Below, piece after piece: positions 1-63,395 of a stretch of 63,395 nucleotides of DNA; the first letter of the stretch is position 1; every line of letters begins with the position of its first letter. Made by a program: the position numbers and the translations under genes. Where the stretch lies: the NCBI GenBank assembly GCA_022767075.1, contig JALEPP010000029.1, positions 1 to 63,395 on the forward strand, written 5' to 3'. Below the pieces are notes generated by a model. That model saw nothing but the letters and a program-made list of their open reading frames with translations. It did no database searches and was not told the origin of the DNA. The stretch is from Agathobacter sp. Its GTDB lineage: Bacteria > Bacillota > Clostridia > Lachnospirales > Lachnospiraceae.

Positions 1-4
1 GGTA

Positions 5-559
5 ATGCTAAGCTATAGAAGGGCACATAAACAATATCTGAAGGGGCATTATTTTAGAGCAAGATACATTTCCCAGAGAGCAGCCAGAAAAACCGGAATC
101 GAAATCCATCCGGGAGCAACCATTGGAAAAGGTCTGTTTATTGATCACGGAACGGGAGTGATTATTGGTGAGACTACCATTATTGGAGACAATTGTACCA
201 TGTATCAGGGAGTGACCCTGGGAGGTACGGGAAAAGAACACGGAAAACGTCATCCTACCATCGGAAACAATGTCATGATATCCGCAGGTGCCAAGATTCT
301 TGGTTCCTTCACGGTGGGAGACAATTCCAAAATCGGAGCAGGCTCCGTGGTGCTTCAGGAGGTCCCGCCTCATTCCACAGTGGTTGGTGTGCCGGGCCGT
401 GTGGTAAAATGCATGGATGAGCGATGTCCCCAGGAGGATTTGGATCAGACACACCTGCCTGACCCTGTACGAGAAGAGCTGGAGGCAAGCCGTAGGGAAC
501 GAGAAGAGCTAAAAGCAAGGATTGCCCATCTGGAGGAAGCCATCAGGAAGCTTTCTTAA
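5..559 (+). CDS. cysE: Serine O-acetyltransferase, probably 5'-truncated by the window edge
   Basis: Left-handed beta-helix hexapeptide repeats ([43 protein letters not shown]) typical of CysE; N-terminal helical domain missing at the window edge. Confidence 0.92.
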
Positions 560-665
560 GCCATAGAAAGCCAGAAATCAATGGGGAAAAAGCTGCAGAA
601 CAGTTTGAAAAAAAGGATAAAAGAAATAAAGCGCGAAAACGGGAGACCGAAAGAAAGGAACAGTC

Positions 666-2093
666 ATGGAAAATAAAGTAAAGTTCTATAATACTCTTAC
701 CAGAGAAATTGAGGTGATGGTGCCAAATGAGGACGGAAAGGTGGCAATGTATACCTGTGGACCTACCGTATATCACTATGCTCATATTGGCAACCTGCGA
801 AGCTACATTATGGAGGATATCTTGGAGAAGACTCTCCGTTATGTGGGATATGATGTAAAACGTGTTATGAACATTACAGATGTAGGTCATCTTTCCTCTG
901 ATGCAGACACAGGAGAAGATAAGATGCTTAAGGGGGCTAAGCGTGAGCACAAAACCGTAATGGAAATCGCTCAGTTCTATACCGATGCATTTTTCTCAGA
1001 CTGCAAGAAATTGAACATCAAGACACCGGACGTAGTGGAACCGGCCACAAACTGTATCTCAGAGTTTATCCACATGGTGGAGGTCCTTTTAGAGAAGGGA
1101 TACGCATACCAGGCTGGTGGAAACGTATATTTTGATACTACAAAATTGGATGACTATTTTGTGTTTTCTCAGGGCGTGGAAAAAGAACAGCTTCAGGTAG
1201 GTGTTCGCGACGACGTAGAAGAGGATGCCAATAAGAAGAACAAAAATGATTTTGTTCTTTGGTTTACAAAGTCAAAATTCGAAGATCAGGCATTGAAATG
1301 GGATAGTCCATGGGGGGTTGGATATCCGGGCTGGCACATTGAGTGCTCATGTATCAGTATGAAGCATTTGGGTGAATATATGGATATCCATTGTGGCGGA
1401 GTAGATAATATTTTTCCGCATCACACCAATGAGATTGCACAGTCAGAGAGCTATCTTGGACATAAATGGTGCAATTACTGGTTCCATGTAAACCATTTAA
1501 ATGATCAGTCCGGTAAAATGAGCAAATCAAAGGGCGATTTTCTCACCGTATCCCTGCTGGAAAGCAAGGGCTATGACCCACTTGCATACCGTATGTTCTG
1601 CTTACAATCTCACTACCGCAAGCCCCTTGTATTTTCCTATGAGAACCTGGACAATGTAAAGGGTGCTTATGAGAAGCTTGTTAAAAAAATTGCTTCCCTT
1701 AAGGATGAGGGAACTGTTGATGAAGCGGCATTTGCAGAGTATAAGGAGAAATTCACAGATGCTTTGTGCAATGATATCAATACTTCTATGGCGATTACCG
1801 TAGTTTATGATATGTTAAAGGCAGATATCAATGACAAGACAAAGCTTGCTCTTGCAAAGGATTTTGATGAAGTGCTTTCTCTGGATTTGCTGACAGCAGG
1901 AGCCAAGCTTGCTGAGCAGAGTACTTCTGTAGACTCCGAATTAGAGAGCTTCATCTTAGCAAAGATTGAGGAGCGTAAAGAGGCGAAAAAGGCAAAAGAC
2001 TTTGCAAAGGCTGATGCAATTCGCCAGGAGCTTTTGGATAAGGGCGTAGCCATCAAAGACACCAGAGAAGGGGTTGTATGGGAGCTAGTATAA
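666..2093 (+). CDS. cysS: Cysteinyl-tRNA synthetase
   Basis: YTCGPTVYHYAHIGNLR HIGH-type motif and KMSKSKG motif; full length 475 aa. Confidence 0.98.
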   Translation: MENKVKFYNTLTREIEVMVPNEDGKVAMYTCGPTVYHYAHIGNLRSYIMEDILEKTLRYVGYDVKRVMNITDVGHLSSDADTGEDKMLKGAKREHKTVMEIAQFYTDAFFSDCKKLNIKTPDVVEPATNCISEFIHMVEVLLEKGYAYQAGGNVYFDTTKLDDYFVFSQGVEKEQLQVGVRDDVEEDANKKNKNDFVLWFTKSKFEDQALKWDSPWGVGYPGWHIECSCISMKHLGEYMDIHCGGVDNIFPHHTNEIAQSESYLGHKWCNYWFHVNHLNDQSGKMSKSKGDFLTVSLLESKGYDPLAYRMFCLQSHYRKPLVFSYENLDNVKGAYEKLVKKIASLKDEGTVDEAAFAEYKEKFTDALCNDINTSMAITVVYDMLKADINDKTKLALAKDFDEVLSLDLLTAGAKLAEQSTSVDSELESFILAKIEERKEAKKAKDFAKADAIRQELLDKGVAIKDTREGVVWELV

Positions 2094-2527
2094 TGGAAAA
2101 AGGATTAGATTCTTATATCAGAGCGCAGTTTGACCTAGAAGAGGTAGACCTTAGAACCTACTCTCCACTGACTCTGGCATATATCGGAGATGGGATATAC
2201 GATCTTATCATTCGAAGCCTTGTGGTAGGAAAGGGAAACACAAGAGCCAATGAACTTCATAAAAAGACCAGTGGAATCGTAAAAGCCCAGACTCAGGCCA
2301 GAATGATCGAACTGTTGGAAAAAGATCTTACGGATTTGGAGGCGGACGTATATCGCAGAGGACGAAATGCTAAATCTCCAACCACAGCAAAAAATGCATC
2401 CGTTGGAGATTACCGAAAAGCCACCGGTTTTGAAGCTTTGATGGGATATTTATATCTTACGGATCAAATGGATCGAATGATGAAGCTAATCAAGCTGGGA
2501 TTTACTTATTTGGAAATCACGATCTAG
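2093..2527 (+). CDS. mrnC: Mini-ribonuclease 3
   Basis: LAYIGDGIYDLIIRSLVV RNase III-like fold without dsRBD; start overlaps the cysS stop (TAATG). Confidence 0.93.
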   Translation: MEKGLDSYIRAQFDLEEVDLRTYSPLTLAYIGDGIYDLIIRSLVVGKGNTRANELHKKTSGIVKAQTQARMIELLEKDLTDLEADVYRRGRNAKSPTTAKNASVGDYRKATGFEALMGYLYLTDQMDRMMKLIKLGFTYLEITI

Positions 2528-2568
2528 AAATGAAGCAACCATAAATCATCAAAAAGAAAGAGGAAAAC

Positions 2569-3315
2569 ATGGGATACGAAGAAAGTAAAATAGAAGGACG
2601 CAATGCGGTATTAGAAGCATTTCGTTCAGGAAAAACCATAGATAAATTGTTTGTGTTGGATGGTTGCCAGGACGGACCAATCAAATCCATTACCAGAGAA
2701 GCAAAAAAGCATGACACGATCGTGAACTTTGTAAAGAAGGAGCGTCTGGATCAGCTTTCGGAGACAGGGAAGCATCAGGGGGTAATCGCAATCTCTGCAG
2801 CTTATGATTATGCAACGGTTGAAGACATCTTAGATACGGCAAAAGAAAAAGGTGAGGCACCATTTATCATCATCTTGGATGGAATTGAGGATCCACACAA
2901 TCTGGGTGCTATCATTCGTACGGCAAATCAGGCAGGTGCCCATGGTATCATTATTCCAAAGCACAGAGCAGTAGGTCTTACCCCGGTAGTGGCAAGGACT
3001 TCAGCCGGTGCCATTAACTACACGAAGGTGGCAAAGGTTACCAATATCAGCAACACCATCAAAGAACTAAAGGAACAGGGAATGTGGTTTGTATGCGCCG
3101 ATATGGGCGGAACAACCATGTATGATTTGGACCTTAAGGGACCCATTGGACTTGTAATTGGCAATGAGGGAGAAGGGGTAAGTGCACTGGTGAAAAAGAA
3201 TTGTGACTTCATCGCTTCGATTCCGATGAAAGGAGATATTGACTCCTTAAATGCTTCCGTAGCAACAGGAGTATTAGCATATGAAATCATTAGACAGAGA
3301 CTTACTTCCAAATAA
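2569..3315 (+). CDS. rlmB: 23S rRNA (guanosine-2'-O-)-methyltransferase RlmB (SpoU/TrmH family)
   Basis: EGRNAVLEAFRSG N-terminus; LDGIEDPHNLGAIIRTANQAGAHGIIIPKHRAVGLTPVVARTSAGA and IGNEGEGVS SPOUT motifs. Confidence 0.95.
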   Translation: MGYEESKIEGRNAVLEAFRSGKTIDKLFVLDGCQDGPIKSITREAKKHDTIVNFVKKERLDQLSETGKHQGVIAISAAYDYATVEDILDTAKEKGEAPFIIILDGIEDPHNLGAIIRTANQAGAHGIIIPKHRAVGLTPVVARTSAGAINYTKVAKVTNISNTIKELKEQGMWFVCADMGGTTMYDLDLKGPIGLVIGNEGEGVSALVKKNCDFIASIPMKGDIDSLNASVATGVLAYEIIRQRLTSK

Positions 3316-3949
3316 CGAAAAACAGGAAAACGCAGAACAGCCGCTTCACAATGAAGAGGTCTCGGATGCGGAATTGATAGTAAGGCTTCGAGAGGGCGAT
3401 ACGAGTATTATGGATTTTCTCATGAAAAAGTATAAGCCTCTTGTGAGAAAGCAGACCAATGCGATGTATCTCATGGGTGGAGATCAGGATGACCTTATTC
3501 AGGAAGGGATGATTGGGTTGTTTAAGGCTGTAAGAGACTATGATGTCAGCCAGGGGGCGAGCTTTTATCATTTTGCAAAGCTTTGTATCAATAGACAGCT
3601 GTATTCTGCTATTGATGCCAGCAACCGCAAAAAGCATATACCTTTGAATAACTATGTATCTCTTCAGACGAAGAATCAGGAGGATGGCTCTGAGCTTCAG
3701 GATTTGATTACGGAAGAGCTGGAGACCTCTCCGGAACAGCTTCTCATTCAAAGAGAGACCAGGGAGGACTTCTTTCATGCGTTGGAGGGTGAGCTAAGTG
3801 AACTGGAGCGGCAGGTTTTAGAACGTTATCTGGATGGACGAAACTATATTCAGATTGCGGAAGAGCTGGGAAAAATGCCAAAATCTATTGATAACGCGTT
3901 GCAGCGCATCCATAAAAAGGCAAGAGAAGTTTATAAAAAGTTTAGATGA
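3281..3949 (+). CDS. sigH: RNA polymerase sporulation sigma factor SigH
   Basis: Sigma-70 region 2 (MKKYKPLVRKQTNAMYLMGGDQDDLIQEGMIGLFKAVRDYD) and region 4; 35-nt overlap with rlmB; AGGAG upstream of start. Confidence 0.9.
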   Translation: MKSLDRDLLPNNEKQENAEQPLHNEEVSDAELIVRLREGDTSIMDFLMKKYKPLVRKQTNAMYLMGGDQDDLIQEGMIGLFKAVRDYDVSQGASFYHFAKLCINRQLYSAIDASNRKKHIPLNNYVSLQTKNQEDGSELQDLITEELETSPEQLLIQRETREDFFHALEGELSELERQVLERYLDGRNYIQIAEELGKMPKSIDNALQRIHKKAREVYKKFR

Positions 3950-3980
3950 AATATCAGTAAAAAGACGTTATACTTAGAAA

Positions 3981-4018
3981 AAGATTTGTGATAAGAAGAT
4001 TTGTGATAAGAAGATTTT
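3981..4018 (+). repeat. 15-bp tandem direct repeat (AAGATTTGTGATAAG x2 plus partial) in the mecA leader
   Basis: Directly visible: aagatttgtgataag aagatttgtgataag aagatttt. Confidence 0.9.
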
Positions 4019-4051
4019 TGGATATAAGAATAAATGAAAGGTGGTGAGGAA

Positions 4052-4747
4052 ATGGAGTTTTCACGAGTAGGAGAACATACCATTCGCTGTGTAATTTCGG
4101 AACAGGAAATTGAAGAGATGGGTTATTCGCTGGAAGACTTAATGACCAACAGTGAGAAATCCCAGACTTTTATGAATCAGATTTTTGATATGGCAGAGCA
4201 GGAATTTCAGATGAATTTTGATCTGGGTATTCGTACCGTGAGAGCAGATTTTCTCCCAGATCACAATATTTCACTTACCTTTTCCGAGCATCAGGGAAGT
4301 AGCGCTATGCTGGACCATCTGAAGGATATTGTGAACAATATGCTAAGCTCTATTCCTGAGCAGTATCAGGAGAAGCTGAAGATGGAAGCTCAAAAGAATG
4401 AGAAAATGCAGGGCAGAGGCAATCGCCTGGATACGAATAAGGAGAGCGTCTCTCTTGTGTCTATTATCGCCATGGCACATTTTGATTCTCTGGACAGGGT
4501 TATTTCCTTTGCAAAACAGATTAAGGGAATTGCAATTCCGGACAGTGAGCTTTTAAAATTCAAGGATTATTATGTGCTTGCCATGGATTTGAGTCTCTAC
4601 AAGGAAAAGGAGGTCTATAGTCTATCGGCAATTATTGACGAGTATGCCGGTGGAGTAGAGGTTGGAATTGAGAGACTTGCTTACTATGAAGAGCACGGCG
4701 AGATTATCATTGAGGAAAATGTAATAGAAGAATTGCAGGAAATTTAA
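4052..4747 (+). CDS. mecA: Adaptor protein MecA
   Basis: MEFSRVGEHTIRCVISEQEIEEMGYSLEDLM N-terminus and C-terminal MecA domain; GGTGAGG RBS before the ATG at 4052. Confidence 0.88.
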   Translation: MEFSRVGEHTIRCVISEQEIEEMGYSLEDLMTNSEKSQTFMNQIFDMAEQEFQMNFDLGIRTVRADFLPDHNISLTFSEHQGSSAMLDHLKDIVNNMLSSIPEQYQEKLKMEAQKNEKMQGRGNRLDTNKESVSLVSIIAMAHFDSLDRVISFAKQIKGIAIPDSELLKFKDYYVLAMDLSLYKEKEVYSLSAIIDEYAGGVEVGIERLAYYEEHGEIIIEENVIEELQEI

Positions 4748-4776
4748 TTTTCATCCTGCGGGATGCTTTTTATAAG

Positions 4777-4818
4777 AAAAAGGCGTAGTCTAGAGGATAT
4801 CCAGACTATGCCTTTTTT
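4777..4818. terminator. Bidirectional intrinsic terminator between mecA and the DGC gene
   Basis: AAAAAGGCGTAGTCT...AGACTATGCCTTTTTT hairpin; a smaller CATCC-TGCG-GGATG-CTTTTT hairpin just upstream. Confidence 0.85.
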
Positions 4819-6097
4819 ATGGCTCATGTACTACTAATTGGTTTCGCCCATTTTTCTTCCCTTCATACAGAAGGTCGTCTACTTCAATAATCAAATCATC
4901 CAATGTTGCAGCGTTTTCACAGCTGCAGAGTCCAAAGGTCATCGTTACGGAAAGACCTTCTCCCTCGTAGACTACAATCTTATTTCGAATCTGGTCAATC
5001 AGGTGATTCATAATCTCAGCAGCTTCCTCTAACTGGGTAACAGGCATATATATGAGGAATTCTTCACCACCCCAGCGAATGACATGACAGCCGAATTTTG
5101 CGGTTTCCTGCATCAGCTGTGCCATGCTTTGGAGGACAACATCGCCACAGGCATGACCATGCAAGTCGTTAAAGATCTTAAAGTGATCAATGTCCCCAAG
5201 GGCTACATAGAAGACTCTGTTTTCTTCCTGATAACGCTCAAAGGCCTTTTGCAGATGAGCTTGTCCACTGCGTCTGTTAAATAGCTTTGTCAAAGGATCT
5301 TGCTCTATCAGTTCCCGAAGTGATTTCTGCATCTCGATAATCGAGTATCCCATATCAGAAAACTCGTCTTTTCTTGAAAGGACATCAGGGGAAACCGTAT
5401 TGGACAATTCCCCTTTTGCGGCGCGACAGAGAGAGAGTCGAAGCTTATCTAAGATGGACAGGAAGATGTCTGCGTGACGCTTCGTCCAGATTCCTACAAA
5501 CATCATTACGATGATGGTCAACAATAGGATTGGAAGGATGGCACGAATAACCAGGCGATAAACCAGTTCCTTTGGCATCAGAGCTGCAATCATTCCAATA
5601 CATTTGTTATCGTTGTTGTAAAGGGGGAGATAGTACCCATAGAACATGGTATCTCCTACCTTAAGATTGTCATAAAAGAGATCCTGTTCGTGATTAAGCA
5701 CATCCTCCTTTAGCTGATAGCTGGCTTTGGTTCCTACAATCAGGGTTCCGGTGTGGTCTACTACAGTTGTGAGGACTCTGGTATCCTGGTAAAAAATAGT
5801 AAAGTCAACATTGGTGTTCCTCTTCCAGGAGATAAGGAGATCATTGTCCGTAATCAGGACATCTCCCTTGGAAAGAATCAGGGTGTCATCCTTTTGAATC
5901 ATAGCGTAATCACCCGGATAAAGCGTGTCCATATTGTCAGCAATCATGTGGGCATAGTTTTGTAATTCTCTTTGAATGGACTCTTCCAGAGATGCTCGAA
6001 TAGCAAAAATGCTAAAGATCGTAATAACGACCCCTAGCATTATTAGTGGCATTACTGTCATTCGAAGAAGAGTACGGGAAATTCCATTTTTCTTCAT
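4817..6097 (-). CDS. Membrane-anchored diguanylate cyclase (extracytoplasmic sensor + GGDEF)
   Basis: N-terminal TM, Cache-like region, second TM, then DPLTKLFNRR ... GDIDHFKIFNDLHGHACGD ... RWGGEEF motif. Confidence 0.92.
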   Translation of the reverse strand: MKKNGISRTLLRMTVMPLIMLGVVITIFSIFAIRASLEESIQRELQNYAHMIADNMDTLYPGDYAMIQKDDTLILSKGDVLITDNDLLISWKRNTNVDFTIFYQDTRVLTTVVDHTGTLIVGTKASYQLKEDVLNHEQDLFYDNLKVGDTMFYGYYLPLYNNDNKCIGMIAALMPKELVYRLVIRAILPILLLTIIVMMFVGIWTKRHADIFLSILDKLRLSLCRAAKGELSNTVSPDVLSRKDEFSDMGYSIIEMQKSLRELIEQDPLTKLFNRRSGQAHLQKAFERYQEENRVFYVALGDIDHFKIFNDLHGHACGDVVLQSMAQLMQETAKFGCHVIRWGGEEFLIYMPVTQLEEAAEIMNHLIDQIRNKIVVYEGEGLSVTMTFGLCSCENAATLDDLIIEVDDLLYEGKKNGRNQLVVHEP

Positions 6098-6115
6098 ACG
6101 ACTTAGTTCCTATGA

Positions 6116-6475
6116 TTAACCTAATACTTTATGGATAGACTCTAATACACGGTCCGGCTGGAACGGTTTTACTACGAAGTCCTTAGCTCCTGCCTGAATA
6201 GCATCAATAACCATTGCCTGCTGACCCATTGCAGAACACATAATGCAAGTAGCGTTTGGATCGTTGGCACGGATCTCCTTTAATGCCTGAAGACCATCCT
6301 TGTTAGGCATTGTGATATCTAAAGTTACAAGGTCTGGTTTTAACTCGTTATACTTTGCTACGGCTTCATTTCCATCAGCTGCCTCACCGACTACGTCATA
6401 TCCCCCTTTGGTAAGAATGTCCTTAAGCATCATGCGCATGAATGCTGCGTCATCAACGACTAAAACTGTTGCCAT
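6116..6475 (-). CDS. CheY-like single-domain response regulator
   Basis: VLVVDDAAFMRMMLKDIL ... LVTLDITMPNKDG ... MCSAMGQQ ... FVVKPFQ receiver motifs. Confidence 0.95.
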   Translation of the reverse strand: MATVLVVDDAAFMRMMLKDILTKGGYDVVGEAADGNEAVAKYNELKPDLVTLDITMPNKDGLQALKEIRANDPNATCIMCSAMGQQAMVIDAIQAGAKDFVVKPFQPDRVLESIHKVLG

Positions 6476-6487
6476 ATTTGTTTCCTC

Positions 6488-7057
6488 CTATTTTACTATC
6501 TGTTTTACAATACTAAGTGGGAAGAGCTGCAGGATATTACTGTCTACTAAATCTCCGATGGAAATGCGGAAAGTGACTTTAACAATATCTGTTCCGTTGC
6601 AGAGTTCTTCCGGAATTTCAAAGGTTTTTTGGTACTTGCTGTTAATCAATGGGGTTCCGATATCCGTTGGAGCATTGATTAAAGCGGACATTGAGGTGGC
6701 AATCGTGCCGCACATCTGGTTCATTGCTTCTGAAATAGCAGAAAGAACAATTTCATCAAAGTCTAAACCACCTAGATTTTTGCCATCGCCACCCATCATC
6801 AGGCTGGCAATAACCAGAGCATCGTGCTCCCGCAGAACCAAGAGATTGGTTCCCTCTAGCCCTTTGGTATACGGCACCTTAACCAGGATGCGGTCATCGC
6901 CCGTGAGAGAGCTTTCGTCCTGAAGGACTTCTACCATAGGGGTGGTGATATTGGTTGGTTGGTTCAAAATCAGACTGAGTGCAGTGGCTGCGCTGCCGAT
7001 ACAAATATTGGCAACCTCGCCAATCACATCAGCTTGTTCTTTTGTGATTGATTCCAT
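6488..7057 (-). CDS. CheC/FliY-N-like CheY-P phosphatase domain protein
   Basis: EVANICIGSAATALSLILNQPTNITTP and SAISEAMNQMCGTIATSMSALIN duplicated CheC-type motifs; no FliN domain. Confidence 0.8.
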   Translation of the reverse strand: MESITKEQADVIGEVANICIGSAATALSLILNQPTNITTPMVEVLQDESSLTGDDRILVKVPYTKGLEGTNLLVLREHDALVIASLMMGGDGKNLGGLDFDEIVLSAISEAMNQMCGTIATSMSALINAPTDIGTPLINSKYQKTFEIPEELCNGTDIVKVTFRISIGDLVDSNILQLFPLSIVKQIVK

Positions 7058-7150
7058 TCCTTACCTCCATAGTACCTAATTCCTATCTATCATAGCACAC
7101 TAAGTTGTAGAAATAAAGTCTTTTTTTGCTATATTCGGTTATATTCGGTT

Positions 7151-7179
7151 TTGACATAGGACTTTAGGGAGACTATAAT
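7151..7179 (+). promoter_or_regulatory. Sigma-A promoter TTGACA-17-TATAAT
   Basis: Perfect consensus -35 (7151-7156) and -10 (7174-7179) upstream of the BMP-domain gene. Confidence 0.85.
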
Positions 7180-7218
7180 GATTCCATAAGTAATTGCTTG
7201 TAAAAAGGAGCATAGAAT

Positions 7219-9129
7219 ATGGGACTTAACGAATTTCAAGAAGCCCAGAAGATGGGAAAAAAAGAGTATAAGACAGCACTTGCAACAGGAAGCTTTCCTT
7301 ATTTGCCTGTTCTCGACCAGATTCTGGAGAACGCTGATATTGTAACCGAGCAGTATCTGGGGTTGGTACAGGTGCCACTTGACAAAGTGGTAGGGACAAG
7401 TACCATGGGACGAACCCAGGCTTTTGCACGCAATTTCATGCCTTTATTGGATGAGAAAACGGAATTTGGACTGAAGTGGATTAATCTCAGTGAGGCCCAG
7501 GTGTCAGAGGGGATTCGAGACCCGATTATCGCATATGAGTATATGAATCGATATTATGTGGTAGAAGGGAATAAGAGAGTCAGTGTACTGAAATATTACG
7601 ATGCCTTTTCGATTCCGGCTGTTGTAACCAGAAAGGTTCCAAGGAAAACCGATGATGAGGCAATTTTAAGATACTACGATTTTATGAAGTTCAGCGATAT
7701 TACAGGGCTCTTTACGGTGGAGTTTGCCCGTGAGGGAAGCTGTGATTTATTGCTGGAGCTTACCGGGAAGACGGAAAAATGGAATGAGGTAGATAGAGAG
7801 CTGTTTAATAAGGTTCTGTTCCACTTTAACAGAGCTTACAAATTCCAGGGAGGTGAGAACCTGCCTATCAAAATCGGAGACGCTTTGGCCTGCTTCCTGA
7901 ATATTTATGGCTATTGTGAAGCTTTGGATATGACGGATTCTCAATATAGCCAGAACCTGGTGAAAATCTGGAGTGAAATGGTAATGATGACCCAGAAGCA
8001 AAAGGTTGGATTGGTTTTAGATCCAAAAGAGGCTGCACCGGTAGAAAAGAAGAGTCTCTGGAGCTATCTGATGCCATCCACAGCAAAGAAGCTGAAGGTT
8101 GCCTTCCTGTACAGCAAAGACCCGGAAGCGTCCGACTGGATTTATGGACACGAGCTTGGCCGCAGTTATCTGGAGGAGACCTTCCCGGAGCAGGTTACAA
8201 CGATGGCGATTAGCAATGTGAATGAACAGAATCTGGATGAGACATTGGAAAAGCTCATTGCACAGGGAGTGGATATTATCTTTGGAACCTCACCGCAGAT
8301 GATGAAGCCAAGCCTAAAGGCGGCAATTGCCCACCCGGAAGTGAAGATTTTGAACTGTTCTGTAAACACTCCGCATAAATACATTCGAACCTACTATGCA
8401 AGAATGTATGAAGCAAAATTTATTTCAGGTATTATCGCAGGTGCAATGGCGGAAAACGATAAAATTGGATATATCGCAGATTATCCGATTTATGGAATGA
8501 CTGCAAATATCAATGCCTTTGCTCTTGGGGCTCTTTGCGTAAATCCTAGATCAAAGATTTACCTGGAGTGGTCTACAAGAAAAGGGTATGATTTGGATGA
8601 ATTTCTTAATAAAAACGATATTCATTATGTATCAAATCAGGATTACATTACGCCAGGCAGTGCTTCCAGAGAGTTTGGTCTCTACAAAAGAGAGAATGGC
8701 GAAGCCTTGAATCTGGCAATGCCACTTTGGAACTGGGGTATTTTCTATGAGAAATTAATCCAGAGTATTCTGGCTGGCAGATATCAGAGTGAAGAGGTGA
8801 CGGCAAAAGCCATGAACTACTGGTGGGGAATGTCTGCGGGAGTGATTGACATCATTACCTCCAACAAGAATGTGCCTTATGGGGTGCGTCGAATTGTAGA
8901 CTACATGAGGCAGCAGGTGTCTAATGGAAGCGTGGAGCCTTTCTGGGGAGAAATCAGAGATCAGGAAGGGAAACTGCGCAATAAGGATAACGAAAGTATG
9001 AAACCGGAGGATATTATGGAAATGGATTGGCTTTTGGAAAATGTAATTGGAACCATTCCGTCCATTGAAGAGCTGGTGGATGATGCCCATGCGGTAGTAG
9101 CATTGAAGGGTGTAGAGGAAAATAACTAA
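7219..9129 (+). CDS. BMP/Med-like substrate-binding domain protein with N-terminal ParB-like domain, no signal peptide
   Basis: PIIAYEYMNRYYVVEGNKRVSVLKYYDAFSIPAVV ParB-like motif; LKVAFLYSKDPEASDWIYGHELGR ... DIIFGTSPQMM ... GIIAGAMAENDKIGYIADYPIYG BMP-family motifs; no hydrophobic N-terminus or lipobox. Confidence 0.78.
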   Translation: MGLNEFQEAQKMGKKEYKTALATGSFPYLPVLDQILENADIVTEQYLGLVQVPLDKVVGTSTMGRTQAFARNFMPLLDEKTEFGLKWINLSEAQVSEGIRDPIIAYEYMNRYYVVEGNKRVSVLKYYDAFSIPAVVTRKVPRKTDDEAILRYYDFMKFSDITGLFTVEFAREGSCDLLLELTGKTEKWNEVDRELFNKVLFHFNRAYKFQGGENLPIKIGDALACFLNIYGYCEALDMTDSQYSQNLVKIWSEMVMMTQKQKVGLVLDPKEAAPVEKKSLWSYLMPSTAKKLKVAFLYSKDPEASDWIYGHELGRSYLEETFPEQVTTMAISNVNEQNLDETLEKLIAQGVDIIFGTSPQMMKPSLKAAIAHPEVKILNCSVNTPHKYIRTYYARMYEAKFISGIIAGAMAENDKIGYIADYPIYGMTANINAFALGALCVNPRSKIYLEWSTRKGYDLDEFLNKNDIHYVSNQDYITPGSASREFGLYKRENGEALNLAMPLWNWGIFYEKLIQSILAGRYQSEEVTAKAMNYWWGMSAGVIDIITSNKNVPYGVRRIVDYMRQQVSNGSVEPFWGEIRDQEGKLRNKDNESMKPEDIMEMDWLLENVIGTIPSIEELVDDAHAVVALKGVEENN

Positions 9130-9720
9130 ATGAGAATTTTGTGTCTGGCAGATGAAGAGTCTAACGTAATCTGGGATACCTATACAAAAGATGATTTCAA
9201 GGATATTGATTTGATCATATCCTGTGGTGATTTGAAGGCATCTTATCTATCCTACATTGAGACCATTTCATCAATACCAATTTTATACGTCCACGGGAAT
9301 CATGATGACCGATATGCCACAGAGCCACCGGAGGGTTGCTTTTGCATTGAGGATCAGATTTATGTGTATCAGGGCGTGCGTTTTCTGGGGCTTGGGGGTT
9401 CACAGAGATACAAGCCAGGAATTAACCAATATACAGAACGTGAGATGAGGGCCCGTGTGAATCGCATGGCGTTAAAGCTTTTATATCACAAGGGCTTCGA
9501 TGTACTTGTGACACACGCTCCGGCACTGGGCCTAAACGACGGAACGGATGCCTGTCATAGAGGGTTTGAGATATTTACCAGATTAATTGATAAATATCAC
9601 CCAAAATACTTTATTCATGGACATGTGCATTTGACCTACAGCAGACAGTTTGCAAGAGAAGACAGTCTTGGCGATACCAAGGTTATCAATGCATTTGAGA
9701 AGTATATTATTGAGATTTAG
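9130..9720 (+). CDS. Calcineurin-like metallophosphoesterase
   Basis: CGDLKASYLSYIE, YVHGNHDDR, LVTHAPALG, FIHGHVHL metal-binding motifs. Confidence 0.88.
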   Translation: MRILCLADEESNVIWDTYTKDDFKDIDLIISCGDLKASYLSYIETISSIPILYVHGNHDDRYATEPPEGCFCIEDQIYVYQGVRFLGLGGSQRYKPGINQYTEREMRARVNRMALKLLYHKGFDVLVTHAPALGLNDGTDACHRGFEIFTRLIDKYHPKYFIHGHVHLTYSRQFAREDSLGDTKVINAFEKYIIEI

Positions 9721-9757
9721 CAATCAAAAAAGTTTCAAAAAAATTTGAAATTAATTG

Positions 9758-9786
9758 TTGACTTTTATATACCCGTATAGTATATT
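9758..9786 (+). promoter_or_regulatory. Promoter of tRNA-Thr (TTGACT-17-TATATT)
   Basis: -35 9758-9763, -10 9781-9786. Confidence 0.75.
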
Positions 9787-9820
9787 AATGGAGCTGACGC
9801 GAGAACGCGACAGGCAAAAC

Positions 9821-9892
9821 GCTGATGTGGCTCAGAGGTAGAGCACTTCCTTGGTAAGGAAGGGGTCACGGGTTCAATTCCCGTCATCAGCT
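9821..9892 (+). tRNA. tRNA-Thr (anticodon GGT)
   Basis: Acceptor GCTGATG/CATCAGC, anticodon stem CTTCC-TTGGTAA-GGAAG, T-loop GGTTCAATTCC; CCA not encoded. Confidence 0.95.
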
Positions 9893-9982
9893 TTTTTTTA
9901 TTTCCATGGAATACCTATTTGAAATATATAACCGAAATACATAACTGTGAATATCAGATAGAATAAGTCGCATACTATCTCT

Positions 9983-10810
9983 ATGATGAGAGTAAAAATT
10001 GCGCGTTTTAAGGATGGACCAATGATACGAAAGGAATGGGGTATCACGGGTCCTTTTTTTGTTGATTCCAAAGAGATTTCATGCTGTAAACTCATAAGTC
10101 ATCCGGAATGCGTGGAGCTTAGGCTGTGGATTCCCCCTCATGAAGGAGCTGTTTCAAAGTGTATCCGTATTGTGGGATATCTAAAGGAGGATATGGCTTT
10201 GTTCCTGACGGACGATGAGAATGGGAAGCTTCTTTTGGAAAAGATTATGAGTCCATTGGAAGAAGAAAAAAACATGATGGATATTTTAGGGTTGCTGTTT
10301 CAGGAATTGCTGTCTAAGGAACGGGAGCTGCTGGAAAGGAAGGAGAGCAGTTTATCGGAACGGGAGCTGCTTTTACTGGAGGGCAGAACCTATGAGTTCT
10401 GGAAATGGGATATGGAGGTGCGAAGAGAAATTCTTGATCTAAGAGAGTATTATCAGGAATTGGCAGATGTGATTGGTGAGATGCAATCCATAACGGAGAG
10501 CAGGGATTCTTTGGAGGGATATCGTATAAAATGTGAAAAACTGGAACGAAGAACCGATAATCTGTTAAATCAGATGGAGTTGATTCGTGAAACCTATCGT
10601 GCCATTGTTGTAGAGAGGCAAAATAAGAATATGAACACCCTGACCGTTGCTTCTATGTTCTTTTTACCTTTAAATGTGATTACAGGATGGTTTGGAATGA
10701 ATTTTCATAATATGCCGGAATTAGAACACGGCTACCCTTATGTGGCAGCCGTGTGTGTATTACTGATTCTGTTGATATTCTGGTTCTTTAAGAAAAACAG
10801 ATTCCTATGA
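9983..10810 (+). CDS. CorA-like Mg2+/divalent cation transporter
   Basis: C-terminal GWFGMNFHNMPEL (GMN motif) followed by a second TM; start codon uncertain (10022 is an alternative). Confidence 0.85.
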   Translation: MMRVKIARFKDGPMIRKEWGITGPFFVDSKEISCCKLISHPECVELRLWIPPHEGAVSKCIRIVGYLKEDMALFLTDDENGKLLLEKIMSPLEEEKNMMDILGLLFQELLSKERELLERKESSLSERELLLLEGRTYEFWKWDMEVRREILDLREYYQELADVIGEMQSITESRDSLEGYRIKCEKLERRTDNLLNQMELIRETYRAIVVERQNKNMNTLTVASMFFLPLNVITGWFGMNFHNMPELEHGYPYVAAVCVLLILLIFWFFKKNRFL

Positions 10811-10814
10811 AAGC

Positions 10815-11540
10815 TTATGTTTGTGTGGGGTCTTCTTTTGTATAGCTTTCAATCATGTCAAGAATCTGGGCAATAGAGGCTTTAAGAGAAAGAAGATCCG
10901 TTCTGCTGCCGGCATTTGTGGTAGAAGCCTGGCGGTAATACTCGGTAACCTTTGTTACGTAGTTTTGCGTCTCCTCATATGGCGGAATGCCGTTGTATTT
11001 TTCTACTGCATTGGGACCGGCGTTGTAGGCCGCAAGTGCAAGTGAGACATTTCCGTTGTATTGCTGAAGAAGAGAGGAGATAAATTTGGCTCCCCCCATA
11101 ATGTTTTGATAGCTGTTATAGGAATCGGTAACCCCAAGGGCGGTGGCAGTCTGAGGCATCAGCTGCATGATACCTACAGCACCGGATTTACTCACAGCGT
11201 TGGAGGTAAATGCAGATTCCTGCTTGGCAATGGCTTTTAATAGATTGACATCTACGCCATAGGTGTCTGCTGCTGTCTGAAAATACGGCTCTAATTCGGC
11301 AGGACAGCCCAGAGAATCGGTACCTGTATAAATGCTTGAATTGTTGTTATACCCTGAAGCTTGTGTCCCAACGGAGCCGGCACCAGAAGTGGCGTTTGGA
11401 GTAGAGTAATTGTTCATTGCTTCCTCTAAGGTGGCTTGAAACTCCTGTTGGAGCTGCTCTTTTTCCCTGGCCTCTGCGATTGCCTGTTTTTGCTTTATTT
11501 GTAAGTCTTCATCAATGTAATTATGAACACGTATTTCCAT
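10815..11540 (-). CDS. Lytic transglycosylase (SLT domain)
   Basis: LKAIAKQESAFTSNAVSKSGAVGIMQLMPQTA ... LALAAYNAGPNAVEKYNGIPPYEETQNYVTKV. Confidence 0.92.
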   Translation of the reverse strand: MEIRVHNYIDEDLQIKQKQAIAEAREKEQLQQEFQATLEEAMNNYSTPNATSGAGSVGTQASGYNNNSSIYTGTDSLGCPAELEPYFQTAADTYGVDVNLLKAIAKQESAFTSNAVSKSGAVGIMQLMPQTATALGVTDSYNSYQNIMGGAKFISSLLQQYNGNVSLALAAYNAGPNAVEKYNGIPPYEETQNYVTKVTEYYRQASTTNAGSRTDLLSLKASIAQILDMIESYTKEDPTQT

Positions 11541-11767
11541 GGAATAGATGTCCTTTCATCAAGTGTACATTTGATAGGGTTGTATGGTTACCTATCTTAT
11601 ATCGGATCGTTTGTATCATTATAACAGTTTTTTTACAAAAGAAATACCATAGAAAAGGAAATACCATGGAATTGGATAATATTGAATTGGAAAATACTTG
11701 TTTTTTCAGAAACAATGTGTTACGCTAAAGCGCGAAAATATTTGTAAACAGTGAGGACGAAAGAATT

Positions 11768-13036
11768 ATGAAAAAAACACCGTTTGTGACAAAGGAACAG
11801 GTAGAAGAAATCGTAAAAACATATCCTACCCCATTTCATATATATGATGAAAAAGGAATTCGTGCCAATGCAAAGGCGGTGAAGGAGGCTTTCTCTTGGA
11901 ATAAGGGATTCCGCGAGTATTTTGCGGTAAAGGCAAATCCGAATCCATACTTACTCAAAATATTAAAAGAATATGATTTTGGATGTGACTGCTCATCATA
12001 CACAGAGCTTATGGTTTCCAAGTCTATGGGCTTCGATGGGGAGCATATTATGTTTTCTTCCAATGAGACTCCGGCGGAGGAGTACGCATATGCTGCAAAG
12101 CTTGGAGCAATCATCAATTTAGATGATTTTACGCATATTGATTTTCTGGAGAAGACCATTGGATATATTCCTAAGACCATCAGCTGCCGTTTTAATCCAG
12201 GCGGAGTGTTTAAGATGAGCAATGGAATCATGGACAACCCCGGAGATTCCAAATACGGAATGACCAAGGAGCAGATTACCGAGGCATACAAAATCTTAAA
12301 AGCAAAGGGTGCTAAAAACTTTGGTATCCACGCATTTCTTGCAAGTAACACCGTAACAAATGAATACTATCCAATGCTGGCAAAACAGTTGTTTGAATTA
12401 ATCGTAGAGATTCAGGAAGAGACAGGCTGTAACTTTACCTTTGTGAACTTATCCGGTGGCGTAGGAATCCCGTATACAGAGGATCAGGAACCAAATGATA
12501 TCTATGCAATTGGAGAGGGAGTCCGCAAAGCCTTTGAAGAGGTTATGGTTCCGGCAGGAATGGGTGATGTGGCAATCTACTGCGAGATGGGCCGTTTTAT
12601 GATGGGACCTTATGGCTGCCTGGTAACAAAGGCAATTCATGAAAAGCATATCTACAAGGAGTACATCGGGGTGGATGCTTGTGCAGTGAATCTTATGCGT
12701 CCGGCAGTATATGGTGCATACCATCATGTGACCGTTCTTGGAAAAGAAGAAGCACACAAGGATCAGGTATACGATATTGTAGGATCACTCTGTGAAAACT
12801 GCGATAAATTTGCAATTGATCGGAAGCTGCCAAAGATTGACAAGGGAGATTACCTTGTGATTCATGATACCGGAGCACATGGCTTTTCTATGGGCTACAA
12901 CTACAACGGAAAACTGAAATCAGCAGAGCTTTTGTTGAAGGAAGACGGCAGTGTACAGTTGATCCGTAGAGCAGAGACACCTCAGGATTACTTTGCTACC
13001 TTTGATTGCTTTGATGATATTTCTATTACAGAATAG
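11768..13036 (+). CDS. lysA: Diaminopimelate decarboxylase family protein (LysA-like)
   Basis: PLP-binding AVKANPNPYLLKILKEYDFGCDCSSYTEL; C-terminal HDTGAHGFSMGYNYNG. Confidence 0.85.
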   Translation: MKKTPFVTKEQVEEIVKTYPTPFHIYDEKGIRANAKAVKEAFSWNKGFREYFAVKANPNPYLLKILKEYDFGCDCSSYTELMVSKSMGFDGEHIMFSSNETPAEEYAYAAKLGAIINLDDFTHIDFLEKTIGYIPKTISCRFNPGGVFKMSNGIMDNPGDSKYGMTKEQITEAYKILKAKGAKNFGIHAFLASNTVTNEYYPMLAKQLFELIVEIQEETGCNFTFVNLSGGVGIPYTEDQEPNDIYAIGEGVRKAFEEVMVPAGMGDVAIYCEMGRFMMGPYGCLVTKAIHEKHIYKEYIGVDACAVNLMRPAVYGAYHHVTVLGKEEAHKDQVYDIVGSLCENCDKFAIDRKLPKIDKGDYLVIHDTGAHGFSMGYNYNGKLKSAELLLKEDGSVQLIRRAETPQDYFATFDCFDDISITE

Positions 13037-13146
13037 AATCTGTTTGGTACGAAAAAATGGTACGAAAAAATTGAAATTAGTGCTTGCAAATGGATATTCC
13101 ATATGTTAGTATAACTTTTGTTCGACGGCGTAAGTCGTTGGCAGAT

Positions 13147-13229
13147 GCCGGCGTGTCGGAATGGCAGACGAGGCAGACTCAAAATCTGTTGTGGGCAACC
13201 ACGTGCGGGTTCAAGTCCCGCTGCCGGCA
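13147..13229 (+). tRNA. tRNA-Leu (anticodon CAA)
   Basis: GCCGGCG acceptor / TGCCGGC; anticodon arm GCAGA-CTCAAAA-TCTGT; long variable arm TGTGGGCAACCACG; T-arm GGGTTCAAGTCCC; no encoded CCA. Confidence 0.95.
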
Positions 13230-13243
13230 TGAAACGAGGAGAG

Positions 13244-13270
13244 AGAAGCAGGGAAGTCTGCTTCTTTTTT
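13244..13270 (+). terminator. Intrinsic terminator after tRNA-Leu
   Basis: AGAAGCAG-GGAAGT-CTGCTTCTTTTTT. Confidence 0.85.
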
Positions 13271-13322
13271 CGTATCATTTTTTGGAATAAAATGTTACAT
13301 GAGGCGGAAAGGAAGGCGTATT

Positions 13323-14099
13323 ATGAATACATTTTTGACGATTGTGGTTACCTTTTTTGCTGGTATGGGAGCCGGGCTTGGCACAGGTTTTGCAGGCTTG
13401 AGTGCGGCAGCGGTGATTAGTCCGGTGTTAATTACTTTTTTGGATATGGAGCCTTATATGGCGGTGGGAATCGCTCTTGCGTCAGATGTGCTTGCCAGTG
13501 CGGTTTCGGCCTATACCTATCATAAGCACAAGAATCTGGATGTAAGAAATGGCCTTATTATGATGGCAAGCGTACTGGTTTTTACGGTTGTAGGCAGCTA
13601 TTTTGCCAGCCTTGTACCTTCTACTACCATGGGAAATTTCTCTGTTCTCATGACCTTCCTTTTGGGTGTGAAATTTATCGTAAGACCGGTTATGACCACT
13701 AAGGAAGCTATGGAAGGCGTGTCGGCTAAGAAAAGAGCGATTCAGTCTGTGGTCTGTGGCTCCATGATCGGAATGATCTGCGGATTTGTAGGTGCCGGCG
13801 GTGGCATGATGATGCTTTTGATACTGACCTCTGTCCTTGGCTATGAACTTAAGACAGCGGTAGGTACCAGCGTGTTTATTATGGCATTTACAGCGTTGAC
13901 GGGTTCCGTTTCTCATTTTATGATTGGTGGAGCACCGGATTGGTTTGTGTTTGGCCTTTGTGTGGTGTTTACGTTAATCTGGGCAAGAATTGCTGCGGTA
14001 TTTGCCAATAAGGCTAAGCCAGAAACCTTAAACCGTGCCACCGGTGTGGTATTGGTGATTCTTGGAATTGTTGTGATGGGCTTTAAACTCTTTGCATAG
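13323..14099 (+). CDS. TauE/SafE family sulfite exporter-like membrane protein
   Basis: MNTFLTIVVTFFAGMGAGLGTGFAGLSAAAVISPVLI; VGAGGGMMMLLILTSVLGYELKTAVGTSVFIMAFTALTGS repeat typical of the family. Confidence 0.88.
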   Translation: MNTFLTIVVTFFAGMGAGLGTGFAGLSAAAVISPVLITFLDMEPYMAVGIALASDVLASAVSAYTYHKHKNLDVRNGLIMMASVLVFTVVGSYFASLVPSTTMGNFSVLMTFLLGVKFIVRPVMTTKEAMEGVSAKKRAIQSVVCGSMIGMICGFVGAGGGMMMLLILTSVLGYELKTAVGTSVFIMAFTALTGSVSHFMIGGAPDWFVFGLCVVFTLIWARIAAVFANKAKPETLNRATGVVLVILGIVVMGFKLFA

Positions 14100-14153
14100 G
14101 ATACACAAATTCTTTATATAGGATAAATAGATACTTTATCTGTGAAGATGACA

Positions 14154-14190
14154 GAAACGGCGAAAAATCAGGCTTTTTGCCGTTTTCTTT
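14154..14190 (+). terminator. Intrinsic terminator
   Basis: AAACGGCGAAAAA...CTTTTTGCCGTTTTCTTT hairpin + T tract. Confidence 0.75.
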
Positions 14191-14191
14191 C

Positions 14192-14220
14192 TTGACAAAA
14201 GTTATCATATATGATAACAT
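14192..14220 (+). promoter_or_regulatory. TTGACA-17-TAACAT promoter with perfect 18-bp palindromic operator GTTATCATATATGATAAC (14201-14218)
   Basis: Palindrome read directly; lies in the spacer and overlaps the -10 of the XRE regulator gene. Confidence 0.85.
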
Positions 14221-14248
14221 AAAAGCAGATAGAAAGGGAGGATAGGGC

Positions 14249-14458
14249 ATGACCGGTTCCGTGAAAAGCTCCGTTGCAGAACAAGTGAAGATGGCCAGAA
14301 AGCAGGCTGGTATGACCCAGGAGACCTTGGCGGATATTGTAGGGACCAAGAAGTCAAATATCTCCAGATTGGAAAGCGGCAGATACAATCCGAGCTTTGA
14401 GTTTTTGGGCAGGATTGCCCAAGGCCTTGGAAAAGAATTAGAGGTGCGCATCCGATAG
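14249..14458 (+). CDS. XRE-family (HigA-like) HTH regulator, 69 aa
   Basis: EQVKMARKQAGMTQETLADIVGTKKSNISRLESGRYNPSFEFLGRIAQGLGKELEVRIR HTH_3. Confidence 0.92.
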   Translation: MTGSVKSSVAEQVKMARKQAGMTQETLADIVGTKKSNISRLESGRYNPSFEFLGRIAQGLGKELEVRIR

Positions 14459-14507
14459 AACAAGCACTATAACCCATAGGACTTTGATTAGACGAGGAGA
14501 GAAGCTT

Positions 14508-14798
14508 ATGACACTGATTACCAATAAATCACTTGGAAATTATCGTGGAAATGACGTGGAGCTTTGCAGAACCACTCATACCAGAGTGGGGGATGAGACC
14601 GTGCGCAGACTTTTGGATGCCAGTATTCCATTTTCTGCAGTGACAGAGAGGATTCCATTTATGGAGAGAGCGAAATATCACGGAGCGAAAAGCTTCTATG
14701 TCATTCGAACCAACCCTAGGAGATATTCTCAGGCAAGAAATCTGATTCGAGAGATGGATATGACCATGAGAAGCCGTCTTGTTGTTTCTAACTACTAA
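14508..14798 (+). CDS. Uncharacterized 96-aa protein
   Basis: ORF from ATG 14508 with GGAG RBS (MTLITNKSLGNYRGNDVELCRTTHTRVGDETVRRLL...); family not recognised. Confidence 0.7.
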   Translation: MTLITNKSLGNYRGNDVELCRTTHTRVGDETVRRLLDASIPFSAVTERIPFMERAKYHGAKSFYVIRTNPRRYSQARNLIREMDMTMRSRLVVSNY

Positions 14799-14860
14799 GA
14801 TACGATAAACCATTTCATTTGGGAGTTGGATGTGCTAGAATAGTTGAGGTGCGAAAGGTG

Positions 14861-14906
14861 GATGCCGATTTCTACAGCCAATGGCTGTGGACACCGGCAT
14901 CTTTTT
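14861..14906 (+). terminator. Hairpin + T-tract in the leader of the LtaS-like gene (terminator or attenuator)
   Basis: GATGCCG...ACAGCCAATGGCTGT...CGGCATC followed by TTTTT. Confidence 0.75.
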
Positions 14907-14929
14907 GTATACATAATAAAGGTGGCATA

Positions 14930-16690
14930 ATGTTACAGAAAAGGAATTGGTTAAATGCTTTGCAAATAGTGATATTCACTGTTATGCTGGCGGCAGAATT
15001 TGTTTTTGTGGAGTGTTATGAGCATAATCCATTTGTGGAAGTTCGTTCAGAAGCTTTTTTCTTTAATATTCTTTTGGTAGAGCTCATAGGATATTTGCTC
15101 TTTTTCCTATTTGGAAGGTTGAAAATAGCTCTTTGGATCGTAAGCCCTTTGATTATGATTTTTGGGCTTGTGAATCATTACGTGATGGAATTTCGTTCCA
15201 CACCATTTGTTCCGTGGGACTTCTTTTCCATTGGAACCGCTGCAAGTGTGGTGGGAGATTATACGTTTACGATTCCAGGCGGAGTCTGGTTGGTTACATT
15301 AGGATTTGTTCTTATTATGATCATGGCGGCTTTTTTGCCCTTGCACTTGAAAAAGCCCCTTGCCGTTAGAATCGTGGGGACGGCACTTTTTGTGGCTTGT
15401 CTGGTTTCTTTTTCCTCAAGCTTACAGGATGAGAATTTTCAGACAAAGCACTACCTTTACCCGTTCTTGTTTACTCCTGCTTATATGACAAAGGTCAATG
15501 GAATGTTAGTTACCTTTACCATGAATCTTGCGTATATTGCCATTGACAAACCAAAAGGATATCACAGGGAGATGGTGGAGGAGATCCTAAATGCCTATGT
15601 GTCAGATGAAAATAGGGACGGGGCATCAGAGGTGGATGTTAAGCCGGAAGATTATCCGAACATTATTGTGATAATGGATGAGGCATTTTCGGATTTGTCA
15701 GTGCTTGGAGATTTTATGACAAACGAAGACTATATGCCATTTTTCCATAGTATGGAAAAGGGCGCCGAGAATACAATTACCGGAACGTTGAATGTTTCTG
15801 TATGCGGCGGAAATACTGCAAATACAGAATTTGAGTTTTTGACAGGAAATACCATGGCATTTTTGCCAAACGGTAGTATCCCCTATCAGCAGTATATCAA
15901 ACAGGATACGGAGAGCCTGGCATCTTATTTGGGAAGCCTTGGGTATGCCACCTACAGCTATCATCCCTACTATGCGTCGGGATGGAACAGAGATGAAGTG
16001 TATCCAAAGCTTGGCTTCGAGCAATGCTACTTCTTGGAGAATATGACTTCAAAGCAGGTGCTAAGGGGCTACGTCAGTGACGAAAGTGATTTCAATTATG
16101 TGAAGAAATTGTATGAGACCAAGGATCCGTCAAAGCCGATGTTCCTATTTAACGTAACCATGCAAAACCATGGAAGCTACAACGATGCCTATGACAATTT
16201 CACTCCGGATATTAAGGTTGTAGGTTCCGAAAAGTTTCCACTGCAGCAGTATTTGTCTTTGGTAAAACAGACAGATTCTGATTTGCAGGATTTATTAGAG
16301 TATTTCAAGAAGCAAAAGGAAAAGACGGTGGTGGTATTCTTTGGCGATCACCAGCCAAATGACTACCTGGTCAACCAGATGCTTGAAACAAAGGGCTTGA
16401 GTTGTAGTGACCTTGGGCAGGACAATCAGTACCTTCGGTTTCAGGTGCCTTATATGATCTGGGCCAACTACGATATTGAAGAGGCAACAGAGGTTGAGAC
16501 CAGTGCCAATTATCTTGGCGCTGAGGTCCTTAAGGCTGTGGGGGTCAAGACCTCACCCTATATGAATTATCTGCTTGATTTCAAAGAAAAATATCCGGTG
16601 CTTTCCTCTGTGAGAGCGGAGGGGGAGGATCGTGAGGCATTGCTTACTTATCAGCAGATTCAGTATTACCAGATATTTGACAAGGAGTAA
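14930..16690 (+). CDS. LTA synthase-family sulfatase (membrane phosphoglycerol transferase-like)
   Basis: N-terminal TMs; PNIIVIMDEAFSDL; GGNTANTEFEFLTGNTMAF (catalytic-Thr motif); VVVFFGDHQPN. Confidence 0.9.
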   Translation: MLQKRNWLNALQIVIFTVMLAAEFVFVECYEHNPFVEVRSEAFFFNILLVELIGYLLFFLFGRLKIALWIVSPLIMIFGLVNHYVMEFRSTPFVPWDFFSIGTAASVVGDYTFTIPGGVWLVTLGFVLIMIMAAFLPLHLKKPLAVRIVGTALFVACLVSFSSSLQDENFQTKHYLYPFLFTPAYMTKVNGMLVTFTMNLAYIAIDKPKGYHREMVEEILNAYVSDENRDGASEVDVKPEDYPNIIVIMDEAFSDLSVLGDFMTNEDYMPFFHSMEKGAENTITGTLNVSVCGGNTANTEFEFLTGNTMAFLPNGSIPYQQYIKQDTESLASYLGSLGYATYSYHPYYASGWNRDEVYPKLGFEQCYFLENMTSKQVLRGYVSDESDFNYVKKLYETKDPSKPMFLFNVTMQNHGSYNDAYDNFTPDIKVVGSEKFPLQQYLSLVKQTDSDLQDLLEYFKKQKEKTVVVFFGDHQPNDYLVNQMLETKGLSCSDLGQDNQYLRFQVPYMIWANYDIEEATEVETSANYLGAEVLKAVGVKTSPYMNYLLDFKEKYPVLSSVRAEGEDREALLTYQQIQYYQIFDKE

Positions 16691-16695
16691 GGAAA

Positions 16696-19257
16696 TTGAG
16701 AACCTGGTTCAATAAGCTGCACAACAAAAAATATTTTTATCCGATACTTGCTTTTTTTATTCCGTTTTTTGCCTGTGTGGGAATTCTGATCGGCAACGGG
16801 GTATATCCATTTGGGGAATATAGTATGCTCCATGTGGATATGTACCATCAGTATTGTGCTTTCTTTTCTGAGTTTTTACAGAAGCTGCAAAACGGCGAGA
16901 GCTTGTTTTATACATGGAATCTGGGGCTTGGCTCGGACTATGTGTCCTTGTATGTGTACTATCTTGCAAGCCCTCTGAACTGGCTGTTAATTTTTTGGCC
17001 CAAGACTCTGATTATTGAGTTTATGGAACTGACGATTCTCGTAAAAATTGGGCTTAGCAGCCTTGGATTTTTTCTGTATGGAAGGGAGCATTTTTCATTA
17101 ACCGGAAAAGACGGAAGGCTTCATGCCAATACGGCAATGCCACTTTTGCTTTGTTCCATTACCTACAGTATGTGTGGCTTTGTGGCTGCATACAGCTGGG
17201 ATATTATGTGGATGGATTGCATCGCATTGTTCCCGTTTATCATGCTTGGATTAGACCGACTGGTCAAACAGAAGAAGCCGGTGCTCTATTATGTGACCCT
17301 GGCTCTTTCCATCTGGGCAAATTACTATATTTCTATGATGATTTGCATGTTTCTGGTGATATACTTTGCCTATCTGTTTTTCTCTACGAAGGGTGGAAGG
17401 CTAGGTGCAGTGATTCGTTTTGCATGGTATTCACTTCTGGCAGGAGGAACCTCCTGTGTGCTTCTTTTACCGGAGTATTATGTGCTTTCGTATTCCGGTT
17501 CCCAGGGAATTACCTTTCCGAAAAACATGGAATGGTATTTCGGTTTTATTGAGGAACTGTCCAGAGTCAATGCATTTGCGGATGTGTATACAGGACGGAA
17601 CTATTGGCCAAACTTATACAGTGGTGCTTTTACCATTTTACTGGTAGGACTCTATGTGCTAAACAGAAGGATTTCCTGGAGGGAGAAAGCTCCAAGGCTT
17701 CTTTTGATTGCCTTTTTCTTCCTTAGCTTTTCCAATAATATTCTGGATTTTATATGGCATGGATTCCATTTTCCGGATTCGCTGCCGGGACGACAGAGCT
17801 TCTTGTTTTCCTTTGTTCTACTGTGTATGGCTATGGAGGTCATGCGAAAGAGAAAGGGAAATAAAATATGGCATCTGATTCCGGTAAGTGCCCTGATTCT
17901 GGCAGAGCTGATTGCGGGAAGTATTCTGATGGACGAGGAGATCACAAGCTGGTACAGCTTTGTCATTACAGGCCTTTTGGTGGTATGCTATGCAATCCTC
18001 TTTTTGCTTCTTTTTATCTGCCCGAAAAAATCTGTGAGACTCTATCGAAATGTGGCATTTTTCCTCGCTACGGCAGAGGTGATTGCAAATATGGCGGCTG
18101 TGGGATTCGGGGTTACCAATCGCACCGAATACCGAAGCAAATACCAGGATTACACGGCCCTTATTAAGCGGGTGGAGGAAAAGGAGAGGGAAGCCTCACA
18201 GACCGGTGTAGCCTTTTATCGAATGGAGGATTTGGAGCGAAAGACTAAGAACGATGACAGCTTTTACGGATATCCATCCGCTACGCAGTTTTCTTCCCTT
18301 ATGAATATCAACGTTAGCCATTTTTATCAGAAGGTAGGAATGGAAGGGGGAAAGAATTTTTATTGCTACAACGGTGCAACCCCTCTCATGACATCGATGC
18401 TTTCCATGAAATATCTGTTGAGTGATGACACCATCTGTGAAGGTGACTTATGGAAGCTTGTAGATATGGAAGGAAATGCCAAGCTCTATGAGTATCAGTA
18501 TCCGTTGCCACTTGGCTATATGATTTCGGATGAGGTGATGCATCAGTGGAATGCCTCAAGCTATGAAGATATCCAAAATATCAATGAGCTTGGATATCTT
18601 CTTGGTTCCACTGAGGAGCTTCTTGAAGAGAAAAAGATTAGTCAGAGTGTAGTTCCGGGGAAAACGAATTTGATTACCATGGAGCCCGGATATTATTATG
18701 GGGTATATAAGAGCTGCAGTTCGGACACCTTAACCCTCACAAAGGGGGAGCAAAAGAGAACCTATGCAAAGGCGTCCCACCGCTATATTCTGGATTTGGG
18801 ATATTGTGACATGGGGGAAGAATTTGAGGTAACCAATAATAAAAACGAGATGATGGAGTTCTCTATTTATCGATTAAACCTAAATGCTTTTGTACGTTCA
18901 TACGAGACCCTTACAAGGGAAACCATGACACTAACCGGAAAAACACAAGATTGCATAGAGGGAAATATAGAGGTTTCCACTCCGGGGTATCTTCTGTTGT
19001 CGGTTACCAGTGAACCGGGCTGGAAGCTTATGGTAGATGGAAAAGAGACGGAATATGAGGACTTCCAGGACACCTTTATCGGAATCCCATTGTCAGAGGG
19101 ATATCACGAGATTACCCTCTTCTATGAAACTCCCGGACTAAAGTCAGGAGCACTGGTTTCTGGGATTTGCATCCTTTTGTTTGTGCTTACAGGATGTATT
19201 CCATATGGGAAGCTTGCACCTTTAATCCCATTTTCTCGTAAAAGGTCTGAGCATTAA
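16696..19257 (+). CDS. YfhO-family multi-TM membrane protein (putative glycosyl transfer)
   Basis: MLHVDMYHQYCAFFSEFLQKLQNGESLFYTWNLGLGSDY hallmark; about 12 TM segments; TTG start with AAGGAG RBS. Confidence 0.88.
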   Translation: MRTWFNKLHNKKYFYPILAFFIPFFACVGILIGNGVYPFGEYSMLHVDMYHQYCAFFSEFLQKLQNGESLFYTWNLGLGSDYVSLYVYYLASPLNWLLIFWPKTLIIEFMELTILVKIGLSSLGFFLYGREHFSLTGKDGRLHANTAMPLLLCSITYSMCGFVAAYSWDIMWMDCIALFPFIMLGLDRLVKQKKPVLYYVTLALSIWANYYISMMICMFLVIYFAYLFFSTKGGRLGAVIRFAWYSLLAGGTSCVLLLPEYYVLSYSGSQGITFPKNMEWYFGFIEELSRVNAFADVYTGRNYWPNLYSGAFTILLVGLYVLNRRISWREKAPRLLLIAFFFLSFSNNILDFIWHGFHFPDSLPGRQSFLFSFVLLCMAMEVMRKRKGNKIWHLIPVSALILAELIAGSILMDEEITSWYSFVITGLLVVCYAILFLLLFICPKKSVRLYRNVAFFLATAEVIANMAAVGFGVTNRTEYRSKYQDYTALIKRVEEKEREASQTGVAFYRMEDLERKTKNDDSFYGYPSATQFSSLMNINVSHFYQKVGMEGGKNFYCYNGATPLMTSMLSMKYLLSDDTICEGDLWKLVDMEGNAKLYEYQYPLPLGYMISDEVMHQWNASSYEDIQNINELGYLLGSTEELLEEKKISQSVVPGKTNLITMEPGYYYGVYKSCSSDTLTLTKGEQKRTYAKASHRYILDLGYCDMGEEFEVTNNKNEMMEFSIYRLNLNAFVRSYETLTRETMTLTGKTQDCIEGNIEVSTPGYLLLSVTSEPGWKLMVDGKETEYEDFQDTFIGIPLSEGYHEITLFYETPGLKSGALVSGICILLFVLTGCIPYGKLAPLIPFSRKRSEH

Positions 19258-19663
19258 CATTGCCCTCCCAGACATTTAGGGTTACTTCGTAACAGCCGTG
19301 GGCCTTTGCCTCTTGCTTGACATGTTCAAATAACTGTCTGCCTATATGCTTGCCACGGATATTCCCGTCTACACAAAGGTCATCAATGTAAAGAGAGGAG
19401 AAGGGTACCATGTTTTCTGAGACCGGCTGCTCTTTAAACTGACAAAAGGCGTATCCGGCCACGTGATCTTCATCAGTTACGGCTACATATACCGGGCGGT
19501 TTTGGTCAGAAATAATGGTGCGAAGTTTTTCCTTCGAGTATTTGGTTGTGCCGGAGATAAAGATATCCGGACGGATTGCTGCGTGAATCTCAAGAACCTG
19601 AGATAAGAGAAGCAGTATTTCGTCCAGATCCTTTTCTTTGGCATTTCTGATATGGATATTCAT
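19187..19663 (-). CDS. GNAT-family N-acetyltransferase
   Basis: YIDDLCVDGNIRGKHIGRQLFEHVKQEAKAHGCYEVTLNVWEGNVNAQTFYEKMGLK; 3' end overlaps the YfhO gene by 71 nt, convergent. Confidence 0.9.
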   Translation of the reverse strand: MNIHIRNAKEKDLDEILLLLSQVLEIHAAIRPDIFISGTTKYSKEKLRTIISDQNRPVYVAVTDEDHVAGYAFCQFKEQPVSENMVPFSSLYIDDLCVDGNIRGKHIGRQLFEHVKQEAKAHGCYEVTLNVWEGNVNAQTFYEKMGLKVQASHMEYIL

Positions 19664-19815
19664 TTTTGCATCCTCCTGATAGTTTTTGGATAGTATAACA
19701 CTTTAATGCGTAAAAGAATATAATTTTGTGAAAGTAATAGTTTATTCTTGGGACGAAAAAAGATATGATAGTAAAAGAGATGATCATGAAACCGGTAAAG
19801 AATTGGGGAAATAAT

Positions 19816-20790
19816 ATGTTTGACAAGCTTTTCGAGAGGAAAAAGAAAATATCCGTAATCGTGCCTTGCTATAATGAGCAGGAGAGTCTGCCATTTTTCG
19901 ATGAGGAGTTTCATAAAGTGGTAGAACAGATGACGCAGTACGATTTTGAACTAATCTATGTGGATGACGGTTCAAGGGATTCCACACTGGAGGAGATTAA
20001 GAGGCTGGAGCAAAAAAGAGTATATGTGCGATATCTGTCTTTTTCCAGAAACTTCGGAAAAGAGGCTGCCATGTATGCAGGCTTTAAAAATTCCACGGGA
20101 GATTACGTGGCAGTGATGGATGCAGATCTTCAGGATCCGCCCTCTATTTTGCCGGATATGGTTGCTATTTTAGAAGAGCAGGATTTTGACAGTGTGGCTA
20201 CAAGGCGGGTGAATCGCAAGGGTGAGCCGCCGATTCGTTCCTTTTTTGCCAGGGTATTCTATAAATTGATCAACAAAATATCAGACGCGGACATCGTAGA
20301 CGGAGCAAGAGATTACCGTCTCATGAAAAGGGAGATGGTAGATGTAATTGTGGAGATGGGAGAACGAAATCGGTTTTCTAAGGGAATCTTTGGATGGATC
20401 GGATTTCGTACATACTGGTATCAGTATGAGAATAAGGAGAGGGCAGCCGGAGAGACCAAATGGAGCTTTTGGAAGCTGTTCAAATACTCCATTGAGGGAA
20501 TTGTGAATTTCTCACAGGTGCCACTGTATTTGTCGTCCTGGCTTGGAATTATCTGTACCGGTCTTTCTGTGATTGCCATTATTTTTATTGTGGTTCGCAA
20601 GCTTATTATGGGAGATCCTGTGCAAGGCTGGGCATCCACCATCTGTGTAGTTATTTTTATCGGTGGAGTGCAGCTTTTTGGCCTTGGAATTATGGGACAG
20701 TACGTTGGACGTACTTACCTGGAGAGCAAACGCAGACCACATTATATTGCAAGGGAAACCAGCGATGACAAAATAGAAAAAATCGGATGA
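19816..20790 (+). CDS. Family 2 glycosyltransferase, GtrB/CsbB-like, with two C-terminal TMs
   Basis: ISVIVPCYNEQESLPFFDEEF ... VDDGSRDSTLEEIK ... MDADLQDPPSILPDM; TMs at C-terminus. Confidence 0.92.
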   Translation: MFDKLFERKKKISVIVPCYNEQESLPFFDEEFHKVVEQMTQYDFELIYVDDGSRDSTLEEIKRLEQKRVYVRYLSFSRNFGKEAAMYAGFKNSTGDYVAVMDADLQDPPSILPDMVAILEEQDFDSVATRRVNRKGEPPIRSFFARVFYKLINKISDADIVDGARDYRLMKREMVDVIVEMGERNRFSKGIFGWIGFRTYWYQYENKERAAGETKWSFWKLFKYSIEGIVNFSQVPLYLSSWLGIICTGLSVIAIIFIVVRKLIMGDPVQGWASTICVVIFIGGVQLFGLGIMGQYVGRTYLESKRRPHYIARETSDDKIEKIG

Positions 20791-20882
20791 AAGTCCAATA
20801 AAACGTACAAAGAGTTTTATATAATCCAATCATAAAAACAAGGAAACAGAAAACAGAAGGTTTTTGTGAAAGGAGAATTCTT

Positions 20883-20981
20883 ATGAAAGGATATTTTGTA
20901 GCAGCAGGCTATATGGGTTATGTGGATGGAGAGTACGTTTTGTTTGCAGATGAGAGTGATTACAGAGAAATGTTTGAGTAA
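20883..20981 (+). CDS. Small 32-aa protein (MKGYFVAAGYMGYVDGEYVLFADESDYREMFE)
   Basis: ATG with AAAGGAG RBS; own putative -10 (TATAAT 20820) and own terminator at 21031-21067; below the ORF-track cutoff. Confidence 0.7.
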   Translation: MKGYFVAAGYMGYVDGEYVLFADESDYREMFE

Positions 20982-21030
20982 AACTAAGATAATTTTTCGT
21001 GGTAATTTCCAATGTGATGTGCCATAATAT

Positions 21031-21067
21031 GAGATGTGTAGGTTTTTTTCCACACATCTCATTTTTT
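21031..21067 (+). terminator. Intrinsic terminator
   Basis: GAGATGTGT-AGGTTTTTTTCC-ACACATCTC-ATTTTTT. Confidence 0.88.
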
Positions 21068-21102
21068 ATGAGTTTTATTACAGGAAGAAAGAAGTGAATA
21101 AA

Positions 21103-22890
21103 ATGATTCCAGAGAGATTAGCAAAATTAAGAGAACAGATGAAAAAAAGAGGAATCACTCTCTATGTGGTTCCAACTTCAGATTTTCATGAATCTGAGTA
21201 TGTAGGGGAGCACTTTAAGGCTCGCAAATTTATTACCGGATTTACAGGTTCAGCAGGAACTGCTGTTATCACGATGGACGAGGCGGGACTTTGGACAGAC
21301 GGACGTTATTTTGTTCAGGCAGCAAAACAGCTTCAGGGAACGACTGTGACTCTTTACAAGTCAGGAGAGGAAGGAGTTCCTACCATCGAAGAATATATGG
21401 AAAAGACACTCAAAGAGGGAGATTGCATTGGTTTTGACGGTCGAGTAGTCAATGATGCGTGGGGAAATGAGCTGGCTAAAATTGCTCAGAAGAAAAAGGC
21501 AACCATGTATGTAAAAGAGGACCTCATTGATTGCGTCTGGGAAGACAGACCTGCAATGCCACATGAGGAAGCATATATTTTAGAGGAGAAATATACAGGG
21601 CGCAGCGTTTCAGACAAAATCAAAGCGGTGCGTGAGGAGATGGAAAAACAGAAAGCAGATTTGCATCTGTTATCGTCTCTTTATGATATTGCCTGGCTGT
21701 TAAATGTCCGTGGCAATGACATCAGTTATGTGCCGGTTGTCCTTTCTTTCCTTGCTATGACCAAGGAACAGTGTATCTGGTTTGTACAGGAGGAGGCAAT
21801 CAACGATACAGTACGCGCATACCTGATTCAGAATGGAATTGAGACCAGACCTTATGAGAGCTTTTATGACTATGTGGAATCAATACCTGCAGGTACCTCA
21901 ATTCTTATGAATACCGCTACCGTAAACTACCGGGTGTCTCAATCAATCAATAAGGACTGCAAGATTATCAATGCCTTGGAGCCTACCACAGTAATGAAGG
22001 CAAAAAAGAATGAGGTAGAGCTTGAGAATATCAGAAAAGCCCATGTAAAAGATGCTGTTGCAATGTGCAAATTTATGTATTGGCTCAAAACCAATGTGGG
22101 CAAAATACCTATGACAGAGATTTCCGCATCTGATTATTTGGAAGCTCTAAGAAGAGAGCAGGAGGGATGCGTGGATTTAAGCTTTGACACCATTGCCGGC
22201 TATGCAGAGCATGGTGCTATTGTGCATTACGCTGCTACCAAAGAGACGGATGTGGAGTTGAAACCGGAGGGACTTCTTCTTGTGGACTCCGGCGGACATT
22301 ATTTGGAGGGTACTACGGATATTACAAGAACCTTTGCTCTTGGACCGGTTACCTACGAGATGAAGCACGACTTTACCCTGGTATGTCGCTGTAACTTGAA
22401 CCTTGCGGCCGCAAAATTCATGTATGGATGTTGTGGACAGAATCTGGACTATCTTGCACGTTTTCCAATGTGGGCAGAGGGAAAGGATTTTAACCACGGT
22501 ACCGGACATGGGGTTGGATATCTTCTTAACGTACATGAAGGACCTAACAACTTCCATTGGAGAATTAACAAAGCGCGTCCTGCCACAATTTTGGAAGAGG
22601 GCATGGTTACTACAGATGAGCCGGGTATCTATATCGAAGGACAGTATGGAATCCGTATTGAGAACGAGTTGATCTGCCGTAAGGGACCAAAGACATCTTA
22701 TGGTCAGTTTATGTATTTTGAAAACATTACTTATGTACCGGTAGACTTGGATGCATTACTTCCGGAAGAGATGACAGAGACAGAACGAGAGCTGTTGAAT
22801 ACATATCATAAGAATGTTTATGAGACTGTTTCTCCTTATCTTCAGGGAGAAGAGCTTGCATGGCTTAAGCATGCAACCCGTGAAATCTAA
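21103..22890 (+). CDS. Aminopeptidase P family (M24B Xaa-Pro) peptidase
   Basis: FTGSAGTAVITMDEAGLWTDGRYF; LLVDSGGHYLEGTTDITRTFALG; GTGHGVGYLLNVHEGP; TDEPGIYIEGQYGIRIENE. Confidence 0.95.
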   Translation: MIPERLAKLREQMKKRGITLYVVPTSDFHESEYVGEHFKARKFITGFTGSAGTAVITMDEAGLWTDGRYFVQAAKQLQGTTVTLYKSGEEGVPTIEEYMEKTLKEGDCIGFDGRVVNDAWGNELAKIAQKKKATMYVKEDLIDCVWEDRPAMPHEEAYILEEKYTGRSVSDKIKAVREEMEKQKADLHLLSSLYDIAWLLNVRGNDISYVPVVLSFLAMTKEQCIWFVQEEAINDTVRAYLIQNGIETRPYESFYDYVESIPAGTSILMNTATVNYRVSQSINKDCKIINALEPTTVMKAKKNEVELENIRKAHVKDAVAMCKFMYWLKTNVGKIPMTEISASDYLEALRREQEGCVDLSFDTIAGYAEHGAIVHYAATKETDVELKPEGLLLVDSGGHYLEGTTDITRTFALGPVTYEMKHDFTLVCRCNLNLAAAKFMYGCCGQNLDYLARFPMWAEGKDFNHGTGHGVGYLLNVHEGPNNFHWRINKARPATILEEGMVTTDEPGIYIEGQYGIRIENELICRKGPKTSYGQFMYFENITYVPVDLDALLPEEMTETERELLNTYHKNVYETVSPYLQGEELAWLKHATREI

Positions 22891-22908
22891 AATGTGAGGC
22901 ATAGTTTT

Positions 22909-25584
22909 ATGAGTGGAAAGATAGTATTGATTGATGGACATAGTATTTTGAACAGAGCTTTTTTTGGTATTCCTGACCTTACCAATTCCGAGGGCCTGCA
23001 TACCAATGCAATTTATGGGTTCTTAAACATTATGTTCAAGATTCTGGAGGAGGAAGCTCCGGATTACCTTACCGTGGCTTTCGATGTTCATGCTCCTACT
23101 TTCCGCCATAAAATGTTTGATGCCTATAAGGGGACCAGAAAACCGATGGCAGAGGAGCTCAGACAGCAGGTACCTGTCATGAAAGAAATGCTTCGGGCCA
23201 TGGGTGTAATCATTATGGAAAAAGAGGGCTATGAGGCAGATGATCTCATTGGTACTATGGCAAGAATTGGTGAGGAGGAAGGCCTCTTGGTTGTAGTGGT
23301 TTCCGGAGACAGAGACTTGCTGCAGCTTGCCACGGACCGTACCATGATTCGTATCCCAAAAACCAAAAAGACCGGTACGGAAATTGAAAACTATTTTGCC
23401 GCAGACGTTAAAGAAAAATATTCGGTTACCCCAAAGGAATTTATTGATGTGAAGGCATTGATGGGAGATACCGCTGACAACATCCCGGGAGTACCCGGAA
23501 TTGGGGAGAAAACAGCCACCACTCTCATTGCTACCTATGGCTCCATTGAGGCCGTGCATGAGCATGCCAAAGAAGTAAAGCCTCCTAGGGCTGCTAAAAA
23601 TATTGTGGAATTCTGGGACCAGGCTGTGATAAGTAAGACCCTGGCTACCATCGATACCCACGCAGAAATTGAGTATTCGTTATCGGATGCGAGACTTACA
23701 AGCACCGGAGATTTATATACCGATGAAGCATATCTCATGTGCAAACGCTTGGAGTTTAAGAATCTTCTTTCCCGCTTTCAGGTAAGTCCTGTGACCAATA
23801 AGCTGGAGGATCATTTTGAAATGGTCACCTGCAAAGAGAAAGCAGAGGAAATTCTGCAAAGGGCAAAGGGAAAAGAGGTTGGTTTTTCCATTGTGGGGGA
23901 TTCCAAGAGCAAACCAAATCAGGTCTTTGGAGTGGCTTTCGCTTTCTCGGGAGAGGAAGTGTATTATCTTTCTGCTACAGATGAGATATCCGGGGGATGG
24001 CTTGTTGAACAGCTGGAAGAATTACAAAAATCAGAACATACCTGCCTGATTACCTCAGGACTCAAGGAGCAGCTCAAATATACCACCGCATGGGATCAGG
24101 CAAAATCCTGTGTATGTGATTCCTTTTTTGATATCACAATTGCGGCATACCTTTTGAATCCATTGAAAAATGAGTATCCGTTTGACGATATGGCAAAGGA
24201 TTACTGTGGCTTGTATGTTCCTTCCCAGGCGGATTTGCTGGGGAAAAAGACAAAGGCAGAGCTTGCCACGGAAAATCCAAAGGCGTTGTTTTTGCTTGGC
24301 TGCTATGAAGCCGTAATTGCATATCTTGCAAAGGCAAAACTGGTAGAAGCGTTGGAAGAGACTCAGATGCTTGCCCTCTATAAAACTATGGAGATGCCTT
24401 TGGTGTTTGTGTTGGATCACATGGAAAAAGAAGGCATTTATATGGATACAGAGGCTCTGAAGGAATATGGAGAGAGCTTAGGTGAGTCCATTGCTGTGCT
24501 GGAACAAAAAATATATAAGGCAGCGGGAGAGCCATTCAATATCAATTCTCCAAAACAGCTTGGAGTAATTCTATTTGAAAAGCTTGGACTTCCCAACGGA
24601 AAGAAGACTAAGACCGGTTACTCTACCTCTGCTGAGGTACTGGAAAGTCTTGCAAAGGATTATCCCATCGTGGCAGATGTATTGGAATATAGGCAGCTTA
24701 GCAAACTCAAATCCACATACGCAGACGGACTGGTTCATTTTGTGGATAAGAATCAAAAAATTCATACGACCTTCCATCAGACGATTACGGCTACAGGAAG
24801 ACTGAGCAGCGCAGATCCGAACCTGCAGAATATTCCAATCCGAATTGAGCTGGGGAAAATGATTCGAAAGGTGTTTTATCCAAAGACCGGAAGCATATTT
24901 GTGGATTCCGATTACTCCCAGATAGAGCTTAGAATTCTAGCTTCCATGTCTGGGGATGAGACCTTGATTCAGGCATATCAGAACAATCAGGATATCCATG
25001 CCACCACAGCTTCCCAGGTATTCCATGTTCCGTTTGACGAGGTTACACCGGAGCTGCGCAGAAATGCAAAGGCAGTAAATTTTGGTATTGTATACGGAAT
25101 AAGTGCATTTGGATTGAGTCAGGATCTTGGCATCTCCAAAAAAGAGGCGGGAGAATATATTGACAGATATTTTGAGGTCTATCCAAAAATCAAAGAATTT
25201 TTGGAGCAGTGCGTAGCCGATGCAAAGGAAAATGGCTACACCATTACAGCCTTTGGTAGACGTCGCCCTATTCCGGAGCTTAGCGCAAGTAATTTTATGC
25301 AGCGCCAGTTTGGAGAACGTGTTGCGATGAATGCTCCGATTCAAGGAACCGCAGCAGATATTATCAAGATTGCAATGATTCGCGTTCACGACAGATTGCT
25401 GGAGGAGAAAATGGAATCCCGTATTCTTTTGCAGGTTCACGATGAACTTCTGATAGAGGCAAAAGAGGAGGAAAAAGATAAGGTTATGGAAATTCTTGGA
25501 GAGGAAATGACAAAGGCCGCTGACTTTGCTGTAACCTTGGAGATTGATACACAGCTTGGAAATAATTGGTACGAGGCACACTGA
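22909..25584 (+). CDS. polA: DNA polymerase I
   Basis: 5'-3' exo domain VLIDGHSILNRAFFG; polymerase motifs A (DSDYSQIELR), B (RRNAKAVNFGIVYG), C (LQVHDELLIE). Confidence 0.98.
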   Translation: MSGKIVLIDGHSILNRAFFGIPDLTNSEGLHTNAIYGFLNIMFKILEEEAPDYLTVAFDVHAPTFRHKMFDAYKGTRKPMAEELRQQVPVMKEMLRAMGVIIMEKEGYEADDLIGTMARIGEEEGLLVVVVSGDRDLLQLATDRTMIRIPKTKKTGTEIENYFAADVKEKYSVTPKEFIDVKALMGDTADNIPGVPGIGEKTATTLIATYGSIEAVHEHAKEVKPPRAAKNIVEFWDQAVISKTLATIDTHAEIEYSLSDARLTSTGDLYTDEAYLMCKRLEFKNLLSRFQVSPVTNKLEDHFEMVTCKEKAEEILQRAKGKEVGFSIVGDSKSKPNQVFGVAFAFSGEEVYYLSATDEISGGWLVEQLEELQKSEHTCLITSGLKEQLKYTTAWDQAKSCVCDSFFDITIAAYLLNPLKNEYPFDDMAKDYCGLYVPSQADLLGKKTKAELATENPKALFLLGCYEAVIAYLAKAKLVEALEETQMLALYKTMEMPLVFVLDHMEKEGIYMDTEALKEYGESLGESIAVLEQKIYKAAGEPFNINSPKQLGVILFEKLGLPNGKKTKTGYSTSAEVLESLAKDYPIVADVLEYRQLSKLKSTYADGLVHFVDKNQKIHTTFHQTITATGRLSSADPNLQNIPIRIELGKMIRKVFYPKTGSIFVDSDYSQIELRILASMSGDETLIQAYQNNQDIHATTASQVFHVPFDEVTPELRRNAKAVNFGIVYGISAFGLSQDLGISKKEAGEYIDRYFEVYPKIKEFLEQCVADAKENGYTITAFGRRRPIPELSASNFMQRQFGERVAMNAPIQGTAADIIKIAMIRVHDRLLEEKMESRILLQVHDELLIEAKEEEKDKVMEILGEEMTKAADFAVTLEIDTQLGNNWYEAH

Positions 25585-25585
25585 T

Positions 25586-26188
25586 ATGTATTTTATTGGG
25601 ATTACAGGTGGAGTTGGAGCAGGAAAGACGCAGGTTCTTGACTACCTAAAGCAAAAAGAAGGAGTCCGGGTGATGCTCGCAGATGAAATTGCGCATGAAC
25701 TGATGGAACCGGGAACAACCTGCTATGAAAACATAAAGGAAGCTTTTGCAGAGTATGATATTTTCGAAGAAAATGGGCATTTCCATAAGGAAAAACTGGC
25801 AAAACTGCTGTTTTCCAATGATTCCTTTCGACAAAGGCTTAACGCAATCGTACATCCAGCAGTAAAGGAATATGTAAAGGAACAGTTTGCACTGGAGAAG
25901 GAAAAAGATCGGTTGCGTCTTTTAGTTTTGGAAGCGGCGTTACTAATCGAAGAGCATTACGATGAAATATGCCAGGAACTGTGGTATATTCATACGGAGC
26001 CAGATATTCGAAGGGCAAGACTAAAAGCTTCTCGGGGATATTCTGACAAGAAGATTGATGAAATCATGGAAAGTCAGTTGGATCCGGAGGTTTACAGAAA
26101 GTATTGTAAAGAAGTCATTGATAATGGAGGATCCTTGGAGGATACCCATAAGCAAATAGATCATGCATTAGGGAGAATAAGGTTATGA
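25586..26188 (+). CDS. coaE: Dephospho-CoA kinase
   Basis: FIGITGGVGAGKTQVLDYL P-loop; LADEIAHELMEPG; VLEAALLIE. Confidence 0.93.
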   Translation: MYFIGITGGVGAGKTQVLDYLKQKEGVRVMLADEIAHELMEPGTTCYENIKEAFAEYDIFEENGHFHKEKLAKLLFSNDSFRQRLNAIVHPAVKEYVKEQFALEKEKDRLRLLVLEAALLIEEHYDEICQELWYIHTEPDIRRARLKASRGYSDKKIDEIMESQLDPEVYRKYCKEVIDNGGSLEDTHKQIDHALGRIRL

Positions 26189-28341
26189 ACTACGAAGAAA
26201 GAGAAACAAACAATTTGGTGTTTGGCTTAGATATCGGTACTCGAAATGTGGTGGGTACTGTGGGCTATAAGACACCTGATGATGAATTTATTGTTGTAGC
26301 TCAGTACGTAAAAGAGCATGAGACCAGAGCAATGTTGGATGGTCAGATTCATGACATCGGTCGTGTGGGGAGAACCATCGCAATTGTAAAGGAAGCCTTG
26401 GAGAGTCAGATTGGACAGACCTTAACAGAGGTATGTATCGCTGCCGCTGGTCGTGTGCTTAAGACCGTGGAATGCACCGTGGAGTACGAATATCCGGAAG
26501 AGACCGTGGTGGAGGGAGAGGATATTCATACCTTAAGCCTCCTTGGAGTAGAGAAAGCCCAGAGGATACTCAAGGAGAAAAACGATACGGATTATCGCTT
26601 TTACTGTGTAGGTTATTCCGTTATCAGATACTACCTGAATGAAGAGGTATTTATCAGTCTGGAAGGACATAAGGCCAATAAGATTGGGGAGGATGTTATT
26701 GTAACATTCCTGCCGGAGGACGTAGTAGACGGACTTTATACTGCAGTGCAAAGAGCAGGCCTTACGGTGGCCAATATGACATTGGAGCCTATCGCTGCAA
26801 TCAATGTAGCAATTCCTGAGAATTATCGCATGTTGAACATTGGCCTTGTAGATGTGGGAGCAGGAACCTCCGATATCTGTATTACCAAGGATGGAAGTAT
26901 TATTGCATACGGAATGATTCCATATGCAGGAGACGAGCTGACAGAGGTGATTGTGCAGCACTTCCTGGTGGATTTTAAAACAGCAGAACAGATTAAGCTT
27001 TCTTCTACCGTCAATGAACAGGTTACATATGAGGACATTATGTCCATCTCTCATACCATTCCTTCCTCAGAGGTTTGGGAGGTTACCCAGCCTGTGGTAG
27101 AGAAGATTACCACAGAGGTAGCCGCAAAAATCAAGGAGCTGAACGGAGAAAAATCGGTCAGTGCCACCTTCGTTGTAGGAGGCGGTGGGAAGGTTCACGG
27201 ATTTACTGAGCTTTTGGCTGAGAAGCTTGAGCTTCCATATGAGAGAGTGGCTTTGCGAGGGGAGGAAGTCTTAAAGGAGGTTACCTTTGAGCAGCCAGGT
27301 ATCAAGAAGGATCCACTTCTGGTTACACCAATTGGTATCTGTCTGAATTACTATGAACAGAGAAACAACTTCATCATGATTCGCTTTAACGGTGAACGCA
27401 TGAAGCTTTATGATAACAACAGGCTTACCATTGTAGATGCAGCACTTCAGGCGGGATTCCCAAATGATCAGTTGTTTCCAAGACGTGGAGTGCCAATTAA
27501 CTTTACAGTTAACGGAAGCAGCAGAATTGCAAGAGGTGAGGCTGGTGAACCGGCAGTTGTCACCTTGAATGATAAGCCTGCAAATATTAACACTCCATTG
27601 GAGCCTAACTGTGATATTACAATCACGCCATCCACCACAGGAGCGGCGGCAGTGTACTGTATTAATCAGCTTCCGGAGTTTACCTCTTCTAAGGTGAATT
27701 TTGTAGTAAACGGTAAGAACATTACCTGTCCAAAATTTGTAGAGGTCAATGGAAGCTTAGAGCCGGGAACCTATGAGATTCAGGAGGGGGATCGCATCGA
27801 AATACGCAATTTCTATACCGTATCCCAGGTTGCTGAATTTATGGACGTAGAAATCGACGACGACAGAGATATTTATGTGAACAACAAGGTTGCGGATATG
27901 GATACCCTGGTGTATGAAAATTTCTCAATTGACTGGACGGTTCTTGGTTTTGCAACACATCAGCAGGATGGGGAAGCTTCAGACAGCCCGTACTCACAGG
28001 CGGAACATACGAATCATTACACAGATTCTGCTTCAGAGGATTTCTCCTATGGAGATGCCTACAGAAGACGTGTGTCCGGAATTGATAACTACAAAGAAGA
28101 ACCTGTTGTACAGGAAGAGAAAAAAGAAACAAACGAAATTCATGTAATAGTGAACCAACAGCCTATTGCATTATCCGGCAAGGTCGATTATATTTTTGTA
28201 GATGTGTTTGACAAGATTGACTTTGATATTCGTTCCGGACAAGGGCGAGCTATCGCAACAAAGGTGAATGGACTGGATGCTCAGTTTGCGCAGTCAATTC
28301 ACGATGGAGATCGCATCGAGATTTATTGGAAAGAGAACTAG
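26185..28341 (+). CDS. FtsA/PilM-like ASKHA ATPase with about 300-aa C-terminal extension
   Basis: VFGLDIGTRNVVGTVG; LNIGLVDVGAGTSDICI; FVVGGGGKVHGFTELLAEKL; long C-terminal beta-grasp-like repeats. Confidence 0.82.
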   Translation: MNYEERETNNLVFGLDIGTRNVVGTVGYKTPDDEFIVVAQYVKEHETRAMLDGQIHDIGRVGRTIAIVKEALESQIGQTLTEVCIAAAGRVLKTVECTVEYEYPEETVVEGEDIHTLSLLGVEKAQRILKEKNDTDYRFYCVGYSVIRYYLNEEVFISLEGHKANKIGEDVIVTFLPEDVVDGLYTAVQRAGLTVANMTLEPIAAINVAIPENYRMLNIGLVDVGAGTSDICITKDGSIIAYGMIPYAGDELTEVIVQHFLVDFKTAEQIKLSSTVNEQVTYEDIMSISHTIPSSEVWEVTQPVVEKITTEVAAKIKELNGEKSVSATFVVGGGGKVHGFTELLAEKLELPYERVALRGEEVLKEVTFEQPGIKKDPLLVTPIGICLNYYEQRNNFIMIRFNGERMKLYDNNRLTIVDAALQAGFPNDQLFPRRGVPINFTVNGSSRIARGEAGEPAVVTLNDKPANINTPLEPNCDITITPSTTGAAAVYCINQLPEFTSSKVNFVVNGKNITCPKFVEVNGSLEPGTYEIQEGDRIEIRNFYTVSQVAEFMDVEIDDDRDIYVNNKVADMDTLVYENFSIDWTVLGFATHQQDGEASDSPYSQAEHTNHYTDSASEDFSYGDAYRRRVSGIDNYKEEPVVQEEKKETNEIHVIVNQQPIALSGKVDYIFVDVFDKIDFDIRSGQGRAIATKVNGLDAQFAQSIHDGDRIEIYWKEN

Positions 28342-28348
28342 GATACTT

Positions 28349-29149
28349 ATGATAGAGCTATGTAGTATTGCCAGTGGTAGTAGCGGTAATTGTATCTGCG
28401 TAGGCTCAGACAATACCCATATCCTTTTGGATGTAGGTATTAGTGGCAAGCGCGTGGAACAAGGATTGGAAGCCTTTGGTCTTAAGGCCTGCGAAATGGA
28501 AGGTATTTTTATCACCCATGAGCATATTGATCACACGGCAGGTCTTGGCGTTTTGGCAAGACGTTATGGAATTCCGATTTACGCCACAAAAGGAACCATT
28601 GATGGAATTAGGAGAACCAAGTCTCTGGGGACTATTCCGGAAGAACTGTTTCATGAAATTCCAAGAACTGGCGAGATTAAGGTAGGAGATTTGGAGGTTG
28701 TTTCAATTCCTACATCCCATGATGCGGCAGAGTCCTGTGCATATCGTGTGAACCACGGAGGAAAAAGTGCAGCGGTGATGACCGATCTTGGTAATTATAA
28801 TCAGCAGATTGTGGATGCATTGCAGGAGCTTGATTTGTTACTTCTGGAATCCAACCACGACATCCGTATGCTTCAGGTGGGTCCATACCCATATCCGTTA
28901 AAACAAAGAATTTTAGGAGACTACGGACATCTTTCAAATGAGAGAAGCGGACAATTACTTGGAAAGCTTCTTCATGATAAATTTAGCACCGTGATGCTGG
29001 GTCATTTGAGCAAGGAGAACAATTTGGAGGAGCTTGCTTATGAGACTGTGAGGCAGGAAATTGAGACCGGGGATAACCCATACAAAGCAGATGATTTTCC
29101 TGTTTATATAGCAAAGAGGGATATGGTCTCTCAGGCTTTACGTGCATAG
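28349..29149 (+). CDS. MBL-fold metallohydrolase (YycJ/WalJ-like)
   Basis: IELCSIASGSSGNCICVGSDNTHILLDVGISGK; ITHEHIDHTAGLGVLAR; LLLESNHD; LGHLSKENN. Confidence 0.9.
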   Translation: MIELCSIASGSSGNCICVGSDNTHILLDVGISGKRVEQGLEAFGLKACEMEGIFITHEHIDHTAGLGVLARRYGIPIYATKGTIDGIRRTKSLGTIPEELFHEIPRTGEIKVGDLEVVSIPTSHDAAESCAYRVNHGGKSAAVMTDLGNYNQQIVDALQELDLLLLESNHDIRMLQVGPYPYPLKQRILGDYGHLSNERSGQLLGKLLHDKFSTVMLGHLSKENNLEELAYETVRQEIETGDNPYKADDFPVYIAKRDMVSQALRA

Positions 29150-29177
29150 AGAAAAAATACAGAAAAAGGAGAATAGC

Positions 29178-29462
29178 ATGGAAAAGGAAATGGACAAGGC
29201 AATTATCACAGTAGTTGGAAAAGATACCGTAGGTATTATCGCAAAGGTTTGTACCTATTTAGCTGATTCAAAGGTGAATGTATTAGATATTTCTCAGACA
29301 ATTGTATCTGGATATTTCAATATGATGATGATTGTAGATTTAGCAGGTGCGGAAAAACACTTTGCTGATCTTACAGGAGAACTGAATGATCTTGGAGAGC
29401 AGATTGGAGTATCAATCAAGATTCAGAGAGAAGAGATTTTCGAGAAAATGCATCGAATCTAA
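29178..29462 (+). CDS. ACT domain protein (UPF0237)
   Basis: KAIITVVGKDTVGIIAKVCTYLADSKVNVLDISQTIVSGYFNMMMIVDL. Confidence 0.92.
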   Translation: MEKEMDKAIITVVGKDTVGIIAKVCTYLADSKVNVLDISQTIVSGYFNMMMIVDLAGAEKHFADLTGELNDLGEQIGVSIKIQREEIFEKMHRI

Positions 29463-29487
29463 GATATCTAGGAAAAAGGAGTAAATC

Positions 29488-30852
29488 ATGATTAACAGCT
29501 GGGAAGTACAAGAAACCAACGAAATGATTGAGAAGGAGAATCTGGATGTCCGTACCATTACACTTGGTATCAGCCTTTTGGATTGTATCGATTCTGATTT
29601 GAATCGTCTCAATGAGAATATTTACCGCAAAATTACCACAGTTGCAAAGGATTTGGTGGCAACCGGAGATAAGATTGAAAAGAATTACTGTATTCCGATT
29701 GTAAACAAGCGTATCTCGGTAACTCCAATTGCTTTAGTAGGTGGTTCAGCCTGCAAGACACCTGAGGATTTTGCAACCATTGCGGATACTATGGACCGAG
29801 CAGCAAAAGAAGTTGGAGTTAACCTGATTGGAGGATATTCAGCATTAGTGTCAAAAGGAATGACCAAAGCGGATGAGATGCTGATTCGTTCTATTCCAAT
29901 GGCACTTCACAGAACAGAGCGAGTATGCAGCTCTGTAAATCTTGCATCGACCAAAACCGGTATCAACATGGATGCGGTGAAGCTGATGGGTGAGATTATC
30001 CTTGAGGTTGCTGAAATTTCAAAGGATAACGATTCTGCAGATTGCATGAAGTTAGTTGTATTTTGTAATGCACCGGATGATAACCCATTTATGGCAGGTG
30101 CATTCCATGGAGTGACAGAAGCAGATGCGATTATCAATGTAGGAGTATCCGGACCGGGTGTTGTATTAAACGCATTGGATAAGGTTCGGGGAGAGAACTT
30201 TGAAGTGTTATGTGAGACCATTAAGAAGACAGCGTTTAAGGTCACACGCGTGGGCCAGTTAGTTGCCCAGGAAGCTTCTAAGATGATGGGAATTCCATTT
30301 GGTATTGTGGATTTATCCCTTGCGCCGACTCCTGCAATTGGAGACAGTGTAGCGGATATTCTTTGCTCTATCGGGTTAGAGTATGCAGGTGCTCCTGGAA
30401 CAACGGCAGCTCTTGCAATGCTTAATGACCAGGTGAAAAAAGGTGGGGTCATGGCTTCTTCCTATGTAGGAGGTCTGTCAGGTGCCTTTATTCCGGTTTC
30501 AGAGGATCAGGGAATGATCAATGCAGTGGAGGCTGGCGCTATCACCTTGGAGAAGCTTGAGGCTATGACCTGTGTATGCTCAGTAGGTCTTGATATGATT
30601 GAAATTCCTGGTGATACCAGTGCAACTACCATTTCCGGTATGATTGCAGATGAGATGGCAATCGGTATGGTAAACCAGAAAACCACTGCAGCTCGTCTGA
30701 TTCCTGCAATTGGAAAGACGGTTGGGGATACGGTAGAGTTTGGTGGACTTTTTGGATATGCACCGATTATGCCTGTAAATAAGTATTCATGCGCTGATTT
30801 CATCAACCGAGGAGGACGCATCCCGGCTCCAATCCACAGCTTTAAGAACTAA
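29488..30852 (+). CDS. PFL-family protein (UPF0210, DUF711)
   Basis: 454 aa; [30 protein letters not shown]; follows the ACT gene as is typical. Confidence 0.92.
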
Positions 30853-31471
30853 GGTTTGTATGAAATATTTGTTGAACTCCGTAGGTTTGAGGTCGTGACC
30901 GCATGGAGCAGCCTGTATTTTTACAGGAAGCGCAGCTGTGGCTCATGCAGATTGCATCTGCGGAATCCTCGGAGAGGGGGAGTATCAGTGCCACGGTTTT
31001 AAGGGGAAGCAACATATTTCCCGATGTGACAGAGATACCTTCAGGCTGCAAGGTCTCAAAGAAAATCGGAAGCAGATCCATGGGATAGAAATCCCCAAGA
31101 AAATGAAGCTCGGTTACGAAAAGCTTGGTGTGTTCGCTGATAATTGTTTTACATTGGCTATATGCGTTATCCAAAAGCCCCAGACTGATGCAGTCGATCA
31201 TATAGGCTTCCTGAATGTTTTCCTTTTCCAGGCAGGAAGTAACAAGTTCATCAATTCCTTTTCCGAGGGTCACAAGACCGTAGCAATAGCTTTGAAAATC
31301 AACAGAAGGAAGAATGTCCTGAAACGAAAAAAGGAAATAGGCATCTATCATAGGCAGAAGTCTATGATAGGTTTTTTCCAGAAGAGGGAAGTCCTTTTCT
31401 TCGAAATGAAAACGCTTCGCAAGCGCTTTTAGTTCCTGTGAGGAAAGGCTAAGCGATAGATTATGCTTCAT
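30842..31471 (-). CDS. Protein resembling the corrinoid methionine synthase reactivation domain; C-terminal Cys cluster
   Basis: [98 protein letters not shown]. Confidence 0.55.
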
Positions 31472-31742
31472 GATCTGCCTCTTTTCTGGTACTCATGGTA
31501 TCTGCAATATCCTGAAAACGAGAGATGACATAATCGTAATTTTCACGATTGTGTGGAAGCGTACAGTTGGTGCAATCTTTGATTCCGTTTTCCAGTATTT
31601 CGAAGTTACCCCCACACTTGTCACCTAAGCTGTAGAGAGGACAGTAACAGAACAGACAGTTAAAGTTCTCCTGCGGGAGCCCCTTGTGACAAGGAAAGTA
31701 TTCACATGTTTTGTGTTGAAAGAATTTGTATTGTTCACTCAT
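31461..31742 (-). CDS. Cysteine-rich small domain protein
   Basis: FQHKTCEYFPCHKGLPQENFNCLFCYCPLYSLGDKCGGNFE...KDCTNCTLPHN conserved Cys/His pattern. Confidence 0.85.
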   Translation of the reverse strand: MSEQYKFFQHKTCEYFPCHKGLPQENFNCLFCYCPLYSLGDKCGGNFEILENGIKDCTNCTLPHNRENYDYVISRFQDIADTMSTRKEADHEA

Positions 31743-31870
31743 GGGGTTATCATAACCTATTTTGTTTGAGCTGGAAAGAGGGTATTTTCGATAAGAGTTG
31801 CTTATAAAAAACAAAAGATAATTTCAAGATAAGAATCATTGACTTTTTCTTTTTTGGATGGTTTAATGAT

Positions 31871-31978
31871 AACAGGTTATATGACTGACGGAAGTGGAAT
31901 TGACCACAGGGAGTATAGCCGTGTGAAGCCGACCGTCTGGGCAAAGATAGCCTAGGACTGTGTTGGCTTATTTTTTTG
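31871..31978 (+). ncRNA. ZTP/ZMP (pfl) riboswitch with overlapping intrinsic terminator
   Basis: GACTGACGG...GTGGAATTGACCACAGGGAGTAT...GCCGACCGTCTGGGCA matches the recalled pfl-motif core (CCGnCCGCCUGGGC); AAGCCGAC pairs with GTTGGCTT followed by TTTTTTT; upstream of purine genes. Confidence 0.88.
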
Positions 31979-32021
31979 CAGTTCTATGGTAGGAAAATGC
32001 GTTTCTGAAAGGAGAAATTAT

Positions 32022-32735
32022 ATGGAAAAAGTATCATTAGCACAGGAATTAGCAAGCACCACCTATCCGGGGCGTGGAATTGTAATCGGCAAATCAAAAG
32101 ATGGAAAGAAAGCAGTTACTGCTTATTTCATCATGGGAAGAAGTGAGAACAGCCGTAACCGTGTATTTGTTGAAGATGGAGAGGGAATCCGCACTCAGGC
32201 ATTTGACCCTTCAAAGCTGGAGGATCCAAGTCTTATTATCTACGCTCCGGTCCGTGTACTTGGCAATAAGACCATCGTGACCAACGGAGACCAGACAGAT
32301 ACCATTTACGAGCTTATGGATAAACAGCAGACCTTTGAGCAGGCTCTTCGCACCAGAGAATTTGAGCCGGACGCTCCAAATTATACACCACGTATTTCAG
32401 GAATTATGCATATTGAGAACAACAGCTTCAACTATGCAATGTCGATCTTAAAGAGTAACAATGGCAATCCTGCAGCATGCAACCGTTATACCTTTGCATA
32501 TTCTGATCCGGTTGCAGGTGAGGGACATTTCATCCACACCTACATGGGAGATGGTAACCCACTTCCAAGCTTTGAGGGAGAACCTACCTGGGTAGATATC
32601 GATGGTGATATCGATACCTTTACCAATATGGTATGGGAGAACTTAAATGAAGAGAATAAGGTTTCTCTTTTTGTTCGTTTTATCAATATTGAGGATGGAA
32701 CCTACGAGACAAGAATCGTAAACAAAAACAAATAA
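32022..32735 (+). CDS. IMP cyclohydrolase (PurO-like)
   Basis: TTYPGRGIVIGKSKDGKKAVTAYFIMGRSENSRNRVFVEDG family motif; followed by AICAR formyltransferase. Confidence 0.88.
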   Translation: MEKVSLAQELASTTYPGRGIVIGKSKDGKKAVTAYFIMGRSENSRNRVFVEDGEGIRTQAFDPSKLEDPSLIIYAPVRVLGNKTIVTNGDQTDTIYELMDKQQTFEQALRTREFEPDAPNYTPRISGIMHIENNSFNYAMSILKSNNGNPAACNRYTFAYSDPVAGEGHFIHTYMGDGNPLPSFEGEPTWVDIDGDIDTFTNMVWENLNEENKVSLFVRFINIEDGTYETRIVNKNK

Positions 32736-32780
32736 TTTTGCCCACCGGCACAGAGCGTTTTTATCGAGAAAGGATTTATC

Positions 32781-33959
32781 ATGCAGGAATACGAATTAAA
32801 ATATGGATGTAACCCAAATCAGAAACCATCAAGAATCTATATGGAGAATGGTGACTTGCCTATCAAAGTGTTAAATGGTAGAGCAGGATACATCAACTTC
32901 CTGGACGCATTTAACGGATGGCAGTTAGTACGTGAGCTGAAAAAGGCAACCGGACTTCCGGCAGCTACTTCCTTCAAGCATGTATCTCCGGCAGGAGCTG
33001 CAGTAGGTCTTCCGCTTACGGATGTGGAAAAGAAGATTTACTGGGTAGATGATATGGATGTAGAGTTCACTCCACTTGCAAACGCATACATTCGTGCAAG
33101 AGGTGCAGACCGTATGTCATCTTTTGGTGACTTCATTTCTCTTTCCGACGTATGTGATAAGGAGACCGCTCTTGTAATTAAGAGAGAGGTTTCAGACGGA
33201 GTGATCGCTCCTGGATATACAGACGAGGCTCTTGAGATTTTGAAAGCAAAGAAAAAAGGAAACTACTGCGTGATCGAAATCAATCCGGACTATGAGCCTG
33301 CTCCAATCGAGACCAAGCAGGTATATGGAATCAGCTTTGAGCAGGGAAGAAATGAGCTGGTAATCGACGACCATTTCTTTGACAATATTGTGACTGACAA
33401 TAAAGAGCTTACCGATCAGGCTAAGATTGACCTTGCAATTGCAATGATTACATTAAAATATACTCAGTCAAACTCGGTATGCTACGTAAAGGGTGGCCAG
33501 GCAATCGGTATCGGTGCCGGACAGCAGTCTCGTATCCACTGCACACGCCTTGCAGGTTCAAAGGCTGATAACTGGTGGTTACGTCAATCTCCACAGGTTC
33601 TTGGCCTTCAGTTCGTAGACGGAATTGGTCGTGCAGACAGAGATAATGCCATTGATCTTTACATGGGTGAGGATTATATGGATGTACTTGCTGATGGCGC
33701 TTGGGAGAAAATCTTCAAGGTAAAACCTGAGGTATTTACCCAGGAGCAGAAGCGTGCATGGTTAGATCAGAACACAGATGTAGCACTTGGATCAGATGCA
33801 TTCTTCCCATTTGGAGACAATATTGAGCGCGCACACAAGAGCGGTGTGAAATACGTAGCACAGCCGGGGGGTTCTGTACGCGACGATCATGTCATCGCTA
33901 CTTGCAACAAGTATGACATGGTCATGAGCTTCACTGGCATCCGTTTGTTCCACCACTAA
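32781..33959 (+). CDS. AICAR formyltransferase, monofunctional (PurH formyltransferase domain only)
   Basis: ELKYGCNPNQKPSRIYM; SFKHVSPAGAAVG; YTQSNSVCYVKGGQAIGIGAGQQSRIHCTRLAG; SDAFFPFGDNIE; AQPGGSVRDD. Confidence 0.95.
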   Translation: MQEYELKYGCNPNQKPSRIYMENGDLPIKVLNGRAGYINFLDAFNGWQLVRELKKATGLPAATSFKHVSPAGAAVGLPLTDVEKKIYWVDDMDVEFTPLANAYIRARGADRMSSFGDFISLSDVCDKETALVIKREVSDGVIAPGYTDEALEILKAKKKGNYCVIEINPDYEPAPIETKQVYGISFEQGRNELVIDDHFFDNIVTDNKELTDQAKIDLAIAMITLKYTQSNSVCYVKGGQAIGIGAGQQSRIHCTRLAGSKADNWWLRQSPQVLGLQFVDGIGRADRDNAIDLYMGEDYMDVLADGAWEKIFKVKPEVFTQEQKRAWLDQNTDVALGSDAFFPFGDNIERAHKSGVKYVAQPGGSVRDDHVIATCNKYDMVMSFTGIRLFHH

Positions 33960-33962
33960 TTG

Positions 33963-34022
33963 GGGGCGTTCCTTTTTCCACGCACATCGCCCATTGGCCG
34001 ATAGAGCGCCCAATGGCCGAAC
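33963..34022 (-). repeat. Left REP-like end: inverted-repeat arm plus two 19-bp-spaced units
   Basis: GGGGCGTTCCTTTTTCCACGCACATCGCCCATTGGCCGATAGAGCGCCCAATGGCCGAACC; reverse complement matches the right end. Confidence 0.88.
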
Positions 34023-34084
34023 CAACGATTTGGGGCCGCGCGGGTGCCTTCTGGATAATATTATAATATATGAGTGGAATAGAA

Positions 34085-34879
34085 TCAGGGAGTAGAGTTA
34101 TTTTGGGGTTGTTCTGAGCTTGAGATGACACGCTCAATTACACCCCGGGGAGTCCCGGTAAGACGGTTTATCTGTCTTGCTGAGGCTCCCTTTTTATGTA
34201 GCAAAACAATGCTTTTATCACGCTCCATGAGGTTTAGGTTTTGGAAATCAACTGATGTTTTACAATTGCAGTATTCCAAAAGAAGATCTTTCACTATATC
34301 GTCAGTAATTCGAATGCGAATCTTGTGAATGTCGAAGCATTCGTCTTCAACAGGAATCTTGTGCAAATCTAAGAAATGTTGTTTAGAACCAAGAAGAGAA
34401 AAAATGAAATCAATGTCGACCAAACCAGGTGTTTCGTTTTCGTAATCATAAAAACTCGTCCAATGGTATTTCATTCCAGGGTAGGCTTCTAAATTCGCTT
34501 TGGTGGGATTGTAATGAATGTAACGAAGTACAGTTAACAAATATTGTTCTGAGTCAACTGGTTCACTGAAGTATCTTCCGTCCTGTAGAAAGCCGGTACG
34601 CTGGTATTTCATATTGAACCAAGAGGCATAGGCGGTATTCAGATGTCGAAAAATATTTTCTAATGATGTATTTGCTGGATGTCGAAGGAGCAAATGAACG
34701 TGGTTAGACAGGAGACAATAAGCATATAGCTCAAATCCAAATTCTTCTTTGTAGTATTGCAAAAAATCTAGGTATTTTTTGTAGTCCTTCGGTTCTTTAA
34801 AAATGATTTGTCTGTCAGCTCCCTTAATGACAATATGATACGTCATGCTGGAAGCCAGTTTTCTTGCGTGTCTTGACAT
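34085..34879 (-). CDS. REP-associated tyrosine transposase (Y1_Tnp/IS200-like, RAYT)
   Basis: YCLLSNHVHLLLRH (HUH motif); FLQDGRYFSEPVDSEQYLLTVLRYIHYNPTKANL; C-terminal HTH-like domain. Confidence 0.93.
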   Translation of the reverse strand: MSRHARKLASSMTYHIVIKGADRQIIFKEPKDYKKYLDFLQYYKEEFGFELYAYCLLSNHVHLLLRHPANTSLENIFRHLNTAYASWFNMKYQRTGFLQDGRYFSEPVDSEQYLLTVLRYIHYNPTKANLEAYPGMKYHWTSFYDYENETPGLVDIDFIFSLLGSKQHFLDLHKIPVEDECFDIHKIRIRITDDIVKDLLLEYCNCKTSVDFQNLNLMERDKSIVLLHKKGASARQINRLTGTPRGVIERVISSSEQPQNNSTP

Positions 34880-35097
34880 AAAAATCCTCCGTTATGAAAT
34901 TGAAATAGTTGGTGAAAATCGGTGATACACCGGATTTCATGTGTGTTACTGCTACATGAAAAAGATACAACTGAAAAACCAGAGCATATCTCTTGAGGAT
35001 ATGTGATTCACTTGTTGTAAAAGATATTATATAATAGTTTCATAAAATTTAAAATGTTTTTTTATTTTTTGAATAATATAAAGGGACTGTAATTACC

Positions 35098-35226
35098 AAA
35101 AGGGCGCTGGCTCGGTCAAAAGGGCGCTGGCTCGGTCAAAAGGGCGATGGCTCGGCCAAAAGGGCGATGGCTCGGCCAAAGGGCGCTGGCTCGGCCAAAG
35201 GGCGCTGGTTCGGCCAAAGGGCGATG
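35098..35226 (+). repeat. Tandem array of about 6.5 units of 19-20 bp (AAAAGGGCGMTGGCTCGGYC) at the right end of the RAYT element
   Basis: Units start at 35098, 35118, 35138, 35158, 35178, 35197, 35216 (last partial, merges with inverted-repeat arm). Confidence 0.95.
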
Positions 35227-35260
35227 TGCGTGGAAAAAGAAACGTCCCTAAGGAGGGTAT

Positions 35261-35905
35261 ATGAAAAAGAAAGATATCGCTGAACTGATAGAAAGATTAA
35301 AGAAGGAGTACCCGGATTCGGGGTGTAGTCTAGTGTATGAGGAACCATGGAAGCTATTGGTTTCGGTTAGACTGGCGGCGCAGTGCACCGATGCCAGGGT
35401 CAATGAGATTGTTCCAAAGCTGTATGAGAAGTTCCCGACCATGGAAGCAATTGCAACGGCGGATGTGGAGGAAATAGAACAGATTGTGAGACCTTGTGGA
35501 CTTGGCAGGTCCAAGGCCAAGGATATCAAGTATTGTATGGACATGCTTATAAAGGAATATGGCGGTGTGGTTCCGGATAATATGGAGGATTTGCTGAAGC
35601 TCCCTGGTGTTGGAAGAAAGAGTGCCAATCTGATAGTGGGGGATGTGTATCATAAGCCGGCCATTGTGACGGATACCCATTGTATTCGGTTGAGTAACAG
35701 GCTGGGACTTGTGAAAAATGAGAAGGATCCCAAGAAGGTGGAGGATGCCTTATGGAAGCTGATTCCTCCGGAGGAAGGCAATGGGTTATGTCACCGATTT
35801 GTGGATCATGGAAGAGAAGTGTGTACTGCCAGAACCGCTCCGTATTGTGAGAGGTGCTGCCTTAGTGATTTGTGTGATTATTATAAAAGGGAAATGAGGA
35901 ACTAA
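35261..35905 (+). CDS. nth: Endonuclease III
   Basis: LPGVGRKSANLIVGDVYHKPAIVTDTHCIRLSNRLGLV HhH motif; CTARTAPYCERCCLSDLC FeS cluster Cys. Confidence 0.95.
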   Translation: MKKKDIAELIERLKKEYPDSGCSLVYEEPWKLLVSVRLAAQCTDARVNEIVPKLYEKFPTMEAIATADVEEIEQIVRPCGLGRSKAKDIKYCMDMLIKEYGGVVPDNMEDLLKLPGVGRKSANLIVGDVYHKPAIVTDTHCIRLSNRLGLVKNEKDPKKVEDALWKLIPPEEGNGLCHRFVDHGREVCTARTAPYCERCCLSDLCDYYKREMRN

Positions 35906-38900
35906 ATGTCATTACAATTTGTTTTAGGAAATTCTGGAAGCGGCAAGACAGATACCATCTTTCGGAAAATTCTTACGGAAGCAAAAGAAAATCCGAACAA
36001 AAACTATCTGATTATGGCGCCGGAACAAAGTACCATGGTATTGCAGCGCAAACTGGTGGACCTGTCGGAAAGCCATGTCATCATGAATGTTGATGTGCTG
36101 GGATTTACGAGATTAGCCTATCGTATCTTTGATGAGCTTGGAATGACGAACCTAACTGTATTGGAAGAGACCGGAAAGAACCTTGTGCTTAGAAAAGTTG
36201 CACAGGAAAAGGAGGAAGAGCTTACCGTCCTAAGACCAAATCTGAGCCGTATGGGGTATATCGGTGAGGTAAAATCAGTTCTCTCAGAGTTTGCCCAGTA
36301 TCACGTCACTGCCCAGGTGCTGGAGGAGTTTATAGGTCAGGGCAGGTCCGGTCAGGTATTGTCTGCCAAGCTTAAGGATATCCTTGTGATGCAAAAGGGA
36401 TTCGAAGCTTTCCTGGAGGAAAAATACATTACACAGGAGGAACTCCTTACGGTGTTTTGCAAGGTGGCATCTAAGTCTGAGATACTGAAGAATTCGGTAA
36501 TTGTGTTTGATGACTATACAGGCTTTACCCCGGTGCAAAAGGATGTTCTTCGGGTCCTCCTTCCACTTGTTGAGAAAATATATGTCATAATGACCATGGA
36601 TGAAAGAGAGGTCTATGTGAAATCCCGGGGAATCCAGGATTTGTTTGACATGCCAAAAAAGGCGATGGATAGTCTCTATGAGATGTGTCAGAACCTGGAT
36701 GTGGATATCGAAAAACCATTGGTGTTATCCGGTGGTGATGAGAAACGGTTTCAGGAGGCAAAAGACCTTTATTTCTTAGAGCAGAATCTGTTTCGCAACA
36801 CCTATAGAGTTTCAAAGGAAAAGCCGAAGCATATTCATCTGACCTGTGGGAAAAATCCAAGGGAAGAGTTGATTCTTTGTGCCAGAGAGATCCATCGACT
36901 GGTAAAAGAGGAGGGCTACCACTATGGTGATATGGCGGTGGTATCGGGAAATCCTGAAGTCTATTGTCATTATGCAGAAGAAGTGTTTGAGAAATACAGG
37001 ATTCCTTTTTTCCTGGATCAGACCACAGAAATCGTATTCCATCCGTTTGTAGAGTTCCTTCGGGCAGTACTTGAGGTGCTTTGGAAAAACTTTACCTATC
37101 AATCCATGCTTAGACTTCTTCGGACAGGGTTTATTGATCTTAAGACAGATGAAATCGATATACTAGAAAATTATGTTTTGGCTTTGGGAATAAAGGGGTA
37201 TCAACAGTGGAACAAGGAGTTTTATCGGCTTCCAAGACAGAATAAGAATCTGGACCTGGAAAAAGTGAACGAAATCAGAAGTAAAATCATGAGTCTTCTT
37301 GTTCCATTGAAGGAGGCATTTGACGGTAGCAAGCATACATTAAGGCAACAGGTAACTGCTCTCTATGAATTTGTGGTGGCATGTAATTGTCAGCAGAAAT
37401 TGTGGCAAAAGCAAAGAGAACTTGAGGAGAAGAATGACCTTGCCAAGGCAAAAGAATATCAGCAGATTTATGGCATTGTGATGGGACTTTTTGACAAGAT
37501 GGTAGGAGTCCTTGGGGAGGAGGTTCTTCCTTTGGAGGAATTTATCGAAATTCTGGAGGCGGGTCTTTCAGAAGCCAAGGTGTCCTCCCTTCCTCCTTCT
37601 CGGGATACCATTACCATGGGAGATATTGAGCGAACCAGATTAAATGCAGTAAAGATTTTGTTTTTCCTGGGAGTGAATGATGGCATTATTCCGGGAAGTC
37701 AGAACAGGGGAGGAATTCTATCGGAATATGAGAGAAGCATTTTGGCTGATGCACGGATTGAGCTTGCCAATAATGCCAGAGAACAGGTCTTTATCCAGAA
37801 ATATTATCTCTATTTGAATTTGACTAAGCCGTCCAGACACCTGTACTTGTCCTATAGCATGTTAGACACGGAGGGAAAAGCACAGTCCCCTTCTTATCTG
37901 GTGGGAACCATTGGAAAAATGTTTCCAGCTTTGGAAACAGAGGTCCATTCAGACGCAGAGAAGGAATGGAACCTTGCAACCAAGGAAGGGGCGTTTGATT
38001 ATTTCGTTCATGGGGAAAAAAATGAGAATTGGTACGTTCTTGCGAATGTGTTGCTTCAGGATGACCTCTACAAAGAGAGAGTACAGGAATTGATACAGGC
38101 AGGGTATGTATCCTACGAGCACGAGCCAATCAGCAAGGTGGTGTCGGAAGCTTTGTATGGAAGAAAAATCCAAGGCTCTGTCACCAGATTGGAGCAATAC
38201 GCAAGATGTGCCTATAGCCAATTTCTAACCTATGGGCTGGGATTACAGCAGAGAGAAGAGAGTGGTTTTGCGCCTGTGGATGTGGGAAATCTCTACCATA
38301 ATGCCCTTCTTCTCTATAGCGAACGACTGGAAGCATCTGAGTATGACTGGCATCATGTACCGGATTCTGTGAGGGATGAGATGGCCGAGCAGGCTATAGA
38401 GGATGCCGCCATGAGTCATCCTTTATTTGGAGAGGAAGCCACCGCAGAAATGCATCACACCATTGATCAGATGAAGCGTGTGATGAAACAGACGGTCTGG
38501 GCCTTGACGGAACAGGTGAAAAAGGGCGAGTACGTACCACAGAAATTCGAAGTGAGATTTACCAGTGAAATGGCACCGAATCTGATCTTAAACGGACGCA
38601 TCGACCGATTAGATTTGTGTGAAAATCCGGAAGAGGTAAGCCTGAAGGTAATTGATTACAAGTCGGGCAATACCACGTATGATATTGTCAAAATATATGA
38701 AGGACTTCAGCTCCAGCTGGTTCTCTATTTTAATGCTGCAAAGGAGCTGGTGGCAAAAGAAATAGGCAAAAAGGAATTGATTCCGGGAGGGCTATTTTAC
38801 TATCGAATAGCAGATCCTCTCTTAGATGCAGACACCGCAGAAAGCAAAGAAGCGTATGAGAAAGCTCTTTTAAGAGCCTTAAAGCCGGACGGTGTGGTAA

Positions 38901-39274
38901 ATCAGGAGGAGAACGAGTCCTTAAAAATGGACACAAATCTGGAAGATGATTCCGATGTGATTCCTATTGCAATTAAAAAGGACAAGACGCTAGCGGCAAA
39001 AAGCAGCTGCCTGACCACCGAACAGTTTGAGCTTTTAGGCGATTATGTGACCAATCTGGTAAAGAAACAGACGGAAGAAATCTACGAGGGAAATATTCGG
39101 GTAAACCCATATCAGGACGGACAAAGAGCCAGCTGTGATTACTGCGATTTCAAAAGCGTCTGCGGATTTGACGCAAGAATCCCGGGATTTGAAAAACGCA
39201 CCTTGAAAAAACGTAGCAAGGAAGAGGTGCTAGAATTAATGGAAACAGAGCTTGCGAAAAGGGGAACAAGTTAA
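35906..39274 (+). CDS. addB: Helicase-exonuclease AddAB subunit B
   Basis: LGNSGSGKT; C-terminal IDRLDLCENPEEVSLKVIDYKSG nuclease motif; Cys residues CAYSQF ... CDYCDFKSVC for the 4Fe-4S cluster. Confidence 0.95.
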   Translation: MSLQFVLGNSGSGKTDTIFRKILTEAKENPNKNYLIMAPEQSTMVLQRKLVDLSESHVIMNVDVLGFTRLAYRIFDELGMTNLTVLEETGKNLVLRKVAQEKEEELTVLRPNLSRMGYIGEVKSVLSEFAQYHVTAQVLEEFIGQGRSGQVLSAKLKDILVMQKGFEAFLEEKYITQEELLTVFCKVASKSEILKNSVIVFDDYTGFTPVQKDVLRVLLPLVEKIYVIMTMDEREVYVKSRGIQDLFDMPKKAMDSLYEMCQNLDVDIEKPLVLSGGDEKRFQEAKDLYFLEQNLFRNTYRVSKEKPKHIHLTCGKNPREELILCAREIHRLVKEEGYHYGDMAVVSGNPEVYCHYAEEVFEKYRIPFFLDQTTEIVFHPFVEFLRAVLEVLWKNFTYQSMLRLLRTGFIDLKTDEIDILENYVLALGIKGYQQWNKEFYRLPRQNKNLDLEKVNEIRSKIMSLLVPLKEAFDGSKHTLRQQVTALYEFVVACNCQQKLWQKQRELEEKNDLAKAKEYQQIYGIVMGLFDKMVGVLGEEVLPLEEFIEILEAGLSEAKVSSLPPSRDTITMGDIERTRLNAVKILFFLGVNDGIIPGSQNRGGILSEYERSILADARIELANNAREQVFIQKYYLYLNLTKPSRHLYLSYSMLDTEGKAQSPSYLVGTIGKMFPALETEVHSDAEKEWNLATKEGAFDYFVHGEKNENWYVLANVLLQDDLYKERVQELIQAGYVSYEHEPISKVVSEALYGRKIQGSVTRLEQYARCAYSQFLTYGLGLQQREESGFAPVDVGNLYHNALLLYSERLEASEYDWHHVPDSVRDEMAEQAIEDAAMSHPLFGEEATAEMHHTIDQMKRVMKQTVWALTEQVKKGEYVPQKFEVRFTSEMAPNLILNGRIDRLDLCENPEEVSLKVIDYKSGNTTYDIVKIYEGLQLQLVLYFNAAKELVAKEIGKKELIPGGLFYYRIADPLLDADTAESKEAYEKALLRALKPDGVVNQEENESLKMDTNLEDDSDVIPIAIKKDKTLAAKSSCLTTEQFELLGDYVTNLVKKQTEEIYEGNIRVNPYQDGQRASCDYCDFKSVCGFDARIPGFEKRTLKKRSKEEVLELMETELAKRGTS

Positions 39275-39277
39275 GAA

Positions 39278-42200
39278 ATGAAATGGACCAAAGAACAAGA
39301 ACAGGTAATTAATCTGGGAAATCGAAATATACTGGTGGCAGCAGGGGCCGGATCCGGTAAAACTGCAGTGCTGGTACAGCGAATTATTCGGATGATTACC
39401 GATGAAGATAAGCCGGTGGATATCGATCATTTATTGATTGTTACCTTTACAAAGGCAGCGGCTTCTGAGATGCGTGAACGAATTGGAGCGGCCATAGAAG
39501 AGAGGCTGTTGGAACATCCGGAGGATGAGAATCTGCAAAGACAGCTCACCCTGCTTCATCATGCCCAGATTACTACCATTGACAGCTTTTGTCTCTATGT
39601 GGTGCGCAATCATTTTGAGGAGATTTCTCTGGACCCTAATTTTCGGATTGCAGATACCGGAGAGATTACGCTTCTGGAGATGGAGACCATGGATGAGCTC
39701 ATGGAAGAAAACTATGAGGCTCCAACGGACGCCTTCCTTCATTTGGTAGATTGCTACGGCAGTAGCACGTCCAATGAAAAAGTAAAGGATATGATTACAA
39801 AAATATATAGTGTCAGCAAGAGCGCACCATGGCCTGTAAAATGGGTCAAAGGACTTGGCAGCTTGTATCAGGCTACCGACGAAACGTCCTGGGAGGAGTC
39901 CGCAATTTTGCGTACTTGTGCGGCCTATGCCAAGACCTTACTTATGGAAAGTGCAGATGATATGGAAAAAGCCGCAGCTCTTGCAAGGTCGGAGGACGGA
40001 CCGGTCCAATATCTGGAGACATTGGAAAAAGAGCAGAAAATGCTGGAAGCAGTTAAGGAGCTTGCTACCTATGAAGAGCTTTCAGAGTTTATCGCGAAGC
40101 TGACATTTGGAAGACTTCCCAGTATTCGTAATTACTCAGGAGATGAAGCCAAAAAGACCAGAGCTGTAGCGTTAAGAAATGAAGTTAAGGCAACGGTGGG
40201 GGAGATTCAGAAAAAATACTTTGCAGATTCTATTGCAGATATCTGCAGTCAGATGAACAGAATGTCCCCGGATATTATGGAGCTGATTCGACTCACCATA
40301 CGTTATATGGAGCGAATGGATAAAAAAAAGAGGGAAAGTCGTATCGCGGATTTTAGTGATATTGAGCATTTCGCACTTCAGATATTAGTAAATCCGGATT
40401 CCGGGACGATTACTGAAACAGCAAGGGAATTTCAGAATACCTTTGAGGAAATTCTCATTGATGAGTACCAGGACAGCAATCAGGTACAGGAGGAAATCCT
40501 TTGTGCTATTTCACGCATGATTCAGGGACAAAATAACATGTTTATGGTAGGAGACGTGAAGCAGAGCATCTACCGTTTCCGACAGGCAAAGCCTGAGCTG
40601 TTTATGGAGAAATATAAAACCTATAACCAGGAGGAAAGCACAACTCAGCGTATTGATTTGCATCAGAACTTCCGCAGCCGCATGGAGGTAATCGATTATG
40701 TCAATGACATTTTCTATAAGATTATGGGAGAGGATTTAGGTGGTGTTGCATATGACAAGAAGGCTTCTCTAAAGTTCGGAGCCCAGTACTTTCCGGATAA
40801 TACCGGAATGGAGCCGGAGCTTCTTTTGATTAATCAAAAGGATGAGCTTTTGGAAGGTACAGAGCTTGGGAAAAAAGAACTGGAAGCGGTTGTGATTGCT
40901 GATCGGATTGAACAGATTTTAAGGGACACTTTTGTGACGGATAAAAAGACCGGTGAGCTTAGGCGGGCAACCTGTGGCGATATCGTAATTCTTCTTCGCA
41001 GTCTAAAGGGATTTGGTCAGGATTTTGCCGAGGTGCTTTCCGAGAGGGGAATACCGGCTTATGTAGAAAGCAGTACGGGGTATTTCTCTGCTATCGAGGT
41101 TCAGACCACTTTAGCAATGTTAAAAATTCTGGATAATCCCTATCAGGATATCCCAATGGCTGCGGTCTTGAAATCTCCTATGGTTGGGTTGAGTGAGGAG
41201 GAATTGGCAGAGATTCGAGTCCTTGACAAGGACAAGAGCTTTGCAGAAAATGCCTTAGCGTATTGCAAGGAAGAAACAGAAAAGACAAAGGGCTTTTATC
41301 AGTGCTATGAGAACTTAAGAGCGCAGGTTCCGGATACTCCAATCCATACCTTGATTGCGCATATTTTGAAAGATACGGGGTATTTGGATTACGTGGCATC
41401 AATGCCGGCAGGAGAGAGACGATACGGCAATCTGCGTATGCTTATGGAAAAGGCTATTGCATATCAACAGACAAGCTATAAAGGCCTGTTTCATTTTGTG
41501 CGCTATATTGAATCACTTCAGAAGTATGATGTGGATTTTGGAGAGGCAGACACCACAGGGGAAAGCGCAGATGTGGTACGAATTATGTCCATTCATAAGT
41601 CAAAGGGCTTGGAGTTTCCTATTGTATTTGTGGCAGGACTTGGCAAAAAGTTCAATACGATGGATACCAGGCAGCCTATGGTAATTCATCCGGAGCTTGG
41701 AATCGGTCTCACGGAGCAGACTCTTTTTCCAAGAACCAAAAGGAATACGATGGCAAAAGAGCAGATTTCCAATCTGTTAAAACTGGAGAATCTTGGAGAG
41801 GAGCTTCGAATCCTCTATGTAGCACTTACCAGAGCAAAGGAGAAGCTGATTCTCACCGGTGTGATATCCGATTATCAAAAAGCAATGGAAGGTTATACAG
41901 GAGAAATTCGGTTGGGACATCTCATTTCTTACCAGCAGAGAGAGGGGGCAACCACCTATTTGGATTGGATTGTTCCTGCAATGATGTCCTATCCAAATCG
42001 TTACCAGATTAAGCCGGTGGACTTTGGAGAAGTGGTGGTGACCGCTGTGAAAAAGCAGATAGAACATCAGAAAAGTGTGGAGGAAGTGAATCGTAGAATT
42101 CGTCAGGTCACTGAGGACGAAAGACAGAAACTGGAGGAGGCTTTTCTTTTCCAATATGAGACAATCGGGAAGCCGGGACAAAAGCTGAAGTACTCCGTAT

Positions 42201-42910
42201 CGGAGCTTAAGCATATGTCTATGGAGCAGAATTTCCTCGCTACAGAACAACAGGCAGAGACTCCGGAATTTCTAAAAAGTGAGCCGGAAGAGATTATCCC
42301 AAGGTTTTTATCCGAGAAAGGTGCGGATACTTCATTAGGCGGAGATGTGGTTGTCAATCGAGGTGCTCTTCGGGGAACGGCAGTGCATCGTGCCATGGAG
42401 TGTATGAATTTTCTTCCGATACTCAATTTCTGTGAGAGCACTCCTGAGAAAATGAAGGCAGAGCAACCGGAAAAGCTTCAAGGTCAGATGGAGGAATACG
42501 TAAGGGATGAATTGCACAGAATGTTGGATAGTAAGCTTTTAACTCCGGAAATGATGGAGCTGATTCAAGTAGAAACGTTGATAACATTCATGATGAATCC
42601 CGTGGCTCTCGAGATGGCAAGAGCCCAGGAAAGAGGTCAGTTGTATCGGGAAAAACCATTCATTATGGACCATCAGGGGGTTTTAGTTCAGGGAATCATT
42701 GATGTGTTCTGGATTAAGGACGATACTCTTACCGTGCTTGATTACAAAACGGACAGGGTAAAGAAATCAGAAGAGTTAGTTCTTCGGTATCAGACACAGC
42801 TGGAGTTATACAAGGATGCCCTTGGAAGAAATTTTGGGACTCCGGAGACTCCAATGAAAACACGTGCACTCATTTACAGTTTCGCATGTAAAAATGTGGT
42901 AGAAATTTAG
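39278..42910 (+). CDS. addA: Helicase-exonuclease AddAB subunit A
   Basis: VAAGAGSGKTAVLVQRI Walker A; LIDEYQDSNQVQEEIL; GDVKQSIYRFRQAKPELF; VLDYKTDRV nuclease motif. Confidence 0.97.
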   Translation: MKWTKEQEQVINLGNRNILVAAGAGSGKTAVLVQRIIRMITDEDKPVDIDHLLIVTFTKAAASEMRERIGAAIEERLLEHPEDENLQRQLTLLHHAQITTIDSFCLYVVRNHFEEISLDPNFRIADTGEITLLEMETMDELMEENYEAPTDAFLHLVDCYGSSTSNEKVKDMITKIYSVSKSAPWPVKWVKGLGSLYQATDETSWEESAILRTCAAYAKTLLMESADDMEKAAALARSEDGPVQYLETLEKEQKMLEAVKELATYEELSEFIAKLTFGRLPSIRNYSGDEAKKTRAVALRNEVKATVGEIQKKYFADSIADICSQMNRMSPDIMELIRLTIRYMERMDKKKRESRIADFSDIEHFALQILVNPDSGTITETAREFQNTFEEILIDEYQDSNQVQEEILCAISRMIQGQNNMFMVGDVKQSIYRFRQAKPELFMEKYKTYNQEESTTQRIDLHQNFRSRMEVIDYVNDIFYKIMGEDLGGVAYDKKASLKFGAQYFPDNTGMEPELLLINQKDELLEGTELGKKELEAVVIADRIEQILRDTFVTDKKTGELRRATCGDIVILLRSLKGFGQDFAEVLSERGIPAYVESSTGYFSAIEVQTTLAMLKILDNPYQDIPMAAVLKSPMVGLSEEELAEIRVLDKDKSFAENALAYCKEETEKTKGFYQCYENLRAQVPDTPIHTLIAHILKDTGYLDYVASMPAGERRYGNLRMLMEKAIAYQQTSYKGLFHFVRYIESLQKYDVDFGEADTTGESADVVRIMSIHKSKGLEFPIVFVAGLGKKFNTMDTRQPMVIHPELGIGLTEQTLFPRTKRNTMAKEQISNLLKLENLGEELRILYVALTRAKEKLILTGVISDYQKAMEGYTGEIRLGHLISYQQREGATTYLDWIVPAMMSYPNRYQIKPVDFGEVVVTAVKKQIEHQKSVEEVNRRIRQVTEDERQKLEEAFLFQYETIGKPGQKLKYSVSELKHMSMEQNFLATEQQAETPEFLKSEPEEIIPRFLSEKGADTSLGGDVVVNRGALRGTAVHRAMECMNFLPILNFCESTPEKMKAEQPEKLQGQMEEYVRDELHRMLDSKLLTPEMMELIQVETLITFMMNPVALEMARAQERGQLYREKPFIMDHQGVLVQGIIDVFWIKDDTLTVLDYKTDRVKKSEELVLRYQTQLELYKDALGRNFGTPETPMKTRALIYSFACKNVVEI

Positions 42911-42965
42911 GTTCTGTGATACAATGAGTGCGAATATACAAAATAGCAGCTGCGGAGGAATAAGA

Positions 42966-43229
42966 ATGGATCAGTTTGACAATGAAGTATTAGATACATT
43001 TTTAGAGAATCAATTACAACTTTTTCCGGAAGAAGTGGCGGAGACCAGGGAAGAAGCAGAAGAGTTTTTAGAGGACTGCATGGCTGTAGTATGTGAGAAT
43101 GAAAGAGAAGTAAAGGAATACTTTGAGGAGGAAGGTCTGGATATTTCCGGAATGTCTATGGATGACATATTAGAACAAAGTGAAGTGTTTTCGCTTCCTT
43201 CCGGGAGATTCCTCATTGTAGAAGGTTAA
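42966..43229 (+). CDS. Small acidic hypothetical protein (87 aa)
   Basis: ATG 42966 with GGAGGAA RBS; MDQFDNEVLDTFLENQLQLFPEEVAETREEAEEFLEDCM. Confidence 0.75.
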   Translation: MDQFDNEVLDTFLENQLQLFPEEVAETREEAEEFLEDCMAVVCENEREVKEYFEEEGLDISGMSMDDILEQSEVFSLPSGRFLIVEG

Positions 43230-43248
43230 GAGGGAGAACCATATACCA

Positions 43249-44256
43249 ATGAAAAAGAGAATAGTAAGTATGGCACTTACGGTGTTTCTTGCTTCGTCTC
43301 TGCTGACGGGATGTAAAATAGGTGACACCGATTTTGTGCTGGATGTTACACATGTGGATCGTGGTTGTGTATTTCAGATGGGGGATATGGAATGTACGAT
43401 GGCGGAAGCAAAGCTCTATTTATGTAACTATAAAAACCTTTATGGGGTTGTGCATGGTGTAGATTTATGGAATTTTGAGTTTGGAGATAATAGCCTGCAG
43501 GATTACGTGAAATCAGTAACGTTGTCTCAGCTCACAAAGGTTTATGCTATGAACCTGATGGCTGAAGAAAAGGAAATAGAACTGACACAGGAAGAAAAGA
43601 AGCTGTGTTGGGATGCGGCAGACAGCTATTTTCAGTCGTTAAATGGAGATGAAAAAGATTATATCTCCATGACAAAAAGCCAACTGGAAGAGGCATTCGA
43701 ACGATATGCCGTAGCAGAAAAGCTTTACCGCCAGATGACGGAAGGGATAGACCAGGAAATCAGCGATGATGAGGCAAGAGTGATTAGACTGCAGCAGATC
43801 TATGTGTATGAGGAAAGTCTTGCAAAGGAAGTCGCTGAGAAAATCGCTCAGGACGTAGATTTTGAAACGTTGGCATCCAACTATAACAAAGCTTCTTCTA
43901 TTGAACGAACCGCAGCCAGAGGAGAGCTTCCAAAGGAAGTGGAAGAGGTAGCTTTTAATTTGGATGATGGACAGATTTCGTCCGGAATTGAGACCGAGAA
44001 TGGTTTTTACTTTATAAAATGTATTAGTAAATACGAAAAAGACCTGACAGAAGAAAATAAGCAGGTTATTTTGGTAAGACGAGAAAAGGAACAGTTCCAG
44101 GATGCATATGATGCATTTGTAGAATCAGAGAAGAAAGCAATCAACGTTAAGATATGGGACAGTATCCAGATTGATGAAAACCTGACAATTGTTACAGATA
44201 GTTTCTTTTCTACATATGACCAGTTCTTTGGCACAACCGAAGAAGTGGTGCAATAA
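43249..44256 (+). CDS. PrsA/SurA-like foldase lipoprotein
   Basis: Lipobox LLTGC; rotamase-like segment VDFETLASNYNKASSIERTAARGELPKEVEEVAFNLDDGQISSGIETENGFYFIKCI. Confidence 0.82.
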   Translation: MKKRIVSMALTVFLASSLLTGCKIGDTDFVLDVTHVDRGCVFQMGDMECTMAEAKLYLCNYKNLYGVVHGVDLWNFEFGDNSLQDYVKSVTLSQLTKVYAMNLMAEEKEIELTQEEKKLCWDAADSYFQSLNGDEKDYISMTKSQLEEAFERYAVAEKLYRQMTEGIDQEISDDEARVIRLQQIYVYEESLAKEVAEKIAQDVDFETLASNYNKASSIERTAARGELPKEVEEVAFNLDDGQISSGIETENGFYFIKCISKYEKDLTEENKQVILVRREKEQFQDAYDAFVESEKKAINVKIWDSIQIDENLTIVTDSFFSTYDQFFGTTEEVVQ

Positions 44257-44292
44257 AGATTAAGGACAAGAAAAAGCAGGGGGGAAGCTACC

Positions 44293-44841
44293 GTGAATGT
44301 TTTTTATTTCAACTGGGAGTGGGATGTATTATATGCATTACAGGACATTCATAATCCCATTTTAGATGTTTGTATGAAGCTGCTTTCCGATTTAGGAAAT
44401 GCAGGGCTATTTTGGATCCTCGTGTCGATTGTCTTGATGATAATTCCAAAATATCGCAAAATGGGAATTCAATGCGCAATAACAATGGCGTTGGCATTTA
44501 TTATTGGGAATTTGTTTTTTAAAAATCTATTGATGAGAGCTAGACCTTGCCAGATTGATACAGCAGTTCAGCTCTTGGTGAAGATTCCCCATGACTATTC
44601 GTTCCCGTCAGGCCATACCATGAACGGGTTTGCAGCGTCACTTTCCATTTTATATAACAATAAAAGGCTTGGAATTCCCGCAGTGGTGTTGGCGACGCTT
44701 ATCGCCATCTCAAGATTGTACAATTTTGTACATTTCCCAACCGATGTCATAGGCGGATTTATCATTGCGTTGGTACTTTCCGTGCTGACAGATTATTTGG
44801 TAAAAAAGCATTACGAGAAAAAAGCATCAGGAAAAAAATAA
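44293..44841 (+). CDS. PAP2-family phosphatase
   Basis: KNLLMRARPCQ ... DYSFPSGHTMNGFA ... SRLYNFVHFPTDVIGG tripartite PAP2 signature. Confidence 0.93.
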   Translation: MNVFYFNWEWDVLYALQDIHNPILDVCMKLLSDLGNAGLFWILVSIVLMIIPKYRKMGIQCAITMALAFIIGNLFFKNLLMRARPCQIDTAVQLLVKIPHDYSFPSGHTMNGFAASLSILYNNKRLGIPAVVLATLIAISRLYNFVHFPTDVIGGFIIALVLSVLTDYLVKKHYEKKASGKK

Positions 44842-44907
44842 AATAGATAATAGAATAGAAAATAGGATAAAAATAGGATAAAAATAGGATAGAAAGGATA
44901 AATACCC

Positions 44908-45129
44908 ATGGACAGAGAGGCATTAATTAATCAGTTAAAAACCGCGTTTAATGATGGTGTTGAAGAGAAAAAGGATAACAAGGATGTGGAATATAAAGCA
45001 GATACCAATTCTCTTTTAATCAACAAAGCGGTAGAAGCCCAGATTCTTGATGCAAGGAATGTTGAGATAAAGCCGATGTCAGAGGAAGAAATCTTTGCAA
45101 GACTTCACAATGAGAGACGAAATCAGTAA
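44908..45129 (+). CDS. Hypothetical protein (73 aa)
   Basis: ORF with AGAAAGGA RBS-like sequence, own downstream terminator. Confidence 0.65.
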   Translation: MDREALINQLKTAFNDGVEEKKDNKDVEYKADTNSLLINKAVEAQILDARNVEIKPMSEEEIFARLHNERRNQ

Positions 45130-45152
45130 AAAGGATTAAAAAACAGCCTATT

Positions 45153-45194
45153 AAAAAGTTCCAGCCACGTTTTTCGTGGCCGGAACTTTTTTTT
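45153..45194. terminator. Strong intrinsic terminator between the 73-aa gene and htpG
   Basis: AAAAAGTTCCAGCCACG-TTTTT-CGTGGCCGGAACTTTTTTTT. Confidence 0.9.
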
Positions 45195-45231
45195 CGTTAT
45201 TTTATTCTTTCATCATTCTGTTTTAAGCTTT

Positions 45232-47334
45232 TTATTTTGTAAGAAGTAACATGATGTCGTTACTACGTTTTACAAATTTTGCCATAGCCTCTACCGAAAG
45301 TGGCTGGTTTGCAAGAACTGCTAAGTCATAAAGCTGTTCACAGAACATTGGTACATTTTCGGAATCTTTGTTATTCAAGATGTACTGTACCAATGCGTTT
45401 CCCGCATTTAATGTGAGAGTCTGGTCAGCAGCAAACATGCTCATATCCATTCCGCCCATACCGTTCATGGCATACATTTTCATCATATCCTGCATACGTC
45501 GTCCTTCTTCGGAAAGGGTGATAACAGATGCGAGGTCATCATTTTTTAATTTCTCAACCTTGACGGTAAGCTTATCGTTGCTTAATACCTTTTTAAAGAG
45601 TTCAGAAAGAGTAGCAGAAGCTTCCGCTAAATCTTCACTGCTGTCTTCCTTCATTGCTTCTGTAAGGTCAGCATCAATACGCATGAATTTGTAATCCTCA
45701 TTGCGTTGCTCAAGCTGGGTGATAAAGGAAGTGTCGATGTTGTGGTCCAAAATAACAGCATTCATTCCTTGCTCTTTGAACATTGCAATGTATTGACCCT
45801 GCTGGTTGCGGTCTGTTACGTAGTATACAACCTTGCGGGAATCCTTTTCTTCGGAGTTATCAGCAGACGCATCAGCAGTGGAACTGTCATCCGAATCTGT
45901 AATATCATCAGAGGTGGTTGAATCAGCTGCGTCATCACAGGTCTCTTCCTTTTCCACCGGTGCAAGTAGCTCCGGAAGGGTCTGGTATTTATCGTTGATA
46001 TCCTTGAAGAGGATGTAATCATTCATTTTATCACAGAACTTGTCATCTTTTAGGCAGCCAAATTTGATGAATGGGCTGATATCATCCCAGTATTTCTCAT
46101 AGCTTTCTTTTTCGGTTTTGCACATTCCGATAAGCTTGTCTGCAACCTTTTTGGTGATGTATTCCTCAATCTTCTTTACGAATCCATCATTTTGAAGAGC
46201 GCTTCTTGATACGTTCAGAGGGAGGTCCGGACAGTCGATAACTCCCTTCAATAGCATTAAGAACTCCGGAATAACTTCCTTGATATTGTCAGCAATAAAT
46301 ACCTGGTTGTTGTAGAGCTTGATTGTTCCTTCAATGGAATCATATTCGGTATTGATTTTTGGGAAGTAAAGAATTCCCTTTAAGTTAAATGGATAGTCCA
46401 TGTTCAGGTGAATCCAGAACAAAGGCTCCTTGTAATCCATAAATACCTTGCGATAGAAGGCTTTGTATTCTTCATCGGTACAGTCCTTTGGATTTTTTGC
46501 CCAAAGTGGATGGGTATCGTTGATGGCAACAGGACGTTTTACAATCTTGTACTGATCTTTTGCAGGAACTGTCTCAACGATTTCCTTTTCTCCATTTTCG
46601 TTTTCTTTTTCTTCTGTCTTAGCTGCCTCGTGGATTTCCTCCACAACGGTATCGGTATCGAGTTTTTCATCGATGTTGATGAACTCGTATTCCTCAGGGG
46701 CGTTTGCCTTTGAAAGGAAGATTTCAGTTGGCATGAAAGAGCAGTACTTTGAAATGATTTCTCTTGCGCGGTATTCATTGGCAAACTCGAGACAATCTTC
46801 ATTTAAGAATAAAGTGATTTCGGTACCGACGGTATTTTTGGTTCCGTCCTCCATGTCGTATTCTGTGCCACCGTCACAGCTCCAATGTACAGCAGTAGCT
46901 CCATCCTTGTAGGAAAGGGTATCGATGGTTACTTCATCGGCAACCATAAATGCGGAATAGAAACCAAGACCGAAATGACCGATAATCTGATCATCATTTG
47001 CTTTGTCCTTGTATTTTTCTATGAAATCCGTAGCGCCGGAGAAGGCAATCTGGTTAATGTATTCTTCTACCTCATCTGCGGTCATACCAAGACCATTATC
47101 GATAAATTTTAAGGTCTTTTCCTCCGGATTAACAATAACCTCAATTTTGGCTTTGTAATCAGCTGGAAGAGTATACTCACCCATCATATCAAGCTTCTTT
47201 AATGTGGTAATAGCATCACAGCCGTTAGAGATTAACTCTCGATAAAAAATGTCGTGATCGGAATACAACCACTTCTTTATAATAGGAAATAGATTATCAC
47301 TGTCGATGGATAGATTTCCATGTTTATTGCTCAT
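45232..47334 (-). CDS. htpG: Molecular chaperone HtpG (Hsp90)
   Basis: LFPIIKKWLYSDHDIFYRELISNGCDAI; FIDNGLGMTADEVEEYINQIAFSGATDF; IGHFGLGFYSAFMVAD. Confidence 0.97.
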   Translation of the reverse strand: MSNKHGNLSIDSDNLFPIIKKWLYSDHDIFYRELISNGCDAITTLKKLDMMGEYTLPADYKAKIEVIVNPEEKTLKFIDNGLGMTADEVEEYINQIAFSGATDFIEKYKDKANDDQIIGHFGLGFYSAFMVADEVTIDTLSYKDGATAVHWSCDGGTEYDMEDGTKNTVGTEITLFLNEDCLEFANEYRAREIISKYCSFMPTEIFLSKANAPEEYEFINIDEKLDTDTVVEEIHEAAKTEEKENENGEKEIVETVPAKDQYKIVKRPVAINDTHPLWAKNPKDCTDEEYKAFYRKVFMDYKEPLFWIHLNMDYPFNLKGILYFPKINTEYDSIEGTIKLYNNQVFIADNIKEVIPEFLMLLKGVIDCPDLPLNVSRSALQNDGFVKKIEEYITKKVADKLIGMCKTEKESYEKYWDDISPFIKFGCLKDDKFCDKMNDYILFKDINDKYQTLPELLAPVEKEETCDDAADSTTSDDITDSDDSSTADASADNSEEKDSRKVVYYVTDRNQQGQYIAMFKEQGMNAVILDHNIDTSFITQLEQRNEDYKFMRIDADLTEAMKEDSSEDLAEASATLSELFKKVLSNDKLTVKVEKLKNDDLASVITLSEEGRRMQDMMKMYAMNGMGGMDMSMFAADQTLTLNAGNALVQYILNNKDSENVPMFCEQLYDLAVLANQPLSVEAMAKFVKRSNDIMLLLTK

Positions 47335-47385
47335 AATTCACAGCTCCTTTACTCATTTTTTTGTACTGAAACAGGTACAAGGAGT

Positions 47386-47414
47386 ATGATATATCCCTTA
47401 AAGGGAAAAGTCAA
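47386..47414 (-). promoter_or_regulatory. htpG promoter TTGACT-17-TATCAT
   Basis: On the minus strand: TTGACT TTTCCCTTTAAGGGATA TATCAT. Confidence 0.75.
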
Positions 47415-47421
47415 TAGAAAA

Positions 47422-47448
47422 TTAGCACTCTTTTAAAGCGAGTGCTAA
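47422..47448. promoter_or_regulatory. CIRCE element (HrcA operator)
   Basis: TTAGCACTC-TTTTAAAGC-GAGTGCTAA, exact match to the TTAGCACTC-N9-GAGTGCTAA consensus. Confidence 0.97.
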
Positions 47449-47485
47449 CAAACGCCTCAAATATTTTCAAATAATTGAAAAAATG

Positions 47486-47515
47486 TTGGCAGACAGATAG
47501 AAAAAGATGTATAAT
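47486..47515 (+). promoter_or_regulatory. Promoter of the MCP gene (TTGGCA-18-TATAAT)
   Basis: -35 47486-47491, -10 47510-47515. Confidence 0.65.
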
Positions 47516-47557
47516 AGATAGGAATTTAGGACTAATTGTATCGTGTTAGGAGGAAAT

Positions 47558-49066
47558 ATGAGAGATACAAATGAGACAACGAAAAAACAGTTTCGATATA
47601 ATGAAACAAAGGAAAGACTGATTCTTGTAAACCGCATCTATTTTATTGCCATGAACGTTCTGTACGGAATGTTTGCAGTGTATCTTTTATTGCGCTGGGT
47701 TATGGGAAGCATTAACAATATCATTGCCGGAGGTAATCTGACTCTGGTTGTTATTTTCTTGATTGTAAACGGAGTGTATTACTTCAAGGATAAGACCAGT
47801 GAAAAATACAGTGTTGTTCAGCTGATATTAGCAAGCATCGAGATTTTGTTAGTGGGAATGAATACGGATGCTACATTCATTTTCTATGCTATTGTAATAT
47901 TATATGCACTTCAGATTCCCTATTACAATACTAAGCGCCATGGGAAACTGTGCATTATTGCCGGTGTGGGCTTCTTTGTACTTCAGGTTGTTCGTAATGT
48001 TCGAGGCGTAGATGTAAATGATGTAAACACCCTTTGCTGTACGCTTTGTGTATTGCTGGGGTTGTACGTAGACTGGAGAATAGGGAATATTGTGCAGCGC
48101 TTCAACGAAGACGCCTTAGGCTCGGTGGCACAGCAGACAGGAACCATTCAGGGAATGTTCGACGGAATCCTTGGCATTTCTAAGACTGTCTCTGAGGAAG
48201 CGGAGAAAAGCACCGGAAATGTGGATCAGTTGTATGAGACGACTCAGGATGTAAGCACCAGCATGCAGGAGATTGTAGACTCTGCAACCATGACGGCCCA
48301 GAGCATTGAAGAACAAAATCAGATGACCCAGAACATTCAGACCGCCATTGCCCAGACCAGCGAGCGTTCGAAACAGATGGTTGAGATTGCTACTGCTTCC
48401 AATGAGAGCATTCAGAGTAACATTGTGGTTATGGAAGAGTTGCAGCTTCAGTCTCAGCAGATTGCCAACATGAATACAGAGGTAGGAGAGTCTATGGTGC
48501 GTCTTCAGGATAAGACCAAAGAGGTGGAAGAAATTGCAGGCATGATTCTTAACATCTCATCTCAGACGAACCTTCTTGCGTTAAATGCGTCCATTGAGAG
48601 TGCAAGAGCAGGGGAGGCCGGACGTGGATTTGCGGTTGTAGCTGATCAGATTCGTCAGCTTGCAGAACAGACCAAACAGTCAACAGAAGAGATTACCAGA
48701 ATTATTAATGAGCTCAACTCCAATGCCAACGAAGTGGTGGCTTCCGTAGAAAAATCGGTGGCAGCAAATGAAGACCAGAATCAGAAAATTGCTGCAGCAT
48801 CAGAGACCTTCGAGAAGCTCAATCAGGATATGACAGTCTTAATCAATGATATTAATGAGATGGATAAAGAAATTTTGGATCTTTCTTCTTCCAACAATGT
48901 CATTGTGGAGAATATTTCTCAACTTTCTGCAGCTACTCAGGAGGTTACAGCCAACGCAGAGCAGGTTCTCAACATGAGTCAGAACAATCTGGAGTTTGCT
49001 GAGAGTGTGAAGGCTTCTATTGACACCATTGAGCAGACCACAGAGAAGATGAAGGAATACATTTAA
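47558..49066 (+). CDS. Methyl-accepting chemotaxis protein with multi-TM N-terminus
   Basis: [50 protein letters not shown] hairpin signature. Confidence 0.95.
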
Positions 49067-49084
49067 TTTCGAAATGAATCAGTT

Positions 49085-49121
49085 AAGGCAAAGAGGACGA
49101 AAAGGCTTCTTTGCCTTTTTT
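49085..49121 (+). terminator. Intrinsic terminator of the MCP gene
   Basis: AAGGCAAAGA...TCTTTGCCTTTTTT. Confidence 0.85.
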
Positions 49122-49139
49122 AAGGAAGGAGCACAGACA

Positions 49140-49520
49140 ATGTTAAAAGAAGGAATAACAGGTCATCAGGAAACAATTGTAACTGTAGAAAATACCGCAA
49201 AAACGATGAAAAGCGGAACACTGGATGTATTTGCAACCCCAGCCATGATTGCACTTATGGAACAGACTGCCTATGAGAGTGTAGCCGGTGAATTGGAAGA
49301 AGGCTATGGAACCGTTGGCACCATGCTGAATGTAAAGCATGTATCAGCTACCCCCTTAGGAATGAAGGTTACCTGTGAAAGTACCCTTACAAAAATTGAT
49401 GGAAGAGCATTGACCTTTGAAGTAAAAGCATTTGACGAGAGAGGCCTAATCGGCGAAGGCACTCATGAACGCTTCCTCGTTCAAAACGAGAAATTTCAGG
49501 CGAAGGCCAACAATAAGTAG
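49140..49520 (+). CDS. Hotdog-fold thioesterase (fluoroacetyl-CoA thioesterase-like)
   Basis: VFATPAMIALMEQTAYESV ... VGTMLNVKHVSATPLGMKVTCES ... GEGTHERFLV. Confidence 0.9.
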   Translation: MLKEGITGHQETIVTVENTAKTMKSGTLDVFATPAMIALMEQTAYESVAGELEEGYGTVGTMLNVKHVSATPLGMKVTCESTLTKIDGRALTFEVKAFDERGLIGEGTHERFLVQNEKFQAKANNK

Positions 49521-49526
49521 CATACC

Positions 49527-49554
49527 TGGGGACGTGGAAAAAGGAACGTCCCCA
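49527..49554. repeat. Solo REP-like palindrome TGGGGACG-TGGAAAAAGGAA-CGTCCCCA
   Basis: 8-bp perfect stem; shares CGTGGAAAAAGGAACGYCCCC with the RAYT element ends. Confidence 0.85.
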
Positions 49555-49559
49555 TGTAA

Positions 49560-52500
49560 TTATTTTAAGTTTTTATGTGCAGTCGAGAGCATCAGCTTGA
49601 TACGATTTAATTGATTTACTTCTGATGCACCTGGATCGTAGTCGATGGCTACCACGTTTGCTTCAGGGTGTTCTCTTCGCATTTCTTTGATGACACCCTT
49701 ACCTACAATGTGGTTTGGTAAGCATGCAAATGGCTGTGCGCAGATAATGTTTGGTACGCCCTGATGAATTAGCTCAAGCATTTCACCGGTAAGGAACCAG
49801 CCTTCACCGGTCTGGTTACCGATAGATACAATGCTCTTAGCTGCTTCAGCGGTCTCTTCGATACGGCACATTGGCTCAAAGTGAGTACTCTTTTTGAGTT
49901 CATCCTTGGCAGCACTTCTAAGCCATTCGAAGAAGCTGATAATCAGCTTATTATTGCGAGCGGTCTTTTTGGACTCGCCAAGATATTTGGCTTTGTAAAT
50001 CTGGTTGTAGCAACAGTACAGTAAGAAGTCTGTAAGGTCCGGAACTACGGCCTCAGCACCTTCCTGTTCCAGAAGATTTACCACATCGTTGTTGGCAGCC
50101 GGGTGATATTTTACAAGAATTTCACCAACCACTCCTACACGAGGCTTCTTCTGGTCTGTAATAGGGAGCTGATCGAATTCACGAATGATTTCTCTACACA
50201 TCTTTTTAAATTTTCTGTGAGAGAGAAGACCATCTTTGGTGATGAAATCAATACATTTCTTTTTCCATTTCTCATGAAGTGCATTTGCTGAGCCTTCCAC
50301 TTTTTCGTAAGGGCGCATGCGGTAGAGACAGCGCATAAAGATATCTCCGAAAATCAGCGCGTAAAGTCCGTGCTGAACCAATGGAAGGGTAAAGCTAAAG
50401 CCCGGGTTTTTCTCTAATCCAACCATATTGATTGAGATAACAGGAATATCCGGATATCCAGCCTTAATCAGTGCACGACGGATAAATGCAATATAGTTGG
50501 TGGCACGACATCCACCACCTGTCTGTGAAATCAATACAGCAGTTTTGTTCAAATCATATTTTCCGGACATGACAGCAGCCATGAGTTGCCCAATTACAAT
50601 CAGAGAAGGATAACATGCATCATTGTTTACATATTTGAGTCCTACATCCACACATTCTCTTGCGGAGATGTTAGGAACAACCAGGTTGTATCCCGCTGCA
50701 CAGAATGCCGGCTCCAAGAGATCAAAATGGATTGGTGACATCTGAGGACAGATAATGGTGTAATTTTCCTTCATTTCCTTGGTAAATACCACACGCTCAT
50801 AATTGGCAGGAACAATGGTGCGTTTCTCCAGCTTCTTTTCCTTTACGCGGATAGCAGAGAGAAGAGAGCGGATGCGGATGCGAGCTGCACCTAAGTTATT
50901 TACCTCATCGATTTTCAAGCAGGTATAGATTTTACCCGATTGGGTCAAAATATCACTGACCATATCAGTGGTGACCGCATCTACACCACAGCCGAATGAG
51001 TTGAGCTGAATCATATCAAGGTCATCTCGGGTCTTTACAAAGTTTGCGGCAGAGTAAAGTCTGGAATGATACATCCATTGGTCCATAACCATGATAGGAC
51101 GTTCCAGGTTGCCAAGATGAGATACGGAATCCTCGGTTAATACACAGATTCCATAAGAGTTGATAAGCTCAGGAATACCGTGGTTGATTTCCGGATCCAC
51201 ATGGTATGGTCTACCTGCAAGAACGATACCACGTTTGTTGTTTGCTTCCATATAGGAAAGAACTTCTTCGCCCTTTTGCTGAATCTCAAGGCGGCATACT
51301 TCCTGCTCTTTCCATGCGTCAGAAACGGCATTGCGAATCTCGGATTCTGAGATGCCAAACTCCTTCTTGAAGCATGAAACAAGGGCCTGGGAAACGGTTT
51401 CCTCTGAGGTAAATGCCATAAACGGATTTAAGAAACGTACATCGCCTCTTGTAATCTCATCTACGTTGTTCTTGATATTTTCTGAGTAAGAGGTAACGAT
51501 TGGACAGTTGTAGTGATTTCCTGCCTCCGGGAATTCGTTTCTCTCATAGAAGATAGCCGGGTAGAAAATAAAATCTACATTTTGGTGAATCAGCCAGGTT
51601 ACATGACCATGTGCCAGCTTTGCCGGGTAGCACTCAGATTCACTTGGAATAGATTCGATACCAAGCTCGTAAATTTTTCTGGTGGATTGAGGGGAAAGAA
51701 CCACTCTGAATCCAAGCTTCTCGAAGAAGGTTGCCCAGAAAGGATAGTTCTCGTACATATTGAGTACACGTGGAAGACCAACGGTACCTCGGGTAGCCTC
51801 TGCCTTTGAAAGAGGCGTGTAATCAAAGATACGTTTGTTCTTGTATGCAAAAAGGTTTGGAACCTCTTCCTTATTTTTCTCTTTTCCGAGGCCTTTTTCA
51901 CAGCGGTTTCCGGTAATGTACTGTCTGCCATCTGAGAATTTGTTGATGGTTAAAAGGCAGTGGTTGGTACAACCCTGGCAACGGGCAAGCTTGGTGCCAT
52001 AGGTTAATTCGTTGATCTGGTCTATGGTGAGCATGGTAGTCTCATAGCCCTCTTCATGGCGTTCTCTTGCAATAAGGGCACAGCCAAAGGCTCCCATGAT
52101 ACCGGCGATGTCAGGTCGGGTTGCGTGAACACCGGCGATGCGTTCAAAACTTCTCAGTACAGCATCGTTGTAGAAGGTTCCACCTTGTACCACGATATGG
52201 CTACCCAGGTCTTTTGCGTCAGAAAGCTTGATTACCTTATATACTGCGTTTTTGATTACGGAATAAGCAAGACCGGCAGAGATATCCGCAACAGTAGCGC
52301 CTTCCTTTTGGGCCTGTTTTACCTTCGAGTTCATAAACACGGTACAACGGGTACCAAGGTCGATTGGGTTTTGTGCAAAGAGAGCCTCTTTTGCGAAATC
52401 CTGTACGGTAAAATTCAGTGATTTTGCAAAGGTCTCAATGAAAGAACCACATCCGGAAGAGCAGGCTTCGTTCAACTGAACAGAGTCTACCGTCTGGTTT

Positions 52501-53801
52501 TTAATCTTAATGCATTTCATATCCTGTCCGCCGATATCCAGGATACAGTCTACGCTTGGATCAAAGAAGGCAGCTGCATAGTAGTGGGCTACTGTTTCAA
52601 CTTCACCCTCATCAAGCATTAAGGCAGATTTTAACAGAGCTTCACCATAGCCGGTAGAACATGAGTGTACAATTTTGGCATTCTTTGGAAGTAGCCTATA
52701 GATTTCCTGAATAGAGCCAATGGCGGTAGCAAGAGGGCTTCCGTTATTGTTGCGGTAGAAGGAATACAAAAGGTCACCAGACTCGCTCACAAGGGCAATT
52801 TTGGTTGTGGTGGAACCGGCATCGATTCCAAGATAACAGTTTCCTTCATAGGTAGATAAATCGGCTGTTTTTACATGATTGTTTGCCTGCCTTGCCAGAA
52901 ATTCATCGTAAGCTTCCTGATTTTCAAAAAGCGGCTCAAGACGAGCAACCTCAAAATCCATCTCAATACCGGAGGAGAGACGGGCTTCCAGACTGGAAAG
53001 GGTAGTAGTATTGTCCTCCTTGTAATTCAATGCAGATCCAATTGCTGCAAAAAGATGAGAGTTTTCCGGGGTAATTGCATGCTCACTATCCAGATTTAAG
53101 GTGCGAATGAATGCAAGCTTCAATTGATCAAGAAAATGGAGAGGTCCCCCAAGGAATGCTACGTGTCCGCGGATTGGTTTTCCGCAGGCAAGACCGGAAA
53201 TAGTCTGGTTTACCACTGCCTGGAAAATAGAAGCGGACAAGTCTTCTTTGGTAGCTCCTTCGTTAATCAATGGTTGAATATCGGTTTTGGCAAATACACC
53301 ACATCTGGCTGCAATCGGGTAAATTGCCTTGTAGTTTTTGGCATACTCATTAAGACCAGGAGCTTCTGTCTGAAGAAGGGAAGCCATCTGGTCAATAAAA
53401 GAACCTGTACCACCGGCACAGATACCATTCATACGCTGTTCTACGTTTCCGTTTTCAAAATATATAATTTTAGCATCCTCTCCACCAAGCTCAATTGCCA
53501 CATCAGTCTGTGGGGCATAGTGCTGTAAGGCGGTAGATACTGCAATCACTTCCTGTGTAAATGGCACATCAAGGTGCTTAGCAAGGGTCAATCCGCCGGA
53601 ACCTGTAATCATAGGGGCAACTTCCTTGTCCCCAATCTGTGAGATTGCTTTTCCAATCAGTTCAGATAAGGTTTCTTGAATGTTTGCAAAATGTCTTTGA
53701 TAATCGGAAAATAGTAGATGATCCATTGAATCTAAAATCGCAACCTTTACGGTGGTAGATCCGATATCAATTCCAAGTTTATAAAGATTATGGTTTTCCA
53801 T
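49560..53801 (-). CDS. Fused acyl-CoA dehydratase activase / 2-hydroxyacyl-CoA dehydratase-related protein (about 1413 aa)
   Basis: Two ASKHA modules ([32 protein letters not shown]), SSGCGSFIE Cys motif, then DUF2229/HgdB-like C-terminal modules; start with AAAGGAGG RBS. Confidence 0.92.
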
Positions 53802-53969
53802 CTGATTTCTTCCTCCTTTTACGGACACAGAGTACATTATACGACACCGTTCGACAATTGACAATGAACATAAGTTACAATTTGTACTAGTCATTGACAA
53901 AGCATTTTCGTTGTATTTATAATAGATTACCTATCATTTTTATAGTTAGAAAAGAAAAGGAGTACCAGC

Positions 53970-54815
53970 ATGACCTGGATGGATCGTTTAGAAAAGAAAA
54001 TGGGAAGATATGCAATTCCCAATATAACACGCGTTTTCATAGTGGCAAACCTTTTGGGAGCTGTTCTTTACATGGCTTTTAAGGAGTATGCAATTTATCT
54101 GTTCACCTTTGATGGAGCAGCAATCCTACATGGGCAGTTTTATCGTCTGTTTACCTGGATTTTGTATCCGACGGGAGGACTCAGCTTTTTTAGTCTGCTC
54201 TTTATTTTCTGCTTGTGGATGCTTGGAGATAGCTTAGAGAGGTACCTTGGTTCCTTTCGAATGAACTTATATTTCTTTGGTGGAATTATTCTCAATATTG
54301 TAGTGGGAATGCTTGTGTATGTGATTTTTCACATTTCCATCAGCTTATCCATGTATCACATCCTCTTTTCATTGTATTTGATGCTTGGACTATTTATGCC
54401 GGAAGCAGAAGTACGACTTTATTTTGTTCTTCCAATCCGTATGAAATGGCTTACGATTTTGTATTTCGTAATGCTTGCTTATGACGTGTACAGCTATTTC
54501 AGAATGGGAGTGGGCTACGGAATTAAATATGGCTCTGAAATCGTTCTTGCGGTTGTGAATTTATTGTTCTTCGTGTACTCTTGCAAAAACAGATTATCCA
54601 GAAAACAGAAGAGAAAACAAAGAGAGTTCCGTGCTGAGTTCAAAGCGGCAGAGCCAAGACCGGGTTCCGGAATCACCAGACATAAGTGTGCAATATGTGG
54701 TAGAACCGAGCTGGATGATCCAAATCTGCAGTTCCGTTTTTGCTCAAAATGTGAGGGTAATTTTGAGTATTGCCAGGAACATTTATTTACCCATACACAT
54801 GTGAAGAACAGTTGA
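53970..54815 (+). CDS. Rhomboid/Derlin-like membrane protein lacking an obvious catalytic GxSG, with C-terminal Cys-rich zinc ribbon
   Basis: GQFYRLFTWILYPTGG ... SLERYLGSFRMNLYFFGGI; C-terminal HKCAICGRTELDDPNLQFRFCSKCEGNFEYC. Confidence 0.7.
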   Translation: MTWMDRLEKKMGRYAIPNITRVFIVANLLGAVLYMAFKEYAIYLFTFDGAAILHGQFYRLFTWILYPTGGLSFFSLLFIFCLWMLGDSLERYLGSFRMNLYFFGGIILNIVVGMLVYVIFHISISLSMYHILFSLYLMLGLFMPEAEVRLYFVLPIRMKWLTILYFVMLAYDVYSYFRMGVGYGIKYGSEIVLAVVNLLFFVYSCKNRLSRKQKRKQREFRAEFKAAEPRPGSGITRHKCAICGRTELDDPNLQFRFCSKCEGNFEYCQEHLFTHTHVKNS

Positions 54816-54857
54816 CAAAGAAAAACCTTGAAACTATAATAAAATAGCGCATAAACT

Positions 54858-54889
54858 AAGGTTGTTGCAGCAGCGACAACCTTATTTTT
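54858..54889 (+). terminator. Intrinsic terminator upstream of glnS
   Basis: AAGGTTGT-TGCAGCAGCG-ACAACCTT-ATTTTT. Confidence 0.8.
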
Positions 54890-54951
54890 CTATATGGGAA
54901 AGCGGAGCCTTTCCTTTGCAGAAATATGAAATACGGGAGGAAGTAAGACCC

Positions 54952-56634
54952 ATGGAGAACGAAGTAGTCTCTAAGAATTTTATTGAACAGATTATTGAAA
55001 AGGATTTGGCAGAAGGTCATTGCAAGACCGTTAAGACCAGATTCCCACCGGAACCAAATGGTTACCTTCACATTGGACATGCCAAATCAATTCTTTTAAA
55101 TTATGGATTAGCACAGCAGTATGGCGGAAACTTCCATTTCCGTTTTGACGATACCAACCCTACCAAAGAAAAGACAGAGTTCGTAGAGTCCATTAAAGCA
55201 GATGTACAGTGGCTTGGAGCAGACTGGGGAGACAACCTTTTCTTTGCTTCCAACTATTTTGACCAGATGTATGAAGCTGCTGTCAGACTGATCAAAAAAG
55301 GAAAAGCATATGTATCTGATTTGACACCGGATGAGATTCGTGAATACAGAGGAACACTTAAGGAACCTGGCAAGGAGGATCCATATTCAACGCGTTCGGT
55401 TGAGGAGAACTTAGACCTTTTTACCCGTATGAAGGACGGCGAATTCCCAGATGGTTCAAAGGTTCTTCGTGCCAGAATTGATATGGCTTCCAACAATATC
55501 AACATGAGAGATCCAATTCTCTACCGTGTGGCACGTATGACTCATCATAATACAGGAGATAAATGGTGCATTTATCCAATGTAAGATTTTGCTCATCCAA
55601 TCGAGGATGCGATCGAGGGAATTACCCATTCTATCTGTACCTTGGAATTTGAGGATCACAGACCATTATATGACTGGGTTGTAATCGAGTGTGGTTACAA
55701 GAATACCCCGGAGGAATCGCCAAAGCAGATTGAGTTTGCAAAGCTTTATCTTACCAACGTGGTAACCGGAAAGCGTTACATCAAGAAATTGGTGGAAGAG
55801 GGAATTGTAGATGGATGGGATGATCCACGTCTTGTATCCATTGCGGCTCTTCGCAGAAGAGGATTCACACCGGAGTCTATCCAGAAATTTGTTGAGCTAT
55901 GCGGCGTGGCAAAGGCAAACAGTTCTGTAGATTATGCCATGCTTGAGTATTGCATCAGAGAGGACTTAAAGATGAAATGTCCTCGTATGATGGCAGTTCT
56001 TGATCCGATTAAGGTGATTATCGATAACTATCCGGAAGGACAGACCGAGTACCTTGAGGTGCCAAACAATCTGGAGAATCCGGAGCTTGGAACCAGACAG
56101 GTGCCATTTACCAGAGAAATCTATATCGATAGAGAGGACTTTATGGAGGAGCCACCTAAGAAATACTTCCGTATGTTCCCGGGAAATGAAGTCCGTCTCA
56201 TGAATGCATATTTTGTAACCTGCAATAGCTATACTAAGGACGAGAATGGAAAGGTAACAGAGATTCACTGTACCTATGATCCTGCATCTAAGGGAGGAAA
56301 CAGTCCGGATGGACGTAAGGTAAAAGGAACCATTCACTGGGTATCTGCAGAACATGGCAAAAAAGTTACTGCTCGACTCTACGAGAACATCGTAAATGAA
56401 GAGCTTGGTGTTTACAACGAGGACGGAAGCCTGAATCTGAATCCAAACTCACTTACCGTTCTTACGGATTGCGTGGTTGAGCCTGCATTGATTGATGTGA
56501 AGCCATATGAAAGCTTCCAGTTTGTACGTCAGGGCTTCTTCTGCTGCGACTGTAAGGATTCCAAACCTGGAGAGCCGGTATTTAACCGCATCGTATCGTT
56601 AAAGAGTTCGTTTAAGCTTTCTACTGTGCAGTAG
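54952..56634 (+). pseudogene. glnS: Glutaminyl-tRNA synthetase interrupted by one in-frame UAA (55582-55584)
   Basis: [17 protein letters not shown]; frame continues intact after the stop ([38 protein letters not shown]); expected residue is Tyr; both halves otherwise intact. Confidence 0.9.
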
Positions 56635-56648
56635 AGAAACGAGGGAAT

Positions 56649-57509
56649 ATGAATTTACTTTCTGGAATAGAAAAATTTGGATTTGATACACAAAAAATGG
56701 ACAATCTCTTTGAGGAAGAGAAGAAAGAATCTTCAGAAGTGAAAGAAAATGTTTCTGAGGAGAGAAAAGTACAGGAGACGGATTTCATTTTGGAAAAGGG
56801 GGTCCGCTGTCCAATTTGTGATAAGGTGTTCAAGACCTTGATGGTAAAATCAGGACGATTAAAGAGATTGGAACCGGATTCCGATCTCCGTCCAAGACAT
56901 CAGGATATTGATTCGCTCAAATATGATATTTCATCTTGCCCGTACTGCGGATATACTGCTATAAACCGCTATTTTGAACATGTGACCTCGGTTCAGCGCA
57001 AGCTGATTCAGGATGGGATTTGTAGTAAGTTTAAGCCGGAGGACAATGTAAAAGAACAAGAGGGGATTTGTGCCATTGATTATGATACGGCCCTTGCCCG
57101 CTATAAGCTTTCCCTTTTTAATACCATTGTGAAAAAGGGGGCCAATAGCGAGAAGGCATTTACCTGTCTTAAGATTTCCTGGTTACTCCGTGGAATGCAA
57201 GAGACTTTGCCGGAGGATGCTACAGAAGAAAAGAAGACCGAACTCCAAAAAGAGGAGCAGGCCTTCTATGTACAAGCATTTGATGGATTTTTTAAAGCTA
57301 TCTCAAGTGAGATGTTCCCTATGTGTGGTATGGATCAGACAACCGTAGATTATCTACTGGCAGCCATGGCCATGCGCTTACATAAATATGATGTAGCAGC
57401 AAAGCTTATTTCGGGAATTCTGACCTCACCGGCCGCACCATCCCGAATTAAGAATAAAGCTTTGAATATGAAATCTGATATTATTGCAGCAATTCACGGT
57501 GCTACGTAG
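56649..57509 (+). CDS. DUF2225 family protein
   Basis: VRCPICDKVFKTLMVKSGRLKRLEPDSDLRPRHQDIDSLKYDISSCPYCGYTAI. Confidence 0.9.
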   Translation: MNLLSGIEKFGFDTQKMDNLFEEEKKESSEVKENVSEERKVQETDFILEKGVRCPICDKVFKTLMVKSGRLKRLEPDSDLRPRHQDIDSLKYDISSCPYCGYTAINRYFEHVTSVQRKLIQDGICSKFKPEDNVKEQEGICAIDYDTALARYKLSLFNTIVKKGANSEKAFTCLKISWLLRGMQETLPEDATEEKKTELQKEEQAFYVQAFDGFFKAISSEMFPMCGMDQTTVDYLLAAMAMRLHKYDVAAKLISGILTSPAAPSRIKNKALNMKSDIIAAIHGAT

Positions 57510-58945
57510 GACTGTGCATTGGATATCTGGGCACTTTCGGAGGTGAGCTGTACCGGCGTACGGTAATAAGCTACCACGGGAGTGCCTTTTTCTACGAGGT
57601 TGTAGAGGTTTTCTGCATCCTGAGGCTTCATATTGATACAACCATGGGAGCCATGCTCGATATAGTAATCGCCGCCGAAGGTAGGATTCCAAGGTGCATC
57701 GTGAAAACCAACATTGTATGCAAAAGGCATGAAATAGTTAACAGGAGCAGAATAATCTTCTCCGACCAATACCGCATTTTTCTGGCAGTATACAATCTTA
57801 AAGATTCCATCCGGTGAACCATTTCCGTTGATGATTCTTCCGGAGACAATGTCTGCATCAAGAGTCAGTGTACCGTCTACGTAGTAGTAATAGTGCTGAT
57901 TACTGTAGTCGATTTCCAGATAGGTATCCCCAATATCATTTGGACCTGGTTCCATGGCTGTCTGTTCATATACGGGCTCTCTCTCCACCGGATTTCCGGA
58001 TAAGATATCCTTCATAATCTGTTCTTTTTCTTTCGATTTACTGATTACCCAACCATAATCGCCGCCGGAGATGGTAATCACATCCCCTAAGGATGTGGTG
58101 AATTCCCGTTTGTCACCGTAGGTGTTGTATTTGGTGGCAAGAGTCTGTACAAATTTCTCGATTGGTTCTTCATCAAGGACTACGGTAATACCATCCTCCA
58201 GAATGGAAAGCATGTTTAAGATATCCTTGGAGGTAAGTTCCTCCGTTTCGTTTCCAATCTTGTAGGTGATTCCTCCACGGAGATATTTATCGATGGTTTT
58301 GGTACAGTCCACAATCTGATCACTTTCGGAAGTCAGATTTGGCTTCACGTAACATTCGTCGGTTAAGGCCACTGAAATATTTCCTGAGGATACGGCATCT
58401 GAAACCAGCTCAATAACCTGCTCCGGGATAGGAGTTGTGCCTGTCACTTCAGGGACAACCTTATATCCATCCTCGGTGAGCTCCACATAGGCATCCTTTG
58501 GTTCTATGGTTTTCTCGTGGTCAAATAGATCCAAGTCACCAACAGAATCCTTAAGCTTGGTTGTATCGTAGGTTATGCCGGATGTAAGCTCGTATTTGGA
58601 TGGTACGAACAAGCTCTTTGGCCAGAGAAATGGATTCTGGCTAGCCTTAAAGCTCTCTTCTAAGCCGGATGGTTCGTAGGCATAGCCAAAATCACTTCCT
58701 TTGATATGATATTTTACGTTTTCACGTCCGTGAATGGTTACAAGAAAATCGTTGGCTTCCCGTATGTTCCAATCAATGACGTCCTGTGGTGTTTTACAAC
58801 TTACATTTTTCCCGGAAATTTCTGTGTGAAAGTAGTAGTGACTCTGGAAAAACCAGACAAACACCAAATAGGTCAGTAAGAGAACTGACACAATTCCCAC
58901 TACAATCCACAAGATGGTCTTTTGTAGTCTCTTTTGTTTGTTCAT
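57494..58945 (-). CDS. L,D-transpeptidase (YkuD) with N-terminal TM and PG-binding-like domain
   Basis: YLEIDYSNQHYYYYVDG ... IEHGSHGCINMKPQDAENLYNLVEKGTPVVAYY (HGxxxxxxxSHGC-type). Confidence 0.93.
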   Translation of the reverse strand: MNKQKRLQKTILWIVVGIVSVLLLTYLVFVWFFQSHYYFHTEISGKNVSCKTPQDVIDWNIREANDFLVTIHGRENVKYHIKGSDFGYAYEPSGLEESFKASQNPFLWPKSLFVPSKYELTSGITYDTTKLKDSVGDLDLFDHEKTIEPKDAYVELTEDGYKVVPEVTGTTPIPEQVIELVSDAVSSGNISVALTDECYVKPNLTSESDQIVDCTKTIDKYLRGGITYKIGNETEELTSKDILNMLSILEDGITVVLDEEPIEKFVQTLATKYNTYGDKREFTTSLGDVITISGGDYGWVISKSKEKEQIMKDILSGNPVEREPVYEQTAMEPGPNDIGDTYLEIDYSNQHYYYYVDGTLTLDADIVSGRIINGNGSPDGIFKIVYCQKNAVLVGEDYSAPVNYFMPFAYNVGFHDAPWNPTFGGDYYIEHGSHGCINMKPQDAENLYNLVEKGTPVVAYYRTPVQLTSESAQISNAQSYVAP

Positions 58946-58977
58946 TGTAATCCCTCCCAATTAATTACGTAGAACCC

Positions 58978-60246
58978 TTATTCTTCTGTTTTACTGCGAC
59001 AAGCATTCAGATGAGAAATTGGCATATAGTCAGGGAGTCCTCCTGTAAAGCTTAAGGAGACTTCTCCTTGTATCAATGGTAAAAGATATGCCAGACACTC
59101 CTCTGTGATGTCATTTCCTTTCTCATTTATCCAATTTCTTGGAACGGCTTTTGTTTCGTTGGCAATTTTCGATACATCGTAATAGCTGTAGGTTACTTCA
59201 TATGGCTCATTGGAAAGTCGCTCTAAGGTAACCATAGCCCCGGTTACACCTTCCAAAGAGAGAAGTACGGCTTTTTGCCCCTGAGCAAATGCCTCTGTAA
59301 GATCTGTCGCAGATGCAAGGTGAGCGGCACATCTTTGGAGAACGTTTACTTCAACAGAACGTACCTTAACCCCGATCTTTTCTTTTACAAGATATTCCAA
59401 AGTTTTGCCGGCACCGCTGAGCTGCTGATGACCGAACTGGTCTACGGCAGAACCGGATGCTGCAACGTAAGTGCCATCGCTGTAGCGAATACCTTCCGAC
59501 ACAGCCACGATGACATTCTGGCGCTGTGCCAATATATGTTTCACATCAGCAATAAACTGGTCATCGTCGAATTCTGCTTCCGGAAGATAAATGAGATGTG
59601 GAGCCTGCTGGTAGTCGTTTCTGGCAAGAGCAGAAGCTGCGGTAAGCCAGCCTGCGTCACGTCCCATAATCTCTATAATTGTAACACTGTCCACCGGATA
59701 AATAAAGGTATCGTGCGCAATTTCAAGCACAGAGGTAGCAATGTATTTGGCTGCGGAGCCAAAACCCGGAGTATGGTCTGTGACACAAAGATCATTATCA
59801 ATGGTTTTGGGAATCCCGATAATTCGCACATCGCTTCCGATCTGCTTGCTGTAGGCAGATAGCTTCATTACCGTGTCCATGGAATCATTTCCACCGATAT
59901 AGAAGAAGGCTTTAATGTTTTTCTTCTCAAACTGCTCAAATATTTTCTCATAAGTAGCAGGATCATCCTGAAAAGATTTAATCTTGTATCTGCAAGAGCC
60001 TAGGTACATGGATGGGGAAAGCTTCAGTTTTTCAATGGACATGTTTGGTAGTTCCAAGATTTCATTGAAATTCAGATAGTTTTCATTTAAGATACCAACG
60101 ATACCATTGATGGAACCGTAGCAGATATCATATTGCTTGGAAGCAAGTACCTGGTGTACAACACCAGCAAGGCTTGCGTTAATTGCACTGGTAGGACCAC
60201 CAGATTGGGCAACCATGCAGTTATAAGTCTGAGTAAGTTTATTCAT
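58978..60246 (-). CDS. 6-phosphofructokinase, probably pyrophosphate-dependent
   Basis: CMVAQSGGPTSAINASLAG; GGNDSMDT; PKTIDND (Lys in place of the Gly of ATP-PFK). Confidence 0.88.
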   Translation of the reverse strand: MNKLTQTYNCMVAQSGGPTSAINASLAGVVHQVLASKQYDICYGSINGIVGILNENYLNFNEILELPNMSIEKLKLSPSMYLGSCRYKIKSFQDDPATYEKIFEQFEKKNIKAFFYIGGNDSMDTVMKLSAYSKQIGSDVRIIGIPKTIDNDLCVTDHTPGFGSAAKYIATSVLEIAHDTFIYPVDSVTIIEIMGRDAGWLTAASALARNDYQQAPHLIYLPEAEFDDDQFIADVKHILAQRQNVIVAVSEGIRYSDGTYVAASGSAVDQFGHQQLSGAGKTLEYLVKEKIGVKVRSVEVNVLQRCAAHLASATDLTEAFAQGQKAVLLSLEGVTGAMVTLERLSNEPYEVTYSYYDVSKIANETKAVPRNWINEKGNDITEECLAYLLPLIQGEVSLSFTGGLPDYMPISHLNACRSKTEE

Positions 60247-60307
60247 ATGTAACCTCCTAATCTTTTGGTATTGTATTATCGAGGAGTAAAATAGTCAAGG
60301 TGATGGC

Positions 60308-61288
60308 ATGAGAAAAGAATTGCAAATACAGAACATACAGAACAAAATCCGTCAGTATTACAAAAATTGTACCTTGTGTCCAAGAAACTGTGGAGTGGAC
60401 AGAACCGATGGCAAGACGGGAGCGTGTGGAATGACGGATACACTTGTGGTAGCAAGGGCTGCAAAGCATATGTGGGAAGAACCATGTATATCAGGAACAA
60501 AAGGCTCCGGAGCAGTTTTCTTTGGCGGGTGTAATCTAAAATGCATGTTTTGTCAGAATCAAAAGATTTCCAGAGGTCAGGCGGGAAAAGAAATAGATGC
60601 AGTAAGATTAGCTGAGATTTTTTTAGAACTGCAGGAGCAGGATGTCAATAATATTAATCTTGTGACGGGCACTCATTTTCAGCCACACATCATAGAAGCA
60701 TTAGGCCTTGCAAAAGAACAGGGGTTAGCTGTTCCTATTGTGTATAATTGCAGCGGCTACGAATCTGTGGATGCGTTGAAACGATTGGAAGGATACGTGG
60801 ATGTGTATCTTCCTGATTTTAAATATATGGATGAGGATATGGCACAAAGCTACAGTAGGGCCAAGGATTATCCCACCATCGCCCAAAAGGCCATTGCAGA
60901 GATGGTAAGACAGCAGCCCCTTGCGGTTTTTGCTCCGGAGAGTGGGAAAAGCAAAAGATTGAGCCTGGAGGCAAAGGAAGGCTATGTGATGAAGAAAGGT
61001 GTCCTGGTTCGTCAGTTATTGTTGCCGGGAGGATTGGAGGATGCAAAGAAAATCGTGGGATATCTCCATGAATACTATGGCAATCAGATCTACATTAGCA
61101 TGATGAGCCAGTACACGGTGATGAAAGAGGTGAAAAATCATCCGGTTCTCGGAAAAAACGTATCAAAAGAGGAGTATGAAGCTTATCTGACCTATGCACA
61201 AGATATTGGGGTAACACATGGCTTTTTCCAGGAAGGTGGGGTAAATCTGGAAAGCTTTATTCCGGAATTTGATTGCTATGGAGTATAA
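60308..61288 (+). CDS. Radical SAM protein, PflA-related
   Basis: N-terminal CTLCPRNCGVDR; GCNLKCMFCQNQKIS radical SAM CxxxCxxC; no adjacent pflB. Confidence 0.9.
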   Translation: MRKELQIQNIQNKIRQYYKNCTLCPRNCGVDRTDGKTGACGMTDTLVVARAAKHMWEEPCISGTKGSGAVFFGGCNLKCMFCQNQKISRGQAGKEIDAVRLAEIFLELQEQDVNNINLVTGTHFQPHIIEALGLAKEQGLAVPIVYNCSGYESVDALKRLEGYVDVYLPDFKYMDEDMAQSYSRAKDYPTIAQKAIAEMVRQQPLAVFAPESGKSKRLSLEAKEGYVMKKGVLVRQLLLPGGLEDAKKIVGYLHEYYGNQIYISMMSQYTVMKEVKNHPVLGKNVSKEEYEAYLTYAQDIGVTHGFFQEGGVNLESFIPEFDCYGV

Positions 61289-61389
61289 AAGTGAATAAAG
61301 TACTAAAAATATTGACGAAATTAAAAATAAAGGTGGAAAAATAGAATAATATATGGTACTATAGTTGTATATCAAACGGAGGAACGGAA

Positions 61390-61692
61390 ATGAGTAAGAT
61401 AGCAAATAAAAGTCAAATCATTATTGCTTGTCCTAATACGTTATTTCACTTATATGTGAATTCCGAGGAAGAGATTTCCAAAATCGAAACCTTCATGCGT
61501 AATATCCGTTCTATTTCCACGTTACATCTGACGGATGTGTATCAGTGGTGCAACCGTCAAGGAATTTGCTATGATACAAGCTTCAATTTTCACAGAGAAC
61601 TCCCTCTCTGGACCAATATGAAGCTTTATTATAATTATTTTATCCAGAAGCTCAAATATCAGGAGAAATGGAATCCTGCAATAGCAGCTTAG
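61390..61692 (+). CDS. Hypothetical protein (100 aa)
   Basis: ORF with CGGAGGAA RBS and downstream terminator. Confidence 0.6.
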   Translation: MSKIANKSQIIIACPNTLFHLYVNSEEEISKIETFMRNIRSISTLHLTDVYQWCNRQGICYDTSFNFHRELPLWTNMKLYYNYFIQKLKYQEKWNPAIAA

Positions 61693-61722
61693 GATAAATG
61701 AATTCTTCCTCATATTTCCTAC

Positions 61723-61766
61723 GAGAAGGGGTTATCACAGACAAACTGTGGTAACCTCTTTTCTTT
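61723..61766 (+). terminator. Intrinsic terminator
   Basis: AAGGGGTTATCACAG-ACAAA-CTGTGGTAACCTCTTTTC. Confidence 0.75.
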
Positions 61767-61926
61767 TGACAAGCCGTGAGCAAGAAATTCCACGTTTCTA
61801 TATGAAGGGGAGAAGTTGCGATAAAGACATAGATATGCAACAAAGATGTGGGTATGCTTGCGACACACAAGATAGATAGGCTATAATAAGGAAAGCAAAT
61901 GAAACTGTACGGAAAGGGAAAATGAT

Positions 61927-62985
61927 ATGAGATATCCGGAATTTATTAAAAAAGGGGACCGTATTGGTTACACAGCTCCATCAATGGGGGCCACCACAGA
62001 ACCTTATGCTTCCTGTTTTGCAAAAGCCTTGGAGGTAATGGCAGAGAGGGGCTATGGCCACGAGATAGGCAAAAATGTATACAAGGATGACGGAATTGGA
62101 ATTAGTACCAATCCCAAAGCTGCAGCAGAAGAATTGGTGGAGCTTTACCTTTCCAAAGAGAATCAGGCATTGATTTCCGCCGGCGGAGGAGAGATGATGT
62201 GTGAGCTTCTTCCCTATGTGGATTGGGAGAAAATCAAGGCAGGAAAACCAAAGTGGTATCTTGGCTATTCCGATAATACCAACTTTACCTTTGTGGCTAC
62301 TACAATGTGTGATGTGGCAACCATCTATGGACCATGTGCTCCGACCTTTGGCGTGACACCATGGCATCCATGTCTGGAGCAGACAATGGAAGTGTTGGAG
62401 GGAAGGAGAACGCAGGTAGAGAATTTTGACCTTTGGGAGTTGGATGATTACCGTGATGCAGAGCATCCGTTTGCCCCTATGAATGTCACGGAACCGGTAG
62501 TGATAAAGAGCTTTCCGGAGGGAAATCACAGCTTTACGGGGCGCTTGGTTGGCGGGTGTCTGGACTGCCTGGTTAATCTGAGAAGCACAGACTATGATCA
62601 TGTGGCAGAGTTTAATGAGAAATACAAGGAGGACGGAATTATTTGGTTTTTGGAGGCATGCGATTTGAATATCTTTGGGATTCGAAGAGCTATATGGCAG
62701 CTGAAGGAAATTGGATGGTTCAAATATCTGAAAGGATTTTTGATTGGACGTCCGGTATGTTTTGGAGAAGCCTTCCTTGGTTTGGATCAGTACACCGCTG
62801 TGACAGATTTGCTGGCAGAATATCAGGTGCCAATCCTTATGGACCTAGACTTTGGCCACAGAAATCCAACGATGCCGATTGTAACAGGAGCGTTGGCGAA
62901 AGTGGATTTCACTGATGGTCATTTTTGTATGACGTATCTCGAAGACCTGCACCATACGAAGCTCATGCGGAAGCAATGGAGGTAA
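61927..62985 (+). CDS. LD-carboxypeptidase / MccF-like S66 peptidase
   Basis: KKGDRIGYTAPSMG; WYLGYSDNTNFTFVATT; GRLVGGCLDCLVNL; FGHRNPTMPIVTGALAKVDF. Confidence 0.9.
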   Translation: MRYPEFIKKGDRIGYTAPSMGATTEPYASCFAKALEVMAERGYGHEIGKNVYKDDGIGISTNPKAAAEELVELYLSKENQALISAGGGEMMCELLPYVDWEKIKAGKPKWYLGYSDNTNFTFVATTMCDVATIYGPCAPTFGVTPWHPCLEQTMEVLEGRRTQVENFDLWELDDYRDAEHPFAPMNVTEPVVIKSFPEGNHSFTGRLVGGCLDCLVNLRSTDYDHVAEFNEKYKEDGIIWFLEACDLNIFGIRRAIWQLKEIGWFKYLKGFLIGRPVCFGEAFLGLDQYTAVTDLLAEYQVPILMDLDFGHRNPTMPIVTGALAKVDFTDGHFCMTYLEDLHHTKLMRKQWR

Positions 62986-62996
62986 ATAGGAGAATT

Positions 62997-63365
62997 ATGT
63001 CAAAGGTAATACTTACATTTCAATTACAAAAGGAAAAAGAAGAACAACTGTTATCTATTTGCAAGGAGCTTCACATAGCCTTATTAAAGATTTCCATGAA
63101 CGATTATGCACAAAAGCTGGGTTATCTTGCAGGAATACAGGGGTTCAAAAGAGAGAAGGCAGTCTATTGTGGTGGGGCTTTCCCAAAGGAAATGCTCATA
63201 TTTTCGGGGTTAAATTCCAACGAAGTTGACACATTTTTGGCGGAATATAAGAAAACAGGTCTTTCTCCCATTGACTTAAAAGCAATTGTCACGCAGCACA
63301 ATGTTTTTTGGACCCCGGAGACGTTGTTTCGTGAATTGATGAAAGAGCACTTTGCTTTTCATTAG
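62997..63365 (+). CDS. DUF3783-like hypothetical protein
   Basis: EMLIFSGLNSNEVDTFLAEYKKTGLSPIDLKAIVTQHNVFWTPETLFRELMKEH. Confidence 0.75.
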   Translation: MSKVILTFQLQKEKEEQLLSICKELHIALLKISMNDYAQKLGYLAGIQGFKREKAVYCGGAFPKEMLIFSGLNSNEVDTFLAEYKKTGLSPIDLKAIVTQHNVFWTPETLFRELMKEHFAFH

Positions 63366-63395
63366 TTGATAATATTGCAGTCGACACAGAACATG

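Follow-up and report, generated by a model that had tools for sequence, protein, structure and literature searches.

What might an intracellular protein do that joins a ParB-like N-terminal region to a BMP domain and is encoded immediately upstream of a metallophosphoesterase? The question is raised by a locus in Agathobacter sp. (assembly GCA_022767075.1, 83.7% complete), on a 63,395 nt stretch of contig JALEPP010000029.1, the whole of which is referred to here as the window. A first-pass annotation of this DNA had proposed an intracellular nucleoside or nucleotide sensor coupled to a phosphoesterase as a signaling module. We call the two proteins FUS and MPE.

Results

The FUS ORF (7219-9129, + strand; 636 aa, ATG start) is followed by the MPE ORF (9130-9720, + strand; 196 aa, ATG start) with 0 nt between them, the MPE start codon directly abutting the FUS stop codon. 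The ORFs and the Pfam matches described below bear out the claim that a metallophosphoesterase begins directly after FUS. Ribosome-binding sites were read directly from the sequence for both genes: AGGAG for FUS (7206..7210, +) and AGAGGA, within the 3′ end of FUS, for MPE (9114..9119, +). The perfect promoter claimed upstream of the pair is also there, as a predicted sigma-70-type element (7151..7179, +) composed of TTGACA (7151-7156), a 17 nt spacer, and TATAAT (7174-7179), matching the consensus at 12 of 12 positions. A loose pattern search did not detect a promoter at the equivalent site in most relatives, and we therefore regard it as a property of this locus. The best named match outside the window's own genome is from Roseburia porci, at 70% identity.

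Divergent from the pair lie genes for CheC-like, CheY-like, and GGDEF-domain proteins (window 4817-7057, − strand); this CheC/CheY/diguanylate-cyclase-like cluster beside the pair is conserved in the Agathobacter/Roseburia group. Downstream of MPE is a tRNA gene (9821-9892), and 3′ of the tRNA gene a short CorA-like protein of 275 aa is encoded (9983-10810). An Rfam search placed a ZMP/ZTP riboswitch at 31871-31949 (RF01750, 57 bits) and found no riboswitch near the FUS/MPE pair.

MPE matches the Pfam families Metallophos (E = 5.9e-8) and Metallophos_2 (E = 1.3e-8); its matches to YfcE fall below the cut-off, and MPPED2 is matched by profile. Motif alignment showed that the metal residues D8, D34, N57, H58, H129, H165, and H167 are kept, and the GD, GNHD, H129, and GHxH metal motifs are invariant across 99 FUS-type and 12 other MPEs. 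The first motif of the FUS-type proteins is not DxH, reading DxE in 93/99 and DxP in 6/99; across MPEs, the alternatives to Glu as its third residue are Pro, Val, Ile, and Arg. MPE (9130..9720, +) is a calcineurin-type metallophosphoesterase of a separate, paired subfamily.

We found the two genes to be closely associated. In a first survey, MPE orthologs adjoined FUS at nearly all loci. A family survey of 250 Lachnospiraceae genomes, one per genus, returned both genes in 96, FUS alone in 0, a partial MPE alone in 1, and neither in 153. FUS (96/250) and MPE (97/250) were present in identical genomes but for one, a co-occurrence with a Fisher value of 9e-70 from counts that treat genomes as independent despite their kinship. 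The genes are adjacent and codirectional in 85 of the 96 genomes with both and truly unlinked, yet both retained, in G013, G044, G109, and G238; in other Clostridia, they are neighbors but convergent. At the class level (291 genomes), both genes were found in 26/291, that is, in 26 of the 31 genomes with either gene; the N-terminal module of FUS occurred by itself in two (in the first the hit lies at the end of a contig, and in the second it is weak and falls in another protein, of 375 aa) and MPE by itself in three. Seven further genomes had MPE absent from the FUS contig or distant on it, and in five of them MPE was located elsewhere in the assembly. The pairing of FUS and MPE is beyond chance, the co-conservation that the proposed module presupposed holds, and adjacency has been retained through one change of relative orientation.

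At 13 loci of the convergent clade (including L073, L085, L088, L092, L093, and L098), a gene for a DUF402 protein lies directly upstream of FUS on the same strand; the DUF402 family is said to include nucleoside tri- and diphosphatases. At one locus (L127, genome G460), the usual flanking genes and MPE are present and FUS is cleanly absent between DUF402 and MPE. The public record of Collinsella shows FUS overlapping MPE by 4 nt. Full-length matches in the plasmid collection came from two records, one of 56 kb and one of 900 kb with ribosomal-protein genes on it; the phage collection gave one, in a faecal contig lacking annotation. On these matches, a mobile-element origin of the pair was rejected; the pair is not enriched on plasmids or phages. 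The same distribution bears on whether this is an anti-phage defense pair, with MPE as effector and FUS as sensor. The layout is suited to such a role, and MPE matches the PADLOC candidate PDC-S10 (E = 3.1e-16). That match, however, is at the level of a shared superfamily, neither FUS nor its Fe-S relative (below) matches any PADLOC model, and in the Agathobacter/Roseburia group, the pair occupies a constant housekeeping neighborhood, which together make a defense function very improbable.

Pfam and NCBIfam were insufficient to establish a ParB domain in FUS. Pfam ParB_N matched the window protein below threshold (E = 0.1, aa 90-138), and a sequence search of the N-terminal module against the PDB returned nothing beyond a chance-level sulfiredoxin match. 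The fold was settled through structure prediction. An AlphaFold2 model of full-length FUS, from an alignment of 60 orthologs, had a pLDDT of 92; since its Foldseek results were dominated by BMP entries, aa 1-276 were folded separately (AlphaFold2, pLDDT 93.8). The listed PDB matches of this segment were essentially all of the ParB, Noc, KorB, PadC, Srx, SbnI, and SerK types, headed by Noc (7ol9, 6.6e-5) and KorB and including PadC (6ryk) and ParB. Superposition was good for a core of ~90 residues alone, and longer ParB alignments had large rmsd. By Foldseek, the rmsd to SbnI (6nr6) was 2.6 across 91 columns, and the target-normalized TM-score to plant sulfiredoxin (6ky4) was 0.64. The first-pass annotation had staked its ParB-like N terminus in advance on a ParB or sulfiredoxin fold, which the modeled domain (aa 41-141; 7339..7641, +) does adopt; the predicted structure confirms that the N-terminal module belongs to the ParB/Srx/SerK fold.

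When the module was aligned by profile (hhalign) with ParB sequences from relatives (E = 0.0024), Arg65 (7411..7413, +), invariant among 60 orthologs, fell on the Arg of QPR, the C motif of ParB (Box I), and EGNKR, aa 116-120 (7564..7578, +), on the P motif GxxR (Box II), with G117-N-K-R120 aligned to ParB GERR. Residues E116, G117, K119, R120, S122, and V123 are likewise invariant in the alignment of 60 orthologs, and N118 is almost so. Conservation peaks at aa 46-140, where mean top-residue frequency is 0.68, compared with 0.47-0.56 for the middle domain and for BMP; no part of FUS is better conserved than the ParB-like stretch. Box III (ENxQR), the hydrolytic Gln of QPR, and the hydrolytic Glu of GERR are absent from FUS by hhalign, and Pfam detects no HTH. 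Of the CTP binding or hydrolysis attributed to ParB-like domains at the outset, hydrolysis is not expected of FUS, which lacks both of these hydrolytic residues, and binding is a prediction. A published survey of the fold (PMC12704722) gives the P-motif Arg as required for NTP binding in this fold and nucleotide specificity as not predictable from sequence; for the latter reason, we propose no nucleotide for FUS.

Could FUS instead be a nucleotide clamp, or a DNA- or RNA-associated regulator like ParB, Noc, or KorB, in which BMP serves as an inducer-binding domain in the LacI-family manner? Noc and KorB are the top Foldseek matches of its N-terminal module, and a cytosolic periplasmic-binding-protein fold behind such a module recalls LacI-family regulators. 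We nevertheless consider this distinctly improbable: Box III is missing, good superposition of the ~90-residue core alone leaves a ParB-type HTH unsupported, and the strict pairing with MPE would go unexplained. A canonical CTPase clamp role was rejected outright, FUS having neither Box III nor the hydrolytic residues.

The helical middle domain (aa 142-285; 7642..8073, +) is homologous to the DUF4032-like region of stand-alone ParB-like proteins. The profile comparison A4 versus A5 spans aa 24-230 (202 columns, E = 3.8e-18), and DUF4032 scores over its cut-off in L170 and L174. N-terminal hydropathy and a lipobox scan revealed no signal peptide or membrane anchor in 106 FUS orthologs, one of which, whose start is doubtful, contains a lipobox-like string by chance. 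Within the N-terminal 60 aa, the hydropathy of 19-residue segments peaks at 0.77 in the window protein and at no more than 1.67 among the 106 orthologs, against 3.01 by the same measure for an exported BMP paralog of the same genome. Because none of these proteins has an N-terminal hydrophobic segment close to that of the exported paralog, FUS is taken to be cytosolic, in line with the original claim of an intracellular protein lacking a signal peptide or lipobox. These data also bear on the PGAP name, under which FUS would be an ordinary ABC-transporter substrate-binding protein. The BMP domain has clear homology to such proteins, and RefSeq names the Collinsella ortholog 'BMP family ABC transporter substrate-binding protein'. 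That identity is scarcely credible for orthologs that lack an export signal or anchor, carry a conserved N-terminal extension of 285 aa, are paired with a phosphoesterase, and have neither a permease nor an ATPase among their conserved gene neighbors, and a transporter role was rejected on the lack of an export signal and permease genes.

The BMP fold assigned to the C-terminal half was confirmed by Pfam (PF02608, E = 2.6e-16, aa 293-452; 59.9 bits versus a cut-off of 24.1), which exceeds its cut-off in 60/60 FUS members, and by Foldseek and phmmer. AtzT (6pi5) is the nearest match to this half (Foldseek 3.3e-24; phmmer 1.8e-37, aa 290-614), and with pocket mapping, these searches define a BMP domain of AtzT type at aa 290-614 (8086..9060, +). 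The nucleoside binding expected of it has to be amended: the fold stands, but the domain falls in the AtzT purine-nucleobase branch instead of the nucleoside (PnrA) branch. AtzT binds guanine with a KD of 0.11 μM through Tyr45, Ser97, the backbone N of Phe98, Glu165, Trp194, Asn218, and Asn220 (PMC6834077).

At AtzT positions 45, 97, 98, 165, 194, 218, and 220, the window protein has Trp (W307), Ser (S358), Pro (P359), Gly (G426), Lys (K455), Asn, and Asp (D475); the paralog used in the comparison of pocket residues was L002. Position 45 is Trp in 106/106 FUS proteins, position 97 mostly Ser or Thr, and position 98 mostly Pro. Orthologs with a convergent MPE mostly retain Glu/Asp165, Trp194, His/Asn218, and Asn/Asp220, whereas those with a codirectional MPE, including the window protein, have Gly165, usually Lys194, and Asp220. 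Window FUS lacks the full set of AtzT purine contacts, and Glu/Asp165 together with Trp194 is confined to the convergent clade. A tree of 44 representatives contains one orientation change and two changes of position-165 class. From these residues, the ancestral FUS BMP domain was probably purine-binding. Nucleoside or purine sensing by window FUS cannot be assumed, because Glu165 is replaced by Gly, Trp194 by Lys, and Phe98 by Pro.

Searching 399 genomes of the phylum with the N-terminal module recovered, in other Bacillota classes, proteins of ~310-340 aa that have FUS-like ParB and middle domains and a cysteine-rich, ferredoxin-like C terminus and no BMP domain. Each of these Fe-S-type proteins directly adjoins an MPE that the A2 model places in the same family (E from 1e-59 to 1e-76). 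Fer4 is matched in L170 (E = 2.5e-13), and L165-L168 have fewer cysteines. Loci L165-L175 and L188 carry this Fe-S variant of the module, ferredoxin-like C termini beside MPE, without annotation; a nagA-like gene lies near the pair in L173/L174. In L178 and L189, a ParB-like protein of ~200 aa overlaps MPE. The Tsukamurella locus (L180) has sugar ABC transporter genes, MPE, and then a 288 aa 'ParB' protein with an 11 nt overlap; that of Cetobacterium (L181) has glycogen phosphorylase, MPE, and a 562 aa ParB-like protein with ~370 additional residues that match no Pfam family. In several genomes, MPE has no recognizable ParB-like neighbor. An adenine-deaminase-like gene lies directly beside MPE in L187 and L190, with no recognizable ParB-like gene near. 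In L176 and L177, a stand-alone ParB-like protein of 125 aa is encoded between helicase and glpK-like genes, and the MPE of that genome is unlinked (L193).

The ParB-like/MPE pair thus extends over Bacillota, Actinomycetota, and Fusobacteriota, three phyla at the least. Because other classes and phyla pair the ParB-like domain and MPE without BMP, these two, and not ParB plus BMP, are the constant core, with BMP as one exchangeable C terminus. The first-pass annotation had treated the ParB-BMP sensor as a unit with the phosphoesterase; the pairing stands, and BMP as a constant part does not.

The stand-alone relatives introduce the main rival to our preferred reading, a nucleotide switch that acts with MPE. 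They carry DGNHR or DGHHR, with an acid preceding the Gly, where FUS has Glu116, and they match the NCBIfam model of SerK, a free-serine kinase of ParB fold (PMC5120207), with E = 6.5e-4 and 8.7e-4; SbnI and SerK structures also superpose on the 90-residue core. The ParB-like domain might thus be an ADP- or ATP-dependent small-molecule kinase like SerK or SbnI, with MPE removing the phosphate or processing the product and BMP or Fe-S domains regulating. The SerK matches, at 18.5-18.9 bits, are nevertheless far under the curated cut-off of 380 and about as strong as those to ParB/Noc, and genes of serine metabolism are absent nearby. We regard a kinase/phosphatase pair as rather unlikely, and it ranks above the other alternatives.

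Discussion

The explanation that we favor, at somewhat less than an even chance, is a two-protein intracellular regulatory module in which a ligand-gated nucleotide switch controls, or acts in series with, a dedicated phosphoesterase. Nucleotide binding is predicted for the ParB/Srx-fold domain of FUS, which contains R65 and the EGNKR motif. BMP would be a Venus-flytrap domain detached from ABC transport that senses a cytosolic small molecule, ancestrally a purine-like one. Ligand and nucleotide state would jointly control, or feed into, MPE, which is predicted to hydrolyze a phosphate ester. Nucleotide binding, ligand sensing, and a direct functional coupling of FUS to MPE are what we infer. 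The core can be seen as one with exchangeable sensors because the ParB-like/MPE pair carries BMP, Fe-S, another C terminus, or none. Hints of a purine-related function come from the AtzT-like pocket, the DUF402 gene upstream at 13 loci, and the adenine deaminase beside MPE in two genomes. Counted against a switch are the sugar-metabolism neighborhoods of Tsukamurella, Cetobacterium, and L173/L174, the loss of the AtzT Glu165 and Trp194 equivalents in the window clade, and MPEs without a ParB-like neighbor. Of the signaling module originally proposed, the intracellular location and the pairing are retained, and nucleoside sensing can no longer be assumed, given the AtzT branch and the lost pocket residues. 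It is possible but doubtful that these proteins form a hitherto undescribed intracellular signaling family in which a ParB-fold nucleotide switch with exchangeable sensors gates MPE, the enzyme acting on a second messenger or metabolite of nucleotide type.

Roughly 39% of the Lachnospiraceae genera sampled carry the pair, as do many other Clostridia, and its hosts are often gut bacteria. Despite this spread, RefSeq gives the Collinsella ortholog the name of an ABC-transporter binding protein, and the Pfam ParB model stays under its cut-off in window FUS. With this module, the ParB nucleotide-fold family gains a new partner enzyme as well as sensor domains, BMP and Fe-S, about which the main text of the published survey is silent. 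The module also offers a compact, testable system that combines a single predicted switch and a single predicted enzyme with natural sensor variants and two natural pocket chemistries.

We found no description of a ParB module with metallophosphoesterase, BMP, DUF402, or DUF4032 in the open-access literature, and the main text of a PF02195-based survey of ParB domain fusions has no BMP or phosphoesterase (PMC12704722); the FUS/MPE module looks to be undescribed. FUS shares with ParB, Noc, PadC, and KorB the fold, the C-motif Arg, and the GxxR P-motif positions. It differs from ParB proteins in scoring below the PF02195 cut-off, in having no Box III, hydrolytic Gln or Glu, ParA, or HTH, and in the long segment inserted after the C-motif Arg, ahead of the next helix. 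The fold core is also common to SerK and SbnI (6nr6), and a DGxHR-like motif is found in the stand-alone relatives, whereas FUS has no significant match to the NCBIfam SerK model. Med and PnrA share the BMP fold with FUS (Foldseek 2hqb, 2fqw), but at no more than 14-16% identity, and they are single-domain proteins without a ParB-like part. The purine-binding BMP proteins AtzT and 3s99 are alignable over the whole BMP domain at 27% identity (PMC6834077), and FUS resembles them in an aromatic residue, Trp, at the ring-stacking position 45. Unlike AtzT, FUS is taken as cytosolic and has Pro for F98, and the window clade has Gly for E165 and Lys for W194. MPE, for its part, shares its metal motifs with calcineurin-type metallophosphoesterases (Metallophos, Metallophos_2, YfcE), with DxE replacing their DxH.
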